Shown here: one piece after another, positions 1 through 45,679 of the stretch
How positions within the stretch are numbered: the first letter of the stretch is position 1
Layout of the letters: each line of letters begins with the position of its first letter
The notes under the pieces: generated by a model
Seen by the model: only the letters and a program-made list of their open reading frames with translations
Databases searched by the model: none
Told to the model about the DNA's origin: nothing
Assembly (NCBI GenBank): GCA_023379435.1
Contig: JAMCUH010000014.1
Location: 1 to 45,679 of the forward strand
Direction: 5' to 3'
Source: Thermoplasmatota archaeon
GTDB taxonomy: Archaea; Thermoplasmatota; Thermoplasmata; Thermoplasmatales; Thermoplasmataceae
DNA length: 45,679 nt
Position numbers and translations under genes: made by a program

Positions 1-108
1 AAGAAGATGCTTGGATGGAATGTGGCACAGAAGAGGGATGACAGGATCGATAATGCTCTATTCTGCACTGGCGTGTGGCACAACCTGTTCAATATGGGCA
101 GGTCATAG
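1..108 (+). CDS. C-terminal end of an unidentified protein (partial)
   Basis: An open frame enters from the left edge and ends at TAG 106-108, giving 35 residues that end in LFCTGVWHNLFNMGRS. The tail is rich in Trp, His and Phe. I do not recognise the family. A transposase C-terminus is possible, because such tails often end in a hydrophobic W/F-rich helix, but nothing in this short piece proves it. The reading frame is the only long one here and stops just before the AT-rich promoter of the next gene. Confidence 0.45.
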   Translation, partial: KKMLGWNVAQKRDDRIDNALFCTGVWHNLFNMGRS

Positions 109-138
109 AATAGTGTCCCACACTCGAATACTTAACAA

Positions 139-152
139 AGATTATATATAAG
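139..152 (+). promoter_or_regulatory. TATA box for the DUF1059 gene
   Basis: The stretch AAGATTATATATAAG is centred about 31 nt before ATG 177. This is the archaeal TATA-box spacing that places the transcription start at or just before the start codon, so the mRNA is probably leaderless. It also argues against the alternative TTG start at 168. Confidence 0.6.
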
Positions 153-176
153 TTAGAGCATTTAGTATTGATAAAT

Positions 177-362
177 ATGGCAAAATACAAATTCGCCTGT
201 TCCGATATAGGAATGAACTGTGGGTTTACGGCGTCAGCAAAGACTAAGGAAGAGCTAATGCCCAAGATCGTAGAACACGCTAAGACTGCTCATAACATAA
301 CCGAGATCACCCCGGATCTGCAGAAGAAGGTCGAGGGTGCGATTAAAAAGTCTATGTTCTGA
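177..362 (+). CDS. DUF1059 family small protein
   Basis: A 61-residue protein that starts MAKYKFACSDIGMNCGF and contains EEHAKTAH-like spacing (IVEHAKTAHNI) near residues 33-43. Start and middle match DUF1059, a family of about 60 residues found in archaea and bacteria with no known biochemical role. The conserved features are the two cysteines near residues 8 and 14 and the HA...H segment. I chose ATG 177 over the in-frame TTG 168 because the TATA box at 139-152 places transcription start close to the ATG. The gene stands alone. Family assignment is confident; function is unknown. Confidence 0.8.
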   Translation: MAKYKFACSDIGMNCGFTASAKTKEELMPKIVEHAKTAHNITEITPDLQKKVEGAIKKSMF

Positions 363-474
363 GGTTTTCAGGTAATCCGAAAGATCATCAATAAACCAAA
401 ATTTCCATATTTTACACCTATCTTAACATTAATATACCCTTTTTTGCATAGCATTGGAAAGAGGAAAATTTCAC

Positions 475-1350
475 ATGTCTGCTGGGATAAGCAAAGGTGG
501 TTCTGATATACATAGAGGGAAAGATAAGCGCATTCTCATTGCCGCCGTTGCAGTTATAGTTGTGGTGGTGGTTGTGTTGTCTGTTCTATACATTGTTCCT
601 GCTTTGAAATCAAAGAATTCCGATGTTGTTATGGGTCAGTATATGAAAATATCTAATTCAGATCTACTCTCCAACAACACCAGTGCCATATATTTCATAA
701 GCTGGTATGGTTGCCCCTATGGTGCAGACAATTCGTGGGTGCTCTATGATCTCATAAACTCAACAAAGAACATTTCAGGGGATGTTGTGTTACACACATC
801 TGCGCCTTTTGATTTTTATAACAACACTCCAGCACTTCTTTTCCTTGGAAGTTCAGGCATGGGAAGTTATGGAATGAATACAACGTTTTCGTTAGGCGGT
901 GTTTCTTTCAACTTTGAGTCATTCTATATGTATAATCAGACACTGACAGGAACAGTAAAAAATACACCCATAAATTCAACTGATCTAACAAGTGTCGGTC
1001 TTTCAGAGCTGAAAGCTACTCTACCGCTGGCAATATACAATACGGCAATGAAGTATCAGACACAGGTGAAGTTGCAGAATTACAGTAAACCTATCGCTGA
1101 CGTGGAAGGCCATCTGGTCACAATGGAAATAATAACTGGCCCCAATGGAGCGTTTGTTCATTTCGGCTTCATGTTTCAGCCTGACGGCGTTATAAGAACC
1201 GGGCCCTTTGATACTTCACAGGGAAATTACGGTGATCCCATGTCTTCTTCATACGTATTCTCCCATTACAAAAACATGACTGGAATAAACAGTGGAAAGG
1301 AAAGCTTGATTGATATTCTCACAACCGTAAATGCCGCATGCCTGCCATGA
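475..1350 (+). CDS. DUF929 family membrane-anchored thioredoxin-like protein
   Basis: A 291-residue protein with a basic N-terminus (HRGKDKR) followed by one strongly hydrophobic segment around residues 21-42 (AAVAVIVVVVVVLSVLYIV), then a soluble domain facing outward. The motif YFISWYGCPYGADNSW is typical of DUF929, an archaeal family with a thioredoxin-like fold. Here the CPYG motif carries one cysteine where thioredoxins have CxxC, so classic disulfide exchange is doubtful. Several N-x-S/T sequons suit an extracytoplasmic protein. An in-frame TTG exists at 454, but ATG 475 has a purine-rich GGAAAGAGG at 456-464 and a TATA-like AATATACCC at 431-439. Function is not known. Confidence 0.75.
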   Translation: MSAGISKGGSDIHRGKDKRILIAAVAVIVVVVVVLSVLYIVPALKSKNSDVVMGQYMKISNSDLLSNNTSAIYFISWYGCPYGADNSWVLYDLINSTKNISGDVVLHTSAPFDFYNNTPALLFLGSSGMGSYGMNTTFSLGGVSFNFESFYMYNQTLTGTVKNTPINSTDLTSVGLSELKATLPLAIYNTAMKYQTQVKLQNYSKPIADVEGHLVTMEIITGPNGAFVHFGFMFQPDGVIRTGPFDTSQGNYGDPMSSSYVFSHYKNMTGINSGKESLIDILTTVNAACLP

Positions 1351-1413
1351 AATACTCCCCTCAATTTATGTATTAAAGGCATAATTTTATTGGTTATATG
1401 AATGAATTAATGT

Positions 1414-2211
1414 ATGTATAAACATTACTGGGCGATGGGGCAATCTGGGAAAGAAGGCTACCAGCTTAACAATTCGAAAGAACAGGTATTTTTCAAGAAG
1501 AATTACGAATACTATGCCGAAAGTAAGTCACATGAATTAGGCAACGATCTTTCACTCCTTGTGGATCATCTCCCAAGGAACGGAGCATACACGGCGCTTG
1601 ACATTGCTGCAGGAACAGGGTTTACTAGCTTCAGACTTTCTTCAATTTACCGTACTGTTGTTGCACTGGATACGACGATAGAAATGCTTGAAAAAGCCAG
1701 AGAAATGGCTTTAAAAAAGAATTTGAACAACGTAATCTTTGTTATAGGCAAAGCGGAAAAAATTCCGTTCCTGGATCACACATTTGATGTTGTGACCTGC
1801 AGAAGAGCTGCCCATCATTTCCCGAACAAGCGGGCATTCTTAAGTGAGGCAAGGCGTGTGCTGAGACCTGGTGGTTATCTTGGTTTTGCAGATATGATTC
1901 TACCAAAACTGGACACCGATGCCTCATTCAACACGTTGGAGAGAATAAGAGATCCGACACATGTTTCTGCGGAAACGCAGGGATTCTGGGAAGAGTCGTT
2001 GTCAGAGGCTGGTTTCAAAATCAGTTATATGCAAACCCTTCCCGAAAGAATCGGCTTTGAGGAGTGGCTTTCTCCTGTCAAGGCTGATGAGGATAACGGA
2101 ATAAAGTGCAAGGCGTTCATTGAAAGCAGTGATAGCCTGAAGAAAGCCATTTCGTACGATTCCGGGACTTTCATAAAGACTAGGCTTGTCCTTACAGCGA
2201 TATCATCATAG
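1414..2211 (+). CDS. class I SAM-dependent methyltransferase (UbiE/Methyltransf_11 type)
   Basis: A 265-residue protein with the Rossmann-type methyltransferase core. Motif I is LDIAAGTGF (residues 62-70), the acidic ribose-binding residue is Asp86 in VVALD, motif II-like FDVVTCRRAAHHF covers 124-136, and LRPGG lies at 150-154. The layout matches UbiE/MenG-like enzymes acting on small molecules; the substrate cannot be read from sequence. ATG 1414 lies about 28 nt after the TATA-like ATAATTTTATT at 1381-1391, which suggests a leaderless mRNA; a second in-frame ATG is at 1435. It is a single gene, convergent with the 2306 gene. Confidence 0.85.
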   Translation: MYKHYWAMGQSGKEGYQLNNSKEQVFFKKNYEYYAESKSHELGNDLSLLVDHLPRNGAYTALDIAAGTGFTSFRLSSIYRTVVALDTTIEMLEKAREMALKKNLNNVIFVIGKAEKIPFLDHTFDVVTCRRAAHHFPNKRAFLSEARRVLRPGGYLGFADMILPKLDTDASFNTLERIRDPTHVSAETQGFWEESLSEAGFKISYMQTLPERIGFEEWLSPVKADEDNGIKCKAFIESSDSLKKAISYDSGTFIKTRLVLTAISS

Positions 2212-2305
2212 GTGCAATGAGTCTGATTGGGTTTTAGCACATATTACAGGAATTGATCTGAGTATATCATGCGTATGAATACCTTAAACAGTAACAATTC
2301 ATGAA

Positions 2306-3256
2306 TCAGATAAAATCCCATATCTCGGGAGAATAAGGCAGGATGTTTTTTACTGTTACAGTATTCTGGTATTTTCTGGCTACATCGTATACGATGGAGT
2401 AATATTCATAAATATTTACTGACGGAATGAAAACCGTAACCTCATACCTGTCACCAAAGGGCTTAACGAAGAATCTTATCCTGTTGATATGCTTCTCATT
2501 TGATCTCTTCCTTACCTCACTGAGATACTGGTTGTGCAACGAGAATAAATACACACCATCATTTTCAGATACTGCCGTAATACCCTGCATATTTGCATTC
2601 AAAAGAGAGTCAGAATACAGAACAGAAATGAAACCCCCACTTTTAGTCAAAGAATTCGCCACCTCAATCAGGTAATCCGATTTGAGCGAGGACAAGTTAG
2701 GATCCCCCTCTCCATTCATAGGAATAAGATATGTTATAAGAGACACCCGGTATTCCTTATTTATAAGATCCATTATGTACATTATGCCATTGCTCGGCCC
2801 AAGCCATTCTATCCTGGCATTTTCGGAATCAAGTGTGTATTCGTTCAGGATTTGGGAGACTTCATCTAACCTCATACTATGAAATCTCGCATAGATGTTA
2901 AGATAGCCGGAATTCATGTCAGCCCTGTTAACGATGAATGACGGCACTTCCATCAGTCTATCTATAACAGAAAGATCCTTGACATTATTGATCCTACTGT
3001 CAATTACGAAGGCGTCATCAAGTTCCAGGGCATTGAATCTTTTAAGAAGAATGCCTATCTTTGGATTGTCGGACTTCTTTGGCAGGTATGTACTCATCCA
3101 CGTTTCCTCATCTTTTGAGTATATGAAAACTGGAAGTTTAGTCTTAAAATCAAGAAGTGCGTTAAACAAATCAGTGTTCTGGCGTAATTTTAGGACCAGA
3201 CGCATGTCAAGCTTTTTATCAATGTCCCTTACAAGCATAATAGGATATTGTTGCAT
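2306..3256 (-). CDS. hypothetical protein, 316 residues, no family recognised
   Basis: A complete 316-residue frame starting MQQYPIMLVRDIDKKLD. It is soluble in appearance, with no signal peptide or membrane segment, and has mixed alpha/beta character. It contains no CxxC, Walker or HTH motif that I can see. The repeated pattern of a hydrophobic strand followed by charged residues suggests two similar alpha/beta halves, but this is only an impression. Upstream on the minus strand are a purine-rich AGGAAAAGG before the ATG and a TTTATTT box near 3304-3314. It is probably a lineage-specific archaeal protein. Its codon use and length make it convincingly real. Confidence 0.7.
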   Translation of the reverse strand: MQQYPIMLVRDIDKKLDMRLVLKLRQNTDLFNALLDFKTKLPVFIYSKDEETWMSTYLPKKSDNPKIGILLKRFNALELDDAFVIDSRINNVKDLSVIDRLMEVPSFIVNRADMNSGYLNIYARFHSMRLDEVSQILNEYTLDSENARIEWLGPSNGIMYIMDLINKEYRVSLITYLIPMNGEGDPNLSSLKSDYLIEVANSLTKSGGFISVLYSDSLLNANMQGITAVSENDGVYLFSLHNQYLSEVRKRSNEKHINRIRFFVKPFGDRYEVTVFIPSVNIYEYYSIVYDVARKYQNTVTVKNILPYSPEIWDFI

Positions 3257-3355
3257 TTTGTATAATAACCTTTTCCTGTTACTTCACTGGGGCAGGAAAA
3301 AATCGTAAATAAAGATCTGCTGGAGCCAATATTACCTGTAGTTTAATTTTTCTGT

Positions 3356-3550
3356 TTAGGAAAATTGATTTATGGTGATTTCAGAGTCCCGCAAATATGG
3401 AAAATAACTATGCATAAAATCAATTGCCCCCAGTTCCGCACACGTCTTAAAGCTATATCCTCCTCTCCTGTTATGTCTTTGAGACACTATGAGACCATCT
3501 GTCTCTGAACTTTTACAAAACAATGAGACGATATTATTTAAGGTATACAT
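3356..3550 (-). CDS. doubtful small ORF, 64 residues
   Basis: Starts MYTLNNIVSLFCKSSETDG and includes the basic stretch SQRHNRRGGYSFKTCAELG. It has an ATG and a stop and looks more protein-like than the surrounding AT-rich DNA, but no Shine-Dalgarno site is visible and no family is recognised. It could be a real small gene or the remnant of a larger one. Confidence is low. Confidence 0.25.
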   Translation of the reverse strand: MYTLNNIVSLFCKSSETDGLIVSQRHNRRGGYSFKTCAELGAIDFMHSYFPYLRDSEITINQFS

Positions 3551-3824
3551 TAGCTGAGAGATAATGAATCCATTATCCTTATTTTTCTGTAAATTTCCGT
3601 GTTCATTCTATCTGTTAAGTTTATTGTGAGAAGTTTTATCTGGAAGGCCCATTTTAAGCAATTTTCTGAGTTTGCTCAAGAATACTGATATTTTTGTAAG
3701 ACCACATTTTTATCTATTTCTTCCTGAAATCTTCACACGGTATAGCTGATTCAGGTTCATTGTGTCGAATACAATTCAATAAGAAAATACTGTGTCTTTT
3801 TTAATATAGGTACAGTTCACAATT

Positions 3825-3852
3825 AATTTTCAATCCTTGCTGATTGAAAATT
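3825..3852. repeat. inverted repeat, 11-bp arms, 6-nt loop
   Basis: AATTTTCAATC (3825-3835) is followed by CTTGCT and the exact reverse complement GATTGAAAATT (3842-3852). It lies in a gene-free AT-rich gap. It could be a hairpin, a protein-binding site or a chance product of AT-rich sequence. Confidence 0.5.
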
Positions 3853-4076
3853 TTCTGTGAATATTAAAAACTAATTTTCACGTGCAATGCAACTTATTGC
3901 ATACAGCTTTTTCCAAGACAAAGGCATTTCATTCATTCGCAGTGATAGCCTATCAGATAGATAAGAAATTTTTCTTTTCATATTTGATTCATTACATTGA
4001 ATGCAAAAGAAAGAAGATTTTCATCATATTTGACAAAAATCTCTAGAACTAGTGACTCTTTGAGCCTTGTGGAATA

Positions 4077-4166
4077 TGCCGGGATCGGGGATCGAACCCG
4101 AGACCTTCGGATTTCTCAGAAAGAATTCCTATGAGTCCGACGCTCTTCCAGCTGAGCCACCCCGGC
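4077..4166 (-). tRNA. tRNA-Met(CAT), elongator, with 17-nt intron
   Basis: Read on the minus strand, the acceptor GCCGGGG pairs with TCCCGGC (one G-U) and A73 follows; CCA is not encoded. The D arm is GCTC/GAGC with GG in its loop. The anticodon stem is TCGGA/TCCGA with loop CTCATAA (anticodon CAT), and the T arm is TCGGG-TTCGATC-CCCGA. The spliced length is 73 nt. The G-C-rich acceptor and separate structure fit elongator rather than initiator tRNA-Met. The gene begins 2 nt after the stop codon of the S3Ae gene on the same strand, so the two may be co-transcribed. Confidence 0.95.
4113..4129 (-). other. tRNA intron with bulge-helix-bulge splice motif
   Basis: The intron lies at the canonical 37/38 position. 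CTCA of the anticodon loop pairs with TGAG in the intron (4-bp central helix). It is flanked by the 3-nt bulges TAG (cut TA^G) and AAA (cut AA^A), and closed by GAA/TTC with a 4-nt loop. This is the textbook archaeal tRNA endonuclease substrate. Removing these 17 nt restores a normal 7-nt anticodon loop. Confidence 0.9.
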
Positions 4167-4168
4167 AT

Positions 4169-4795
4169 CTATTGAGTGATGGCTTCCTCTACAGGCGCGC
4201 TGGGCGAGCCATTCAAAAGGCTTATTTCAGATTTTCTTATCTCAACCTTCTTAACAGGATAGATGTTTCTTACACTTGCCTGAATTTCGTTGTATATCTC
4301 ATCACCTATGAGGAAAAGTGCAGCATCTCCTATGCTGAGTTTTGAAATTCTGTCCGTTAGAAATCTTTCAACTGACATTCTGAGATCAGCCCTTCTGGCA
4401 CTTGTGAGCTTCTGGTCCGCAACAATGACAACCTTGATTACAATGGAGTGGTTATCAACCGTGGCAACCCTAACATATGAATCGATCCTTTCCTTTCTTC
4501 TCCTCACCATTCTTCTGATGGAGTCATCGCTGACATAATGACCGACCAGTTCGGTTCTGCAGTTTGAGCCTTCACATGACTTTACCTTGAGAACAAGCCT
4601 GCTTGTACCTTTTTTGAAATTCCCCGTGACGTCAGATACAGGCACCTCTATTCTTCTGCCAACCATGCTTTCCGGCCCTGATGCGGGGCTGCTCCCTACC
4701 TCCTTGGAACCGAAAAAATCCGGAAGAAGGATTGTGTACCACGTCTTTTCTTTCCACTTATCTTTCCCCTTCTTCTGTGACCTTTCGGATGGCAT
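4169..4795 (-). CDS. rps3ae: 30S ribosomal protein S3Ae (eS1)
   Basis: A 208-residue protein matching archaeal/eukaryotic eS1: the N-terminal segment KGKDKWKEKTWYTILLPDFFG, then IEVPVSDVTGNF, the basic SIRRMVRRRKERIDSYV, and the C-terminal IRKSEISLL. It is a component of the small ribosomal subunit, where it sits near the mRNA exit site. ATG 4795 is preceded by AGGGGG with a 5-nt spacer, a strong Shine-Dalgarno site. It appears to be transcribed alone with the tRNA-Met gene immediately downstream. Length is typical for archaea. Confidence 0.95.
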   Translation of the reverse strand: MPSERSQKKGKDKWKEKTWYTILLPDFFGSKEVGSSPASGPESMVGRRIEVPVSDVTGNFKKGTSRLVLKVKSCEGSNCRTELVGHYVSDDSIRRMVRRRKERIDSYVRVATVDNHSIVIKVVIVADQKLTSARRADLRMSVERFLTDRISKLSIGDAALFLIGDEIYNEIQASVRNIYPVKKVEIRKSEISLLNGSPSAPVEEAITQ

Positions 4796-4937
4796 TAAAT
4801 CCCCCTTGAATATGTAGCAAACACAGTGGGTGATTAAACATAGTCTTAAAACGTTTTCTCAATATGCCTCTTCAACCTGATCATGAAAATGGAATTTTTA
4901 GACATCTTCATAAAATTTTTCTCCGATTATGGTAATG

Positions 4938-6197
4938 TCAGCCCCTTTTCAGCGTTGCTGTCATGCAGTGGGCTCCACCGTAGCCACCTGTTATCTCTGA
5001 GAGATCGATTTCCTGCACATCAAGGGCTCTATCCTTCACATCCCTATTTTCAGGAAAAAGAACATTTCCATTCCTTTTTAAGTCGTTAATTATGGCTTCC
5101 CTCAGGTTTTCAGGAAAGTAACTGCCGGACATCAATTTCTCCAGGACACTGGAGGATTTAACAGCAACTATTTTTGAAGGTGATATTGTAAGAAAGTTGG
5201 ACGAATAGCTCATCTGTTCACTTATCCTGAGGTTGATGATTTCGAACCCTTTCTCCCTGAGAAATGACAAAAGATCAGAACTCCCGGCCTTTGTGAAAAC
5301 ATCACCATCCCTGTAATATATGTCTATGCCAGCTCTACTGCACAGTTCTTCTGATGTGATGGCAAGATCCCGATCTGCAAGATTGAAATAGGTATCAAGG
5401 TGCATGTTTACCATGCTCCTTTTCTGCTCATTGCCCATGAAATCATATAAAGGGTTATTTACAACAACGATCTCGTCGAAGTCAAGGCCAAAATCCAAAA
5501 TCTGGGAGACGCCGTCAATATCAGATCGTGGCCCAGTTCCGATCAGGGCAAAATCCTTTGCAGGCATGAAGTCCCCGCCCTCAAAGAATCCTCTGGTGAT
5601 GTGGTGCATTTTCTTATCCCCATAGAATTCCTTGAAAAAGATGGCAGTGATGCTGACTTCCTTCATTCTCTGCAGCTTTCTCATCCTTCCCATAATAACA
5701 GAATTCTTGGAAACGGCCTGCTGATCCCTCATGAAATAGAGATTTGCCAGAGGCAGATTGGAATATATGGTCGGATACTCCATGTCTCCATCCTTCCTCA
5801 GATCGACGGATGGTTCCAGCGTAAGGAAATGAAGAAGGGTTTCAGAGTCCAAATCTGGGAGGTTCGTAACGAACTTTTTTTTCTGCTCCCTGGCTATTTC
5901 CAGTGGTCCGTAGAACTTCACTGTATCAAGGACAATCTCCTCGAGTTTCCTTCTGAATTCCGGGTTCTGTTCGCATCTCCATAGGAATTCGTCCTTAAGA
6001 ATCCTGACCTTCACACCATTCTTCCTGAGAATTTCCTGAAGATTCTCATGTTCCCTTCTTGCCTTGGGGATATTGAAAGGTCTTTCAAACAGAAAAGGAC
6101 CTGGAGCAGTCATGGCATATTCAAGTTCAACGCCTGGATAATGCATCATTACCTCCCTCAAGGGGGACCATTCACTTTCAGAAAGCATACGAATCAC
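4938..6197 (-). CDS. arcA: arginine deiminase
   Basis: A 419-residue protein of the guanidino-modifying superfamily that hydrolyses arginine to citrulline and ammonia. The N-terminus HYPGVELEYAMTAPGPFLFE is typical of ArcA. The catalytic set is present: Asp158 in FMRD, Glu206 in FFEGGD, His266 and Asp268 in MHLDT, and nucleophile Cys411 in GGYGGAHCMT. GTG 6197 overlaps the NMD3 stop as GTGA, so translation is probably coupled; an ATG four codons in (6188) is the alternative start. No arcB, arcC or arginine/ornithine antiporter is nearby. Without these, the enzyme may serve ammonia production or nitrogen release rather than a complete ATP-forming pathway (inference). Confidence 0.92.
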   Translation of the reverse strand: MIRMLSESEWSPLREVMMHYPGVELEYAMTAPGPFLFERPFNIPKARREHENLQEILRKNGVKVRILKDEFLWRCEQNPEFRRKLEEIVLDTVKFYGPLEIAREQKKKFVTNLPDLDSETLLHFLTLEPSVDLRKDGDMEYPTIYSNLPLANLYFMRDQQAVSKNSVIMGRMRKLQRMKEVSITAIFFKEFYGDKKMHHITRGFFEGGDFMPAKDFALIGTGPRSDIDGVSQILDFGLDFDEIVVVNNPLYDFMGNEQKRSMVNMHLDTYFNLADRDLAITSEELCSRAGIDIYYRDGDVFTKAGSSDLLSFLREKGFEIINLRISEQMSYSSNFLTISPSKIVAVKSSSVLEKLMSGSYFPENLREAIINDLKRNGNVLFPENRDVKDRALDVQEIDLSEITGGYGGAHCMTATLKRG

Positions 6198-7180
6198 CCA
6201 ATGACAAAATCATTGTCTTTCCATCTTGATATTAGTATTTCGTTTGATCCAGATCTGTCCTTTATTTCGAAGGTTGCAAAGGAATCCATGTCCATTACAG
6301 TTGCAATATCATTGTCCCTGGAAACAATCTGGCATCTCCTTATCTCCGGATGGCTCTGAATTATCTTAAAACCTCTTCTTGATAGTTCCGGAATGGATAT
6401 ATTTTCTCTATATCCATCCTCCTGTTCAACTGTCATACTTCCTGAACCGATCCTAACAAGACAGCATGTTCTGTTGTCAACGGACATTATGGTGCCAAGT
6501 TTGTAATTGAAAATCCTGAAGAGGTATGTATACCTGTAAAGATCATGCCCCTCATCCTTTCCTGCAAGCTTCTTACTGACCTTCCTGGAACCGGCATATG
6601 TGTCCGATAGGAATTTGATCATTTTTTCAACAAGTCTTCTTGTGCCTGCATATATATCAAAGCCAGCCTCCGATCGCACTATTTTGGAAATAAAATCATC
6701 GGGGTCTTCCGATCTAATGGAAGAAAGTTCCCTTATGATCCCCTCGTATGGTTCAATATTATGATTATCTTCGAACCTTAGCTGGAGAATGGCCTCATAA
6801 TATGAGCCGGATTTCCTGTCGCAAAGGGTGCAGCTCTCCATTTTCTCCCTGATGGGAATATCTAGAGAAAAATGCTTAACCGTTATCCCGTTTAAACTTG
6901 CCTGGAGATTCAAGTGCAAAATATCATTGGCTTTTTCCATTCCATTAAGGGAAAGTTCAAAGCTTTCGTCATTCAGTTTTATCAGAGACAAGATGTAATC
7001 GGTCATTGCCCTTTCCACATCTGACCTTATCCATCTTTTTCCTGTTCTGATGGAGCCACATTTCCTGCATACAGATACTTCTATCTTTCCCGGCGCCTTC
7101 AGCCTGATGGATTCCGCTGCACAGGAAACACACATATTCTTGTATATCACAGCAGGCGAGCCGCAAATAACGCAATTCAT
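6194..7180 (-). CDS. nmd3: NMD3 family protein, 60S-export-adaptor homologue
   Basis: A 328-residue archaeal NMD3 homologue. The N-terminus MNCVICGSPAVIYKNMCVSC carries CxxC pairs (Cys3/6, Cys17/20), and further pairs follow in VCRKCG and SCTLC, as in the zinc-binding N-terminal domain of Nmd3. In eukaryotes the protein binds the large ribosomal subunit during export; in archaea a role in ribosome or tRNA-related assembly is assumed. The frame is open for another 60 codons upstream, but that part lies inside the acyl-CoA dehydrogenase gene. ATG 7180 is preceded by GGAGG and lies 1 nt after the upstream stop. It is the middle gene of a three-gene operon. Confidence 0.88.
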   Translation of the reverse strand: MNCVICGSPAVIYKNMCVSCAAESIRLKAPGKIEVSVCRKCGSIRTGKRWIRSDVERAMTDYILSLIKLNDESFELSLNGMEKANDILHLNLQASLNGITVKHFSLDIPIREKMESCTLCDRKSGSYYEAILQLRFEDNHNIEPYEGIIRELSSIRSEDPDDFISKIVRSEAGFDIYAGTRRLVEKMIKFLSDTYAGSRKVSKKLAGKDEGHDLYRYTYLFRIFNYKLGTIMSVDNRTCCLVRIGSGSMTVEQEDGYRENISIPELSRRGFKIIQSHPEIRRCQIVSRDNDIATVMDMDSFATFEIKDRSGSNEILISRWKDNDFVIG

Positions 7181-7181
7181 A

Positions 7182-8330
7182 TTATGGCCTCCATCCTTCC
7201 CTAAACATTTTTGAAACGGCTCTGGCAACGATCTTCTTTCTAATCTCTGTGGTGCCGGCTCCAATCTGTCCCAGGATGGAGTCTCGTAATAACCTCTCAA
7301 CCTCACTGCCAGAAGTGTATCCATATCCTCCATGGATCTGCACTGCTTCCCTGGCTGCAAATTCAGCTACCTCTGCGGCATAAAGAATAGCAGATGCGGA
7401 ATCAGCAACATTGAATCTATTATTCTGTACTCTCTCTAGCGCCCTTTGACAGAGCAGCCTGGCGGCTTCAATTCTCGTATACATGTATGATATCTTTTCC
7501 TGTATGAGTTCATAGTCAGCTATGGGAAAGCCCCCCTGTTTTCTCTCCTGGCTGTAAGAAAGTGAGAGCTCCAGGGCCCTTCTTGAAAGACCTACAAAAA
7601 GCATGGCAAGGATTGCGCGTTCTACATTAAGACCGCTGAGTATAACATTCTTACCGTCATTCTCCTTTCCAACAATTCTTTCCCCGGGAAGAAAAACATC
7701 CTCAAAGAATAGCTCCCCCGTTGGAGATCCCTTCATGCCGAGCTTCTTGAAGGAGGATCCCTTTCTTACGCCCTTATCACTTGCAAGCACAGAAAAGGCA
7801 GTAAAATCAGCATCGGTCCTGGCATATGTCAACATTAGATCAGCATATGGTGCATTCGTGATGAGTGTCTTGCTACCGTTGAGAATAAAAGAATCTCCTT
7901 CCCTTCTGGCTGAAGTTTTCATTGCAAATGCGTCTGAGCCTGACGACGGCTCTGTGAGGCAAAGTGAACCGATCCATTCACCACTGCATAATTTTGGGAC
8001 GTATTCCTCCCTCATGAATTCCGATCCGTTTCTGTAAAGGGAATCGAGACAGAGATTGCTATGTGCACCATAGGAAAGCGCAAGCGAAGCAGAGGCATAT
8101 CCGAGCTCTTCCTGAATTATTCCCTGCGCAATGTAATCCATGCCAGATCCGCCATACTCCTCCGGCACAGTGACACCAAGATAGCCCATTTTACCCATCT
8201 TTCTAAAGAGATCAACAGGAAAGCTGTCATCAGTGTCGATCTTTGCTGCCACAGGGATTACCTCTTTCATGCAGAATTCCCTAATGTTATCTCTTAGGTC
8301 AGAATAGGCATCTGGAACATGGCTCTCCAT
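7182..8330 (-). CDS. acyl-CoA dehydrogenase, isovaleryl-CoA dehydrogenase-like
   Basis: A 382-residue flavoprotein of the acyl-CoA dehydrogenase family. Visible motifs are LCLTEPSSGSDA (123-134, FAD/substrate), GLNVERAIL (233-241), QIHGGYGYTSGSEVERLLRD (331-350) and GQIGAGTTEIR (354-364). In MCAD-type enzymes the catalytic Glu is in the YEGT position; here it is Ala358. The Glu in GLNVER (Glu237) matches the catalytic position of isovaleryl-CoA dehydrogenase. This suggests branched-chain acyl-CoA oxidation, as in leucine breakdown. It is the first gene of the operon with nmd3 and arcA. The electron acceptor (ETF) is not in the window. Confidence 0.9.
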   Translation of the reverse strand: MESHVPDAYSDLRDNIREFCMKEVIPVAAKIDTDDSFPVDLFRKMGKMGYLGVTVPEEYGGSGMDYIAQGIIQEELGYASASLALSYGAHSNLCLDSLYRNGSEFMREEYVPKLCSGEWIGSLCLTEPSSGSDAFAMKTSARREGDSFILNGSKTLITNAPYADLMLTYARTDADFTAFSVLASDKGVRKGSSFKKLGMKGSPTGELFFEDVFLPGERIVGKENDGKNVILSGLNVERAILAMLFVGLSRRALELSLSYSQERKQGGFPIADYELIQEKISYMYTRIEAARLLCQRALERVQNNRFNVADSASAILYAAEVAEFAAREAVQIHGGYGYTSGSEVERLLRDSILGQIGAGTTEIRKKIVARAVSKMFREGWRP

Positions 8331-8540
8331 AAGGGTTCATGCGTAACGGGTATAATACGGTTGCATTTGCCTATGATCAATGGTATTTTGTACAGTATCC
8401 GGTAAAAAGTTTGTAAGATTCACACCATAGCGAGTGAAAGAATTATCAATACATTAATAATAATCCTCGCTATTCCTCTGGGAAACTAGTAACAAAATGC
8501 GTTGCGTGCATAGCAATAGCGTGGATGTTGGGAGATTTTG

Positions 8541-9116
8541 ATGTTTGCCGAGATAAGTGATGAGTTTGTTGCAAGGATACCGCCTGAGAAATTGGATTCG
8601 GATTATGAATCATCTGTACTTGATGTTACAAGAAGGTCTCTTGAGGGGAAGCTTGTTGATCTTACTGAAAACGACAGGGTTGTATCAAAGTGCTATGTTG
8701 TAAGGGTTACGTCGGCTATGCCCAAGGGTGAAGGTACCATAGTTCACGGTGATGGCGCGGTATATCAAACCGTTGAGTATAGAGCGCTTGCCTTCGAGCC
8801 AAGGATGCAGGAGGTACTGGACGGCCTTGTTGTGTCTGTGCAGAAGTTCGGTGCATTTGTCCGGATCGGCCCTTTTGATGGGTTATTGCACATAAGTCAG
8901 ATCATGGATGACAGAATAGACATAGATTTGGGCAACCAGAGATTCATTGGTAAGGATACAAAGAGGGATGTCAGGGTAGGAGACAAGGTAAGAGTCAGGA
9001 TTGTCGCCATGAACCTTAGCTCTGCCTCTGTTGAGGAGAGTAAAATAGGGCTCACGATGAAACAGGTAGGTTTGGGCAAACTTGACTGGCTAAAACCTAA
9101 AAAGATTAAGCAGTAG
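8541..9116 (+). CDS. rpo7: DNA-directed RNA polymerase subunit Rpo7 (RpoE')
   Basis: A 191-residue homologue of eukaryotic RPB7, with the N-terminal tip domain (about 1-80) and the C-terminal S1/OB RNA-binding domain starting at VQKFGAFVRIGPFDGLLHISQI. Together with Rpo4 it forms the stalk of archaeal RNA polymerase, which contacts TFE and the nascent RNA. ATG 8541 is preferred over the adjacent TTG 8538 because GGGAGA lies 6 nt upstream. It is the first gene of the conserved cluster rpo7 - spt4 - dephospho-CoA kinase - S24e - S27ae, and all junctions are tight or overlapping. Confidence 0.95.
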   Translation: MFAEISDEFVARIPPEKLDSDYESSVLDVTRRSLEGKLVDLTENDRVVSKCYVVRVTSAMPKGEGTIVHGDGAVYQTVEYRALAFEPRMQEVLDGLVVSVQKFGAFVRIGPFDGLLHISQIMDDRIDIDLGNQRFIGKDTKRDVRVGDKVRVRIVAMNLSSASVEESKIGLTMKQVGLGKLDWLKPKKIKQ

Positions 9117-9124
9117 GTGATTGA

Positions 9125-9319
9125 TTGAAGAATGTACTTAAAGCGTGCAAGAAATGCAAACTTCTCACGGAGGATAAGGTCTGTCCCATCCACGGTGATG
9201 AGAAGACCACAGAATCATGGTCGGGATTTCTACTCATATCCGAACCGGCTGAGTCCACAATTGCAGCAAGAGCTGGAATTACCACACCTGGAATGTATGC
9301 AATTAAGGTCAGGCAGTAA
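9125..9319 (+). CDS. spt4: transcription elongation factor Spt4 (RpoE'')
   Basis: A 64-residue zinc-finger protein that starts MKNVLKACKKCKLLTEDKVC. It partners Spt5 to form the conserved processivity clamp of RNA polymerase. The zinc site appears as Cys8, Cys11, Cys20 and His23 (CPIHG), where most family members have a fourth Cys. The ending GMYAIKVRQ is typical. The start is TTG 9125, preceded by AGGTGA. The position directly after rpo7 supports the identity. Confidence 0.92.
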   Translation: MKNVLKACKKCKLLTEDKVCPIHGDEKTTESWSGFLLISEPAESTIAARAGITTPGMYAIKVRQ

Positions 9320-9803
9320 GTTCATTATTAATTCAGATCTCCTTAAGGAAATTGAAAATTATCCGCATGAAATATGCTATCCTGATAAGGTAAAGGAGCT
9401 TTCGCTTACAAATAAAATTGTCGCCGTTGGGGATTACACTTCAATGATACTGGAGAATTCCGGTATTGATCTGAGTCTTTGTGTTGTTGACCTGAAGACG
9501 AGAAGATCCAAGGACGGAAGATTCAGGCACATACCAGGATCGATCACTGTCACCAATGAGAAATCCACACTTTCCCATGATCTTTTCATGGAGATCGAGA
9601 GATCATTGCTGAGGGGCAAAACGCGAATTGAGGTGAGGGGTGAGGAGGATCTGGCCGTAATACCAATAATTTATTATTATGACTATAATACAGTGGTCTG
9701 CTACGGTGTTCCCCATAAGGGCATGGCGTGCATAAAAATTACGCCTGAAATCAAGGAAAGGATAAAATCAATGATGGAGAGGATGAGTGTTTCCAATGGT
9801 TGA
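9297..9803 (+). CDS. GTP-dependent dephospho-CoA kinase (DUF359)
   Basis: A 168-residue archaeal enzyme of the DUF359 family, which phosphorylates dephospho-CoA with GTP in the last step of CoA synthesis. The family motifs VGDYTS (44-49) and VVDLKTRR (63-70) are present. The frame extends upstream to 9132, but that region is a shadow of spt4. ATG 9297 gives the usual family length and overlaps the spt4 stop by 23 nt. It is translationally coupled within the rpo7 - S27ae cluster, a gene order widespread in archaea. Confidence 0.9.
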   Translation: MQLRSGSKFIINSDLLKEIENYPHEICYPDKVKELSLTNKIVAVGDYTSMILENSGIDLSLCVVDLKTRRSKDGRFRHIPGSITVTNEKSTLSHDLFMEIERSLLRGKTRIEVRGEEDLAVIPIIYYYDYNTVVCYGVPHKGMACIKITPEIKERIKSMMERMSVSNG

Positions 9804-10098
9804 AGTAAAGATTGAGAAGCAAAGGGATAACCCTTTACTGAAGAGGAAGGAGATCTGGTGCAGGATAGTTTATGGCAATGAGCCATCCCCCAAGAGAGAC
9901 CAGATAAGAGACATAATATCGAAGAATCTTGGTGCAGACAAAAGTCTTGTCATGGTGGACAGGTCTATTCAGGAAACAGGAAAGCACCAACAGACATCCT
10001 ACGTGAAGATATATAGCGACAAGAAGAGCGCCATGCTCTATGAACCGGATTACATACTTATACGTAATGGCCTCAAGGAAAAGAAGGAAGGTGCATAG
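9796..10098 (+). CDS. rps24e: 30S ribosomal protein S24e
   Basis: A 100-residue protein starting MVEVKIEKQRDNPLLKRKEI, matching archaeal S24e. The central SPKRDQIRDIISKNLGAD and the tail YIDSKKSAMLYEPDYIL-like pattern (KIYSDKKSAMLYEPDYILIR) are characteristic. ATG 9796 overlaps the dephospho-CoA kinase stop (8 nt shared), with GAGG about 14 nt upstream. An in-frame GTG at 9787 is possible but would add only three residues. Confidence 0.95.
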   Translation: MVEVKIEKQRDNPLLKRKEIWCRIVYGNEPSPKRDQIRDIISKNLGADKSLVMVDRSIQETGKHQQTSYVKIYSDKKSAMLYEPDYILIRNGLKEKKEGA

Positions 10099-10332
10099 TT
10101 GCAGAAAAGGGAGCTTTACACCTTGGATGCTGGAACGTTGAAGAGGGAGAGAAGATTTTGTCCCAGGTGCGGTCCTGGCGTATTCCTTGCAGAACACGCT
10201 GACAGGTATACCTGTGGAAGATGCAGATATACAGAATTCAAGAAAAAAACCAGCCAGGAAGAGGGACAGATAGCTGCCGCTAAACCTTCACGCGCAAAGC
10301 CGGTAAAGAAGAAGGAAGCAAAGGCAGCCTGA
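10099..10332 (+). CDS. rps27ae: 30S ribosomal protein S27ae with lysine-rich tail
   Basis: A 77-residue protein whose first 50 residues carry the S27ae zinc ribbon: Cys21-x2-Cys24 and Cys39-x2-Cys42 in [12 protein letters not shown] and [11 protein letters not shown]. Most archaeal versions end soon after the zinc ribbon; this one has an Ala/Lys-rich extension of about 27 residues ([16 protein letters not shown]), probably a disordered RNA-binding tail. TTG 10099 abuts the S24e stop with no gap. It is the last gene of the cluster. Confidence 0.93.
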
Positions 10333-10446
10333 TTATAATTTCCAGTTAGGAGAAACCCATCGGTGTAGATTTAAAATACACAGATTATTTTACTTACTCT
10401 GATATGATCTTTTTCCTCTCAGGCATTACCATTTCTTGCCCTGCCG

Positions 10447-12249
10447 ATGTGGTGGTTCTCAATGACTGAAAAGAGGGTCTGGACCAGAAGGGACATATAT
10501 CTTTTTCTCTTCATATTTTTTTCAGCGTATTCAGCTGTGTGGTCTGTTTTTGTTCTTCTGAGGTATTATTCTTTCAACGCGGATGTAATTGATCTTGGTC
10601 TTGCTGCATCCACACTGTATAATGTCACACATACCTCTCTCCCTTATATAATGGCACATCCCGGGATCATACCCTGGAACAAGCTAATTGCACTTCCCAT
10701 AGCACTTTTCTTTTACGTGGTCCCTCATGAGTCCTGGCTAACTGTATTTCAGACTGTTTGGATTGGACTTGGCATTTTTCCGCTCTATGAGATTGGAAGA
10801 AAATACACAGGAGACTGGAAAGTTTCAATGATCATATCAGTGTCTTATCTGCTTTACTATCCACTAGGGGGTGTCAACTGGTTCGACTTCCATTTCATGT
10901 CCATATTCCCAACCGCATTTCTATTCTCCATCATGTTCCATTTAAGGGGAAAGGATGGTCCCGCGATCCTTTTCGCTGCGATTGGTATCTTTTCAGACTA
11001 TCTTGCACCTTTCATTTTTGTCTTCCTTGCTTTCTATTTCATATGGGTCAGAAAGGAAATTATCGGAAAATATGCGGCAGGAATATTCTTAATGTCAGCA
11101 ATAGTTGTTGCTCTCGTCATAATATTTTACGGTCTTTCATACACCGTATCTTTCACTCATCTTGCTGGATCGAGCTTCAGTTCATCATATGTTGCACCTA
11201 TTTCAAAGAAATTCCTTTATATCATATACATGTTGCTTCCCCTCCTCTTTCTGTCTGTTCTTGGCATTGATTTCCTTCTAGTTGGATTACCATTCTTTAT
11301 TCTCGTTACTGTGAATTCATATCAGCCTTACGTCTCTACCATGTTTTATCAGTATCCGGCACTCATAGCACCTGAAATCTTCATTGCCTCCCTTGTTGGT
11401 TTGAAAAGACTTCCAGTTCTTCTTAGAAAAGTCAAGGTGAAGGAGATAAGGATAAGTAAAAGAGTATTAACAGTTGCAGTGGCAGTTTTACTTATTAATA
11501 TTGTTCTATTTTCCTTTGAAACACCTGTTGGTAACGAATACACCGGTTCCGTGGATACAAATCTTGCAAATGGTATAATCACGGGTAGCTATTATTCCTA
11601 CTACACATCGGATCATATAGTGATAGGGCCATGGGACAGCTACCTTCGAAGTGCTCTGAATGATATCCCGGCAGGTTCTTCTGTTCTGATACAGAATAAT
11701 ATGCCGCAGGAAGTGCTGGGATACAACTGGAGTTTACCCGATGCAATGCCAAAGGGATTTATTCCTGATTATATTATCATTGATCCCTATTCCATGTTCT
11801 ACAATAACTATTCATCTTATCCTCACAGTGATAATTACACAATGATGAATGCAGCCAATTATTTCTTAGAAAGCGGTGACTATGGTATTTTATTTTGGGA
11901 GGATTTCATTGTTGTTTTGTCACTTCATTACTCAGGTGCACCCCATTTTATCCCTGCTTTCATGTGTGTAAATCCGATTAATAAATCTCAGGATGGTCAT
12001 GGCAACTCCATTGCCATAATGCCATTTACTGTGCCTGGGACTTACGAATTCAAGGTACCGACAAATTTTTCTGGTAGTCTGAAGATATTAACTAAAAATA
12101 ATAATTCATGTTTAACCGTCGGGGATATCTTTTATATCGGTCATCACGTCTTTGTCTGGACGGTGCACCATTTCCATGCAAATATGGAGATTGTGATGCC
12201 GGGAACAGATGCTGGGATTAAAATACAGATGGAGACCATTGAGCCATGA
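10447..12249 (+). CDS. DUF2079 polytopic membrane protein
   Basis: A 600-residue membrane protein of the DUF2079 family. About ten hydrophobic segments fill residues 15-365, followed by an extracytoplasmic domain of about 235 residues with N-glycosylation sequons (NYT, NFS, NKS). The family motif region has ADVIDLGLAAS (35-45) and VNWFDFHFMS (near 145-154); such acidic loop residues recall GT-C fold sugar transferases, to which DUF2079 is distantly linked. It probably works on a lipid-linked sugar in surface glycan synthesis (inference). ATG 10447 and ATG 10462 are both possible starts. It is followed by two further glycan-type membrane genes. Confidence 0.8.
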   Translation: MWWFSMTEKRVWTRRDIYLFLFIFFSAYSAVWSVFVLLRYYSFNADVIDLGLAASTLYNVTHTSLPYIMAHPGIIPWNKLIALPIALFFYVVPHESWLTVFQTVWIGLGIFPLYEIGRKYTGDWKVSMIISVSYLLYYPLGGVNWFDFHFMSIFPTAFLFSIMFHLRGKDGPAILFAAIGIFSDYLAPFIFVFLAFYFIWVRKEIIGKYAAGIFLMSAIVVALVIIFYGLSYTVSFTHLAGSSFSSSYVAPISKKFLYIIYMLLPLLFLSVLGIDFLLVGLPFFILVTVNSYQPYVSTMFYQYPALIAPEIFIASLVGLKRLPVLLRKVKVKEIRISKRVLTVAVAVLLINIVLFSFETPVGNEYTGSVDTNLANGIITGSYYSYYTSDHIVIGPWDSYLRSALNDIPAGSSVLIQNNMPQEVLGYNWSLPDAMPKGFIPDYIIIDPYSMFYNNYSSYPHSDNYTMMNAANYFLESGDYGILFWEDFIVVLSLHYSGAPHFIPAFMCVNPINKSQDGHGNSIAIMPFTVPGTYEFKVPTNFSGSLKILTKNNNSCLTVGDIFYIGHHVFVWTVHHFHANMEIVMPGTDAGIKIQMETIEP

Positions 12250-12341
12250 TTTTTCCCATATTAGAGATGAGACAGAATAATACCATTCCTGTCTGGACAT
12301 TTCGTGCGCATTTCTGCTTCTTGAAATTGGAGGCATAAGGG

Positions 12342-13928
12342 ATGAAAATATCAGTGAAGGGACTGTTTATAATTTCCTTAATTATTGCGCTACTTTCCAG
12401 AACCATTATCTTTCTAAGTTCTCCATTCATGGTGAGTACTAGCGATTCTGGCAGCTGGATTTCCTTCGCCATAGAGATACACCAGGCAGGAATGATTGCA
12501 CCACACCTAAATACCATAAACTACCCTGGCTCGGAATATATCTATCCACCCGTCATACCCTTCATTTTAATGCTGATATATCAGATCACTGGATCACATG
12601 GTCTCTCCCCATTCTATATAATTACGATCCTGGAGATTTTGGTCGGCGGTATCTCCGTTGTTCCTGTTTTCCTGATGGCAAAGGAAAAATTCGGCTCCAA
12701 TGCAGCATTATTCTCATCCATTGTGTATGGATTGTTTTCTCCATTTCTCTATCTCATTTCCTTCTCAGGCCTGCCACAGGAAGCTGGATTCCTCATAATA
12801 CTCTGTATCGTTTATCTAATGGAGCGTACACTTTCCAACAGTTATAATTCAAAATCATTATTTTTCTCATTATTTCTTCTCTCTTTCATTTTGAATTTTA
12901 TACATGATCTCAGTGCATTCTTCTTCCTTGCCGCGGTGCTGTTCTACTTTCTCTATACCATATTCTCCAGCGTTTTTGGGAATACACACAACAGAATGAT
13001 GGTATATGTATCCTTTACGTCATTACTGGGTTCGCTGAGCGGTTTCCTTGTATGGTATCTTCCAAGGATTAGATGGATCGTACAGGGCATTTCCATATAC
13101 GGTTCCAGTGCTAACATTTCCAGTGCCTCATCCATATTGATCTCAGATCTTAAAAATCTCGCTCAGCCTGTGGCAATTCCAACATTCATGGGTTATTTGT
13201 CGGTGATCTTTCCATTGCTGGCATTGTTTCTTTTGGTCCTGTCAATCCGTTCTGAAAGAGGCACTATCATGTCACCACTAACGTTCTTCCTTTTTATGTC
13301 ATTCATTCTGACAGTTGTATCTGCACCTTTTCCTGTGATATTTGTAAGGCTTTCTTATTTTCTTGCTCTTTTTTATTCCGTAACTTCAGGAATAGTTGTT
13401 GCCATCCTTTTCAATGAGAGTTCTACCCAGTATTACGGAAGACTCTCATCCTTCATGAGGATTGTAAAAAAAGAAAGGAAAAAGGTCCTGAAACTTATCA
13501 TGGTATTCATCATCCTTTACTCAGTGTGGGGAATTGCATTTTCCTACACTGCTCACACATATTACCTTTCAGAAAACCACTCAGATTTCTCTGCAGTAAA
13601 GAATGTATCGCAGTGGATTCTGACCAATGAGGGAAGAGAGAAAGTCATCGCCGCATCACAGGGAACTGGCTACTTTATAATGGGTTACACAGGAAATCCT
13701 GTTATAGATTACGTGAACCAGGGATTGCTCTCACAGTCAACGGAAATTAACGAAAGTATCGCAGCCCATATGATTACAGCATGTCCTCTGGCGAACACCC
13801 TGGCAACATTCTCTCTGATCGAGAAGTACAATGTTTCTCTGGCAGTAACTTATCTGAACAAATCAGCGGTTCCAGGTTTCTATTCTCTAATGTACACCTA
13901 TGGAAATCTCAGAGTTTATTCGGTATAA
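12342..13928 (+). CDS. GT-C-like membrane glycosyltransferase
   Basis: A 528-residue protein with a dozen or so membrane helices and a C-terminal outward-facing domain of about 120 residues. After the first helix, the outward loop contains STSDSGSW (residues 31-38), the place where GT-C enzymes keep a catalytic Asp, and then YIYPPVIPF, a pattern typical of dolichyl-phosphate-sugar transferases (PMT/ArnT-like). It probably moves a sugar from a polyprenyl carrier onto protein or lipid. GGAGG at 12329-12333 supports ATG 12342. Donor and acceptor are unknown. The neighbouring DUF2079 and GT2 genes suggest a common surface-glycan role. Confidence 0.7.
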   Translation: MKISVKGLFIISLIIALLSRTIIFLSSPFMVSTSDSGSWISFAIEIHQAGMIAPHLNTINYPGSEYIYPPVIPFILMLIYQITGSHGLSPFYIITILEILVGGISVVPVFLMAKEKFGSNAALFSSIVYGLFSPFLYLISFSGLPQEAGFLIILCIVYLMERTLSNSYNSKSLFFSLFLLSFILNFIHDLSAFFFLAAVLFYFLYTIFSSVFGNTHNRMMVYVSFTSLLGSLSGFLVWYLPRIRWIVQGISIYGSSANISSASSILISDLKNLAQPVAIPTFMGYLSVIFPLLALFLLVLSIRSERGTIMSPLTFFLFMSFILTVVSAPFPVIFVRLSYFLALFYSVTSGIVVAILFNESSTQYYGRLSSFMRIVKKERKKVLKLIMVFIILYSVWGIAFSYTAHTYYLSENHSDFSAVKNVSQWILTNEGREKVIAASQGTGYFIMGYTGNPVIDYVNQGLLSQSTEINESIAAHMITACPLANTLATFSLIEKYNVSLAVTYLNKSAVPGFYSLMYTYGNLRVYSV

Positions 13929-14043
13929 AGTTTATGCGGAATAATACAGATGCGTATTAGAATACCCTTTCTGACATAAAATCAGGCAAACAATTATAAA
14001 CACTACAGTGAATTTCCGTCTGACACGAGAGAAAGGATTGGAA

Positions 14044-15615
14044 ATGCAGACATGGGAAATTATTGAGATCATATCCATAATATTTTCTATTCCAGTACTT
14101 GCACTGGCATACTATGATTTATTCCTTATTATAAATGCATTCAGGTATCCTCTGGATATGGAAAAGGAGACACCATTCCTGCATAACTATCCTTTGGTGA
14201 CCATACTGATCGCCACATACAATGAGAAATATGTTATTGAAAAGTCTCTTCTCGCCATTGAAAAATCCAACTACCCCCACAACAGGTTACAGGTTGTTGT
14301 TGCGGACGATTCCACAGATGATACCTTAAGTGTCATTGACAGTGCCATATCTGTACTGAATTCTTCTGGAATTGAGAGCATGGTCTCTCGAAGACCAGAC
14401 AGGGAGAATTTCAAAAGTGGTGCCCTCAATAATGCCTTCAAATACGTTAAAGGGGAATACGTTCTCCTCCTTGACGCGGACTCCAGGATACAGGAAGATA
14501 CCGTATCGAAGGGCGTTCACACACTGCAGACCCACAGTGACGCTTCCTTCGTATCATTCAGGGTTGGTCACTACAACAGATACAGTTCTCCCATTACAAT
14601 GCTTTATGCCCTTAATCAGGATTTATGGGACACACAGACAAAGATGGGATCCTATGCATCGAATCTACCATATTCTTTTCAGGGTGGATTTACCATGCTT
14701 AGGGCCGACAAGATCAGGGAGGTCGGACTATGGGCCAACGATACCATAACTGAGGATGCAGACCTTTCATGGAGGCTCTATTTACACGGAACAAGAGGTA
14801 TATACCTGAGCAACGCCAGAATAATGAGTGAGGACCCGTCAACCCTGGAGACATGGAAGAAACAGAATGCGAGGGTTCAGCAGGGTTGGTCCAGACTGGA
14901 ATTAAAGCTCTTCAGAAAGACACTACAGAGCAAGGAAACGTCATGGAGAAACAAGTTCCTTCTCCTTCTTATCTTCATGTCACCCTTTTCCAATCTCAGC
15001 TGGATAATTACAAATTTTCTGTCGGCAATGGCACTTGTCCTTGGATGGAGCGCACCGGGTAATTCCATATTCAGCAGTTATATTTACATAACTATCATAA
15101 CGGTACCACTGGGCGTCTTTTACCTTTCCGGAATATATGCTCTCCTTGTTCAGAAAATCTTGACGCTGAGGAATCTCATTATCATACCTCTCCTGTCTTA
15201 CACAACTGCCTGCATGGTAACGAGAAGTGCCATAGGATTTGTTGAGGGAATAGCGGGGAGGAGGGGTGTATTCTTCCGCACACCAAAGAGAGGTGAAGAG
15301 AGAACTGTAGCGGAGACAAAGTATTACAGAGATATCAAGCTTGAAAGGGCAACAATAATAGAAGGGGTAATATCTGTTGTTGGTCTCATACTTGGTGTAT
15401 TTGCACTTCTCTATGGTGTCTGGGTTCTAGGTCTCTCACTGATCGGCTTCTCTGTTCTGACACTTAAATCAATGAATCTTTCACGGTTATTTTCGAGAGA
15501 GAAGGATGCAACTACTATTGAGGAAGCCAGAAAAAGTATCAATAATGCAATGGAGGAAAGCAAAACTTCAGAGAATATGGATCTCGCTGAGCCATCCAGG
15601 ACTCTTCTTAAGTAG
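14044..15615 (+). CDS. processive-type family 2 glycosyltransferase (cellulose/hyaluronan synthase-like)
   Basis: A 523-residue integral membrane GT2. Two N-terminal hydrophobic stretches precede the catalytic domain with TILIATYNEKYVIEKSL, ADDSTDD (UDP-binding Asp), LLLDADSR (DxD-like) and ITEDADLSWRL (catalytic TED). Four C-terminal helices follow. Where synthases have QxxRW, this protein has QQGW, so the Arg is missing. It could polymerise sugar or add single residues to a lipid. The frame opens at GTG 14008, but that codon is only about 10 nt from the TATA-like ATTATAAA (13992-13999). ATG 14044 with AAAGGA upstream is the better start. Confidence 0.82.
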   Translation: MQTWEIIEIISIIFSIPVLALAYYDLFLIINAFRYPLDMEKETPFLHNYPLVTILIATYNEKYVIEKSLLAIEKSNYPHNRLQVVVADDSTDDTLSVIDSAISVLNSSGIESMVSRRPDRENFKSGALNNAFKYVKGEYVLLLDADSRIQEDTVSKGVHTLQTHSDASFVSFRVGHYNRYSSPITMLYALNQDLWDTQTKMGSYASNLPYSFQGGFTMLRADKIREVGLWANDTITEDADLSWRLYLHGTRGIYLSNARIMSEDPSTLETWKKQNARVQQGWSRLELKLFRKTLQSKETSWRNKFLLLLIFMSPFSNLSWIITNFLSAMALVLGWSAPGNSIFSSYIYITIITVPLGVFYLSGIYALLVQKILTLRNLIIIPLLSYTTACMVTRSAIGFVEGIAGRRGVFFRTPKRGEERTVAETKYYRDIKLERATIIEGVISVVGLILGVFALLYGVWVLGLSLIGFSVLTLKSMNLSRLFSREKDATTIEEARKSINNAMEESKTSENMDLAEPSRTLLK

Positions 15616-15832
15616 CGCCTTCAGGAACCAGTCTGTTGACAAATTATTCATAAGGCAACTTGAAAGGGAATTTGCATAAATACAGAAGTGAGAATTAATG
15701 AGATAATATTCTCAATCTGCATGGAGATGAGTTCATTGATATAAGATCAACATAAAATCAGCTTTAAGGAAAAATGCCGCTCAGGGTGGTATTGTATAGA
15801 TTGTGGAGCATGCACGTTTTTCAGATTTCTAA

Positions 15833-15865
15833 ATGGCATAGTATTCCAACGGAACACTATGCCAT
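15833..15865. repeat. 15-bp inverted repeat, 3-nt loop
   Basis: ATGGCATAGTATTCC (15833-15847), loop AAC, GGAACACTATGCCAT (15851-15865); the arms match at 14 of 15 positions. As RNA it would form a long tight hairpin; as DNA it could bind a dimeric regulator or be a small mobile-element relic. It is not followed by a T run on the plus strand, so a classical intrinsic terminator is unlikely. Confidence 0.75.
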
Positions 15866-16003
15866 CACAAGATCCATTTCCACTTAGATTGAAACAATTC
15901 CCATCGCTTTTAGGATAATGAATTCAAAGGAATGGTCTGTCCCCATAAATAATATAACTGGAAGGGAGAAAAGCGTCGAGAGTTTAATTGCTTAGTCAGA
16001 AAA

Positions 16004-16017
16004 GCGCCCATGGGCGC
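16004..16017. promoter_or_regulatory. perfect GC-rich palindrome, candidate operator
   Basis: GCGCCCATGGGCGC is a perfect 14-bp palindrome in otherwise AT-rich DNA, 51 nt before the start of the 109-residue membrane protein. That places it just upstream of where a TATA box and transcription start would be, a good place for a repressor or activator site. Confidence 0.45.
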
Positions 16018-16067
16018 AAGGGAAAAGGTTAAGAAAGCTCTTTTGTTCATGTAATAAGCGATATAAA

Positions 16068-16397
16068 ATGGAACCAGAACAGCATGGGGTCACGTCATCT
16101 GGAAAGTTCGTGAATCCAGATAGTGGGTTTTTGGCAAGATACAAAGGTTGGATAATGTGGGGTGCGCTCCTATATATCATTTTCTTTGTTATTCTTGTCT
16201 ATGTATTTGGATTGATCTTCGATTCAATGTTTCCATCCTCTGCGCTTCTAACCTATGGGTATACGCCAGGTGGAACTCCCTATGCCACAGGCACTGCCCT
16301 TGCCATTGAATTGGAGGCTGTCGTTGCGATTATATGCCTTGCTATCGCGTTCTTTCTTGGCAGGTTTGTTGACAGATATCTCAAGAAGAACACCTGA
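16068..16397 (+). CDS. small two-helix membrane protein
   Basis: A 109-residue protein with hydrophobic segments around 31-52 (MWGALLYIIFFVILVYVFGLIF) and 78-98 (IELEAVVAIICLAIAFFLG), joined by a loop rich in Gly, Pro and Thr, and ending in a basic DRYLKKNT tail. No family is recognised. The start ATG follows ATATAAA immediately, but that box is too near to be the promoter. The palindrome at 16004-16017 may control it. Confidence 0.65.
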   Translation: MEPEQHGVTSSGKFVNPDSGFLARYKGWIMWGALLYIIFFVILVYVFGLIFDSMFPSSALLTYGYTPGGTPYATGTALAIELEAVVAIICLAIAFFLGRFVDRYLKKNT

Positions 16398-16585
16398 GCT
16401 AAATTTCCAGTTTCCTATTACCCGATTAAGATCATATGAAAAAATTAATATGGAAAACAGACCATCATTTTTAGTATATTGTATAGAAGATAATTGTTCA
16501 TTACCTTTTTAGAATCGTTAAATACACACTTTAAATTATAAGGCATCCATGATCACAGGAAAGTTGCCTGAGATAAGAATTGCCG

Positions 16586-16813
16586 TCAGTGATTTGCGAA
16601 TATCCTGTATAGTGTCAAGGCTCCAAGAAACAATAATGCACCTCCCGCCAGAAAGTATAGAATGCTAAAGGTGAACACAATCCCATTGAATGCAGGTTGG
16701 ATTGAAATGAATCCTGAGAAGGCAAATTTCCAGATCAATATTCCAGCAAAAAGCAGAATCGCACCTATGGCTACCTTGATGATGTTATTTACGTGACTGT
16801 CAGAGAATTCCAT
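16586..16813 (-). CDS. small two-helix membrane protein
   Basis: A 75-residue protein with hydrophobic stretches at about 11-32 (IIKVAIGAILLFAGILIWKFAF) and 44-68 (GIVFTFSILYFLAGGALLFLGALTL), separated by a short polar loop. No family is recognised. It lies downstream of the antiporter gene on the same strand, about 110 nt away, so co-transcription is possible. It could be an accessory subunit, but nothing shows this directly. Confidence 0.55.
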   Translation of the reverse strand: MEFSDSHVNNIIKVAIGAILLFAGILIWKFAFSGFISIQPAFNGIVFTFSILYFLAGGALLFLGALTLYRIFANH

Positions 16814-16926
16814 AATTCATGAATCCATGGTACTTATTATATATTTTCTGCAGAAAATTTATGCAAGCAATGCACGAATGAATTAATGATTCAATTTCCG
16901 AAGTAACAAAAACCAGGCGTTGTCAC

Positions 16927-18099
16927 CTATTTCTCGGGAGGTCCGACATGTCTCAAGAAGGCAAGCGGTAGAACTATGCTTAGTACAAGTGTTGCCAGTA
17001 TGGCAACTGAGTAGAGTTCCGGCGTCAGAAAATTATGGTCAAGACCTATCGTTGCAACGATAACAGAAACGGCACCTCTGGAACCGGTTATCCCCATGGT
17101 GTACATGGAACTGTTCCTGCCAATCTTTCTTCCAATGTAAACGTATACAAAGAATGCGCTTAATATGGCCGTCACAGGTAGGAGGGAGAAAAGCACCTTT
17201 AAACCATAAAGGTCAGGAATCACAATGGATAAACCTGCTATGGAAAAAAATATGGGAGAAAAGAAGCTGTCAACCATTCTGGAGAGAGTTCTCGTGATCA
17301 TGCCCTTAAGTTCCCTTCCGAAGCTCACGTCACTCACCAGGATACCGGCGAAGAATGCCCCAAGGAGAAAACTTACACCGAGGAGATCCAGAAGATATGA
17401 TACAAGAAGGGATGCAACGATGATACTTCCGAAAATTATCCTTTCGCCTGTTGATTCTGCATGAATCCTCGCAATAAATCGAGAGACCTTGTCAGGATTC
17501 CTTCTTATGAATATATCAAGAATAATTATTACAAGCAAAATCACAATTACGCCTAGAATTCTAAAAACGAAATCACTCACCCTGACAATGACCGAAGCCA
17601 TAATGAGACTGAGCATGTCTGTGATCACGACCGATGCCACTATGATCTTGCCAGTAACTGTTTCGTAGATGTTCTTCTGTCTCACTAGAATGGATGTTAT
17701 GCTTATGGACGGCACACCGACAGCAATGGAAAGAAAAAGTGAAGCCGTTTCATTTAGCCCAATAATGTAGTGGGCGATGGCGAACATCCCGGCAACCGGA
17801 ATGACGAAGCTCAGGAAAGTCAATGTAACGCTTGTCCTAATACCTGATCTAAGTGTGTTGGTTTCCTCCTGAACCCCGAGAACAAGAACTATGAAGAATA
17901 CAGAGATGTCAGCTATCCCACTAAGCAAATCATTGGGCTTAACCAGATCCAATATAGCAGGACCAAGAAGTATCCCAGCCAAAATCTCACCCGTCACAGC
18001 TGGTGCATCAAACCTGGTTAGGATCTCACCAATTATGAGAGCAACAAACAGAAGCAGCAATACCGGTAATATAACTGAAATGTCACTGACTGCCAACAT
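16927..18099 (-). CDS. cation/H+ antiporter, CPA2 (KefB/Na_H_Exchanger) family
   Basis: A 390-residue polytopic transporter with about 12 membrane helices. Family marks are RFDAPAVTGEILAGILLGP (29-47) and the central unwound-helix region around VVITDMLSLIMA, where most members have a pair of acidic or Asn-Asp residues; here only one Asp is preceded by Thr. A further conserved stretch is GVSFLLGAFFAGILVSD. It lacks the C-terminal TrkA-N regulatory domain found in Kef proteins. It probably exchanges Na+ or K+ for H+, which matters in an acidophile. The exact ion and stoichiometry cannot be read from sequence. Confidence 0.88.
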   Translation of the reverse strand: MLAVSDISVILPVLLLLFVALIIGEILTRFDAPAVTGEILAGILLGPAILDLVKPNDLLSGIADISVFFIVLVLGVQEETNTLRSGIRTSVTLTFLSFVIPVAGMFAIAHYIIGLNETASLFLSIAVGVPSISITSILVRQKNIYETVTGKIIVASVVITDMLSLIMASVIVRVSDFVFRILGVIVILLVIIILDIFIRRNPDKVSRFIARIHAESTGERIIFGSIIVASLLVSYLLDLLGVSFLLGAFFAGILVSDVSFGRELKGMITRTLSRMVDSFFSPIFFSIAGLSIVIPDLYGLKVLFSLLPVTAILSAFFVYVYIGRKIGRNSSMYTMGITGSRGAVSVIVATIGLDHNFLTPELYSVAILATLVLSIVLPLAFLRHVGPPEK

Positions 18100-18204
18100 T
18101 TCATCATGTATCCTCTTATATTAATCTTGCTTCTTCATAATTTCAAAACCTGCAATAATCCTCTTGGAAATTCAAAAATGGAAATGTATTAAAGCTTTAC
18201 CCCA

Positions 18205-18837
18205 ATGTCACATGGAAAAAAAATGAAGGAGTTTAAAGTTATTGAATGTCAGGAATCACACGCAGAAGGTGACAGGAAATACAGGATACTGGCCATAAAT
18301 TTTCTCGAGCCAACGCTCGTGGAGACCGTATCTGATATTAAGATCCCTGAAAAGTCCATAGTAAATTATGACGGTCAGAATTTGATTTTTGAAGGAAAAG
18401 TATTAGGTAAGGTTACCAAGGAGGCAAGTGGAAGGGATGTCAGCATCAGTACGGATTATGATATCAAGTACACTGGAGGATATTCCCTTGACGGAAAGAC
18501 TATATATCTGGATGAGCATTTTCCCAGAACAATGAGCATAGAGGGAAAGGATGTGAATTCCTCTATAAGTATAGGCCTGCATCATGAGCTTCCGGAAAAA
18601 TGGCTGTCAGACGAGGGATTTGAATACCCTTATGCTCATGAAATTGCAACTGGTATAGAGAAAGAGTACGTTGAATCTCTTGGCATCACATGGAAAGGTT
18701 ACTGTGATGAGGTTGACAGAAACCTGAGAAAAGTGTACAGGAACCAACTGAAGAAGTCACCACCATCGCTTGATCTGTCTCCATACCTATACTGCCGGGA
18801 CAGGGAAGCTCTGAAGGAAATAAGGGAGAGCAAGTAA
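18205..18837 (+). CDS. uncharacterised protein with HHELxEK...AHExA motif
   Basis: A 210-residue soluble protein. The middle segment TIYLDEHFPRTMSIEGKDV (99-117) leads into GLHHELPEKWL (124-134) and YPYAHEIATGIEKEYV (141-156). The clustered His126, His127, Glu128, Glu131, His145, Glu146 and Glu152 look like a metal site on two helices, as in zincin-like folds. I recall similar HExxEK...AHxxA segments in uncharacterised bacterial proteins, but I cannot name a family. The ATG sits about 20 nt after TATTAAAG (18187-18194). Enzymatic activity is a guess. Confidence 0.6.
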   Translation: MSHGKKMKEFKVIECQESHAEGDRKYRILAINFLEPTLVETVSDIKIPEKSIVNYDGQNLIFEGKVLGKVTKEASGRDVSISTDYDIKYTGGYSLDGKTIYLDEHFPRTMSIEGKDVNSSISIGLHHELPEKWLSDEGFEYPYAHEIATGIEKEYVESLGITWKGYCDEVDRNLRKVYRNQLKKSPPSLDLSPYLYCRDREALKEIRESK

Positions 18838-18873
18838 CCCTTAAGATCTGAAAAATGTTTAAAAATTTGGGGT

Positions 18874-18881
18874 TAATATTA
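18874..18881 (+). promoter_or_regulatory. TATA box of the trehalose-module first gene
   Basis: TAATATTA lies about 28 nt before ATG 18906, the spacing expected for a leaderless archaeal transcript. It probably drives the genes from 18906 through treZ at 24339, which are separated by a few dozen bases at most. Confidence 0.5.
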
Positions 18882-18905
18882 AAAGCAATGATGACATGAT
18901 TGATC

Positions 18906-19286
18906 ATGAGTACATTCTACTTTATGAAATATGATGAAGTCGTGGGTAAGGCCGATGACCTCAAGGAACTGACAAATGAGATCAGGAGATTGAAAACAGA
19001 AAATCCTGGCAGTGTTCTCTATCACAACAGGGAGGGTCACATAAGGATGTGGCTGATTTCTGAAGGATACAATGACAAAGCGTCGAAACTGAGAGATGAT
19101 ATGACCCTGGATGAGATCATCGACGTACTGGAGGAGAACCACCAGAAAGATGAAGAAAGAGGAGGGCCCCATGGAAGAGGCCAGGGAATGGGCATGAAAG
19201 GACAGGGGATGGGTCAGCATCATGGTCCTGGAAATCAGAGAAGAAAGAAATCAACCACACAAAGACCGAGAACGATGCAAAGATAG
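18906..19286 (+). CDS. DUF5752-like small protein with Gly/His/Gln-rich tail
   Basis: A 126-residue protein. The first 75 residues (STFYFMKYDEVVGKADDLKE; HNREGHIRMWLISEGYNDKA; TLDEIIDVLEEN) resemble the small DUF5752-type domain found beside or fused to archaeal alpha-glucan and glycosyltransferase enzymes. The remainder is a low-complexity tail rich in Gly, Met, His, Gln and Lys. It ends 2 nt before the aldo/keto reductase and starts the trehalose module, so a regulatory or scaffold role there is plausible. The alternative start TTG 18900 is less likely given the TATA box. Confidence 0.6.
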   Translation: MSTFYFMKYDEVVGKADDLKELTNEIRRLKTENPGSVLYHNREGHIRMWLISEGYNDKASKLRDDMTLDEIIDVLEENHQKDEERGGPHGRGQGMGMKGQGMGQHHGPGNQRRKKSTTQRPRTMQR

Positions 19287-19288
19287 AT

Positions 19289-20164
19289 ATGCAGTCCGAT
19301 GGGAAAGGAATTCTCAAGGAACTCGGTAAAACTGGGGAGAAGCTCACGGCCATAGGCATCGGCACCTGGAAGATGAGCAAGACAGATGAATCTGTCATGG
19401 CAATCCAGGCAGGTCTAGATGAGGGTTCAAATTTTGTCGATACTGCCGAATATTACATGAATGAGGAGATGGTGGGCAAGGCCATTAAAGACCGTGAAGT
19501 TTTCATTGCAACTAAGGTATTCCCCACTCATTTCAGATATGACAAGGTCATTAAGGCATGCGAACACAGCCTTTCAAAGCTGGGAAGGAAGAGCATTGAT
19601 CTGTATCAGCTTCACTGGCCTAATAAACATGTACCCATAGAGGAAACCATGAAGGCCATGGAAAAACTGGTGGACGATGGCAAGATTCGATACATAGGGG
19701 TAAGCAATTTTGATATTGAAGAACTTAAAGAAGCTCAGGGTGCGATGAAAAAATATGAGATCGTTTCAAACCAGGTTGAATACAGCCCAATGGTAACGTA
19801 TATTGAAAACGGACTTCTACAATACTGCCAGAGGGAAAAGATAAGTGTAATTGCTTACAGCCCGCTGAAGCATGGAAGTGCCATGAACATTGTCTCATCC
19901 AAAAGGAGTGCTATATCAGAGATTGCGGAGAAGCATGGTGCATCAGTGCCCCAGGTTATACTCAGATGGATTATCTCCAAGGAATCTGTTATCGCGATAC
20001 CAAAGAGCTCTAATCCGGAAAGGGTGAAAGAGAATATTAGGAGCATGCACCTTGATCTTAATGCTGATGAGATCGCAAAAATAGACGAGTCCATAAGGGA
20101 ATTCAAGTATTCATCCACAAAGGCAAAGTTCGGACCATTCATATCCTTCTTTTCCAGATTTTAG
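19289..20164 (+). CDS. aldo/keto reductase
   Basis: A 291-residue (beta/alpha)8 NAD(P)H-dependent oxidoreductase. The catalytic tetrad is visible: Asp51 and Tyr56 in DTAEYY, Lys76 in IATKV, His109 in LHW. The nucleotide-binding motifs GVSNFD, NQVEYSPM and IPKSSNPERVKEN follow. It reduces aldehydes or ketones, possibly sugars, given the trehalose genes downstream. It begins 2 nt after the DUF5752-like gene and is followed after about 40 nt by treY, so it is probably in the same transcript. Substrate is unknown. Confidence 0.92.
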   Translation: MQSDGKGILKELGKTGEKLTAIGIGTWKMSKTDESVMAIQAGLDEGSNFVDTAEYYMNEEMVGKAIKDREVFIATKVFPTHFRYDKVIKACEHSLSKLGRKSIDLYQLHWPNKHVPIEETMKAMEKLVDDGKIRYIGVSNFDIEELKEAQGAMKKYEIVSNQVEYSPMVTYIENGLLQYCQREKISVIAYSPLKHGSAMNIVSSKRSAISEIAEKHGASVPQVILRWIISKESVIAIPKSSNPERVKENIRSMHLDLNADEIAKIDESIREFKYSSTKAKFGPFISFFSRF

Positions 20165-20206
20165 ATCAATTTAGATCATCTGTAACAGATACGGGGAGGA
20201 CAATAA

Positions 20207-22597
20207 GTGTCAGATAAATTGATATCATCTTACAGAGTGCAGCTTAATTCGGAATTCACATTTTCTAATCTGGAGAAGCAGCTTCCATATCTGAAGAAGC
20301 TGGGCATTAAAACTCTCTACCTGTCACCTGTTATGCAGGCTGCAGAAGGGTCCACTCACTTTTACGACGTTTATGATCCTGGGAAAATAAGCGATGTTCT
20401 TGGTGGCGAGAAGGGATTGTTCTCACTTGTTAAAACTGCCAGAAAATTAGGTTTCAGGATCATGGTTGATTTTGTTCCCAACCATATGACTCTCCTTAAC
20501 GCCTATCTTCTGGATATACTTAAAAAAGGGAAACGTTCGAAGTACAGAAATTACTTCGATATATTCTGGGATCATCCATACTCCAAAGGAAAGATAATGT
20601 TACCATTAACTGACTTTTATCTGACCAAAAAAGAATCTGAGAGGATCATTCTAAACGAAGATGGAGGAAGCGTAAACGTTAATGGAGCCGTATTGCCATT
20701 GCGTGATGATTCAGATGGAAAGGAAACCTTCGAAATACTCTCAAGGCAGTATTTCAAGCTCGTTCCCTGGTTCATAACAGGAAGTACAATAAATTACAGA
20801 AGATTCTTTGCGGTGAACTCCCTCATTGCCGTCAATATTGACGATCCCAAAGTCTTCAGGATTCACCATGGGAAGATATTTCAGCTCATGGATGCCGGTC
20901 TGGTGGATGCCCTTAGAATTGATCACATTGATGGTCTCATGGATCCCGTTGCTTACACTAAAAGGCTGAAAAAACTTTATCCTGATTTATCAGTTTTCCT
21001 TGAAAAGATAATGTGCTTTGGTGAGGAATTACCTTCAGAGCTATCTTTTGAAGGTCTTACGGGATACGATTCAATGTTCATGATATCGTCCTTATTCCAT
21101 GATCAGAACAATGTCGAGAAAATGAGGAGATTCTTCAGTGAATTCACTGGTATACATGTGAATGAGAGATATGTCATGGATCTGAAACTGGAGACGATCC
21201 GCAGACTCTTTTCCGGTGATTTGGATAACATTACAAGACTTTTCCTTAAAGCATGGAAAAATGATGATTTGATACGTGAAATTCCTCCAGGCAGAATAAG
21301 CTATTCCATTGCCCTTCTGGCGGCTTCAATGGATCGCTACAGAACCTATTATGATTCCACAGGATCTGATTGCACAAATCTTTTGAGAGCAGCTGATGTA
21401 TCAAGCGCGTATGATAAAAACTGTTCTCTGGAATTGAGATCTGTCATGGAAAGAATTTGCAGGGGTTTTTCAGATAAAGGTCTTAAGAGAAGAGTTTCCC
21501 TGAGATTTCAGACGTTTTCAGGACCGGTAATGGCCAAATCTGTGGAGGATTGCCTTTTTTACAGGGATGTTTCACTCCTGTCACTCAATGAGGTTGGCTT
21601 CTATTCAGGCGGATACCTGCCGTCTGTTGATGATTTCAATAAATTCTTCTTGAGCATGTCTGAAAATCATGAGCAGAATATGCTGGCACTTTCAACTCAT
21701 GATACGAAATTTGGCGAGGATCTGCGTGCAAGATTCATTGCCATTTCATATTTTCCGGATGAATTCTTCAGGATTGTCAATGAACATAAGGATCTTAAGG
21801 GAGTATCCAGGAAAGATATTTACTTCATTTCACAGATCGTAAGCGCCACTTTACCATCTTCCAAAGAAAAAGGGTTTAAGAGAAGGATTGAATCATATTT
21901 ATTAAAGGCACTTCGCGAATCGGGTCTCAACACTTCATGGGAAAATGAGAACCATGAATACGAGAAATCATGCATTTCCTTTCTTGACTCCATGCTGGAT
22001 TACCCGTCTGATGATTTGGTGGAATTCAGCAAAAAAGTCCAGTTTTATGGCTCCCTGGTGAGCATATCACAATCAGCTTTGAAATTCCTACTTCCCGGAA
22101 CATCTGATACTTATCAGGGCTCCGAGGTTTACAACCTCAGCTTTGTTGACCCTGACAACAGAAGGAAGATTTCATTCAATCAGTTAAAAGAGCTTCTCGA
22201 TGAGGTGACAATTACAGATCACGGTTATGAATATCCACTGACAGATCAGCGACTCAAGTTATGGCTCACATGGAAATTGCTTCATATAAGATCTGATTAC
22301 CTTTCGTGTGATGGTATAAAATATGAGCCTCTGGGCATCACAGGAAAAGATTCAGAGTACATTGTAGGATTCATGCTGTCAACACAACATGGTAATTTAT
22401 GCATAGTTGCAACCAGGAAGCATCAAAATCTATGGACAAATCAGGGAAAAAAGAGAAAGATGGATTTTAGAGTATCTAAAATAGAAAAACACAGGGGAAC
22501 GAGAATGGATCTGCTAAGGGGCATTGAGATTGATGTTGACAGGAACATGGACGAAATCCTGGGAAATTTTCCGTTGGCGGTGGTACTCCTCTCATGA
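20207..22597 (+). CDS. treY: maltooligosyl trehalose synthase
   Basis: A 796-residue GH13 enzyme that turns the reducing end of malto-oligosaccharides into an alpha,alpha-1,1 (trehalosyl) end. The TreY hallmark SYRVQLNSEFTFSNLEKQLPYLKKLGI opens the protein in shortened form, and VDFVPNHM (87-94) is conserved region I. The nucleophile is Asp239 in LRIDHIDGL, the acid/base Glu266 in LEKI, and the stabiliser Asp499 in LSTHDTKFGED. GTG 20207 has a strong Shine-Dalgarno GGGGAGGA (20193-20200). It ends in an ATGA overlap with treZ. Length is a little longer than most archaeal versions. Confidence 0.95.
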   Translation: MSDKLISSYRVQLNSEFTFSNLEKQLPYLKKLGIKTLYLSPVMQAAEGSTHFYDVYDPGKISDVLGGEKGLFSLVKTARKLGFRIMVDFVPNHMTLLNAYLLDILKKGKRSKYRNYFDIFWDHPYSKGKIMLPLTDFYLTKKESERIILNEDGGSVNVNGAVLPLRDDSDGKETFEILSRQYFKLVPWFITGSTINYRRFFAVNSLIAVNIDDPKVFRIHHGKIFQLMDAGLVDALRIDHIDGLMDPVAYTKRLKKLYPDLSVFLEKIMCFGEELPSELSFEGLTGYDSMFMISSLFHDQNNVEKMRRFFSEFTGIHVNERYVMDLKLETIRRLFSGDLDNITRLFLKAWKNDDLIREIPPGRISYSIALLAASMDRYRTYYDSTGSDCTNLLRAADVSSAYDKNCSLELRSVMERICRGFSDKGLKRRVSLRFQTFSGPVMAKSVEDCLFYRDVSLLSLNEVGFYSGGYLPSVDDFNKFFLSMSENHEQNMLALSTHDTKFGEDLRARFIAISYFPDEFFRIVNEHKDLKGVSRKDIYFISQIVSATLPSSKEKGFKRRIESYLLKALRESGLNTSWENENHEYEKSCISFLDSMLDYPSDDLVEFSKKVQFYGSLVSISQSALKFLLPGTSDTYQGSEVYNLSFVDPDNRRKISFNQLKELLDEVTITDHGYEYPLTDQRLKLWLTWKLLHIRSDYLSCDGIKYEPLGITGKDSEYIVGFMLSTQHGNLCIVATRKHQNLWTNQGKKRKMDFRVSKIEKHRGTRMDLLRGIEIDVDRNMDEILGNFPLAVVLLS

Positions 22598-24339
22598 AGA
22601 GCGTTGAATATCCAGAAAATATCGGTGGGTGGATCCATGATAATGTGTCATGTTTCCGTGTATGGGCCCCTCTAATGGATTCTGTTGATCTCCGCATTGG
22701 CGATGAGACCATACCAATGTCAAGGGAGGGAGAATATTTCCACGTTGAAGTTGATGGCGACCTGACGGGATCCGAATATTTTTTAATTACGGGAAAAGGA
22801 AATAAACCTGACCCTGCCTCCAGATATCTCCCTGAAGGAATAGACGGGCCGTCCATGCTTGTCAACACAGGAAGTTACAAATGGAAATGTGAGCAGTGGA
22901 AGGGAATACCTCTGAAGGAGATGGTCATCTATGAGCTCCACCTTGGAACTTTCACAGATTCTGGCAAAATCATGGATGCCGAATCCAGAATTGACCATCT
23001 TCGTGACCTTGGCATCAATACCATTGAGCTGATGCCTCTTTCACAGACATATGGTAGGAGAAATTGGGGATATGACGGTGTTTTTCCATTCTCTGTCAAC
23101 AACAACTACGGAAGTGTCCATGATCTCATGCATTTCATTGATAAGTGCCATAGTGAAGATATGGCAGTAATTCTGGACGTTGTCTACAATCACCTCGGAC
23201 CTCTTGGAAATGTCCTTCCCGATTTCGGTCCGTACGTCAGCGACCGGTATGTTACACCTTGGGGTAGATCATTGAATTTTGATTCCTCCTATTCACAGGG
23301 TGTAAGGGAATACTTCTTCAACAACCTTATCTACTGGCTTCGTGACATAAGATTTGACGGTCTTCGCCTTGATTCTGTTCACAACATCTTCGATCGTTCA
23401 CCTGAGAATTTCCTGACCCATCTTTCCAGGCTTTCCAGTAGAATTTCAAAGGAACAGCGCAGAAAAATTGTCCTTATTGCAGAGAGCGATGAAAATAATG
23501 TGTCTCTTGTTCAAGCCATTGGAAGTTGTGGAAACGGTTTCGACGCCATGTGGTGCGACGATTTCCATCATGCTATCCATTCATATCTGACTGGCGAAAG
23601 GCAGGGCTATTACTCCGATTATGGTCGTTTTGATCAGATCGGGAAGGCCTTGAAGGATGGTTTCGTCTATGATGGATCTTACTCATCATACCTCCACAGG
23701 ATCAGAGGAACGAAGTTCAATCTTGAACCCTGGAAACTTGTTGTATTTGCTCAGAACCATGATCAGATAGGGAACAGACCTCTTGGTGATCGCCTCATAT
23801 CAATCATTGGAGAGAAAAAGACCAGAATGGTGGCTGCGGCAGTTGTCCTTTCACCGTTCACACCAATGATCTTCATGGGAGAGGAGAGTGGTTGCAGATC
23901 ACCTTTCCTGTTTTTTGTGGACCCACCTGATGAGGTCTTTGGTAAAAAGATCGATAGTGGCAGGAAAAAGGAATTCAGTGATTTTTCCTGGCCGGATGAG
24001 ATACCGTTCCCTTCAAGCGTGGACACATTCATGAGATCAAAACTTCAATGGTCTGAAAACGATGATTCAAGGCATTTCTATCTTCTATATCATGATCTGA
24101 TTAGAGCAAGAAGAAAATTCCTGAAGCCCTCCGTCAGAATGCACAGACAGGTTTATTCAAAAGACGGGATAATTAAGGTAACCTACGGAGAAAATCAATA
24201 CTTGCTCTTTCTTAACCTTGGCAGCGAGACACATAAGATTCATGGTAAGGTGATCATTAACACCAATTCGCCCAGATATGGAGGAGAATCGCATGATCAT
24301 GATCTTGACCCCTACTCTGCAGTATTCTCAGTTTCCTGA
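22594..24339 (+). CDS. treZ: malto-oligosyltrehalose trehalohydrolase
   Basis: A 581-residue GH13 enzyme that releases trehalose from the TreY product. An N-terminal CBM48-like domain (about 10-95, FRVWAPLMDSVDL) precedes the barrel with VIYELHLGTFT (111-121), DVVYNHLGP (195-203), nucleophile Asp260 in FDGLRLDSVH, acid/base Glu297 in LIAESDEN and the transition-state Asp in AQNHDQIGN. ATG 22594 overlaps the treY stop as ATGA. Its 3' end overlaps the convergent treX gene by 12 nt, an unusually tight tail-to-tail arrangement. Confidence 0.95.
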   Translation: MKSVEYPENIGGWIHDNVSCFRVWAPLMDSVDLRIGDETIPMSREGEYFHVEVDGDLTGSEYFLITGKGNKPDPASRYLPEGIDGPSMLVNTGSYKWKCEQWKGIPLKEMVIYELHLGTFTDSGKIMDAESRIDHLRDLGINTIELMPLSQTYGRRNWGYDGVFPFSVNNNYGSVHDLMHFIDKCHSEDMAVILDVVYNHLGPLGNVLPDFGPYVSDRYVTPWGRSLNFDSSYSQGVREYFFNNLIYWLRDIRFDGLRLDSVHNIFDRSPENFLTHLSRLSSRISKEQRRKIVLIAESDENNVSLVQAIGSCGNGFDAMWCDDFHHAIHSYLTGERQGYYSDYGRFDQIGKALKDGFVYDGSYSSYLHRIRGTKFNLEPWKLVVFAQNHDQIGNRPLGDRLISIIGEKKTRMVAAAVVLSPFTPMIFMGEESGCRSPFLFFVDPPDEVFGKKIDSGRKKEFSDFSWPDEIPFPSSVDTFMRSKLQWSENDDSRHFYLLYHDLIRARRKFLKPSVRMHRQVYSKDGIIKVTYGENQYLLFLNLGSETHKIHGKVIINTNSPRYGGESHDHDLDPYSAVFSVS

Positions 24340-26442
24340 TATGCTGGAAACAAGGATCATGGATGAACCAGATTTAGCCATCACATAATCACCGGAAACA
24401 TCTTCAGGATATGCAGCCACATCTTTTTCAGTACCAAGAGCAGTGATCCACTTTCCAGGAAAAGAAGATATCTGGAACTTGAGATCGATCTCAGATGCAT
24501 TGAATATGAGAATGCAGGATGGTGAGTTCTCGATCCTCCCGTACGGAAAGACAAGTTTGCCGGAAATGAAGACACCAAGGGATTTTGTAATGGGATTCTG
24601 CCAGTCCTGCAGCGTCATGGGTTTTCCATCCTGCCTGAACCATAGGACATCAGGTGTTTTCCCATCTATATAGGAACCACTGAAAAAATCATGACGCCTC
24701 AAAGCTGCTATTTCCTTCCTTATTGAGATCACCCTCTTTACAAAACTATGAATCTCTGTTTTTGTATGATCAAGATTCCAGTCATACCATGAAATCTCGT
24801 TGTCCTGGCAGTAGGCGTTGTTGTTTCCTCTCTGGGTTCTGCCAATCTCATCTCCGCCAAGGATCATGGGCGCCCCCTGTGAAACAAGAAGCGTGAGGAA
24901 GAAATTCTTGATCCTCCTGATCCGTCTTCTCGTTACCACTGGATCATTACTTGGGCCCTCGACACCAAAATTAGAGCTGTAATTCTCGTTGGTGCCGTCC
25001 TGGTTATTTTCTCCGTTGGCCTCATTATGTTTCTGTACATACGAGACAAGATCCATCATGGTGAAACCGTCGTGGGAGCAGACGTAATTTATGCTTGCAT
25101 GGGGTTTTCTACCGCTTTCCTCATAGAGGTCCGGCGATCCGGAAAGCCTTTGAGCGAATTCACCGATGAGTGAGTTCTCACCTCTCCAAAACCTCCTCAC
25201 GGAATCCCTGTATTTACCGTTCCATTCTGCCCATTTTATTGGAAAATTACCAACCTGGTATCCTCCTGGTCCAACGTCCCAAGGCTCGGCTATAAGCTTT
25301 ACCCTTGAGATCACAGGGTCCTGGTGAATGATATCAAAGAACGCGGAAAGACTGTCAACCTCATGTAACTGTCTTGCGAGAGTGGAAGCAAGATCAAATC
25401 TGAAACCGTCAACATGCATCTCCGTTATCCAGTATCTGAGAGAATCCATTATGAGTTGCAGGACCTGAGGGTGACCGGCGTTAAGGCTATTTCCGGTACC
25501 AGTATAATCCACATAATATCTGCGATTTTCGGGAGACAGTCTGTAATATACGGAATTGTCAATGCCGCGAAAGCTTATGGTTGGACCCAGGTGATTTCCT
25601 TCTGCCGTGTGGTTATAGACAACGTCGAGGATCACCTCAAGGCCATTGTCATGCAGTGTCCTGACCATGCTCTTGAATTCTTTCACCTGTTCTCCAACCT
25701 CCTCAGATGATGAAAACCTTACGTCTGGAGCAAAATATGCTATTGTGTTGTATCCCCAGTAGTTGCTCAATCCCCGATCAACAAGAAACATGTTGTCTAT
25801 CCTCTGATGGATTGGCATAAGCTCAATGGCAGTAATACCAAGGTCGTGGAAGTAATCGATCATGGGCTTTGATGAGAGCCCAAGGTACGTCCCCCTTAGA
25901 TTATCCGGTATATCGTTCCTTCTGTAGGTGAGACCTTTTACATGCGTTTCATAAATGATCGTATCCCTCCAGGGATTTCTCGGATGATCGACCTCCTTCC
26001 AGTCGAAGGTGGGGTCAATTACAATACATTTTGGAAGAAAGCCAGCGTCATCATCACTGTTCATGGAGAGATCTTTTGCATCATTATCCATGTTGTAAGA
26101 GAATATGCTGTTATTCCATCTTACGGTACCGGATATTGCCTTTGCATAGGGGTCAAGAAGCATCTTGTTTTTGTTGAACCTGTGACCCTGTTCAGGTTCG
26201 TAAGGTCCGTCAACCCTGTAGGCATATAGTGCATTTTTCTCAAGGCCAGAGATGAAGGAGTGCCATACAAAATTCGTCTTTTCCTCCATCTCAATGGTCT
26301 CATATGGATCTTTGTCGTAGCTGTTCCTGTATAGTTCCAGTGTAACTGAAGTTGCATTTTCAGAAAAAAGTGAGAAGTTAACTCCATCTGACAGAAGAGT
26401 TGCACCTAGAGGGTATGGCTCACCGCTCATTGGCCTGAACAT
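24328..26442 (-). CDS. treX: glycogen debranching enzyme (isoamylase-type GlgX/TreX)
   Basis: A 704-residue GH13_11 enzyme that cleaves alpha-1,6 branches, supplying linear malto-oligosaccharides to TreY. It has a CBM48 domain at the N-terminus (VNFSLFSENATSVTLELY), then ETHVKGLTYRRNDIP, DVVYNHTAEGN, nucleophile Asp in VDGFRFDLAS, acid/base Glu in LIAEPWDVGPGGYQVGNFP, and SHDGFTMMDLV. TreX of Sulfolobus can also transfer glucans. It is encoded opposite treYZ, so it must have its own promoter. ATG 26442 is used here; an ATG four codons in is an alternative. Confidence 0.95.
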   Translation of the reverse strand: MFRPMSGEPYPLGATLLSDGVNFSLFSENATSVTLELYRNSYDKDPYETIEMEEKTNFVWHSFISGLEKNALYAYRVDGPYEPEQGHRFNKNKMLLDPYAKAISGTVRWNNSIFSYNMDNDAKDLSMNSDDDAGFLPKCIVIDPTFDWKEVDHPRNPWRDTIIYETHVKGLTYRRNDIPDNLRGTYLGLSSKPMIDYFHDLGITAIELMPIHQRIDNMFLVDRGLSNYWGYNTIAYFAPDVRFSSSEEVGEQVKEFKSMVRTLHDNGLEVILDVVYNHTAEGNHLGPTISFRGIDNSVYYRLSPENRRYYVDYTGTGNSLNAGHPQVLQLIMDSLRYWITEMHVDGFRFDLASTLARQLHEVDSLSAFFDIIHQDPVISRVKLIAEPWDVGPGGYQVGNFPIKWAEWNGKYRDSVRRFWRGENSLIGEFAQRLSGSPDLYEESGRKPHASINYVCSHDGFTMMDLVSYVQKHNEANGENNQDGTNENYSSNFGVEGPSNDPVVTRRRIRRIKNFFLTLLVSQGAPMILGGDEIGRTQRGNNNAYCQDNEISWYDWNLDHTKTEIHSFVKRVISIRKEIAALRRHDFFSGSYIDGKTPDVLWFRQDGKPMTLQDWQNPITKSLGVFISGKLVFPYGRIENSPSCILIFNASEIDLKFQISSFPGKWITALGTEKDVAAYPEDVSGDYVMAKSGSSMILVSSISGN

Positions 26443-26530
26443 GGAACGGTAATCCCCAAGGTTGAAAATAAGACTTTGTTGTTACTGCTGCATAGAAACG
26501 GAACAGAAAGTAACGTAAAAATCGGCAGAA

Positions 26531-27415
26531 CTAATCAGAAACGATGTTCATGTAGACATCCTCTATACCGTAGTTCTCCTCAACTTCCCTTATCCTTGCA
26601 CCCGATCTAACCAGGCTGTAAATGAGTTCCCAGTTCTTCTTCTCCGATGGTATCTCAATGAGTGCCTCATTTCCGGTTGATCTTGTTTGGATAAACGGTT
26701 CTTCGATCTTTCCATAAAAAGGCTCATCAAATGTGACCCTTATGACCCTTTTGTCATCCCCATTCATCGAATCGTATCTGATGACACCCATGTAGAGAAT
26801 AAGGATACGATTGCTGAGTTCTACGGCCTCATTTATCATATGGGTGCTTAGGAGAACAATCTTTCCCTCCTCCCTCGAATAGTTTTTTATTATGTTACGC
26901 ATCTCAACAATTCCCCTTGGATCCAGGCCAAATGTGGGTTCGTCGAGGATAAGTATGTCAGGACTGGATATCATGGACACTGCGAGACCGAGCCTCTGCT
27001 TCATTCCCCTGGAGTATGTTCCACTCTTCCTGTTTGAATATGATGAAATACCGCACAGATCCGATACTCTCTTTATTTCATCGTTCACAGAATTCTTTGG
27101 AATGTTACGTATCCTGCAGACAAACTCCATGATCTCTCTTCCCGTGAGATATGTATAGAACTCCGGCTGTTCCACAAGCGACCCAATCATTCCCAGAGAT
27201 TTTACGAAATTTTCCTCCAGGGGCTCGCCGTCTATTTTTACCAAACCACTGGAGGGGCGCATCATTCTTGTTAGAATCTTCATGAACGTCGTCTTCCCGG
27301 AACCGTTCGGCCCAAGGATAACGGTGCACCCATCCGAAATTTCCAGATCCACATCCTTCAATGCATGAACTGGCCCAAAGTTCTTTGATATGTTTATTGC
27401 CTCAATGGATGTCAA
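26531..27415 (-). CDS. ABC transporter ATP-binding protein
   Basis: A 294-residue ATPase of the ABC-2 exporter type. Walker A is GPNGSGKT (35-42), the Q-loop is Gln83, the signature is the variant YSRGMKQ (134-140), Walker B is ILILDEP (154-160, catalytic Glu159), and the H-loop is His192 in LLSTHM. The C-terminal 90 residues (IRVTFDEPFYGKIEEPF...) form the extra domain common in CcmA/NatA-like proteins. TTG 27415 directly follows the permease stop and has GGAGGT upstream on its strand. It powers the neighbouring permease. Confidence 0.92.
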   Translation of the reverse strand: MTSIEAINISKNFGPVHALKDVDLEISDGCTVILGPNGSGKTTFMKILTRMMRPSSGLVKIDGEPLEENFVKSLGMIGSLVEQPEFYTYLTGREIMEFVCRIRNIPKNSVNDEIKRVSDLCGISSYSNRKSGTYSRGMKQRLGLAVSMISSPDILILDEPTFGLDPRGIVEMRNIIKNYSREEGKIVLLSTHMINEAVELSNRILILYMGVIRYDSMNGDDKRVIRVTFDEPFYGKIEEPFIQTRSTGNEALIEIPSEKKNWELIYSLVRSGARIREVEENYGIEDVYMNIVSD

Positions 27416-28240
27416 TCACCTGACCTCCTTTCTCTCAAAGAGTATTATGGCAATGGCAAGAGACACGAATGCATAGGCCAGCATGATGAGTATCGAATGG
27501 AGAATTGTGGAAGATGATGCAGGAGCTATGGATAAGGAGGAAGATCCCCCAAATATGGGAATGTTAATGTATACTGTCTGAAGGATCTCAGCAGCAACAT
27601 TCAGGAGATATGATGGGGTATAGCCATACAGGATGTTTATGATGTAACCAGCAGCGTTAAGGATCAGAAAATATGCGACGAAGACTGTTATGTATGCGTA
27701 AAGATTCCTGTTGAATATGGAGCTTGACAGAAATGTAACGGACAGAATGGAGAAGAGAAATATTACAACAAGGTAAATCGTGCTGTAGAATGCCGTGACC
27801 TGGTACGTGTGAAAGACGAAGGGAAATACTGCCCATTCAACACCAAGAAAAATGAATATCACCACAAGAGACACGAGGAATGCAGCTATGAACTTTCCTG
27901 CAAACAGTGAATACCGGCTGATGGGCAACGGGAATATATGGTATGCGGTTCTATCCTCAATCTCACTGCTGATTGCAGGTGACCCGAAGAATACCGCTGC
28001 TAAAACAGGAAGATAAAGGAGAGCAAAATTCCATATATAGTCAAAAACGTTTTTGATGATACTTTCTGGGGGATTCTTTATGATCCTTCCGGCAAATGCA
28101 CCTATCTTTGATGTGTATCTGAATGAGAAGTATATGAAGAGAACGCATATGAGAATATCAATGACAAGCATCAAGTAGAAACTTCTTGACCTGTAATAGT
28201 TCCTGAAAAAATACTTAGTAACCTGCAATGTTTTTTGCAT
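27416..28240 (-). CDS. ABC-2 type permease
   Basis: A 274-residue membrane protein with six predicted helices in the ABC-2 pattern: an amphipathic RNYYRSRSFYLM start, a long first loop with FGSPAISSEIEDRTAYHIFPLPISRYSLFAGKF (the coupling region EIEDRT...LPISR, typical of this family), and four further helices. Its start overlaps the end of the upstream surface-protein gene by 26 nt, and the ATPase follows with no gap. The three form one operon. The substrate is unknown; lipid, peptide or drug export is possible. Confidence 0.85.
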   Translation of the reverse strand: MQKTLQVTKYFFRNYYRSRSFYLMLVIDILICVLFIYFSFRYTSKIGAFAGRIIKNPPESIIKNVFDYIWNFALLYLPVLAAVFFGSPAISSEIEDRTAYHIFPLPISRYSLFAGKFIAAFLVSLVVIFIFLGVEWAVFPFVFHTYQVTAFYSTIYLVVIFLFSILSVTFLSSSIFNRNLYAYITVFVAYFLILNAAGYIINILYGYTPSYLLNVAAEILQTVYINIPIFGGSSSLSIAPASSSTILHSILIMLAYAFVSLAIAIILFERKEVR

Positions 28241-29048
28241 TTAGAACTCCACTTTTTAGGAATTTCTCCAGGAGGCTGATTGCGTTGCCATGAAGGTCGC
28301 TCAATCCATATGGAAGAGTTAGCCTGAATGAGTATAGCTGACCTGTGCTGTTTCCTGAAATATTTTCATTTCCAGAAAATATTGAAAGAAGGTATGATGA
28401 ATTATCTGTAGAGATGGTCATGTTTGTGGATTTCATTGATACGTTTCCATTAACCGTTACGAATGAATTGTTTGAAGCAATATGAAAATAGAATGATGCA
28501 GGATCATTGATATCAATGTATTTCTGATACGGTATGAAATTGCTTCCATCCTTCTGTGACTGAATGGATGCTTCAACGCCGGTGAGGGGACCGATGGCTA
28601 TGAAACTGGACTCGAGCTGTGCAGCATAAATTGTAATGTTACGAGAGTACTGGGTGAAATTCAATGATGAAATTTTCAGTATTGACCCCAGGGAAACATT
28701 TGTAAGATTGATTGAGAATATATCATAACCGAAATAAGAACCAAAATATGAGATGGAAACGCTTAATCTTGATGACTGATTTGTCTGTGTTATGTTCCTT
28801 TCAGTTATGTTGAAATCGTTTTCAAGTGATGCTAGCGATATGCCAAGAACGGCAGATATATTGTCTCTGTACATAAATAAGAAGACGGAAGTGTTGTTAT
28901 AATCCCCGTGAATAACGAGTTCAGATCCGGAGGGGATGAAGGAGAATGGAGTTTGACTGGTATGAATGGAAAAAGCAGCAACCCCTGCTCCTGCGGATAC
29001 GACAATCCCGATTACCAGGACAGTCATTTTCACGAACAAAGGCTTCAT
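28215..29048 (-). CDS. membrane-anchored extracytoplasmic protein of ABC operon
   Basis: A 277-residue protein. One hydrophobic helix at about 7-27 (KMTVLVIGIVVSAGAGVAAF) is followed by an outward domain rich in beta-strand-like Ser/Thr/Asn and many N-x-S/T sequons (NNTS, NITQ, NVS, NNSF). No lipobox is visible. No family is recognised. The first frame codon is TTG 29063, but a TTAAGTA box (29071-29078) predicts transcription start near ATG 29048. Since it is the first gene of the permease/ATPase operon, it may be the cargo, a periplasmic-side partner or a sensor. Confidence 0.7.
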   Translation of the reverse strand: MKPLFVKMTVLVIGIVVSAGAGVAAFSIHTSQTPFSFIPSGSELVIHGDYNNTSVFLFMYRDNISAVLGISLASLENDFNITERNITQTNQSSRLSVSISYFGSYFGYDIFSINLTNVSLGSILKISSLNFTQYSRNITIYAAQLESSFIAIGPLTGVEASIQSQKDGSNFIPYQKYIDINDPASFYFHIASNNSFVTVNGNVSMKSTNMTISTDNSSYLLSIFSGNENISGNSTGQLYSFRLTLPYGLSDLHGNAISLLEKFLKSGVLNAKNIAGY

Positions 29049-29063
29049 AGCACAGATATTCAA

Positions 29064-29546
29064 TATTAGTACTTAAGCAGATAGCCGGTCTATCAGAAAT
29101 ACGGGAAAGCTGTGTGGAACTCTGAACATAACTCCTTCAACTGAGCATGTTCTATCATGTATAAAATAGGATTAGATTTTATGCGTCACTTTACTCCATT
29201 GTACCAAGTTTTGAAATTGAGTACCCTCACATTAAAAATGCTGTCTGATTGTTGCAGTTAACCATTTTCGTCTTATGATGCTTGCAGAAGATGATTGTTC
29301 TTCCTTAGTACTATTATCCATGATCATGAGAGTTCTGACGCTATTTGCAAGCAATCTGCCATTTACATAAGTGACTGAAATAATCCTTCATGCCATTAAT
29401 TCAGGACTCCTTCTATTCTTTTGGTTTTGTGTGCTTTACTAGGCCAATGCAAAGGATGAATTTCATGCGAATGGGGTTCATTATGATCAAGTGATGCGAT
29501 AAATATAGTAATCCACGGTGTGTGATGTGTGGCGAAAACCATCAAG
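29064..29546. other. gap between divergent operons
   Basis: No convincing gene lies in this stretch. It contains the minus-strand TATA box of the 28215 gene at its left end and, at its right, a TATA-like ATAAATATAG (29499-29508) that could serve the riboswitch operon. A short 30-residue ORF near 29278 has no support. Confidence 0.6.
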
Positions 29547-29556
29547 TATTATATAA
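29547..29556 (+). promoter_or_regulatory. TATA box for the riboswitch operon
   Basis: TATTATATAA is the best TATA match upstream of the aptamer. Its centre is about 25 nt before 29576, so transcription would begin right at the first base of the P1 helix. An alternative box at 29499-29508 would give a leader about 45 nt longer that includes the anti-Shine-Dalgarno segment ATCCCTC (29566-29572). Confidence 0.55.
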
Positions 29557-29575
29557 TTCCTTATAATCCCTCTTC

Positions 29576-29632
29576 TGAGGAATGGCGTTTCCTCAATAAC
29601 AACCGCCAGTAAAGCTGGATAATGACGCCTAC
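29576..29632 (+). ncRNA. fluoride riboswitch (crcB motif RNA)
   Basis: P1 is TGAGGA (29576-29581) paired with TCCTCA (29590-29595), closing the loop ATGGCGTT. P2 is CCAG (29606-29609) with CTGG (29615-29618). The pseudoknot is GGCGT (29584-29588) with ACGCC (29625-29629). The conserved strings AATAACAACCGC between P1 and P2 and AATGACGCCTAC at the 3' end match the crcB motif consensus, including the terminal CCTAC. The operon's Shine-Dalgarno GGAGGG starts 2 nt after the aptamer, so control at translation is likely. Assigned from memory of the consensus, without a covariance search. Confidence 0.92.
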
Positions 29633-29633
29633 C

Positions 29634-29640
29634 GGAGGGA
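29634..29640 (+). promoter_or_regulatory. Shine-Dalgarno site / riboswitch expression platform
   Basis: GGAGGGA lies 7 nt before ATG 29648. GAGGGA (29635-29640) can pair with TTCCTC (29589-29594), the 3' strand of P1, and GAGGGAT (29635-29641) can pair with ATCCCTC (29566-29572). Forming P1, as fluoride binding favours, would release the first of these pairings and expose the site. Confidence 0.65.
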
Positions 29641-29647
29641 TTCGGTT

Positions 29648-30589
29648 ATGGCGTTACTGTTGCTTGAGGAGACAATAACACAGCTTCTTTTTGTTATACT
29701 GGTATCTCCACTTTTTGCCGGCATAATGGCGAAGTTTAAGAGCAGGGTGGAGTCAAGAAAGGGTCAGAGCATATTTCAGCCATATTATGACATAGCCAAA
29801 TACATGAGAAAGGAGACTCTGATTCCTGCAGGATCGTCCGGTCTTTTTCTGTATCTTCCATACATAAGTTTTGGTGTTTACTGTCTCATAGCACTTATCA
29901 TCCCTGTTCTCATTCCTGCCCCCATATACTTCACTGCCAGTGCCGATTTCCTTGGCGGTGCCATATTATTCACACTGGCTGGTTTTCTGAAAATGGTGGC
30001 AGCAATTGATACGAGAAACAATTTCAGTGCCATGGGCGTGAGCAGGATCATGTCGTTCACATTCCTTGGAGAAGGTACGCTCATAACGGTCTTTTTTGCT
30101 GTTTCCCTCATAACGGGGACAAACAATCCATATGTTACCAGCGCGTACCTTGTAGATCATCCTCTTTCAAATCTCACACTTGTGCATGTATTCGCAACTC
30201 TGGCCTTTTTCATGATATTTCTGTACGAAACCGGGAAAATACCGTTGGAAAGCAGTGGCCTGCATGAACTTGGCATGATAGATGAGGGGATGAATTACGA
30301 GTACAGTGGAAAGTTGCTTGCAATAAACAAATGGTCTTCATACATGAAGCAGTACCTTCTTGGTTCAGTTCTTCTAAACGTTTTCCTGATACCATGGGGA
30401 CTCACTTCTGGAGCGTCATTCCTTCTTGATCTCCCGGTGATGTTTGGGAAATGGCTGATTCTAATTGCAATCATTGTCATAATTGAAACATCGCTATCAA
30501 AGATCAGACTTTTCAAGATTGTTGATTTCCTTGCAGCTGCCTTCACCTTCTCCATTCTGTTTTTATTTCTTACGGAGCTGATCCCATGA
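29648..30589 (+). CDS. NuoH/HyfC-like membrane subunit of Ehr-type complex
   Basis: A 313-residue polytopic protein of the complex I subunit 1 / hydrogenase-4 component C family, which couples the redox module to the ion-pumping arm. The family marks are SRKGQSIFQPYYDIAKYMRKE (58-78, quoted in part), the acidic ETGKIPLESSGLHELGMIDE loop (near 198-217) and YEYSGKLLAINKW. About eight membrane helices are visible. It is the first gene of the operon and its start is placed by the riboswitch-adjacent Shine-Dalgarno site. It ends in an ATGA overlap with the HyfE-like gene. Confidence 0.9.
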   Translation: MALLLLEETITQLLFVILVSPLFAGIMAKFKSRVESRKGQSIFQPYYDIAKYMRKETLIPAGSSGLFLYLPYISFGVYCLIALIIPVLIPAPIYFTASADFLGGAILFTLAGFLKMVAAIDTRNNFSAMGVSRIMSFTFLGEGTLITVFFAVSLITGTNNPYVTSAYLVDHPLSNLTLVHVFATLAFFMIFLYETGKIPLESSGLHELGMIDEGMNYEYSGKLLAINKWSSYMKQYLLGSVLLNVFLIPWGLTSGASFLLDLPVMFGKWLILIAIIVIIETSLSKIRLFKIVDFLAAAFTFSILFLFLTELIP

Positions 30590-31227
30590 TTATTACAAGC
30601 CTTGTTTACCTTTTATCAGCACTGGTCCTGATCACAGCATTCTATGTGCAGGGGCAGAGATATATCGTTTCCATGATAAGGGGGCAGTTCTTCCAGTCAA
30701 TTCTAATAGCAAGCATATCATTTCTCCTTGCCTGGTTGGAGCGTTCAACGGACCTCGTCATTCTTGGCATTCTGTTAATAGTTCTTCGCGGAATTATTGT
30801 TACAATTTTGCTGGAAAGAAGAGTTCCTGACAGGAAGCATTACATATTCGAGGATAATGTTAATGTTCCATATCTCTTCATTATTGATCTTATTTTCATA
30901 GTTGTTTCAGTCTTTATTATTTACTCACTGGCATTTTCATCACTCGTTCCAGATTATTCATTTCTAGGCTCATCAGATCTCCTTTTCCCCTTACTCCTAT
31001 TTTTCCAGGGTATTTTTCTAATTACATCAAGGAAAAGCACCATCACCCAGGTTATTGGCTACATAGAGGAGGAAAACTCACTTGTTCTCTTCGCTCTTTT
31101 CCTGCTGCCAATTCCTGTCATCATCGAAGCCAGTGTATTTCTGGATGTACTTGCGCTTGTGATCATATCGGTGATTGTGAACAAGGAAAAACCAGTTCAT
31201 GAGGTCATGGAGGCACTGAGAGGATGA
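30586..31227 (+). CDS. HyfE-like (hydrogenase-4 component E) membrane subunit
   Basis: A 213-residue membrane protein with about seven helices. The stretch YIVSMIRGQFFQSILIASIS followed by DLVILGILLIVLRGIIVTILLERR fits HyfE, whose N-terminal part is related to NuoK, the small channel-forming complex I subunit. The motif RGxxxT-(I/L)L in the third helix is typical. It is coupled by ATGA overlaps on both sides. Subunit identity rests on hydropathy, order in the operon and these motifs, so it is somewhat less certain than its neighbours. Confidence 0.82.
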   Translation: MIITSLVYLLSALVLITAFYVQGQRYIVSMIRGQFFQSILIASISFLLAWLERSTDLVILGILLIVLRGIIVTILLERRVPDRKHYIFEDNVNVPYLFIIDLIFIVVSVFIIYSLAFSSLVPDYSFLGSSDLLFPLLLFFQGIFLITSRKSTITQVIGYIEEENSLVLFALFLLPIPVIIEASVFLDVLALVIISVIVNKEKPVHEVMEALRG

Positions 31228-32567
31228 TAGTTTCCAATATACCATTCATTCTAATACTTCTGATACCGGGAACAGCTGCGTTGCTATATGGTGAAAGAAA
31301 TGATCAGATATCCGTGGCTGCTGGAATCATCCTTGTGGTTACCTGCATATCAATTTACTGGATGGTTCCTGCGTCACCAGATTTTTTCGTTAATCACGTT
31401 TCATGGGTATTTCTTCTAATGATTTCAGCTGTTTATCTATTATCAGCTTCTTATTCCTTAAAATACATGGGAGAAAAACCTTCCGGGATATCCAGAAAAA
31501 CCTTCTTCCTGCTTCTTAATCTTTTCACGGTTTCCATGCTGTTTAGCATTGAGGTGAACAATTACGGTTTAATGTGGGTAGGCATTGAAGCAACAACCAT
31601 TGCATCAGCACTCCTGATCATGTCAGAAAGAAGTGCTGAATCGCTTGAAGCAACATGGCGATACATAATTATTGTCTCTGCAGGAGTGGCTTTTGCATTC
31701 ATCTCCATTATCCTGATATATTACCAGTTTGGAACGCTCTCCGTGACACAGATATTGTCTATGAACAGGGCTCCAGGTCTCGTTACAAGAATCATTGTAT
31801 CGGTTGCACTTATAGGTTTTGGTACCAAGATAGGTATTTTTCCTGTACACACCTGGCTCCCTGATGCACACAGTGAGGCCCCTGCACCTGTAAGTGCCAT
31901 GTTTTCTGGCGTCCTGCTGCCATCAGCACTCTATGTTCTCTACAGAATATACGAGATTGACCCCTTCAGGGAACTTTTCATCTGGTTTGCCGTTGTTTCA
32001 ATAATATTCTCATCAATAATGCTCTCAAACCAGAGGATGTTCAAAAGAATGTTTGCCTATTCCACCATGGAGAACATGAACATTGCTCTCATCGGATTTG
32101 CCATTTTAACACCAGCGAGTATTGCAGGGGCTCTAATACTTCTCCTGTCACACAGTCTTTCCAAGGCAGGTGCATTCTATTCTTCGGGCAATATTATGAA
32201 GACTTTTGACACAAAAGAAGTTGGAGATGTCCACGGACTCATGACCACTGACCCTGGAACAGGGGCTTCCCTCCTGCTATCTTCACTTGGCGTAACGGGA
32301 GCTCCTCCTTTTGGAACCTTCTTTGGGGAAATTCTGATTTTCTATTCAATGCTTGAATACCATCTGACCGTTGAGTTTTCTCTCGTGCTTGTCTTCGTTG
32401 CACTTTCATTCATTGCGATAAATTACAATGTATCAAGGATGCTTTCCGGTGATTCTGTGAGATCAAGCTGCAGCTCATCATTGAGATATATTGCGCTCAT
32501 ATCATCAGCAATTCCCATAGCTTTAGGAATTGCCTTTCTGGGGGTGATAGGTTCTGTCATCACATGA
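31224..32567 (+). CDS. HyfF/NuoN-like proton-translocating subunit
   Basis: A 447-residue Mrp-type antiporter-like subunit with about 14 helices. The conserved ion-path residues are present: Glu122 in WVGIEATTI (helix 5) and Lys202 in FGTKIGIFPVHTWLPDAHSEAP (helix 7 and the loop after it). AMFSGVLLPSALY and the later FAYSTMENMNIALIGF are also family-typical. The retained Glu and Lys suggest that it still pumps ions. It begins with an ATGA overlap, and after it there is a 34-nt gap before the large-subunit gene. Confidence 0.9.
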   Translation: MIVSNIPFILILLIPGTAALLYGERNDQISVAAGIILVVTCISIYWMVPASPDFFVNHVSWVFLLMISAVYLLSASYSLKYMGEKPSGISRKTFFLLLNLFTVSMLFSIEVNNYGLMWVGIEATTIASALLIMSERSAESLEATWRYIIIVSAGVAFAFISIILIYYQFGTLSVTQILSMNRAPGLVTRIIVSVALIGFGTKIGIFPVHTWLPDAHSEAPAPVSAMFSGVLLPSALYVLYRIYEIDPFRELFIWFAVVSIIFSSIMLSNQRMFKRMFAYSTMENMNIALIGFAILTPASIAGALILLLSHSLSKAGAFYSSGNIMKTFDTKEVGDVHGLMTTDPGTGASLLLSSLGVTGAPPFGTFFGEILIFYSMLEYHLTVEFSLVLVFVALSFIAINYNVSRMLSGDSVRSSCSSSLRYIALISSAIPIALGIAFLGVIGSVIT

Positions 32568-32601
32568 TAAGGGAAGGTACGTCGGTTTCACACAGAATCA
32601 T

Positions 32602-33708
32602 GTGGTCTTTTCCCATGGGATGGATGATGACCACAGGAGAGAGAAGGAAAACAAAAATCTGTTACATGATCATATGAAGTTTCATTACGGGCCCACCGCT
32701 GGTGGTCTTCTTGAATCTGTTTCTATGGAATTCTCAACGCCAGGGGAGAAAATATCCTCTGTCTCCGTTAATCCGGCCTTCAAGATGCGTGAGCTCAGCA
32801 TCAGTGGCAAGAGTATTAATGATGCTCTCCTGATGGTCGAAAGGATAAACGGATATCACTCTGCCTCATTTCAGATTGGATTCCTCACTGCAGTGGAAAA
32901 AGCCCTGAACATTAATGTTCCGGATGACATCATGAATGCAAGGATACTGCAGCTGGAGCTTGAGAGGATAAGGAGCAATCTAAACGTCATGGAGAGATTG
33001 TGCTTGCCTGCCGGTTTCGGTGTCCCTGCAAACCAGCTTTCCTTTTTGAAGGAGGAGACATCAAGACTTATAGGAAATGTATCAGGGCACAGATACTTCT
33101 TTGGTACCAATCTTCCGGGGTTATGCAGAATTTCCGTAAGATCGCTGAATGATAGAATAAAAGAAGTCCTTTATGATTATGAGGATATTCTGGACGCCCT
33201 TCTTTCATCCAAGATATTCGTCAACCGTTTACAGAAGAATGGTTTCATAAAAGATGAAAGAATGATCGGACCTGCCGCCAGAGCCTCAGGTTTCCCAATT
33301 GATGCCAGGGCTGACAGTAATTCTCTAGACTATTCCAACTGCCCATTTTCTCTGACATTGAGAGATGAGGGTGATTCATTTGCAAGATTCATGGTCAGGG
33401 CGGAAGAGATCCCAGTTTCCAGGGACATCATCATTTCTTCCTCTCAAAAGATAAGAAACAACCTCATTTACGAAGAAGAATACAACGGGTCGGGTAATGG
33501 GATATCAAGAATAGAGTCACCATCAGGCGATCTCTTCTTTATGGTTTCCATTGAAGATGGCATTGTGAAATCATTGGAGTTTTCGTCTCCATCAATAGTG
33601 AACATAGGCCTATTCAAAAAGTCAATGCCTGGAAACGTTTTCACTGATTTTCATTTCAACTGGGAAAGCTTTGGAATATGGTTGTCGGAGGTTGTTCATA
33701 TAAAATGA
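32602..33708 (+). CDS. hydrogenase-like large subunit (NuoD/HyfG family) lacking [NiFe] ligands
   Basis: A 368-residue homologue of the group 4 hydrogenase large subunit and NuoD. The fold marks FHYGPTAGGLLE, MRELSISG, VERINGYHSASF (79-90) and GPAARASGFPIDAR (223-236) are present. In hydrogenases the first motif reads ERICGICS; here Asn83 and His86 replace the two cysteines. The C-terminal DPCxxC is replaced by ESFGIWLSEV. So it cannot hold the Ni-Fe centre. It is the core of an Ehr-type complex. The start is uncertain: GTG 32602 is listed, but ATG 32620 (7th codon) or ATG 32674 (25th) are possible. Confidence 0.88.
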   Translation: MVFSHGMDDDHRREKENKNLLHDHMKFHYGPTAGGLLESVSMEFSTPGEKISSVSVNPAFKMRELSISGKSINDALLMVERINGYHSASFQIGFLTAVEKALNINVPDDIMNARILQLELERIRSNLNVMERLCLPAGFGVPANQLSFLKEETSRLIGNVSGHRYFFGTNLPGLCRISVRSLNDRIKEVLYDYEDILDALLSSKIFVNRLQKNGFIKDERMIGPAARASGFPIDARADSNSLDYSNCPFSLTLRDEGDSFARFMVRAEEIPVSRDIIISSSQKIRNNLIYEEEYNGSGNGISRIESPSGDLFFMVSIEDGIVKSLEFSSPSIVNIGLFKKSMPGNVFTDFHFNWESFGIWLSEVVHIK

Positions 33709-34334
33709 CAAAAAACTGGTTTTTAAGGGGAACATTGAAAGGTATCAAGACGGAAAAGTTTCCGGCAGCGGATCCTCTGAATCCTCCCCTCTGGCCATCA
33801 AGACTTAATGGATCTGGGGATGTGCAGTGCCCAACAGATGCCATTAAGGACGGCATTTGGGATGAGCAAAGATGCATTTTCTGCAGACGCTGTCTTCCTA
33901 ACTACAAGCCAACAGAGGAACAGGATATTTTCACCGTGAGAGAGAACACAAATGAGTTCAGAAAATCACTCAACATTTATTTTGTAGACACAGGTTCCTG
34001 CGGCTCCTGCAATACCGAGCTCTCAACGATATTCTCGCCAAGATATGATGCAAACAGGTTAAGTATATTTGCAGTGAACACGCCGAGGCATGCCGATGTT
34101 CTTGTTTTAATGGGGGTTTTAACAGAAATGATGAAAGAGCCACTTTATAAAGCTCTGGAAGCTATGCCCGAACCGAAGGCTATTGTTCTTCTGGGAACAT
34201 GCAGCATCACTGGCGGAATCATGGGAAAAGGTGTTTTACTGCCTGAGGATGCAAATCTGATACTTGCGGGGTGCCCACCGAGTCCATACACAATATTGGA
34301 AGGCCTTGAAAGACTCAAGGGTGGAAAAAAATGA
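33705..34334 (+). CDS. fused ferredoxin-NuoB small subunit of Ehr-type complex
   Basis: A 209-residue protein joining two modules usually encoded separately. Residues 1-75 look like a cut-down HyfH/MbhN ferredoxin (start WFLRGTLKGIKTEKFP) with Cys42 (CPTDAI) and Cys57-x2-Cys60-x2-Cys63, enough for one [4Fe-4S]. Residues 88-209 are the HycG/NuoB small subunit, with Cys99-x2-Cys102 (DTGSCGSCNTE), Cys166 (LLGTCSITGG) and Cys190 (AGCPPSP), the full proximal cluster set. ATG 33705 overlaps the upstream stop as ATGA with GGAGG upstream; an in-frame ATG at 33678 would overlap further. Confidence 0.88.
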   Translation: MTKNWFLRGTLKGIKTEKFPAADPLNPPLWPSRLNGSGDVQCPTDAIKDGIWDEQRCIFCRRCLPNYKPTEEQDIFTVRENTNEFRKSLNIYFVDTGSCGSCNTELSTIFSPRYDANRLSIFAVNTPRHADVLVLMGVLTEMMKEPLYKALEAMPEPKAIVLLGTCSITGGIMGKGVLLPEDANLILAGCPPSPYTILEGLERLKGGKK

Positions 34335-36088
34335 TCTTACTGGAATATACAGAATTCATCATTCTAATTCTGTCCTTCATTTCAGCACTTATATCGGTGT
34401 ACTGGAGAAGAACAGGCTACATAATTATAATAATTGCATCAGTGCTTCTCTCTGTATCTGCATTTACCCTTCATTCATACATCACATATTTTGCCTTGAT
34501 AGCCTCAATATCATGGATCATAGTATCTGTCTTTTCCATTTCATATTCAAAAGACTATGGAAAATGGATAACTCCACTATTTGATCTCACCATAGCTGGA
34601 ATGGTTCTCATACTTTTCTCTGAATCATATCTGATTTTCATTGTCGGCTTCGAGATAATGACCATGCCTGCATATGTTACGATTCTCAAAAACAGAAGCA
34701 ATCATGCACCCTCCTTCATCTTCATGGCCTTCGGGGAATTGAGTACAATGTTTCTCATTCTGGGGGCGGTTATATCAATGGTATCTCATGGGGGATCACT
34801 GTCGTTTGTTAATAATTCCAACGATTATGTTCTTCTCTTTTTTTCCATAGGTTGCATGTTAAAAATGGGAATTATGCCATTCATGATTTCGGAGTGGCTA
34901 CCCATAGCTCATGGGAGCGCTCCTGCCAATGACTCTGCCATTTTCAGCGGCACTATGACCCTCATGGGTGTGTACGGTATCTACCGTGTTATGTTGTTAA
35001 GTCCTGCAAGTATGTACTTGGGCCTATTCCTGATGTTCGTTGGTGCAATGACCGTTTTCTTCTCTTCACTTTATGCCTATGTTTCTCAAAACATGAAGGT
35101 TCTTGGGGGATTCAGCACTATGGAGAATAACGGTGCCATCCTGTGCGCCATGGGTCTTTATGTATCCGTTACAGACACTATCTTGAGGGAGTTCCTTCTC
35201 AGTGCCATAATCATTTTTGCCATGGCCCATTCCATAGCAAAATCCGGTCTTTTCCTGAGCATAGGATCTACCAGATCAGAATATTTTGGAGAGAAGAGTG
35301 CAAGGAAAAGAGGCCACGATCTTGGTACCTTGCTCATTGTAATGTCGCTTTCAGGACTGTTTCCAACAATTGGAGGACTTGCGGTCTGGATGCTACTGGA
35401 ATCTTTCTTCATGGGTGCATACATCCACGGGATTATTGGGATAGCAAGCATATCAGTGGGTAGCGTTATCGCCCTGGCAGAAGGTTTTGGTTCTGCTGCC
35501 ATGCTTAAACTGTTCTATTTCTCAGGCGGGAACAACGTTGAAAATAAGGTTAACAGAAAAGAAAAAGACGTTCTTCTGTTTACAGGCATCATACTTGTCG
35601 CACTGTTCCTCATTTCAACCTTATTGATTCTACCGGAATATGTAGCAGGTCTTCCCAGCGTGCTTGTTTTTAATGGATTCACTGTGGAGTCTTCCGTCAC
35701 CGGTTCAGATTTCGGTCTTGTTTCTCCCGTTTACGTTTTTTCTCTTGTGGCCTTATTTTCCTTAATTGCCTTCGCCTTATTCGGCAGACCCAGGGGAAGG
35801 GTGGTACCAAGGTGGGAGGGTGGCATCACGACACTTGAAAACTATACCTCCTCAGGTTATTCAAACAACATAAGAATCATGCTTCGCTCCATACTGCGCA
35901 CCAAGATATCCGAAGATAGGATCAGTGTGAACAACATTTTCTGGTCATTCATGGTTTTTTCGGGAAGAGCATATAGAAAATTCGGTGGATTTTTTGGAAG
36001 AAAATTCATGAACAGTTCAGTATCCTGGTATATGATCTACATGATCATTGCCTTCATTTTTGTTCTTTTCACTGCTGCACTCCTATGA
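34331..36088 (+). CDS. HyfB / NuoL-M-like proton-translocating subunit
   Basis: A 585-residue Mrp/NuoM-like protein with about 14-16 helices. The ion-path residues are Glu108 in FIVGFEIMTMPAY and Lys178 in CMLKMGIMPFMISEWLPIAH; HGSAPANDSAIFSGTMT follows as in HyfB. The C-terminal part has PRWEGGITTLENYTSSGYSN and a long amphipathic stretch, then a last helix, like HyfB proteins. It starts with an ATGA overlap and is the last gene of the operon. Two such antiporter-like subunits in one complex suggest transport of more than one ion per turnover (inference). Confidence 0.9.
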   Translation: MILLEYTEFIILILSFISALISVYWRRTGYIIIIIASVLLSVSAFTLHSYITYFALIASISWIIVSVFSISYSKDYGKWITPLFDLTIAGMVLILFSESYLIFIVGFEIMTMPAYVTILKNRSNHAPSFIFMAFGELSTMFLILGAVISMVSHGGSLSFVNNSNDYVLLFFSIGCMLKMGIMPFMISEWLPIAHGSAPANDSAIFSGTMTLMGVYGIYRVMLLSPASMYLGLFLMFVGAMTVFFSSLYAYVSQNMKVLGGFSTMENNGAILCAMGLYVSVTDTILREFLLSAIIIFAMAHSIAKSGLFLSIGSTRSEYFGEKSARKRGHDLGTLLIVMSLSGLFPTIGGLAVWMLLESFFMGAYIHGIIGIASISVGSVIALAEGFGSAAMLKLFYFSGGNNVENKVNRKEKDVLLFTGIILVALFLISTLLILPEYVAGLPSVLVFNGFTVESSVTGSDFGLVSPVYVFSLVALFSLIAFALFGRPRGRVVPRWEGGITTLENYTSSGYSNNIRIMLRSILRTKISEDRISVNNIFWSFMVFSGRAYRKFGGFFGRKFMNSSVSWYMIYMIIAFIFVLFTAALL

Positions 36089-36136
36089 TCAATTCCATTA
36101 AATAAAGTGTGAGTAAGATTTAATTGCACGTATTCG

Positions 36137-36144
36137 TTTATATA
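36137..36144 (+). promoter_or_regulatory. TATA-like box near the GT2-like gene start
   Basis: TTTATATA lies just inside the upstream end of the open frame. If used, transcription would start near 36165, after the candidate TTG start codons; a second box TTAAATAAA (36098-36106) fits the TTG 36148 start better. The start of this gene is therefore unsettled. Confidence 0.3.
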
Positions 36145-36147
36145 TTA

Positions 36148-37128
36148 TTGGAATCTAGTGCCAAGAGTCAAAGAAGCAATGAATTTGCGGTTATTTCGAC
36201 ATTTCAGGAGCCAACATTTTCATTCATTGCCAATGTCGGAGGGCATAAGGTTCTTGAGAAATCCATTCTCAGCATAGAGGACATTGGGGATGAGCTTGGT
36301 TCAAGATACGAGATCTTGCTTCCCGTCGATTCGAAAACAAAGAACTGGCACTTCATTAGGAGCCTTGCAGGAAAGGTTGAATTCCTGAGGCTCATGCAGT
36401 TCGGTAGACAGAGTGTCGGATTCCAGAAAAGCGTGATGCAGAAGGCCTCTTCCGGCTCATACATAGTTTTGTTCAATCCTGACACCATATATGACATAGG
36501 ATTTGCAGATATAATCCATAATTTTTGTCAGTACAACGGCAGCCAGATATTATATTCAGAACTTCTGATTATACCATCTTTTCTTTTCAACAGATCCGGC
36601 ACCTGGCGAGACCTTAACAATGGTGAGGATATCGACCTTCTGGCCAGGATCATGTCTCTGGCAGAGGTTATCGTCTATAACCCTCCTGATAGAGTACTTA
36701 GGATCGAAAGCAATGAGCCTGTGATATATACACCCGGCAAGATTCCAAAAAGTCTTGGGTTATTGTATCAGCTCCTGATTAAACAGAGGGACCAGATCAT
36801 TGCACTAAATTACACCTGGAAGAATATTTCCTTCTTTTCGAGACTGGAACGCAGAAAGGGCCTCACCAGAATGTTATTGCTCCAAATTGCATACATCCTT
36901 TCAAGATTCAGCAGTGAGAAACCGTATGGTGGAAAAAGCAACAACTATTCCAGTATAATGGACAAGATCCTTGAGTCACTCATCGTTGAGGATTATAAAA
37001 GATTCTCAGGCTTTGTTGGTAGACCCAGGATATCCATAGGAACAAAGGACCTTGAATTTCTGAAGATGAACGGAAAGGTGTGGGGAAAAACGAAGGAACC
37101 CATAGAGAATTTCGTCGAGCGCCAGTAA
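36148..37128 (+). CDS. GT2-like glycosyltransferase, soluble
   Basis: A protein of about 326 residues with GT-A features: a first strand SNEFAVISTFQEPTF, a second YEILLPVDSKTKN, LFNPDTIYDIGF where GT2 enzymes have DxD, and NNGEDIDLLARIM matching the catalytic ED. No membrane segment is visible. NPDT keeps one Asp, so metal binding may differ from the norm. The open frame begins at TTG 36124; I list TTG 36148, and no ATG is available near the N-terminus. Given the surface protein, GmhB and GtrA genes downstream, a role in surface glycan assembly is likely. Confidence 0.62.
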   Translation: MESSAKSQRSNEFAVISTFQEPTFSFIANVGGHKVLEKSILSIEDIGDELGSRYEILLPVDSKTKNWHFIRSLAGKVEFLRLMQFGRQSVGFQKSVMQKASSGSYIVLFNPDTIYDIGFADIIHNFCQYNGSQILYSELLIIPSFLFNRSGTWRDLNNGEDIDLLARIMSLAEVIVYNPPDRVLRIESNEPVIYTPGKIPKSLGLLYQLLIKQRDQIIALNYTWKNISFFSRLERRKGLTRMLLLQIAYILSRFSSEKPYGGKSNNYSSIMDKILESLIVEDYKRFSGFVGRPRISIGTKDLEFLKMNGKVWGKTKEPIENFVERQ

Positions 37129-37184
37129 TTTTTATGATAATTATTTTTTATAACCGCTGGGTTTAATTATTTAGTTCAGTAAAT

Positions 37185-37194
37185 ATTAAATATA
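37185..37194 (+). promoter_or_regulatory. TATA box for the surface-protein gene
   Basis: ATTAAATATA is centred about 24 nt before GTG 37213, so the mRNA is likely leaderless with a GTG start. Confidence 0.55.
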
Positions 37195-37212
37195 CTGTTC
37201 AATTCCTTTATA

Positions 37213-39771
37213 GTGCGATTTTGGTATTATACCATTATTGTAATTCTGCTGCTTCTAACAACCGCACCAGCCGCAGGTTATTCTCATACAGGCCATTCAT
37301 ATTCGGTGACCAGTAGAATGAAGCTTCAGGACGCTTATTCCAACTCCAGATACCTGAGTGATAATATCACAGTTCCGTACAACCACACACTTGACTTCAT
37401 GGATTGTAACATTACTGTTACTGTTCAGAGTCATGTATACATTACCGTCTATGGGGTTCTTTTGATAAAAGACTCATCACTTAACTCCATGTTAAATGGT
37501 TCTCAAATCATAATAAATGTGCGTGGCACACAGGATTACAAGGCCCAACTGTGCCTCATAAATTCGTATGTAGATGCCGGGGGCACCATTTCATCAACCG
37601 ACGCAAACATATTCATTCTGAATTCTTCCGTCGATGCGTCTCTCAACGTAACTGATATTTCAGAAGCTTTTCGTGTTGCAGCTGCAAACAGCTCACTTGT
37701 CGTTTCGAATTCCACAATAAATGGCCTCTACAGCACATCAGAGGCTGTTAATTCATCCATCGGGGAAGCTACATACTCTGATCAAGATCCTGTCAGCAGA
37801 GATACTCTCATACCACTTTCAAACCATCTCACCGGTCAGGGAAGTGCCATTGTATCTTCACTTTCTGTTTCCATGAACTACTCTGGAAACAACCCCTACA
37901 ACAGGAACAATCTTTCATTTTGTGTTGGAAATACAACTATTTTAAGATATGCAATGAACAGCACGGGTTCTATTTCCAACATTTCTCATTATATTCTGAT
38001 CATTCCTGTGGTGAATTATTCTTTGAATTTAAGCCAATTTTCACAACGATTGAAATTAAAAATGAACGTTTCGTATGAACCCGGATCGAATTCCACTCTC
38101 TGGAACATTTCAGTAAACTATATCACCAATGAGACGGTAATCTCACTTGGAAGCACCTATTTCAATTACATTCTTAAGAACTCCATTGCATTGATGTATG
38201 AATCCTGCATTGGTTTGAAGGATTTGCCTATGTTTGATTCTTATCACATGTTAAATCCTGAAAGGAATTCCATTTGCCTGGTTCATTCAAGTCTTTATTT
38301 CATTGATAACAATATAAGTTTAAAGGGAAGCTGTTCACCCGTCGAAACCAGTGATAATTCCTCCTTTGCAACCTATGTGACACTTGATCCTGAGGTACTT
38401 GATTTCGGACACATTGTTTCGAATTATTCCTTTTGCGCAAGACCTGATAACGGGAATGGTGAATACAATAATTTAAGCATGATTATGATCAAGGACCTCG
38501 AATTTTTCATAAAAAATAACAGTCAGTCACTAAAATCCTTATTTAGTAAAATGATCACGAACGGCAGAATTATACCACAATACCTCCAGGAACCCAATGA
38601 AAAAGCTGAGCTTTCAAATTATCTCTTTACTGTTGACGGGATGCAATTCAACAGATCTATTCCACTCTTCCCCTATTTCAGCGAAAATCAAATCACAGAG
38701 ATATTCCGTATCTTCCTTCCAATGGTTAAACTAGATATCATTCATCCGCCATTTTACAATATGAAGAATGATACATTTTCATTTTCTTTTTCCAACACCT
38801 ATGGCCCCATAAGGAATGCCACATGGATTGCCTCTGTGATCATGGGTAACTTAAAGGAAGATTACGCTGGAAATTTCTCATCCCCAGCAAATAACACCAT
38901 CATAAGGAGTATGGAATTTTACCCTGAGGAACCTGGTGTTGCGAAAATCAGCATAGGAATATCATTCCGATCTTACACCGAGGATGGTTTGCAACTCTTT
39001 CAAAATTCAAGTGCTGTTGTTTACAGATCAGTATTTGTATCATACCTGCTCCAGTATCACAGGGTAAACTACAGCAAAACTGAAATTGACATGAGGATCC
39101 GTGACAGCGGGGTAGAAGGATTGCAGGATGCATTTCTGCTTTTTCGTGTCAATTACAGCAATAAAACCGTATGCATGAACAGATCATTGAAAATTTCACC
39201 TTTTGGCAGTGTAGATGAGAAATTTTTGATTCCAACAGTAACTCAGATGAATATCAATGCAACCCTGATCTACAACTGCCAGTATATTCCAGAAAATTCG
39301 TCAAGATATCTTTCCTCAAGTATACCCGGCCTGTCACTTTACAATGTAACATTCATCTTCCATGTAACAACAGCGAAGCCTGTTTTTGTTTCCCTATGCA
39401 ACGTGACGTACACAATCCGTGACCGTAAACTTTCAGTCCTTCTCCCCAACGGTTCTTACACTGCCGTGATTACGTCGGACAATTATGTCAAGAGAACAAT
39501 AGGGTTCAATATTTCAGGAAGCAATGTTTCTCTGAGTGTCTCTCTCTTCATGAGACCAACATTTATGAATTACGTAAGAGATGCAATCTACAATTATGCA
39601 ATACCACTGTCCCCTTTCATCGCGCTTTTCACCCTATACATATATAATAGATACAGAAATTCTGTAAGGGTATGCATAAGGTGCTCCTCCACATATAAGG
39701 GAAGGAAATGCCCATACTGCAGATCAGGTGTGATGGATGACTCGGGGAAAAAACAAGGCCCTGCTGGTTGA
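37213..39771 (+). CDS. large sequon-rich surface protein with cytoplasmic zinc ribbon
   Basis: An 852-residue protein. The signal peptide covers about 1-22 (RFWYYTIIVILLLLTTAPAAG). The next 770 residues are extracytoplasmic, beta-rich and dense in N-x-S/T sequons, so heavily N-glycosylated if the pathway acts on them. One helix (about 793-811, SPFIALFTLYIY) crosses the membrane. The last 41 residues hold Cys821-x2-Cys824-x8-Cys833-x2-Cys836, a zinc ribbon that would face the cytoplasm. The first third has beta-helix-like strands (NITVTVQSHVYITVYG). No family is recognised. Its end overlaps the GmhB gene by 35 nt. Confidence 0.75.
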   Translation: MRFWYYTIIVILLLLTTAPAAGYSHTGHSYSVTSRMKLQDAYSNSRYLSDNITVPYNHTLDFMDCNITVTVQSHVYITVYGVLLIKDSSLNSMLNGSQIIINVRGTQDYKAQLCLINSYVDAGGTISSTDANIFILNSSVDASLNVTDISEAFRVAAANSSLVVSNSTINGLYSTSEAVNSSIGEATYSDQDPVSRDTLIPLSNHLTGQGSAIVSSLSVSMNYSGNNPYNRNNLSFCVGNTTILRYAMNSTGSISNISHYILIIPVVNYSLNLSQFSQRLKLKMNVSYEPGSNSTLWNISVNYITNETVISLGSTYFNYILKNSIALMYESCIGLKDLPMFDSYHMLNPERNSICLVHSSLYFIDNNISLKGSCSPVETSDNSSFATYVTLDPEVLDFGHIVSNYSFCARPDNGNGEYNNLSMIMIKDLEFFIKNNSQSLKSLFSKMITNGRIIPQYLQEPNEKAELSNYLFTVDGMQFNRSIPLFPYFSENQITEIFRIFLPMVKLDIIHPPFYNMKNDTFSFSFSNTYGPIRNATWIASVIMGNLKEDYAGNFSSPANNTIIRSMEFYPEEPGVAKISIGISFRSYTEDGLQLFQNSSAVVYRSVFVSYLLQYHRVNYSKTEIDMRIRDSGVEGLQDAFLLFRVNYSNKTVCMNRSLKISPFGSVDEKFLIPTVTQMNINATLIYNCQYIPENSSRYLSSSIPGLSLYNVTFIFHVTTAKPVFVSLCNVTYTIRDRKLSVLLPNGSYTAVITSDNYVKRTIGFNISGSNVSLSVSLFMRPTFMNYVRDAIYNYAIPLSPFIALFTLYIYNRYRNSVRVCIRCSSTYKGRKCPYCRSGVMDDSGKKQGPAG

Positions 39772-40192
39772 CAGGGACGGTACAATCAATGTTGACTGCC
39801 ATTATTGTAGCGATGTGTCGAAACTTGTCATCTATGATGATATCATACCCGTTCTAAAAAAATACCAGGATGAAGGCTACCTTATCATAATCGTTACAAA
39901 TCAGTCCGGAGTGAACAGGGGCTACTTCACTCTTGATGATCTGGATAGGTTCAACAGTGAGGTTAAAAGATATCTTGAATCACATGGTGTTAAAATTTCC
40001 GGTATTTATTTCTGCCCACATAGGCCTGACGAGAACTGTGAATGCAGGAAACCCCGCACCGGCATGGTGGAACAAGCTGCAAGAGACTTCAACCTAGATG
40101 TTAAAGCCTGCATCCTCATTGGTGACAGTGAAGATATGGATGGTGGACTCGCAAGGAACCTTGGAATTCCGTTTATCAAGGTTATCCACTGA
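39737..40192 (+). CDS. gmhB: HAD phosphatase, GmhB-like (heptose 1,7-bisphosphate 7-phosphatase)
   Basis: A 151-residue HAD-superfamily enzyme. Motif I is DRDGT (Asp12 nucleophile, Asp14 acid/base), motif II VTNQSG, motif III Lys105 in CRKPRTGM, and motif IV GDSEDM (Asp130). The structural zinc site Cys93-x-His95...Cys101-x-Cys103 is the mark of GmhB versus the related HisB-N. GmhB removes a phosphate from D-glycero-D-manno-heptose bisphosphate on the way to ADP- or GDP-heptose. ATG 39737 has AGGTG upstream and overlaps the surface-protein gene by 35 nt, implying coupling. No other heptose gene is in the window. Confidence 0.88.
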   Translation: MTRGKNKALLVDRDGTINVDCHYCSDVSKLVIYDDIIPVLKKYQDEGYLIIIVTNQSGVNRGYFTLDDLDRFNSEVKRYLESHGVKISGIYFCPHRPDENCECRKPRTGMVEQAARDFNLDVKACILIGDSEDMDGGLARNLGIPFIKVIH

Positions 40193-40196
40193 GGAA

Positions 40197-40643
40197 TTAT
40201 TCCCTGATTATTCTTATCCTCCAGACGACTTGCATCGTCAGCACATAATTAACGGGTGTGGCTATTATGGCACCTATAACATTCCCTATGAGGACGTTAA
40301 GGCCATGATAATAAAAAAGGTATAGCTGAATGGATATGGAAATGGCATTTCCCAGGGCATATATGAGTTCGTATGAAAAGAGTCTTTTAACAACATTTGT
40401 GAAGCCAGAATCATGCCATCCTTTTCCCCTTGATGTCCATGCATCATTTAGAAAATAACCGAGACCGACTGAAAGTACCATGGCCGTTATCTCAAGCGCA
40501 TAGTAATTGGGCGACTGGAATAGTCTTTGGCCGAGAAACAATATGAATTCTGAAAATAGGAAGGACCCACCACCAACAATGAGGAATTTCAAGAACCTCT
40601 GTATATTGTTTGAGATGAAATCCCTGATGAGATGAATATTCAT
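40197..40643 (-). CDS. GtrA family membrane protein
   Basis: A 148-residue protein with four membrane helices in the GtrA pattern: LKFLIVGGGSFLFSEFILFL, then a second helix ending in LGYFLNDAWTSRG (the conserved N-x-x-W-T-F-like segment), and two more. GtrA proteins help move polyprenyl-linked sugars across membranes or regulate linked transferases. It is convergent with gmhB (4-nt gap). Its identity is supported by the GtrA domain of the DPM-like gene 1 kb away. Confidence 0.85.
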   Translation of the reverse strand: MNIHLIRDFISNNIQRFLKFLIVGGGSFLFSEFILFLGQRLFQSPNYYALEITAMVLSVGLGYFLNDAWTSRGKGWHDSGFTNVVKRLFSYELIYALGNAISISIQLYLFYYHGLNVLIGNVIGAIIATPVNYVLTMQVVWRIRIIRE

Positions 40644-40941
40644 TCAGAGACCGTATAACGGAAAGGATTAATTTTATTATTGTTGCAATACCCTACATTA
40701 CGAGATATTATGGAAAAATCATGTAATATGATGGATTTTTCTCAATTTTTGCCAGCTCAATCACCTGGACTCATGATGCACTGATCATTTTTTTGAACTG
40801 CTCTGTTCGTCCAATCTAATTCAGATGAGTGAATGATGGAGGTTGATTGTGTTTTCATTGAAATATGCTCTAGAACCTTTATTTAACGGGTTTGAAAGAT
40901 CATCAACAGTATCTATGGTCTTATCTTAGACCCTCTTCATT

Positions 40942-41202
40942 TCATTTAGAAATCTTTTGATTCCCTACATTTTCATTGGGTCCCTGTTTTTCGTTAGATC
41001 TTTTAAATAAATAGGCTATGGAAGCTGTCACCCATCCGATTATTAAACCTACACCAACACCTCTGAAGTATATGTCACCTTTAAGGTACCCGATTAAAAT
41101 AAATACAACACTCAAAACCAACTGAAGTAATATTAGTGCTGGGAATAGATGTTCTTCCAGAAGTCTACGTCTCCATTGTGGCATAATTAAACTGTTACTC
41201 AT
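40942..41202 (-). CDS. small two-helix membrane protein
   Basis: An 86-residue protein with helices at about 18-38 (LFPALILLQLVLSVVFILIGYL) and 46-67 (FRGVGVGLIIGWVTASIAYLF) and a polar tail. It resembles AtpI-type small membrane proteins in the RxxxxGxxLG helix, but this is weak and no ATP synthase genes are near. Its start overlaps the end of the 74-residue upstream gene as ATGA, so the two are a pair. Confidence 0.6.
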   Translation of the reverse strand: MSNSLIMPQWRRRLLEEHLFPALILLQLVLSVVFILIGYLKGDIYFRGVGVGLIIGWVTASIAYLFKRSNEKQGPNENVGNQKISK

Positions 41203-41396
41203 TCTCTCTGCACCTCCCCTTCTTTCTTCAAATGATTGTTTTCCACGATTCTGTCCATTGCCAACGCAATGATACTTATCACAAAGAAAACTATTGCTCC
41301 TGATTTAGAATATTGTCGTATAATTGCTCCGATTCCTGTTATAATTACTGCGTAAAGTAACGTGTTTGTGATATGCCTTTTAAGTCGATATTCCAT
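41199..41396 (-). CDS. small two-helix membrane protein
   Basis: With the start chosen here (ATG 41396, MEYRLKRHITNTL), it has 65 residues and two helices (LLYAVIITGIGAIIRQY and AIVFFVISIIALAMDRI). An in-frame ATG at 41423 would add nine residues (MADLWYSNN), but the TATA-like box at 41432-41439 predicts transcription start near 41408, which excludes it. The pair of tiny membrane proteins could form a heteromer. No family is recognised. Confidence 0.55.
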   Translation of the reverse strand: MEYRLKRHITNTLLYAVIITGIGAIIRQYSKSGAIVFFVISIIALAMDRIVENNHLKKEGEVQRE

Positions 41397-41431
41397 GTTG
41401 TTCGAATACCATAGGTCTGCCATATAAAAAC

Positions 41432-41439
41432 TTATATAC
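41432..41439 (-). promoter_or_regulatory. TATA box overlapping the end of the DPM-like gene
   Basis: On the minus strand TATATAAG lies at 41432-41439, so its last bases coincide with the TAA stop codon (41432-41434) of the mannosyltransferase. It places a transcript start near 41408, just before ATG 41396. Confidence 0.5.
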
Positions 41440-42505
41440 GCGTCGCATTCGGCGAAACTATAAGTTTTCCTCCAATGGCATAGTTGAAGCCTATTGCGAT
41501 TATTATCCCAACAAGATTTGCCAACAGGTATGTAATGAAAGGAGAAAGCGCGACAAGGACGAGAACATTGAGAAGGATGCTTGGGGCCATTGCACCATTG
41601 TACTTAAGAAACTTCGCGGGTCTAACTGCACCAAAAACATTGGAGTCCTGCCAGTGGATGTTCCTGAGGAAGTTAGCAGCTGTTGTAATTTCTATGGCAA
41701 GAATTGATGAAAATGCCAGGTATCCTAAATAGCTATTAGAGAAGATAAATGTACGGAACATGAAAAGAAGGGCTTCGTTCAATATAATCCCACTGAGCCC
41801 AACCGCAATATACCTTGAAATTCGACCTCTTGACAGAGAGAAAACAAGCTTCATGTAATCCAGATTTTCTTTCATAGTTAACTTGCTTTTTCCCTTTAAC
41901 CTGGGTCTAAAAACGTAAGGCACCTCTGCAATTTTGTGGCCAGAGCTGGTTGCAAGAATCTCCAAGAGAATCTTGTATCCTGTGTAATTTTCAATTTTTC
42001 TCTTTACAATGTCCTTTCTGAATATGAAGAATCCGGATAAAGGATCACTCACTGATCTTGTTTCCCTGAGCATAAGGTGGGCTATAAACGTGGCACTTTT
42101 TGAAACTATTCTCCTGTAAAAACTGAACTTTTCAACCCCACCGTTCTCAATGTATCTCGACGCAATAACGATATCGTTCCCCTCCTTTGCCCTCTGCAGA
42201 AGGAGTGGTAATGTCTGGGGTGGGTGCTGAAGATCAGCATCCATTACTGCTATGTAATTACCATCGGAAATAACCATACCATCATAGATTGCGGAAGCTA
42301 GACCCATCTTTCCCGGTCTCTTTAAGACCTTAATGTTCTTGTACTTCAATGCAAGTTCTTCTGCTATACTCGCAGTGCCATCCGGACTGTTATCATCTAT
42401 AACAATTATCTCCATGTCAACTGGTAATTCCTCTAACTTCTCAACGATTAGAGGTAGATTTTCTGCCTCATTGTATGTTGGTATCTCCACAGACAGCTCT
42501 TTCAT
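41432..42505 (-). CDS. dolichyl-phosphate mannose synthase fused to GtrA domain
   Basis: A 357-residue protein. Residues 1-225 are a GT2 domain with VEIPTYNEAENLPLIVEKL, IDDNSPDGT (36-44), DADLQHPP (89-96) and SRYIENGGVE, the pattern of dolichol/polyprenol-phosphate mannosyltransferases. Residues 228-352 contain four helices like GtrA (SRYIAVGLSGIILNEALLFMF; NFLRNIHWQDSNVF), as in the Pyrococcus furiosus enzyme. It makes the lipid-linked sugar donor for GT-C transferases. ATG 42505 is preceded by nothing that clearly decides the start. Its product probably feeds the glycan genes of this window. Confidence 0.9.
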   Translation of the reverse strand: MKELSVEIPTYNEAENLPLIVEKLEELPVDMEIIVIDDNSPDGTASIAEELALKYKNIKVLKRPGKMGLASAIYDGMVISDGNYIAVMDADLQHPPQTLPLLLQRAKEGNDIVIASRYIENGGVEKFSFYRRIVSKSATFIAHLMLRETRSVSDPLSGFFIFRKDIVKRKIENYTGYKILLEILATSSGHKIAEVPYVFRPRLKGKSKLTMKENLDYMKLVFSLSRGRISRYIAVGLSGIILNEALLFMFRTFIFSNSYLGYLAFSSILAIEITTAANFLRNIHWQDSNVFGAVRPAKFLKYNGAMAPSILLNVLVLVALSPFITYLLANLVGIIIAIGFNYAIGGKLIVSPNATRI

Positions 42506-42927
42506 TATTGATCTCCATGCCCTGATGTTCCTGCGTATTCGGAATGACTCATTTTATATGGCATATTAAAAGAAATGAACTATTGATAAGTATGTATCTC
42601 CCTTATCAAAAATCATGAATACAAACTTTTCTGATTGCGGTTCCGTGTATTGAAGGATTAACACAATTTTTACTTTACCAGAATCCCCTAATGTATCATT
42701 TCCCCATTTTCAGTTGACCCAATCATACCTGTGAACAGCCTGGAATTTCAGAATAATCATAATATTAAAAAGCGAATAAATACATTTTCCCATTTTTTAA
42801 ATCTTCAATATATATGCCATTACCTCAATGTTTCCATGTCATTCACAAACTCTATTCAGGAGATCCCATGATTGCATTTATTTTAGAGTGATCATTAATA
42901 TTATTGCCTATAATGCATTGAGGTTGC
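42506..42927. other. gap between divergent genes
   Basis: An AT-rich promoter region lies between the mannose synthase (minus) and the SDR gene (plus). A TTAATATTATT stretch (42895-42905) is about 28 nt before ATG 42928 and probably serves as its TATA box. I see nothing else. Confidence 0.5.
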
Positions 42928-43749
42928 ATGGAGACTTCTAAATCGGAAGGCAGGATTTTTACAGGAATCAAGGTAGATTTGACAGGAAAGATTGCGCTCG
43001 TGACGGGATCCAGTTCCGGGCTTGGTGCTTCCATTGTCAAATATTTAGCCAAGGCAGGTGCGTCTGTTGCTGTTCATTACCATTCTGAAAAAACGCAGGC
43101 AGAATCCATAGCACAGGAGATCATAAAGGACGGTGGAAATGCAAAAGTATTCGGTGGAGATGTTTCCAATCTTGAAGCAGTTCAGGCTCTCTTCTCTCAG
43201 ATAGATAAGGATCTTGGGCCAGTTGATATCCTTGTTAACAATGCAGGAATAGATGGAAAAAGAGCAATGTGCGGTTACGATAACCCGGCAGACTGGGAAA
43301 GGGTTATTGGGATAAATCTTCTTGGGCCCTATTTCTGTGCAAGAGAAGCCATTCTTAGGATGGAGAAGAAGTCCCATGGAGTGATAATAAATATAACATC
43401 AGTTCATGAAACAATTCCATGGACAGGATATACCGCATATTGCGCTGCCAAGGCAGGTCTTTCTATGTTTACTAAGACACTGGCACAGGAAGTTGCCGAT
43501 AAGGGTATTAGAGTTGTAGCAATTGCCCCCGGTGCCATAAAAACACCAATCAACAAGGATGTCTGGGGAAACCCTGAAGCTTTGAAGGATCTTTTGAATA
43601 AGATACCAATGGAAAGAATGGGTGAAACAGACGAGATTGCAAAGGCAGCAGTTTTCCTTTCAAGTGATCTTGCAAGCTACATCACTGGCACTTCCCTTTT
43701 TGTAGACGGTGGAATGCTTTTATACGCTGATTTCAAACATGGTGGATGA
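42928..43749 (+). CDS. short-chain dehydrogenase/reductase (glucose 1-dehydrogenase-like)
   Basis: A 273-residue SDR with the classical tetrad Asn130, Ser158, Tyr171, Lys175 (YCAAK), the nucleotide-binding TGSSSGLG (26-33), NNAG (104-107) and the C-terminal GTSLFVDGG. The overall sequence resembles glucose 1-dehydrogenase and related aldose dehydrogenases. Residues VHYHS after the second beta-strand lack an acidic residue, which would favour NADP. Thermoplasmatales use such enzymes in sugar oxidation, but the substrate is not proven. It is a single gene with its own promoter. Confidence 0.88.
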   Translation: METSKSEGRIFTGIKVDLTGKIALVTGSSSGLGASIVKYLAKAGASVAVHYHSEKTQAESIAQEIIKDGGNAKVFGGDVSNLEAVQALFSQIDKDLGPVDILVNNAGIDGKRAMCGYDNPADWERVIGINLLGPYFCAREAILRMEKKSHGVIINITSVHETIPWTGYTAYCAAKAGLSMFTKTLAQEVADKGIRVVAIAPGAIKTPINKDVWGNPEALKDLLNKIPMERMGETDEIAKAAVFLSSDLASYITGTSLFVDGGMLLYADFKHGG

Positions 43750-44101
43750 GTCGTCAACTCTTAATCATAAATTATTCATTTTCATTCATTCTGCTTGTTT
43801 TCTATGTTTATGTACTGAAGATTTTTCACAATAGATCAACCTTTCCTTCAAGCGAGGCAAATGCAATGAGATCTCCATGTTTTAATTAACATAACCGGTT
43901 TTTTCGCCAAAAAGTACCCTGGGCATATAACTATTTATTTTCGGTACTATTGTTATTCCAATAATTGAATAGACCAATGGTGTTGATTATCTGGAATTAG
44001 CAGCCTTTTTTATTCTAAAAATAAATTAAGTGTATAAACAATGCCAATCAAAGAAATATGTAGATTTTTAAAATACCAGTCAATTATACCCGTATTACAG
44101 A
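43750..44101. other. AT-rich gap of about 350 bases
   Basis: No coding frame is convincing. At its right end TTTTAAAATA (44066-44075) is the likely promoter box of the tRNA-Leu gene. Confidence 0.5.
44066..44075 (+). promoter_or_regulatory. TATA box for tRNA-Leu
   Basis: TTTTAAAATA is centred about 31 nt before the first base of the tRNA, a normal distance for an archaeal promoter. Confidence 0.5.
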
Positions 44102-44186
44102 GCGGAGGTTGTCGAGCCAGGTTAAAGGCGATGGATTCAGGGTCCATTTCCGCAGGGATTCGCCGGTTCAAATCCGGCCCTCCGCA
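44102..44186 (+). tRNA. tRNA-Leu(CAG)
   Basis: The acceptor GCGGAGG pairs perfectly with CCTCCGC, with A73 after it. The anticodon stem is ATGGA/TCCAT with the loop TTCAGGG (anticodon CAG, decoding CUG). The long variable arm TTCCGCAGGGATTCG makes it a class II tRNA, as expected for leucine. The T arm is GCCGG-TTCAAAT-CCGGC. It has no intron and no encoded CCA. Length is 85 nt. Confidence 0.95.
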
Positions 44187-44627
44187 CATTTAGATTTATT
44201 CATGTGAATCTTATTTCTACAGTAATACATTTCCAACATTAGGAATCGTATGATAAACCAGTAACCATATCCCATACTGTTAAGAATTTTCAACGGAACG
44301 TATGGTATATTCCTCTTTGCACTAATTTTTAAATTCTATGCCTCCTCAGGCACATAATCAAAGCGTAATAACTTATAGTTTTATCAAAAGATAACTTGAT
44401 CGGAAACAATTTTTCATAGCAGTGCTATATTTTAACCTCATTTCACTGCATTGGTGATTGATAGATTCTCATACAATTTCAGTCCTTCTGATTGTCTAAA
44501 TAGGTTGAGAGACCTTTTTTGATGATCATGTGATAGAGAGATTGACTTATATAAAAAAGTATGAAATATATTTAATAGATTTCAAATAATATTATATTAG
44601 CAGATTTTCCCAACACGTAGGTATTAA
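44187..44627. other. AT-rich gap with an imperfect inverted repeat
   Basis: No coding frame is convincing. It contains ATATCCCATAC (44267-44277) facing GTATGGTATAT (44300-44310), matching at 10 of 11 positions, around a 22-nt spacer that ends in CAACGGAAC, a 9-mer that also forms the centre of the hairpin at 15833-15865. Confidence 0.5.
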
Positions 44628-44801
44628 GATGGTGAAATACTAAATGAGCATGTTGAAGACCTTGCTAGGACAAAGAAACCTTTCTGTTTAGGAAAGGTTT
44701 TAGATCTTCCACCTGACTATGACTTCATTAACTATCTCTATGAACCGTATTTTACTAAACTTGTGGACAACAGTTTCACCTTAAATGAGGGGCGATATTG
44801 A
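44628..44801 (+). pseudogene. remnant of an unidentified gene (57 codons, no start)
   Basis: An open frame bounded by TAA 44625 and TGA 44799 with protein-like content (ARTKKPFCLGKVLDLPPDYD, INYLYEPYFTKLVDNSF) but no ATG, GTG or TTG near its 5' end. It looks like the 3' part of a decayed gene. A short frame starting TTG 44798 follows with the same TTGA overlap that real gene pairs show, which hints that these two were once an operon. The family is not recognised. Confidence 0.35.
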
Positions 44802-44941
44802 AAAAAAGCATTGAAGTTCCGAATAAGACAAATCAAATTCTGAATGAACTTGTGAAACGTGAAGAACTTTAACTTGAAATTGATTTAGCGCTTCATTCAG
44901 TAGCAATATCAAATCTAAGGTTCCCAGTGGATGAGATCTAA
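44798..44941 (+). pseudogene. interrupted small gene, one in-frame stop
   Basis: TTG 44798 opens KKSIEVPNKTNQILNELVKR and stops at TAA 44870. The same frame then continues LEIDLALHSVAISNLRFPVD to TAA 44939. The continuity of protein-like sequence on both sides of the first stop suggests a nonsense mutation in a gene of about 47 codons, or a real 24-residue peptide by chance. Family unknown. Confidence 0.35.
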
Positions 44942-45163
44942 GTCCAAGAAGCTCAGAATTAAAAGGAAAAATTTGGTTTGTCAAGGAATATTATCATAAC
45001 CCTTCTAACATTGGAATATTGTATAGTTGAAATTATATTATACAGCCAGAGATGATATTATATTTCCTTACTGTATTACTCCGGTAACATTGATCGAGAT
45101 CAAAGAAACTGCAAAGGAAAAACCTTATGACCCATGACAAAGAGTATTCGGGAGGGAGGGGAA
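44942..45163. other. gap before the DUF302 gene
   Basis: An AT-rich leader with no frame that I can support. It ends in the Shine-Dalgarno run of the DUF302 gene at 45151-45161. Confidence 0.4.
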
Positions 45164-45553
45164 ATGGTAAGACTACTCAAAGAGAAAAGTAACTTCGAGT
45201 TTGAAATGACTTGCAGGAGGATATACAGTTTCCTGGAATCCAAAAATATTCCAGTATTTGTTACTGTTGACCATCGGTTAAATGCTGAAAAGGTTAAACT
45301 TACCCTCAGACCTGAGAAGGTAATAATGTTCGGGTCACCACTTGTAGGAACGCCTCTTATTGAGGAGAACCCTGATGTTGGAATTGAGCTTCCTTCCAAG
45401 GTTTTGGTCTATCAGGAAAACGATTCTGTTTTCGTGGTACATTTTGATTATGATGCTCTTGGAAATGAATATCACCTTTTAGCTACTTCAGAATATCTTA
45501 GAAATCTAAGATCATTGGTATCTGACCTGGTCATATATGCCACCCGGTTATGA
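45164..45553 (+). CDS. DUF302 family protein
   Basis: A 129-residue protein matching DUF302: FGSPLVGTPLIEENPDVGIE (central block) and LPSKVLVYQENDSVFVVHFDY. DUF302 proteins are small alpha/beta dimers of unknown function, in some genomes next to metal or redox genes. An in-frame ATG at 45134 would add ten residues, but ATG 45164 is preceded by GGAGGGAGGGG (45151-45161), an excellent Shine-Dalgarno site. It is a single gene. Function is unknown. Confidence 0.8.
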   Translation: MVRLLKEKSNFEFEMTCRRIYSFLESKNIPVFVTVDHRLNAEKVKLTLRPEKVIMFGSPLVGTPLIEENPDVGIELPSKVLVYQENDSVFVVHFDYDALGNEYHLLATSEYLRNLRSLVSDLVIYATRL

Positions 45554-45615
45554 TGAACATGGAATACTAGTTGTATCCTTTCTTACACAAAATTTTTGAA
45601 TTGCTTGTTGGTATT

Positions 45616-45679
45616 ATGGGGGTTGATTTTATGAGTATCTGTCGTTTAAGATTCAGATCCGTGGCTGCATGGCGCAACT
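45616..45679 (+). CDS. possible start of a gene running off the window
   Basis: ATG 45616 and the in-frame ATG 45631 open a frame that remains open to the window edge (MGVDFMSICRLRFRSVAAWR). The piece is too short to identify and may be chance. Confidence 0.25.
   Translation, partial: MGVDFMSICRLRFRSVAAWRN

Follow-up and report, generated by a model that had tools for sequence, protein, structure and literature searches.

A fluoride riboswitch ahead of an Ehr-type membrane complex operon in Thermoplasmatales and Sulfolobaceae

We identified a fluoride riboswitch sequence directly ahead of, and on the same strand as, hyfC, the first of six genes for a hydrogenase-related membrane complex that is not a working [NiFe] hydrogenase. 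Both lie in a Thermoplasmatota archaeon (family Thermoplasmataceae, GenBank assembly GCA_023379435.1), on contig JAMCUH010000014.1, whose positions 1 to 45,679 (forward strand, 45,679 nucleotides) constitute the window analysed here. The pairing recurs in acidophilic archaea, most of which lack the usual fluoride exporter, and this suggests a job for the complex. We propose a fluoride ON switch controlling a six-subunit Ehr-type complex, which would pump protons against the acid load imposed by HF; taken as a whole, this reading is as likely to be wrong as right (probability ~0.5).

The aptamer and its predicted expression platform

A cmscan search matched RF01734 over its full length (1–64) with 37.6 bits (E = 6e-07), modestly above the family gathering score of 34 bits. 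When 40 related aptamers were compared, the structure was 96% paired, against 34–57% for slid controls, and both sides had changed in 10 of the 13 base pairs, with P1, P2 and the pseudoknot all covarying. The first-pass annotation had proposed an aptamer with P1, P2 and a pseudoknot ending 2 nt from the Shine–Dalgarno site, and both claims held: the conserved CUAC ends at 29632 and GGAGG starts two bases past it, at 29634, followed by the hyfC ATG at 29648. The element is a genuine fluoride riboswitch sequence, in the absence of any binding or expression data. The leader contains the following features:

29550..29557, + strand: TATA-box-like element TATATAAT, probable promoter (from sequence)
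29569..29638, + strand: fluoride riboswitch aptamer (RF01734; score above gathering, covariation in 40 relatives)
29577..29594, + strand: P1 hairpin, 29577–29581 with 29590–29594 (model match, covariation)
29584..29588, + strand: pseudoknot 5' strand GGCGU, within the P1 loop (model match, covariation)
29606..29618, + strand: P2 hairpin, 29606–29609 with 29615–29618 (model match, covariation)
29625..29629, + strand: pseudoknot 3' strand ACGCC (covariation; alternative partner in the predicted unbound fold)
29634..29638, + strand: Shine–Dalgarno GGAGG of hyfC (from sequence)
29648..29673, + strand: start codon region, predicted expression platform (complementarity to the aptamer)

From the TATA-like element, the RNA is predicted to start near 29575–29580, at the edge of P1; this start site is inferred. 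Across 67 related leaders, A+T content peaks equally far upstream of P1. A second RF01734 copy in the same genome is located ahead of a MutS-domain gene.

The sequence AUGGCGUU near the hyfC start codon duplicates the aptamer AUGGCGUU at 29582–29589, positions 29658–29673 are complementary to aptamer bases 29587–29601, and in the predicted unbound fold 29623–29629 pairs with 29650–29656. Complementarity between aptamers and their own start regions reached −25.5 kcal/mol, versus −21.6 kcal/mol after swapping between species (0/5000 permutations). This complementarity, with aptamer and translation start co-varying from species to species, favours a translational ON switch, whose direction is inferred, without binding or expression data. 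The bound-like fold did not make the AUG in this window any more accessible. The species-swapping test was not significant in Sulfolobales, perhaps because the hairpins there, as noted by eye and without statistics, draw on bases past the aptamer tail.

A six-gene operon without the NiFe site

The riboswitch is followed by six genes in the order C-E-F-G-IH-B:

29648..30589, + strand: hyfC/nuoH-like membrane subunit (PF00146, 100.5 bits)
30586..31227, + strand: hyfE-like membrane subunit (NCBIfam hydrogenase 4 membrane subunit, 35.5 bits, below cut-off; operon position conserved)
31224..32567, + strand: hyfF-like antiporter/proton-pump subunit (PF00361; NCBIfam hydrogenase 4 subunit F above cut-off)
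32602..33708, + strand: hyfG/nuoD-like large subunit without NiFe cysteines (PF00346)
33678..34334, + strand: ferredoxin-like domain fused to a hyfI/nuoB-like small subunit (PF01058; actual start likely at 33705)
34331..36088, + strand: hyfB-like antiporter/proton-pump subunit (PF00361; NCBIfam hydrogenase 4 subunit B above cut-off)

All six homologies were confirmed, in agreement with the HyfC-E-F-G-(H/I fusion)-B operon proposed earlier. A further reading frame at 36124–37128 was considered as a seventh gene and rejected, its position not being conserved. The pump glutamate and two lysines are invariant in each of the hyfF-like and hyfB-like subunits, as are the cluster cysteines of the ferredoxin/small-subunit fusion (14 orthologues). 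None of the six subunits carries a CrcB or CLC domain.

The closest solved relatives of the large subunit are the MBH and FHL large subunits; nevertheless, the CxxC motif was found in none of its 59 orthologues. The maturase HypD was absent from this genome (69% complete), with no match above cut-off in its archaeal family. The loss of these ligands together with the absence of HypD from the family shows, by computation, that the complex is no working [NiFe] hydrogenase. No formate dehydrogenase gene was present among the six subunits, and the operon held no NuoE, NuoF or NuoG for NADH input. One criterion for an Ehr complex is a hydrogenase/complex I family large subunit that lacks metal-binding cysteines; the earlier assignment to a catalytically altered Ehr-type complex was thereby confirmed, without a tree including reference Ehr sequences. 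These genomes also contain a second, weaker large-subunit match, which is probably their own NuoD.

Recurrence across archaea and the missing exporters

The first-pass annotation had considered such control unusual in an archaeon, and this did not hold: the pairing is the rule in Thermoplasmatales and common in Sulfolobaceae. In Thermoplasmatales, 69 of 121 RF01734 matches lie ahead of hyfC, with the gene order C-E-F-G-IH-B nearly always kept. Sulfolobales show the pairing again, with two different gene orders and the riboswitch always preceding whichever gene comes first; it is also present in Metallosphaera and on two contigs binned as Micrarchaeota. Elsewhere in the phylum, in the sample examined outside Thermoplasmatales, riboswitches occur ahead of crcB and other genes. 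Because the pairing has been kept by many lineages and in both gene orders, fluoride control of the operon, as first claimed, is very likely, albeit with no experiment and no binding or expression data behind it. A Fisher test of co-distribution was left out of this argument, since its riboswitch class had been defined by adjacency to hyfC.

CrcB, previously noted as missing from the window along with CLC, was not found in the whole genome, which is only 69% complete, so that an exporter could be missing from the assembly. It is rare in Thermoplasmatales and absent from the riboswitch-bearing Sulfolobales. A single CLC protein is encoded on another contig; its identification as a fluoride exporter (CLC-F) was rejected, as Cl-/H+ CLC proteins match it better (104 vs 50 bits).

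Proposed role, alternatives and known systems

In the proposed mechanism, aptamer strands would pair, when fluoride is absent, with the hyfC ribosome-binding site, start codon or first codons. In this window GGCGUUA at the start codon is the predicted partner of the pseudoknot 3' strand (UGACGCC), and early hyfC codons are that of P1/J bases. Such pairing would keep hyfC translation low until binding of fluoride-Mg closes the pseudoknot, releasing the start site. Retaining two Fe-S cluster sites, a NuoH-like subunit and two proton-pump subunits, the complex would most likely receive electrons from a soluble carrier, e.g. ferredoxin, and most likely pump protons out. HF enters cells as a weak acid, and antiporters are common fluoride riboswitch targets (PMC11139923); in acidic habitats, pumping may counter the acid load and the loss of proton-motive force that HF entry brings. 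Antiporter-like subunits alone are no proof of pumping, which remains an inference. Computation thus supports the aptamer, the operon, their conserved linkage, the lost NiFe ligands and the intact pump residues, while the ON direction, the electron donor and acceptor, pumping and the physiological role are inferred.

The alternative that survives best is a metabolic bypass, in which the Ehr complex restores the balance of electron carriers when enolase and other enzymes are blocked by fluoride, pumping being a by-product. This is possible: energy metabolism shifts under fluoride in several microbes (PMC11139923), and the complex includes a ferredoxin-like domain. However, it does not account for a linkage seen in acidophiles but not elsewhere in the phylum (sample examined).

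An OFF switch, in which a helix between 29565–29572 and 29635–29642 hides the Shine–Dalgarno site in the fluoride-bound state, appears unlikely. In its favour, the two strands share eight-base complementarity (AAUCCCUC/GAGGGAUU) if the RNA includes bases upstream of 29573, and with these included the Shine–Dalgarno site is unpaired at 0.42 unbound versus 0.03 bound-like. Against it, the RNA start predicted from the TATA-like element lies downstream of this helix's 5' strand, the co-varying aptamer/start pairing in relatives favours ON, and known fluoride riboswitches mostly activate (PMC11139923).

It is similarly doubtful that fluoride is exported by the complex itself, working as a redox-driven pump for F-/H+ or HF in place of Fluc and CLC-F in extreme acidophiles. 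In an order nearly devoid of CrcB, riboswitches mainly target this complex, and exporters are the commonest targets elsewhere (PMC11139923); yet this fold is not known to contain a fluoride-transport motif, the pump residues match those of proton pumps, and a distant CLC or other exporter may serve instead. If true, this would add a third type of fluoride exporter, one that uses a complex I scaffold.

The usual annotation, a genuine formate hydrogenlyase or hydrogenase controlled by fluoride, rests on NCBIfam labels for the B and F subunits and is contradicted, to near exclusion, by the missing NiFe cysteines, HypD and formate dehydrogenase gene. A chance match or decayed remnant without control over the operon, suggested by a single hit modestly over the cut-off, is likewise all but ruled out by compensatory changes and by linkage kept in several lineages and two gene orders.

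The conserved linkage also suggests how strong-acid archaea handle fluoride almost without Fluc channels. Fluoride can reach ~2 g/L in heap-leaching waters, where it inhibits the microbes in use (PMC5023253). Our results also correct 'formate hydrogenlyase' and 'hydrogenase 4' annotations in Ferroplasma, Acidiplasma and Sulfolobales genomes.

The association itself is not new: in 2010 the crcB motif was already described ahead of 'formate hydrogen lyase' and mutS genes (Weinberg 2010, PMC2864571), as the first-pass annotation had in part indicated. The present aptamer shares with that motif its P1, P2 and pseudoknot, the target annotation and the copy ahead of a MutS-domain gene, but the target is here shown to lack the NiFe site. 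New are this feature of the target, the breadth of the link together with its independence of gene order, and a likely expression platform, which appears translational and based on start-site mimicry, unlike the terminators of the best known fluoride riboswitches. Compared with group 4 [NiFe] hydrogenases (Hyf/FHL, Pyrococcus MBH), the membrane architecture is the same and the closest solved large-subunit relatives are found there, whereas NiFe ligands, HypD and formate dehydrogenase are missing. With complex I (NDH-1) it shares homologous pump and connecting modules, but not the NADH-input module, missing from this operon. Riboswitch-controlled Na+/H+ antiporters (PMC11139923) likewise couple fluoride sensing to a membrane ion pump that counters acidification, whereas the complex described here is multi-subunit and probably redox-driven. 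Finally, Ehr complexes are reported to have no known function (PMC7304191, PMC10284858); ours resembles them in its complex-I-like membrane subunits and a large subunit without the metal-binding CxxC, and differs in its riboswitch control and its fused ferredoxin and small subunit. A fluoride sensor that has stayed with the operon across lineages and changes of gene order gives them a testable role in fluoride/HF stress.

Aptamer, operon and complex in the window

The first-pass annotation had proposed that a crcB-motif aptamer precedes a six-gene hydrogenase-like operon, and both parts of this claim held. The Rfam fluoride riboswitch model (RF01734) matched at full length at 29569-29638 (+) with 37.6 bits, above its gathering score of 34 bits, and P1, P2 and the pseudoknot were all found. 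Homology of each gene identified NuoH/HyfC-, HyfE-, HyfF- and HyfG-like proteins, a ferredoxin/HyfI fusion and a HyfB-like protein; the place of the gene 3' of this operon was not conserved in relatives.

Features of the hyfC leader, with their basis
29550-29557 (+): TATA-like element (relatives have an A+T peak similarly far upstream of P1)
29577-29581/29590-29594 (+): P1, five base pairs (sequence and model alignment)
29584-29588/29625-29629 (+): pseudoknot GGCGU/ACGCC (sequence and model alignment)
29606-29609/29615-29618 (+): P2 (sequence and model alignment)
ending at 29632 (+): conserved CUAC (sequence)
beginning at 29634 (+): Shine-Dalgarno GGAGG (sequence)
29648 (+): ATG of the first gene, hyfC (sequence)

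Across 40 aligned Ehr-linked aptamers, standard pairs filled 96.1% of cells, versus 78.8% in shuffles and 34-57% in slid structures; both sides changed in 10 of 13 aptamer pairs, and the pseudoknot was 99% paired. Pseudoknot sequence shifts as a block between target classes, reading GGCGU/ACGCC, GACGU/ACGUC or GAUGU/ACAUC ahead of Ehr.

The nearest solved relatives of the HyfG-like subunit are the large subunits of Pyrococcus membrane-bound hydrogenase and E. coli formate hydrogenlyase. Where these carry a nickel-binding motif, most HyfG-like proteins read R-I-N-G-[FY]-H, and CxxC was absent anywhere in 59 HyfG-like large subunits. HypD is required for making the NiFe centre; no match to it over the cut-off was found in the window's family, Thermoplasmataceae. 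The NuoB-type cluster cysteines and those of one [4Fe-4S] cluster are invariant (14 orthologues), and both antiporter-like subunits keep the channel Glu and two Lys without exception. These features fit the published description of Ehr complexes, which are complex-I-like, lack metal-binding cysteines and have no known function (PMC7304191, PMC10284858).

The source genome (1.15 Mb) holds one further RF01734 match, on contig 44 (L153, from 4431), at 33.4 bits, slightly under the cut-off; its P1 and pseudoknot are intact, and it precedes a MutS domain V protein gene followed by a second, related gene. CrcB was not found in this genome, which is 69% complete, and the single CLC protein found, encoded on a different contig from the window, scored 104 bits against Cl-/H+ CLC structures versus 50 bits against the CLC-F structure. 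Elsewhere in the window, the Rfam alignment of a tRNA gene at 4077-4166 (-) leaves out 19 bases of the anticodon arm, which are probably an intron.

Distribution of the riboswitch-operon linkage

Among 117 genomes of Thermoplasmatales, the order to which the window belongs, 91 have RF01734. All hits of the order were taken with their downstream DNA (n = 121): hyfC lies directly 3' of 69, nearly always with complete C-E-F-G-IH-B order if the contig extends far enough, a MutS-like gene pair follows 22, and behind most of the remainder is a cassette encoding two small proteins predicted to be coiled coils. A large-subunit search, in which Ehr matches exceeded 250 bits and a weaker match at ~150 bits is likely complex I NuoD, placed Ehr in 72 genomes; 64 of them carried an Ehr-linked riboswitch at first scan and two more at full sensitivity. 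Lack of a linked riboswitch mostly reflects contig-end truncation, and two genomes (G072 and G035) showed no clear Ehr-linked riboswitch. One genus lacks both riboswitch and Ehr in four genomes and has both in a fifth. CrcB occurs in only 4 of the 117 genomes.

Several loci of the order merit separate mention. Riboswitches of the MutS pair (L153 and 21 other loci) always have the pseudoknot GGAGU/ACUCC. The small cassette is conserved directly 3' of the riboswitch in three other families (L044, L046, L047, L050, L052, L055, L076, L086, L088, L091, L099, L107, L036, L042 and others), with its own pseudoknots GGGGC/GCUCC or GGAAU/AUUCC; its proteins, of unknown function, might be a new fluoride-response pair. 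Just one riboswitch of the order was seen linked to CrcB, L041 (G090 contig 2), on a possible contaminant contig. At 128-240 of the hyfC-linked locus L084, a near-repeat of the aptamer 3' half (UUGAUAACGCCUACGAAUGA) stands between that half and the hyfC start and, judged from sequence alone, may offer a second pseudoknot 3' strand.

A collection scan yielded 64 named loci, from Ferroplasma acidarmanus, Acidiplasma aeolicum, Cuniculiplasma, Sysuiplasma, uncultured Thermoplasmata, Metallosphaera javensis and two contigs binned, possibly wrongly, as Micrarchaeota. With a model from the 40 aptamers, 49 of the 53 loci that retain the operon start have a riboswitch there, partly by construction, since the model includes some of the tested loci. 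Rfam's own, independent model gave 58.2 and 29.9 bits at the operon start on the Micrarchaeota-binned contigs, 51.2 bits in Metallosphaera and a weak 19.7 bits in Sysuiplasma. The four loci without a riboswitch are second operon copies in genomes holding another copy with one. Second copies without a detectable riboswitch (L208, L209, L213 and L218) lie among riboswitch-bearing copies in the tree, and provide a natural comparison for loss of regulation. At 13 loci examined in the rest of the phylum, the riboswitch precedes crcB and other genes, and Ehr at none.

In Sulfolobales, the order of Metallosphaera, RF01734 was found in 24 of 214 genomes, with an Ehr operon, complete or almost so, 3' of 20 of the 24 riboswitches (a few genes are broken by frameshifts); the other four precede MutS-like genes (two), a HyfF fragment (one) or no assigned gene (one). 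Gene C comes first in 12 of these operons and gene F in 8. A tree built on three concatenated subunits groups the F-first operons as a single clade (support 0.98) within the Sulfolobales clade (0.99); judged from this nesting, the operon was rearranged and the riboswitch stayed at its front, which shows order-INDEPENDENCE of the linkage. CrcB was found in none of the riboswitch-bearing Sulfolobales genomes.

Predicted switch mechanism

From the TATA-like element, the RNA is predicted to start at the edge of P1, in which case the leader would comprise almost only the aptamer and ribosome-binding site. In the predicted unbound fold, 29623-29629 (UGACGCC) pairs with 29650-29656 (GGCGUUA), and 29587-29601 with 29658-29673. 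The sequence AUGGCGUU occurs both within the aptamer and at the start codon region, so the copy at the start can compete for the pseudoknot 3' strand; a similar AUGGCGUC is present at several Sulfolobales starts.

Aptamer-to-start pairing in the window's leader beats about 99 of 100 shuffles. Across 68 leaders of the order, native pairing averaged -25.5 kcal/mol, compared with -21.6 when species-swapped and -20.1 in the reversed control, and 0 of 5000 permutations were as low as the native mean. Species-swapping gave p = 0.01 for MutS leaders and was not significant for Sulfolobales leaders (p = 0.32). When the aptamer forms, the start region becomes more open in 53 of 68 and 15 of 19 leaders; the test is weak, since blocking a base also releases its partner. 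The summed evidence, all of it computational, favours, without proving, a translational ON switch.

Function and comparison with known systems

At low pH the weak acid HF enters cells and lowers their internal pH; among fluoride-riboswitch targets, Na+/H+ antiporters are second in frequency to exporters (PMC11139923). A redox-driven proton pump would meet the same need, although pumping by this complex is itself inferred; to the account as a whole, ON switch and proton pump together, we give about even odds. The rival possibility, that the complex itself exports fluoride, appears unlikely and is not excluded.

That the crcB motif occurs ahead of mutS and 'formate hydrogen lyase' genes was reported in 2010 (PMC2864571). 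Formate hydrogenlyase is among the common targets named in a 2024 review, which interprets it as an anaerobic energy enzyme (PMC11139923). New here are the absence of the catalytic site from the archaeal targets examined, the reach of the linkage over Thermoplasmatales, Sulfolobales and probably Micrarchaeota, its persistence through operon rearrangement, its presence where Fluc is rare, and the co-variation of aptamer and start site.
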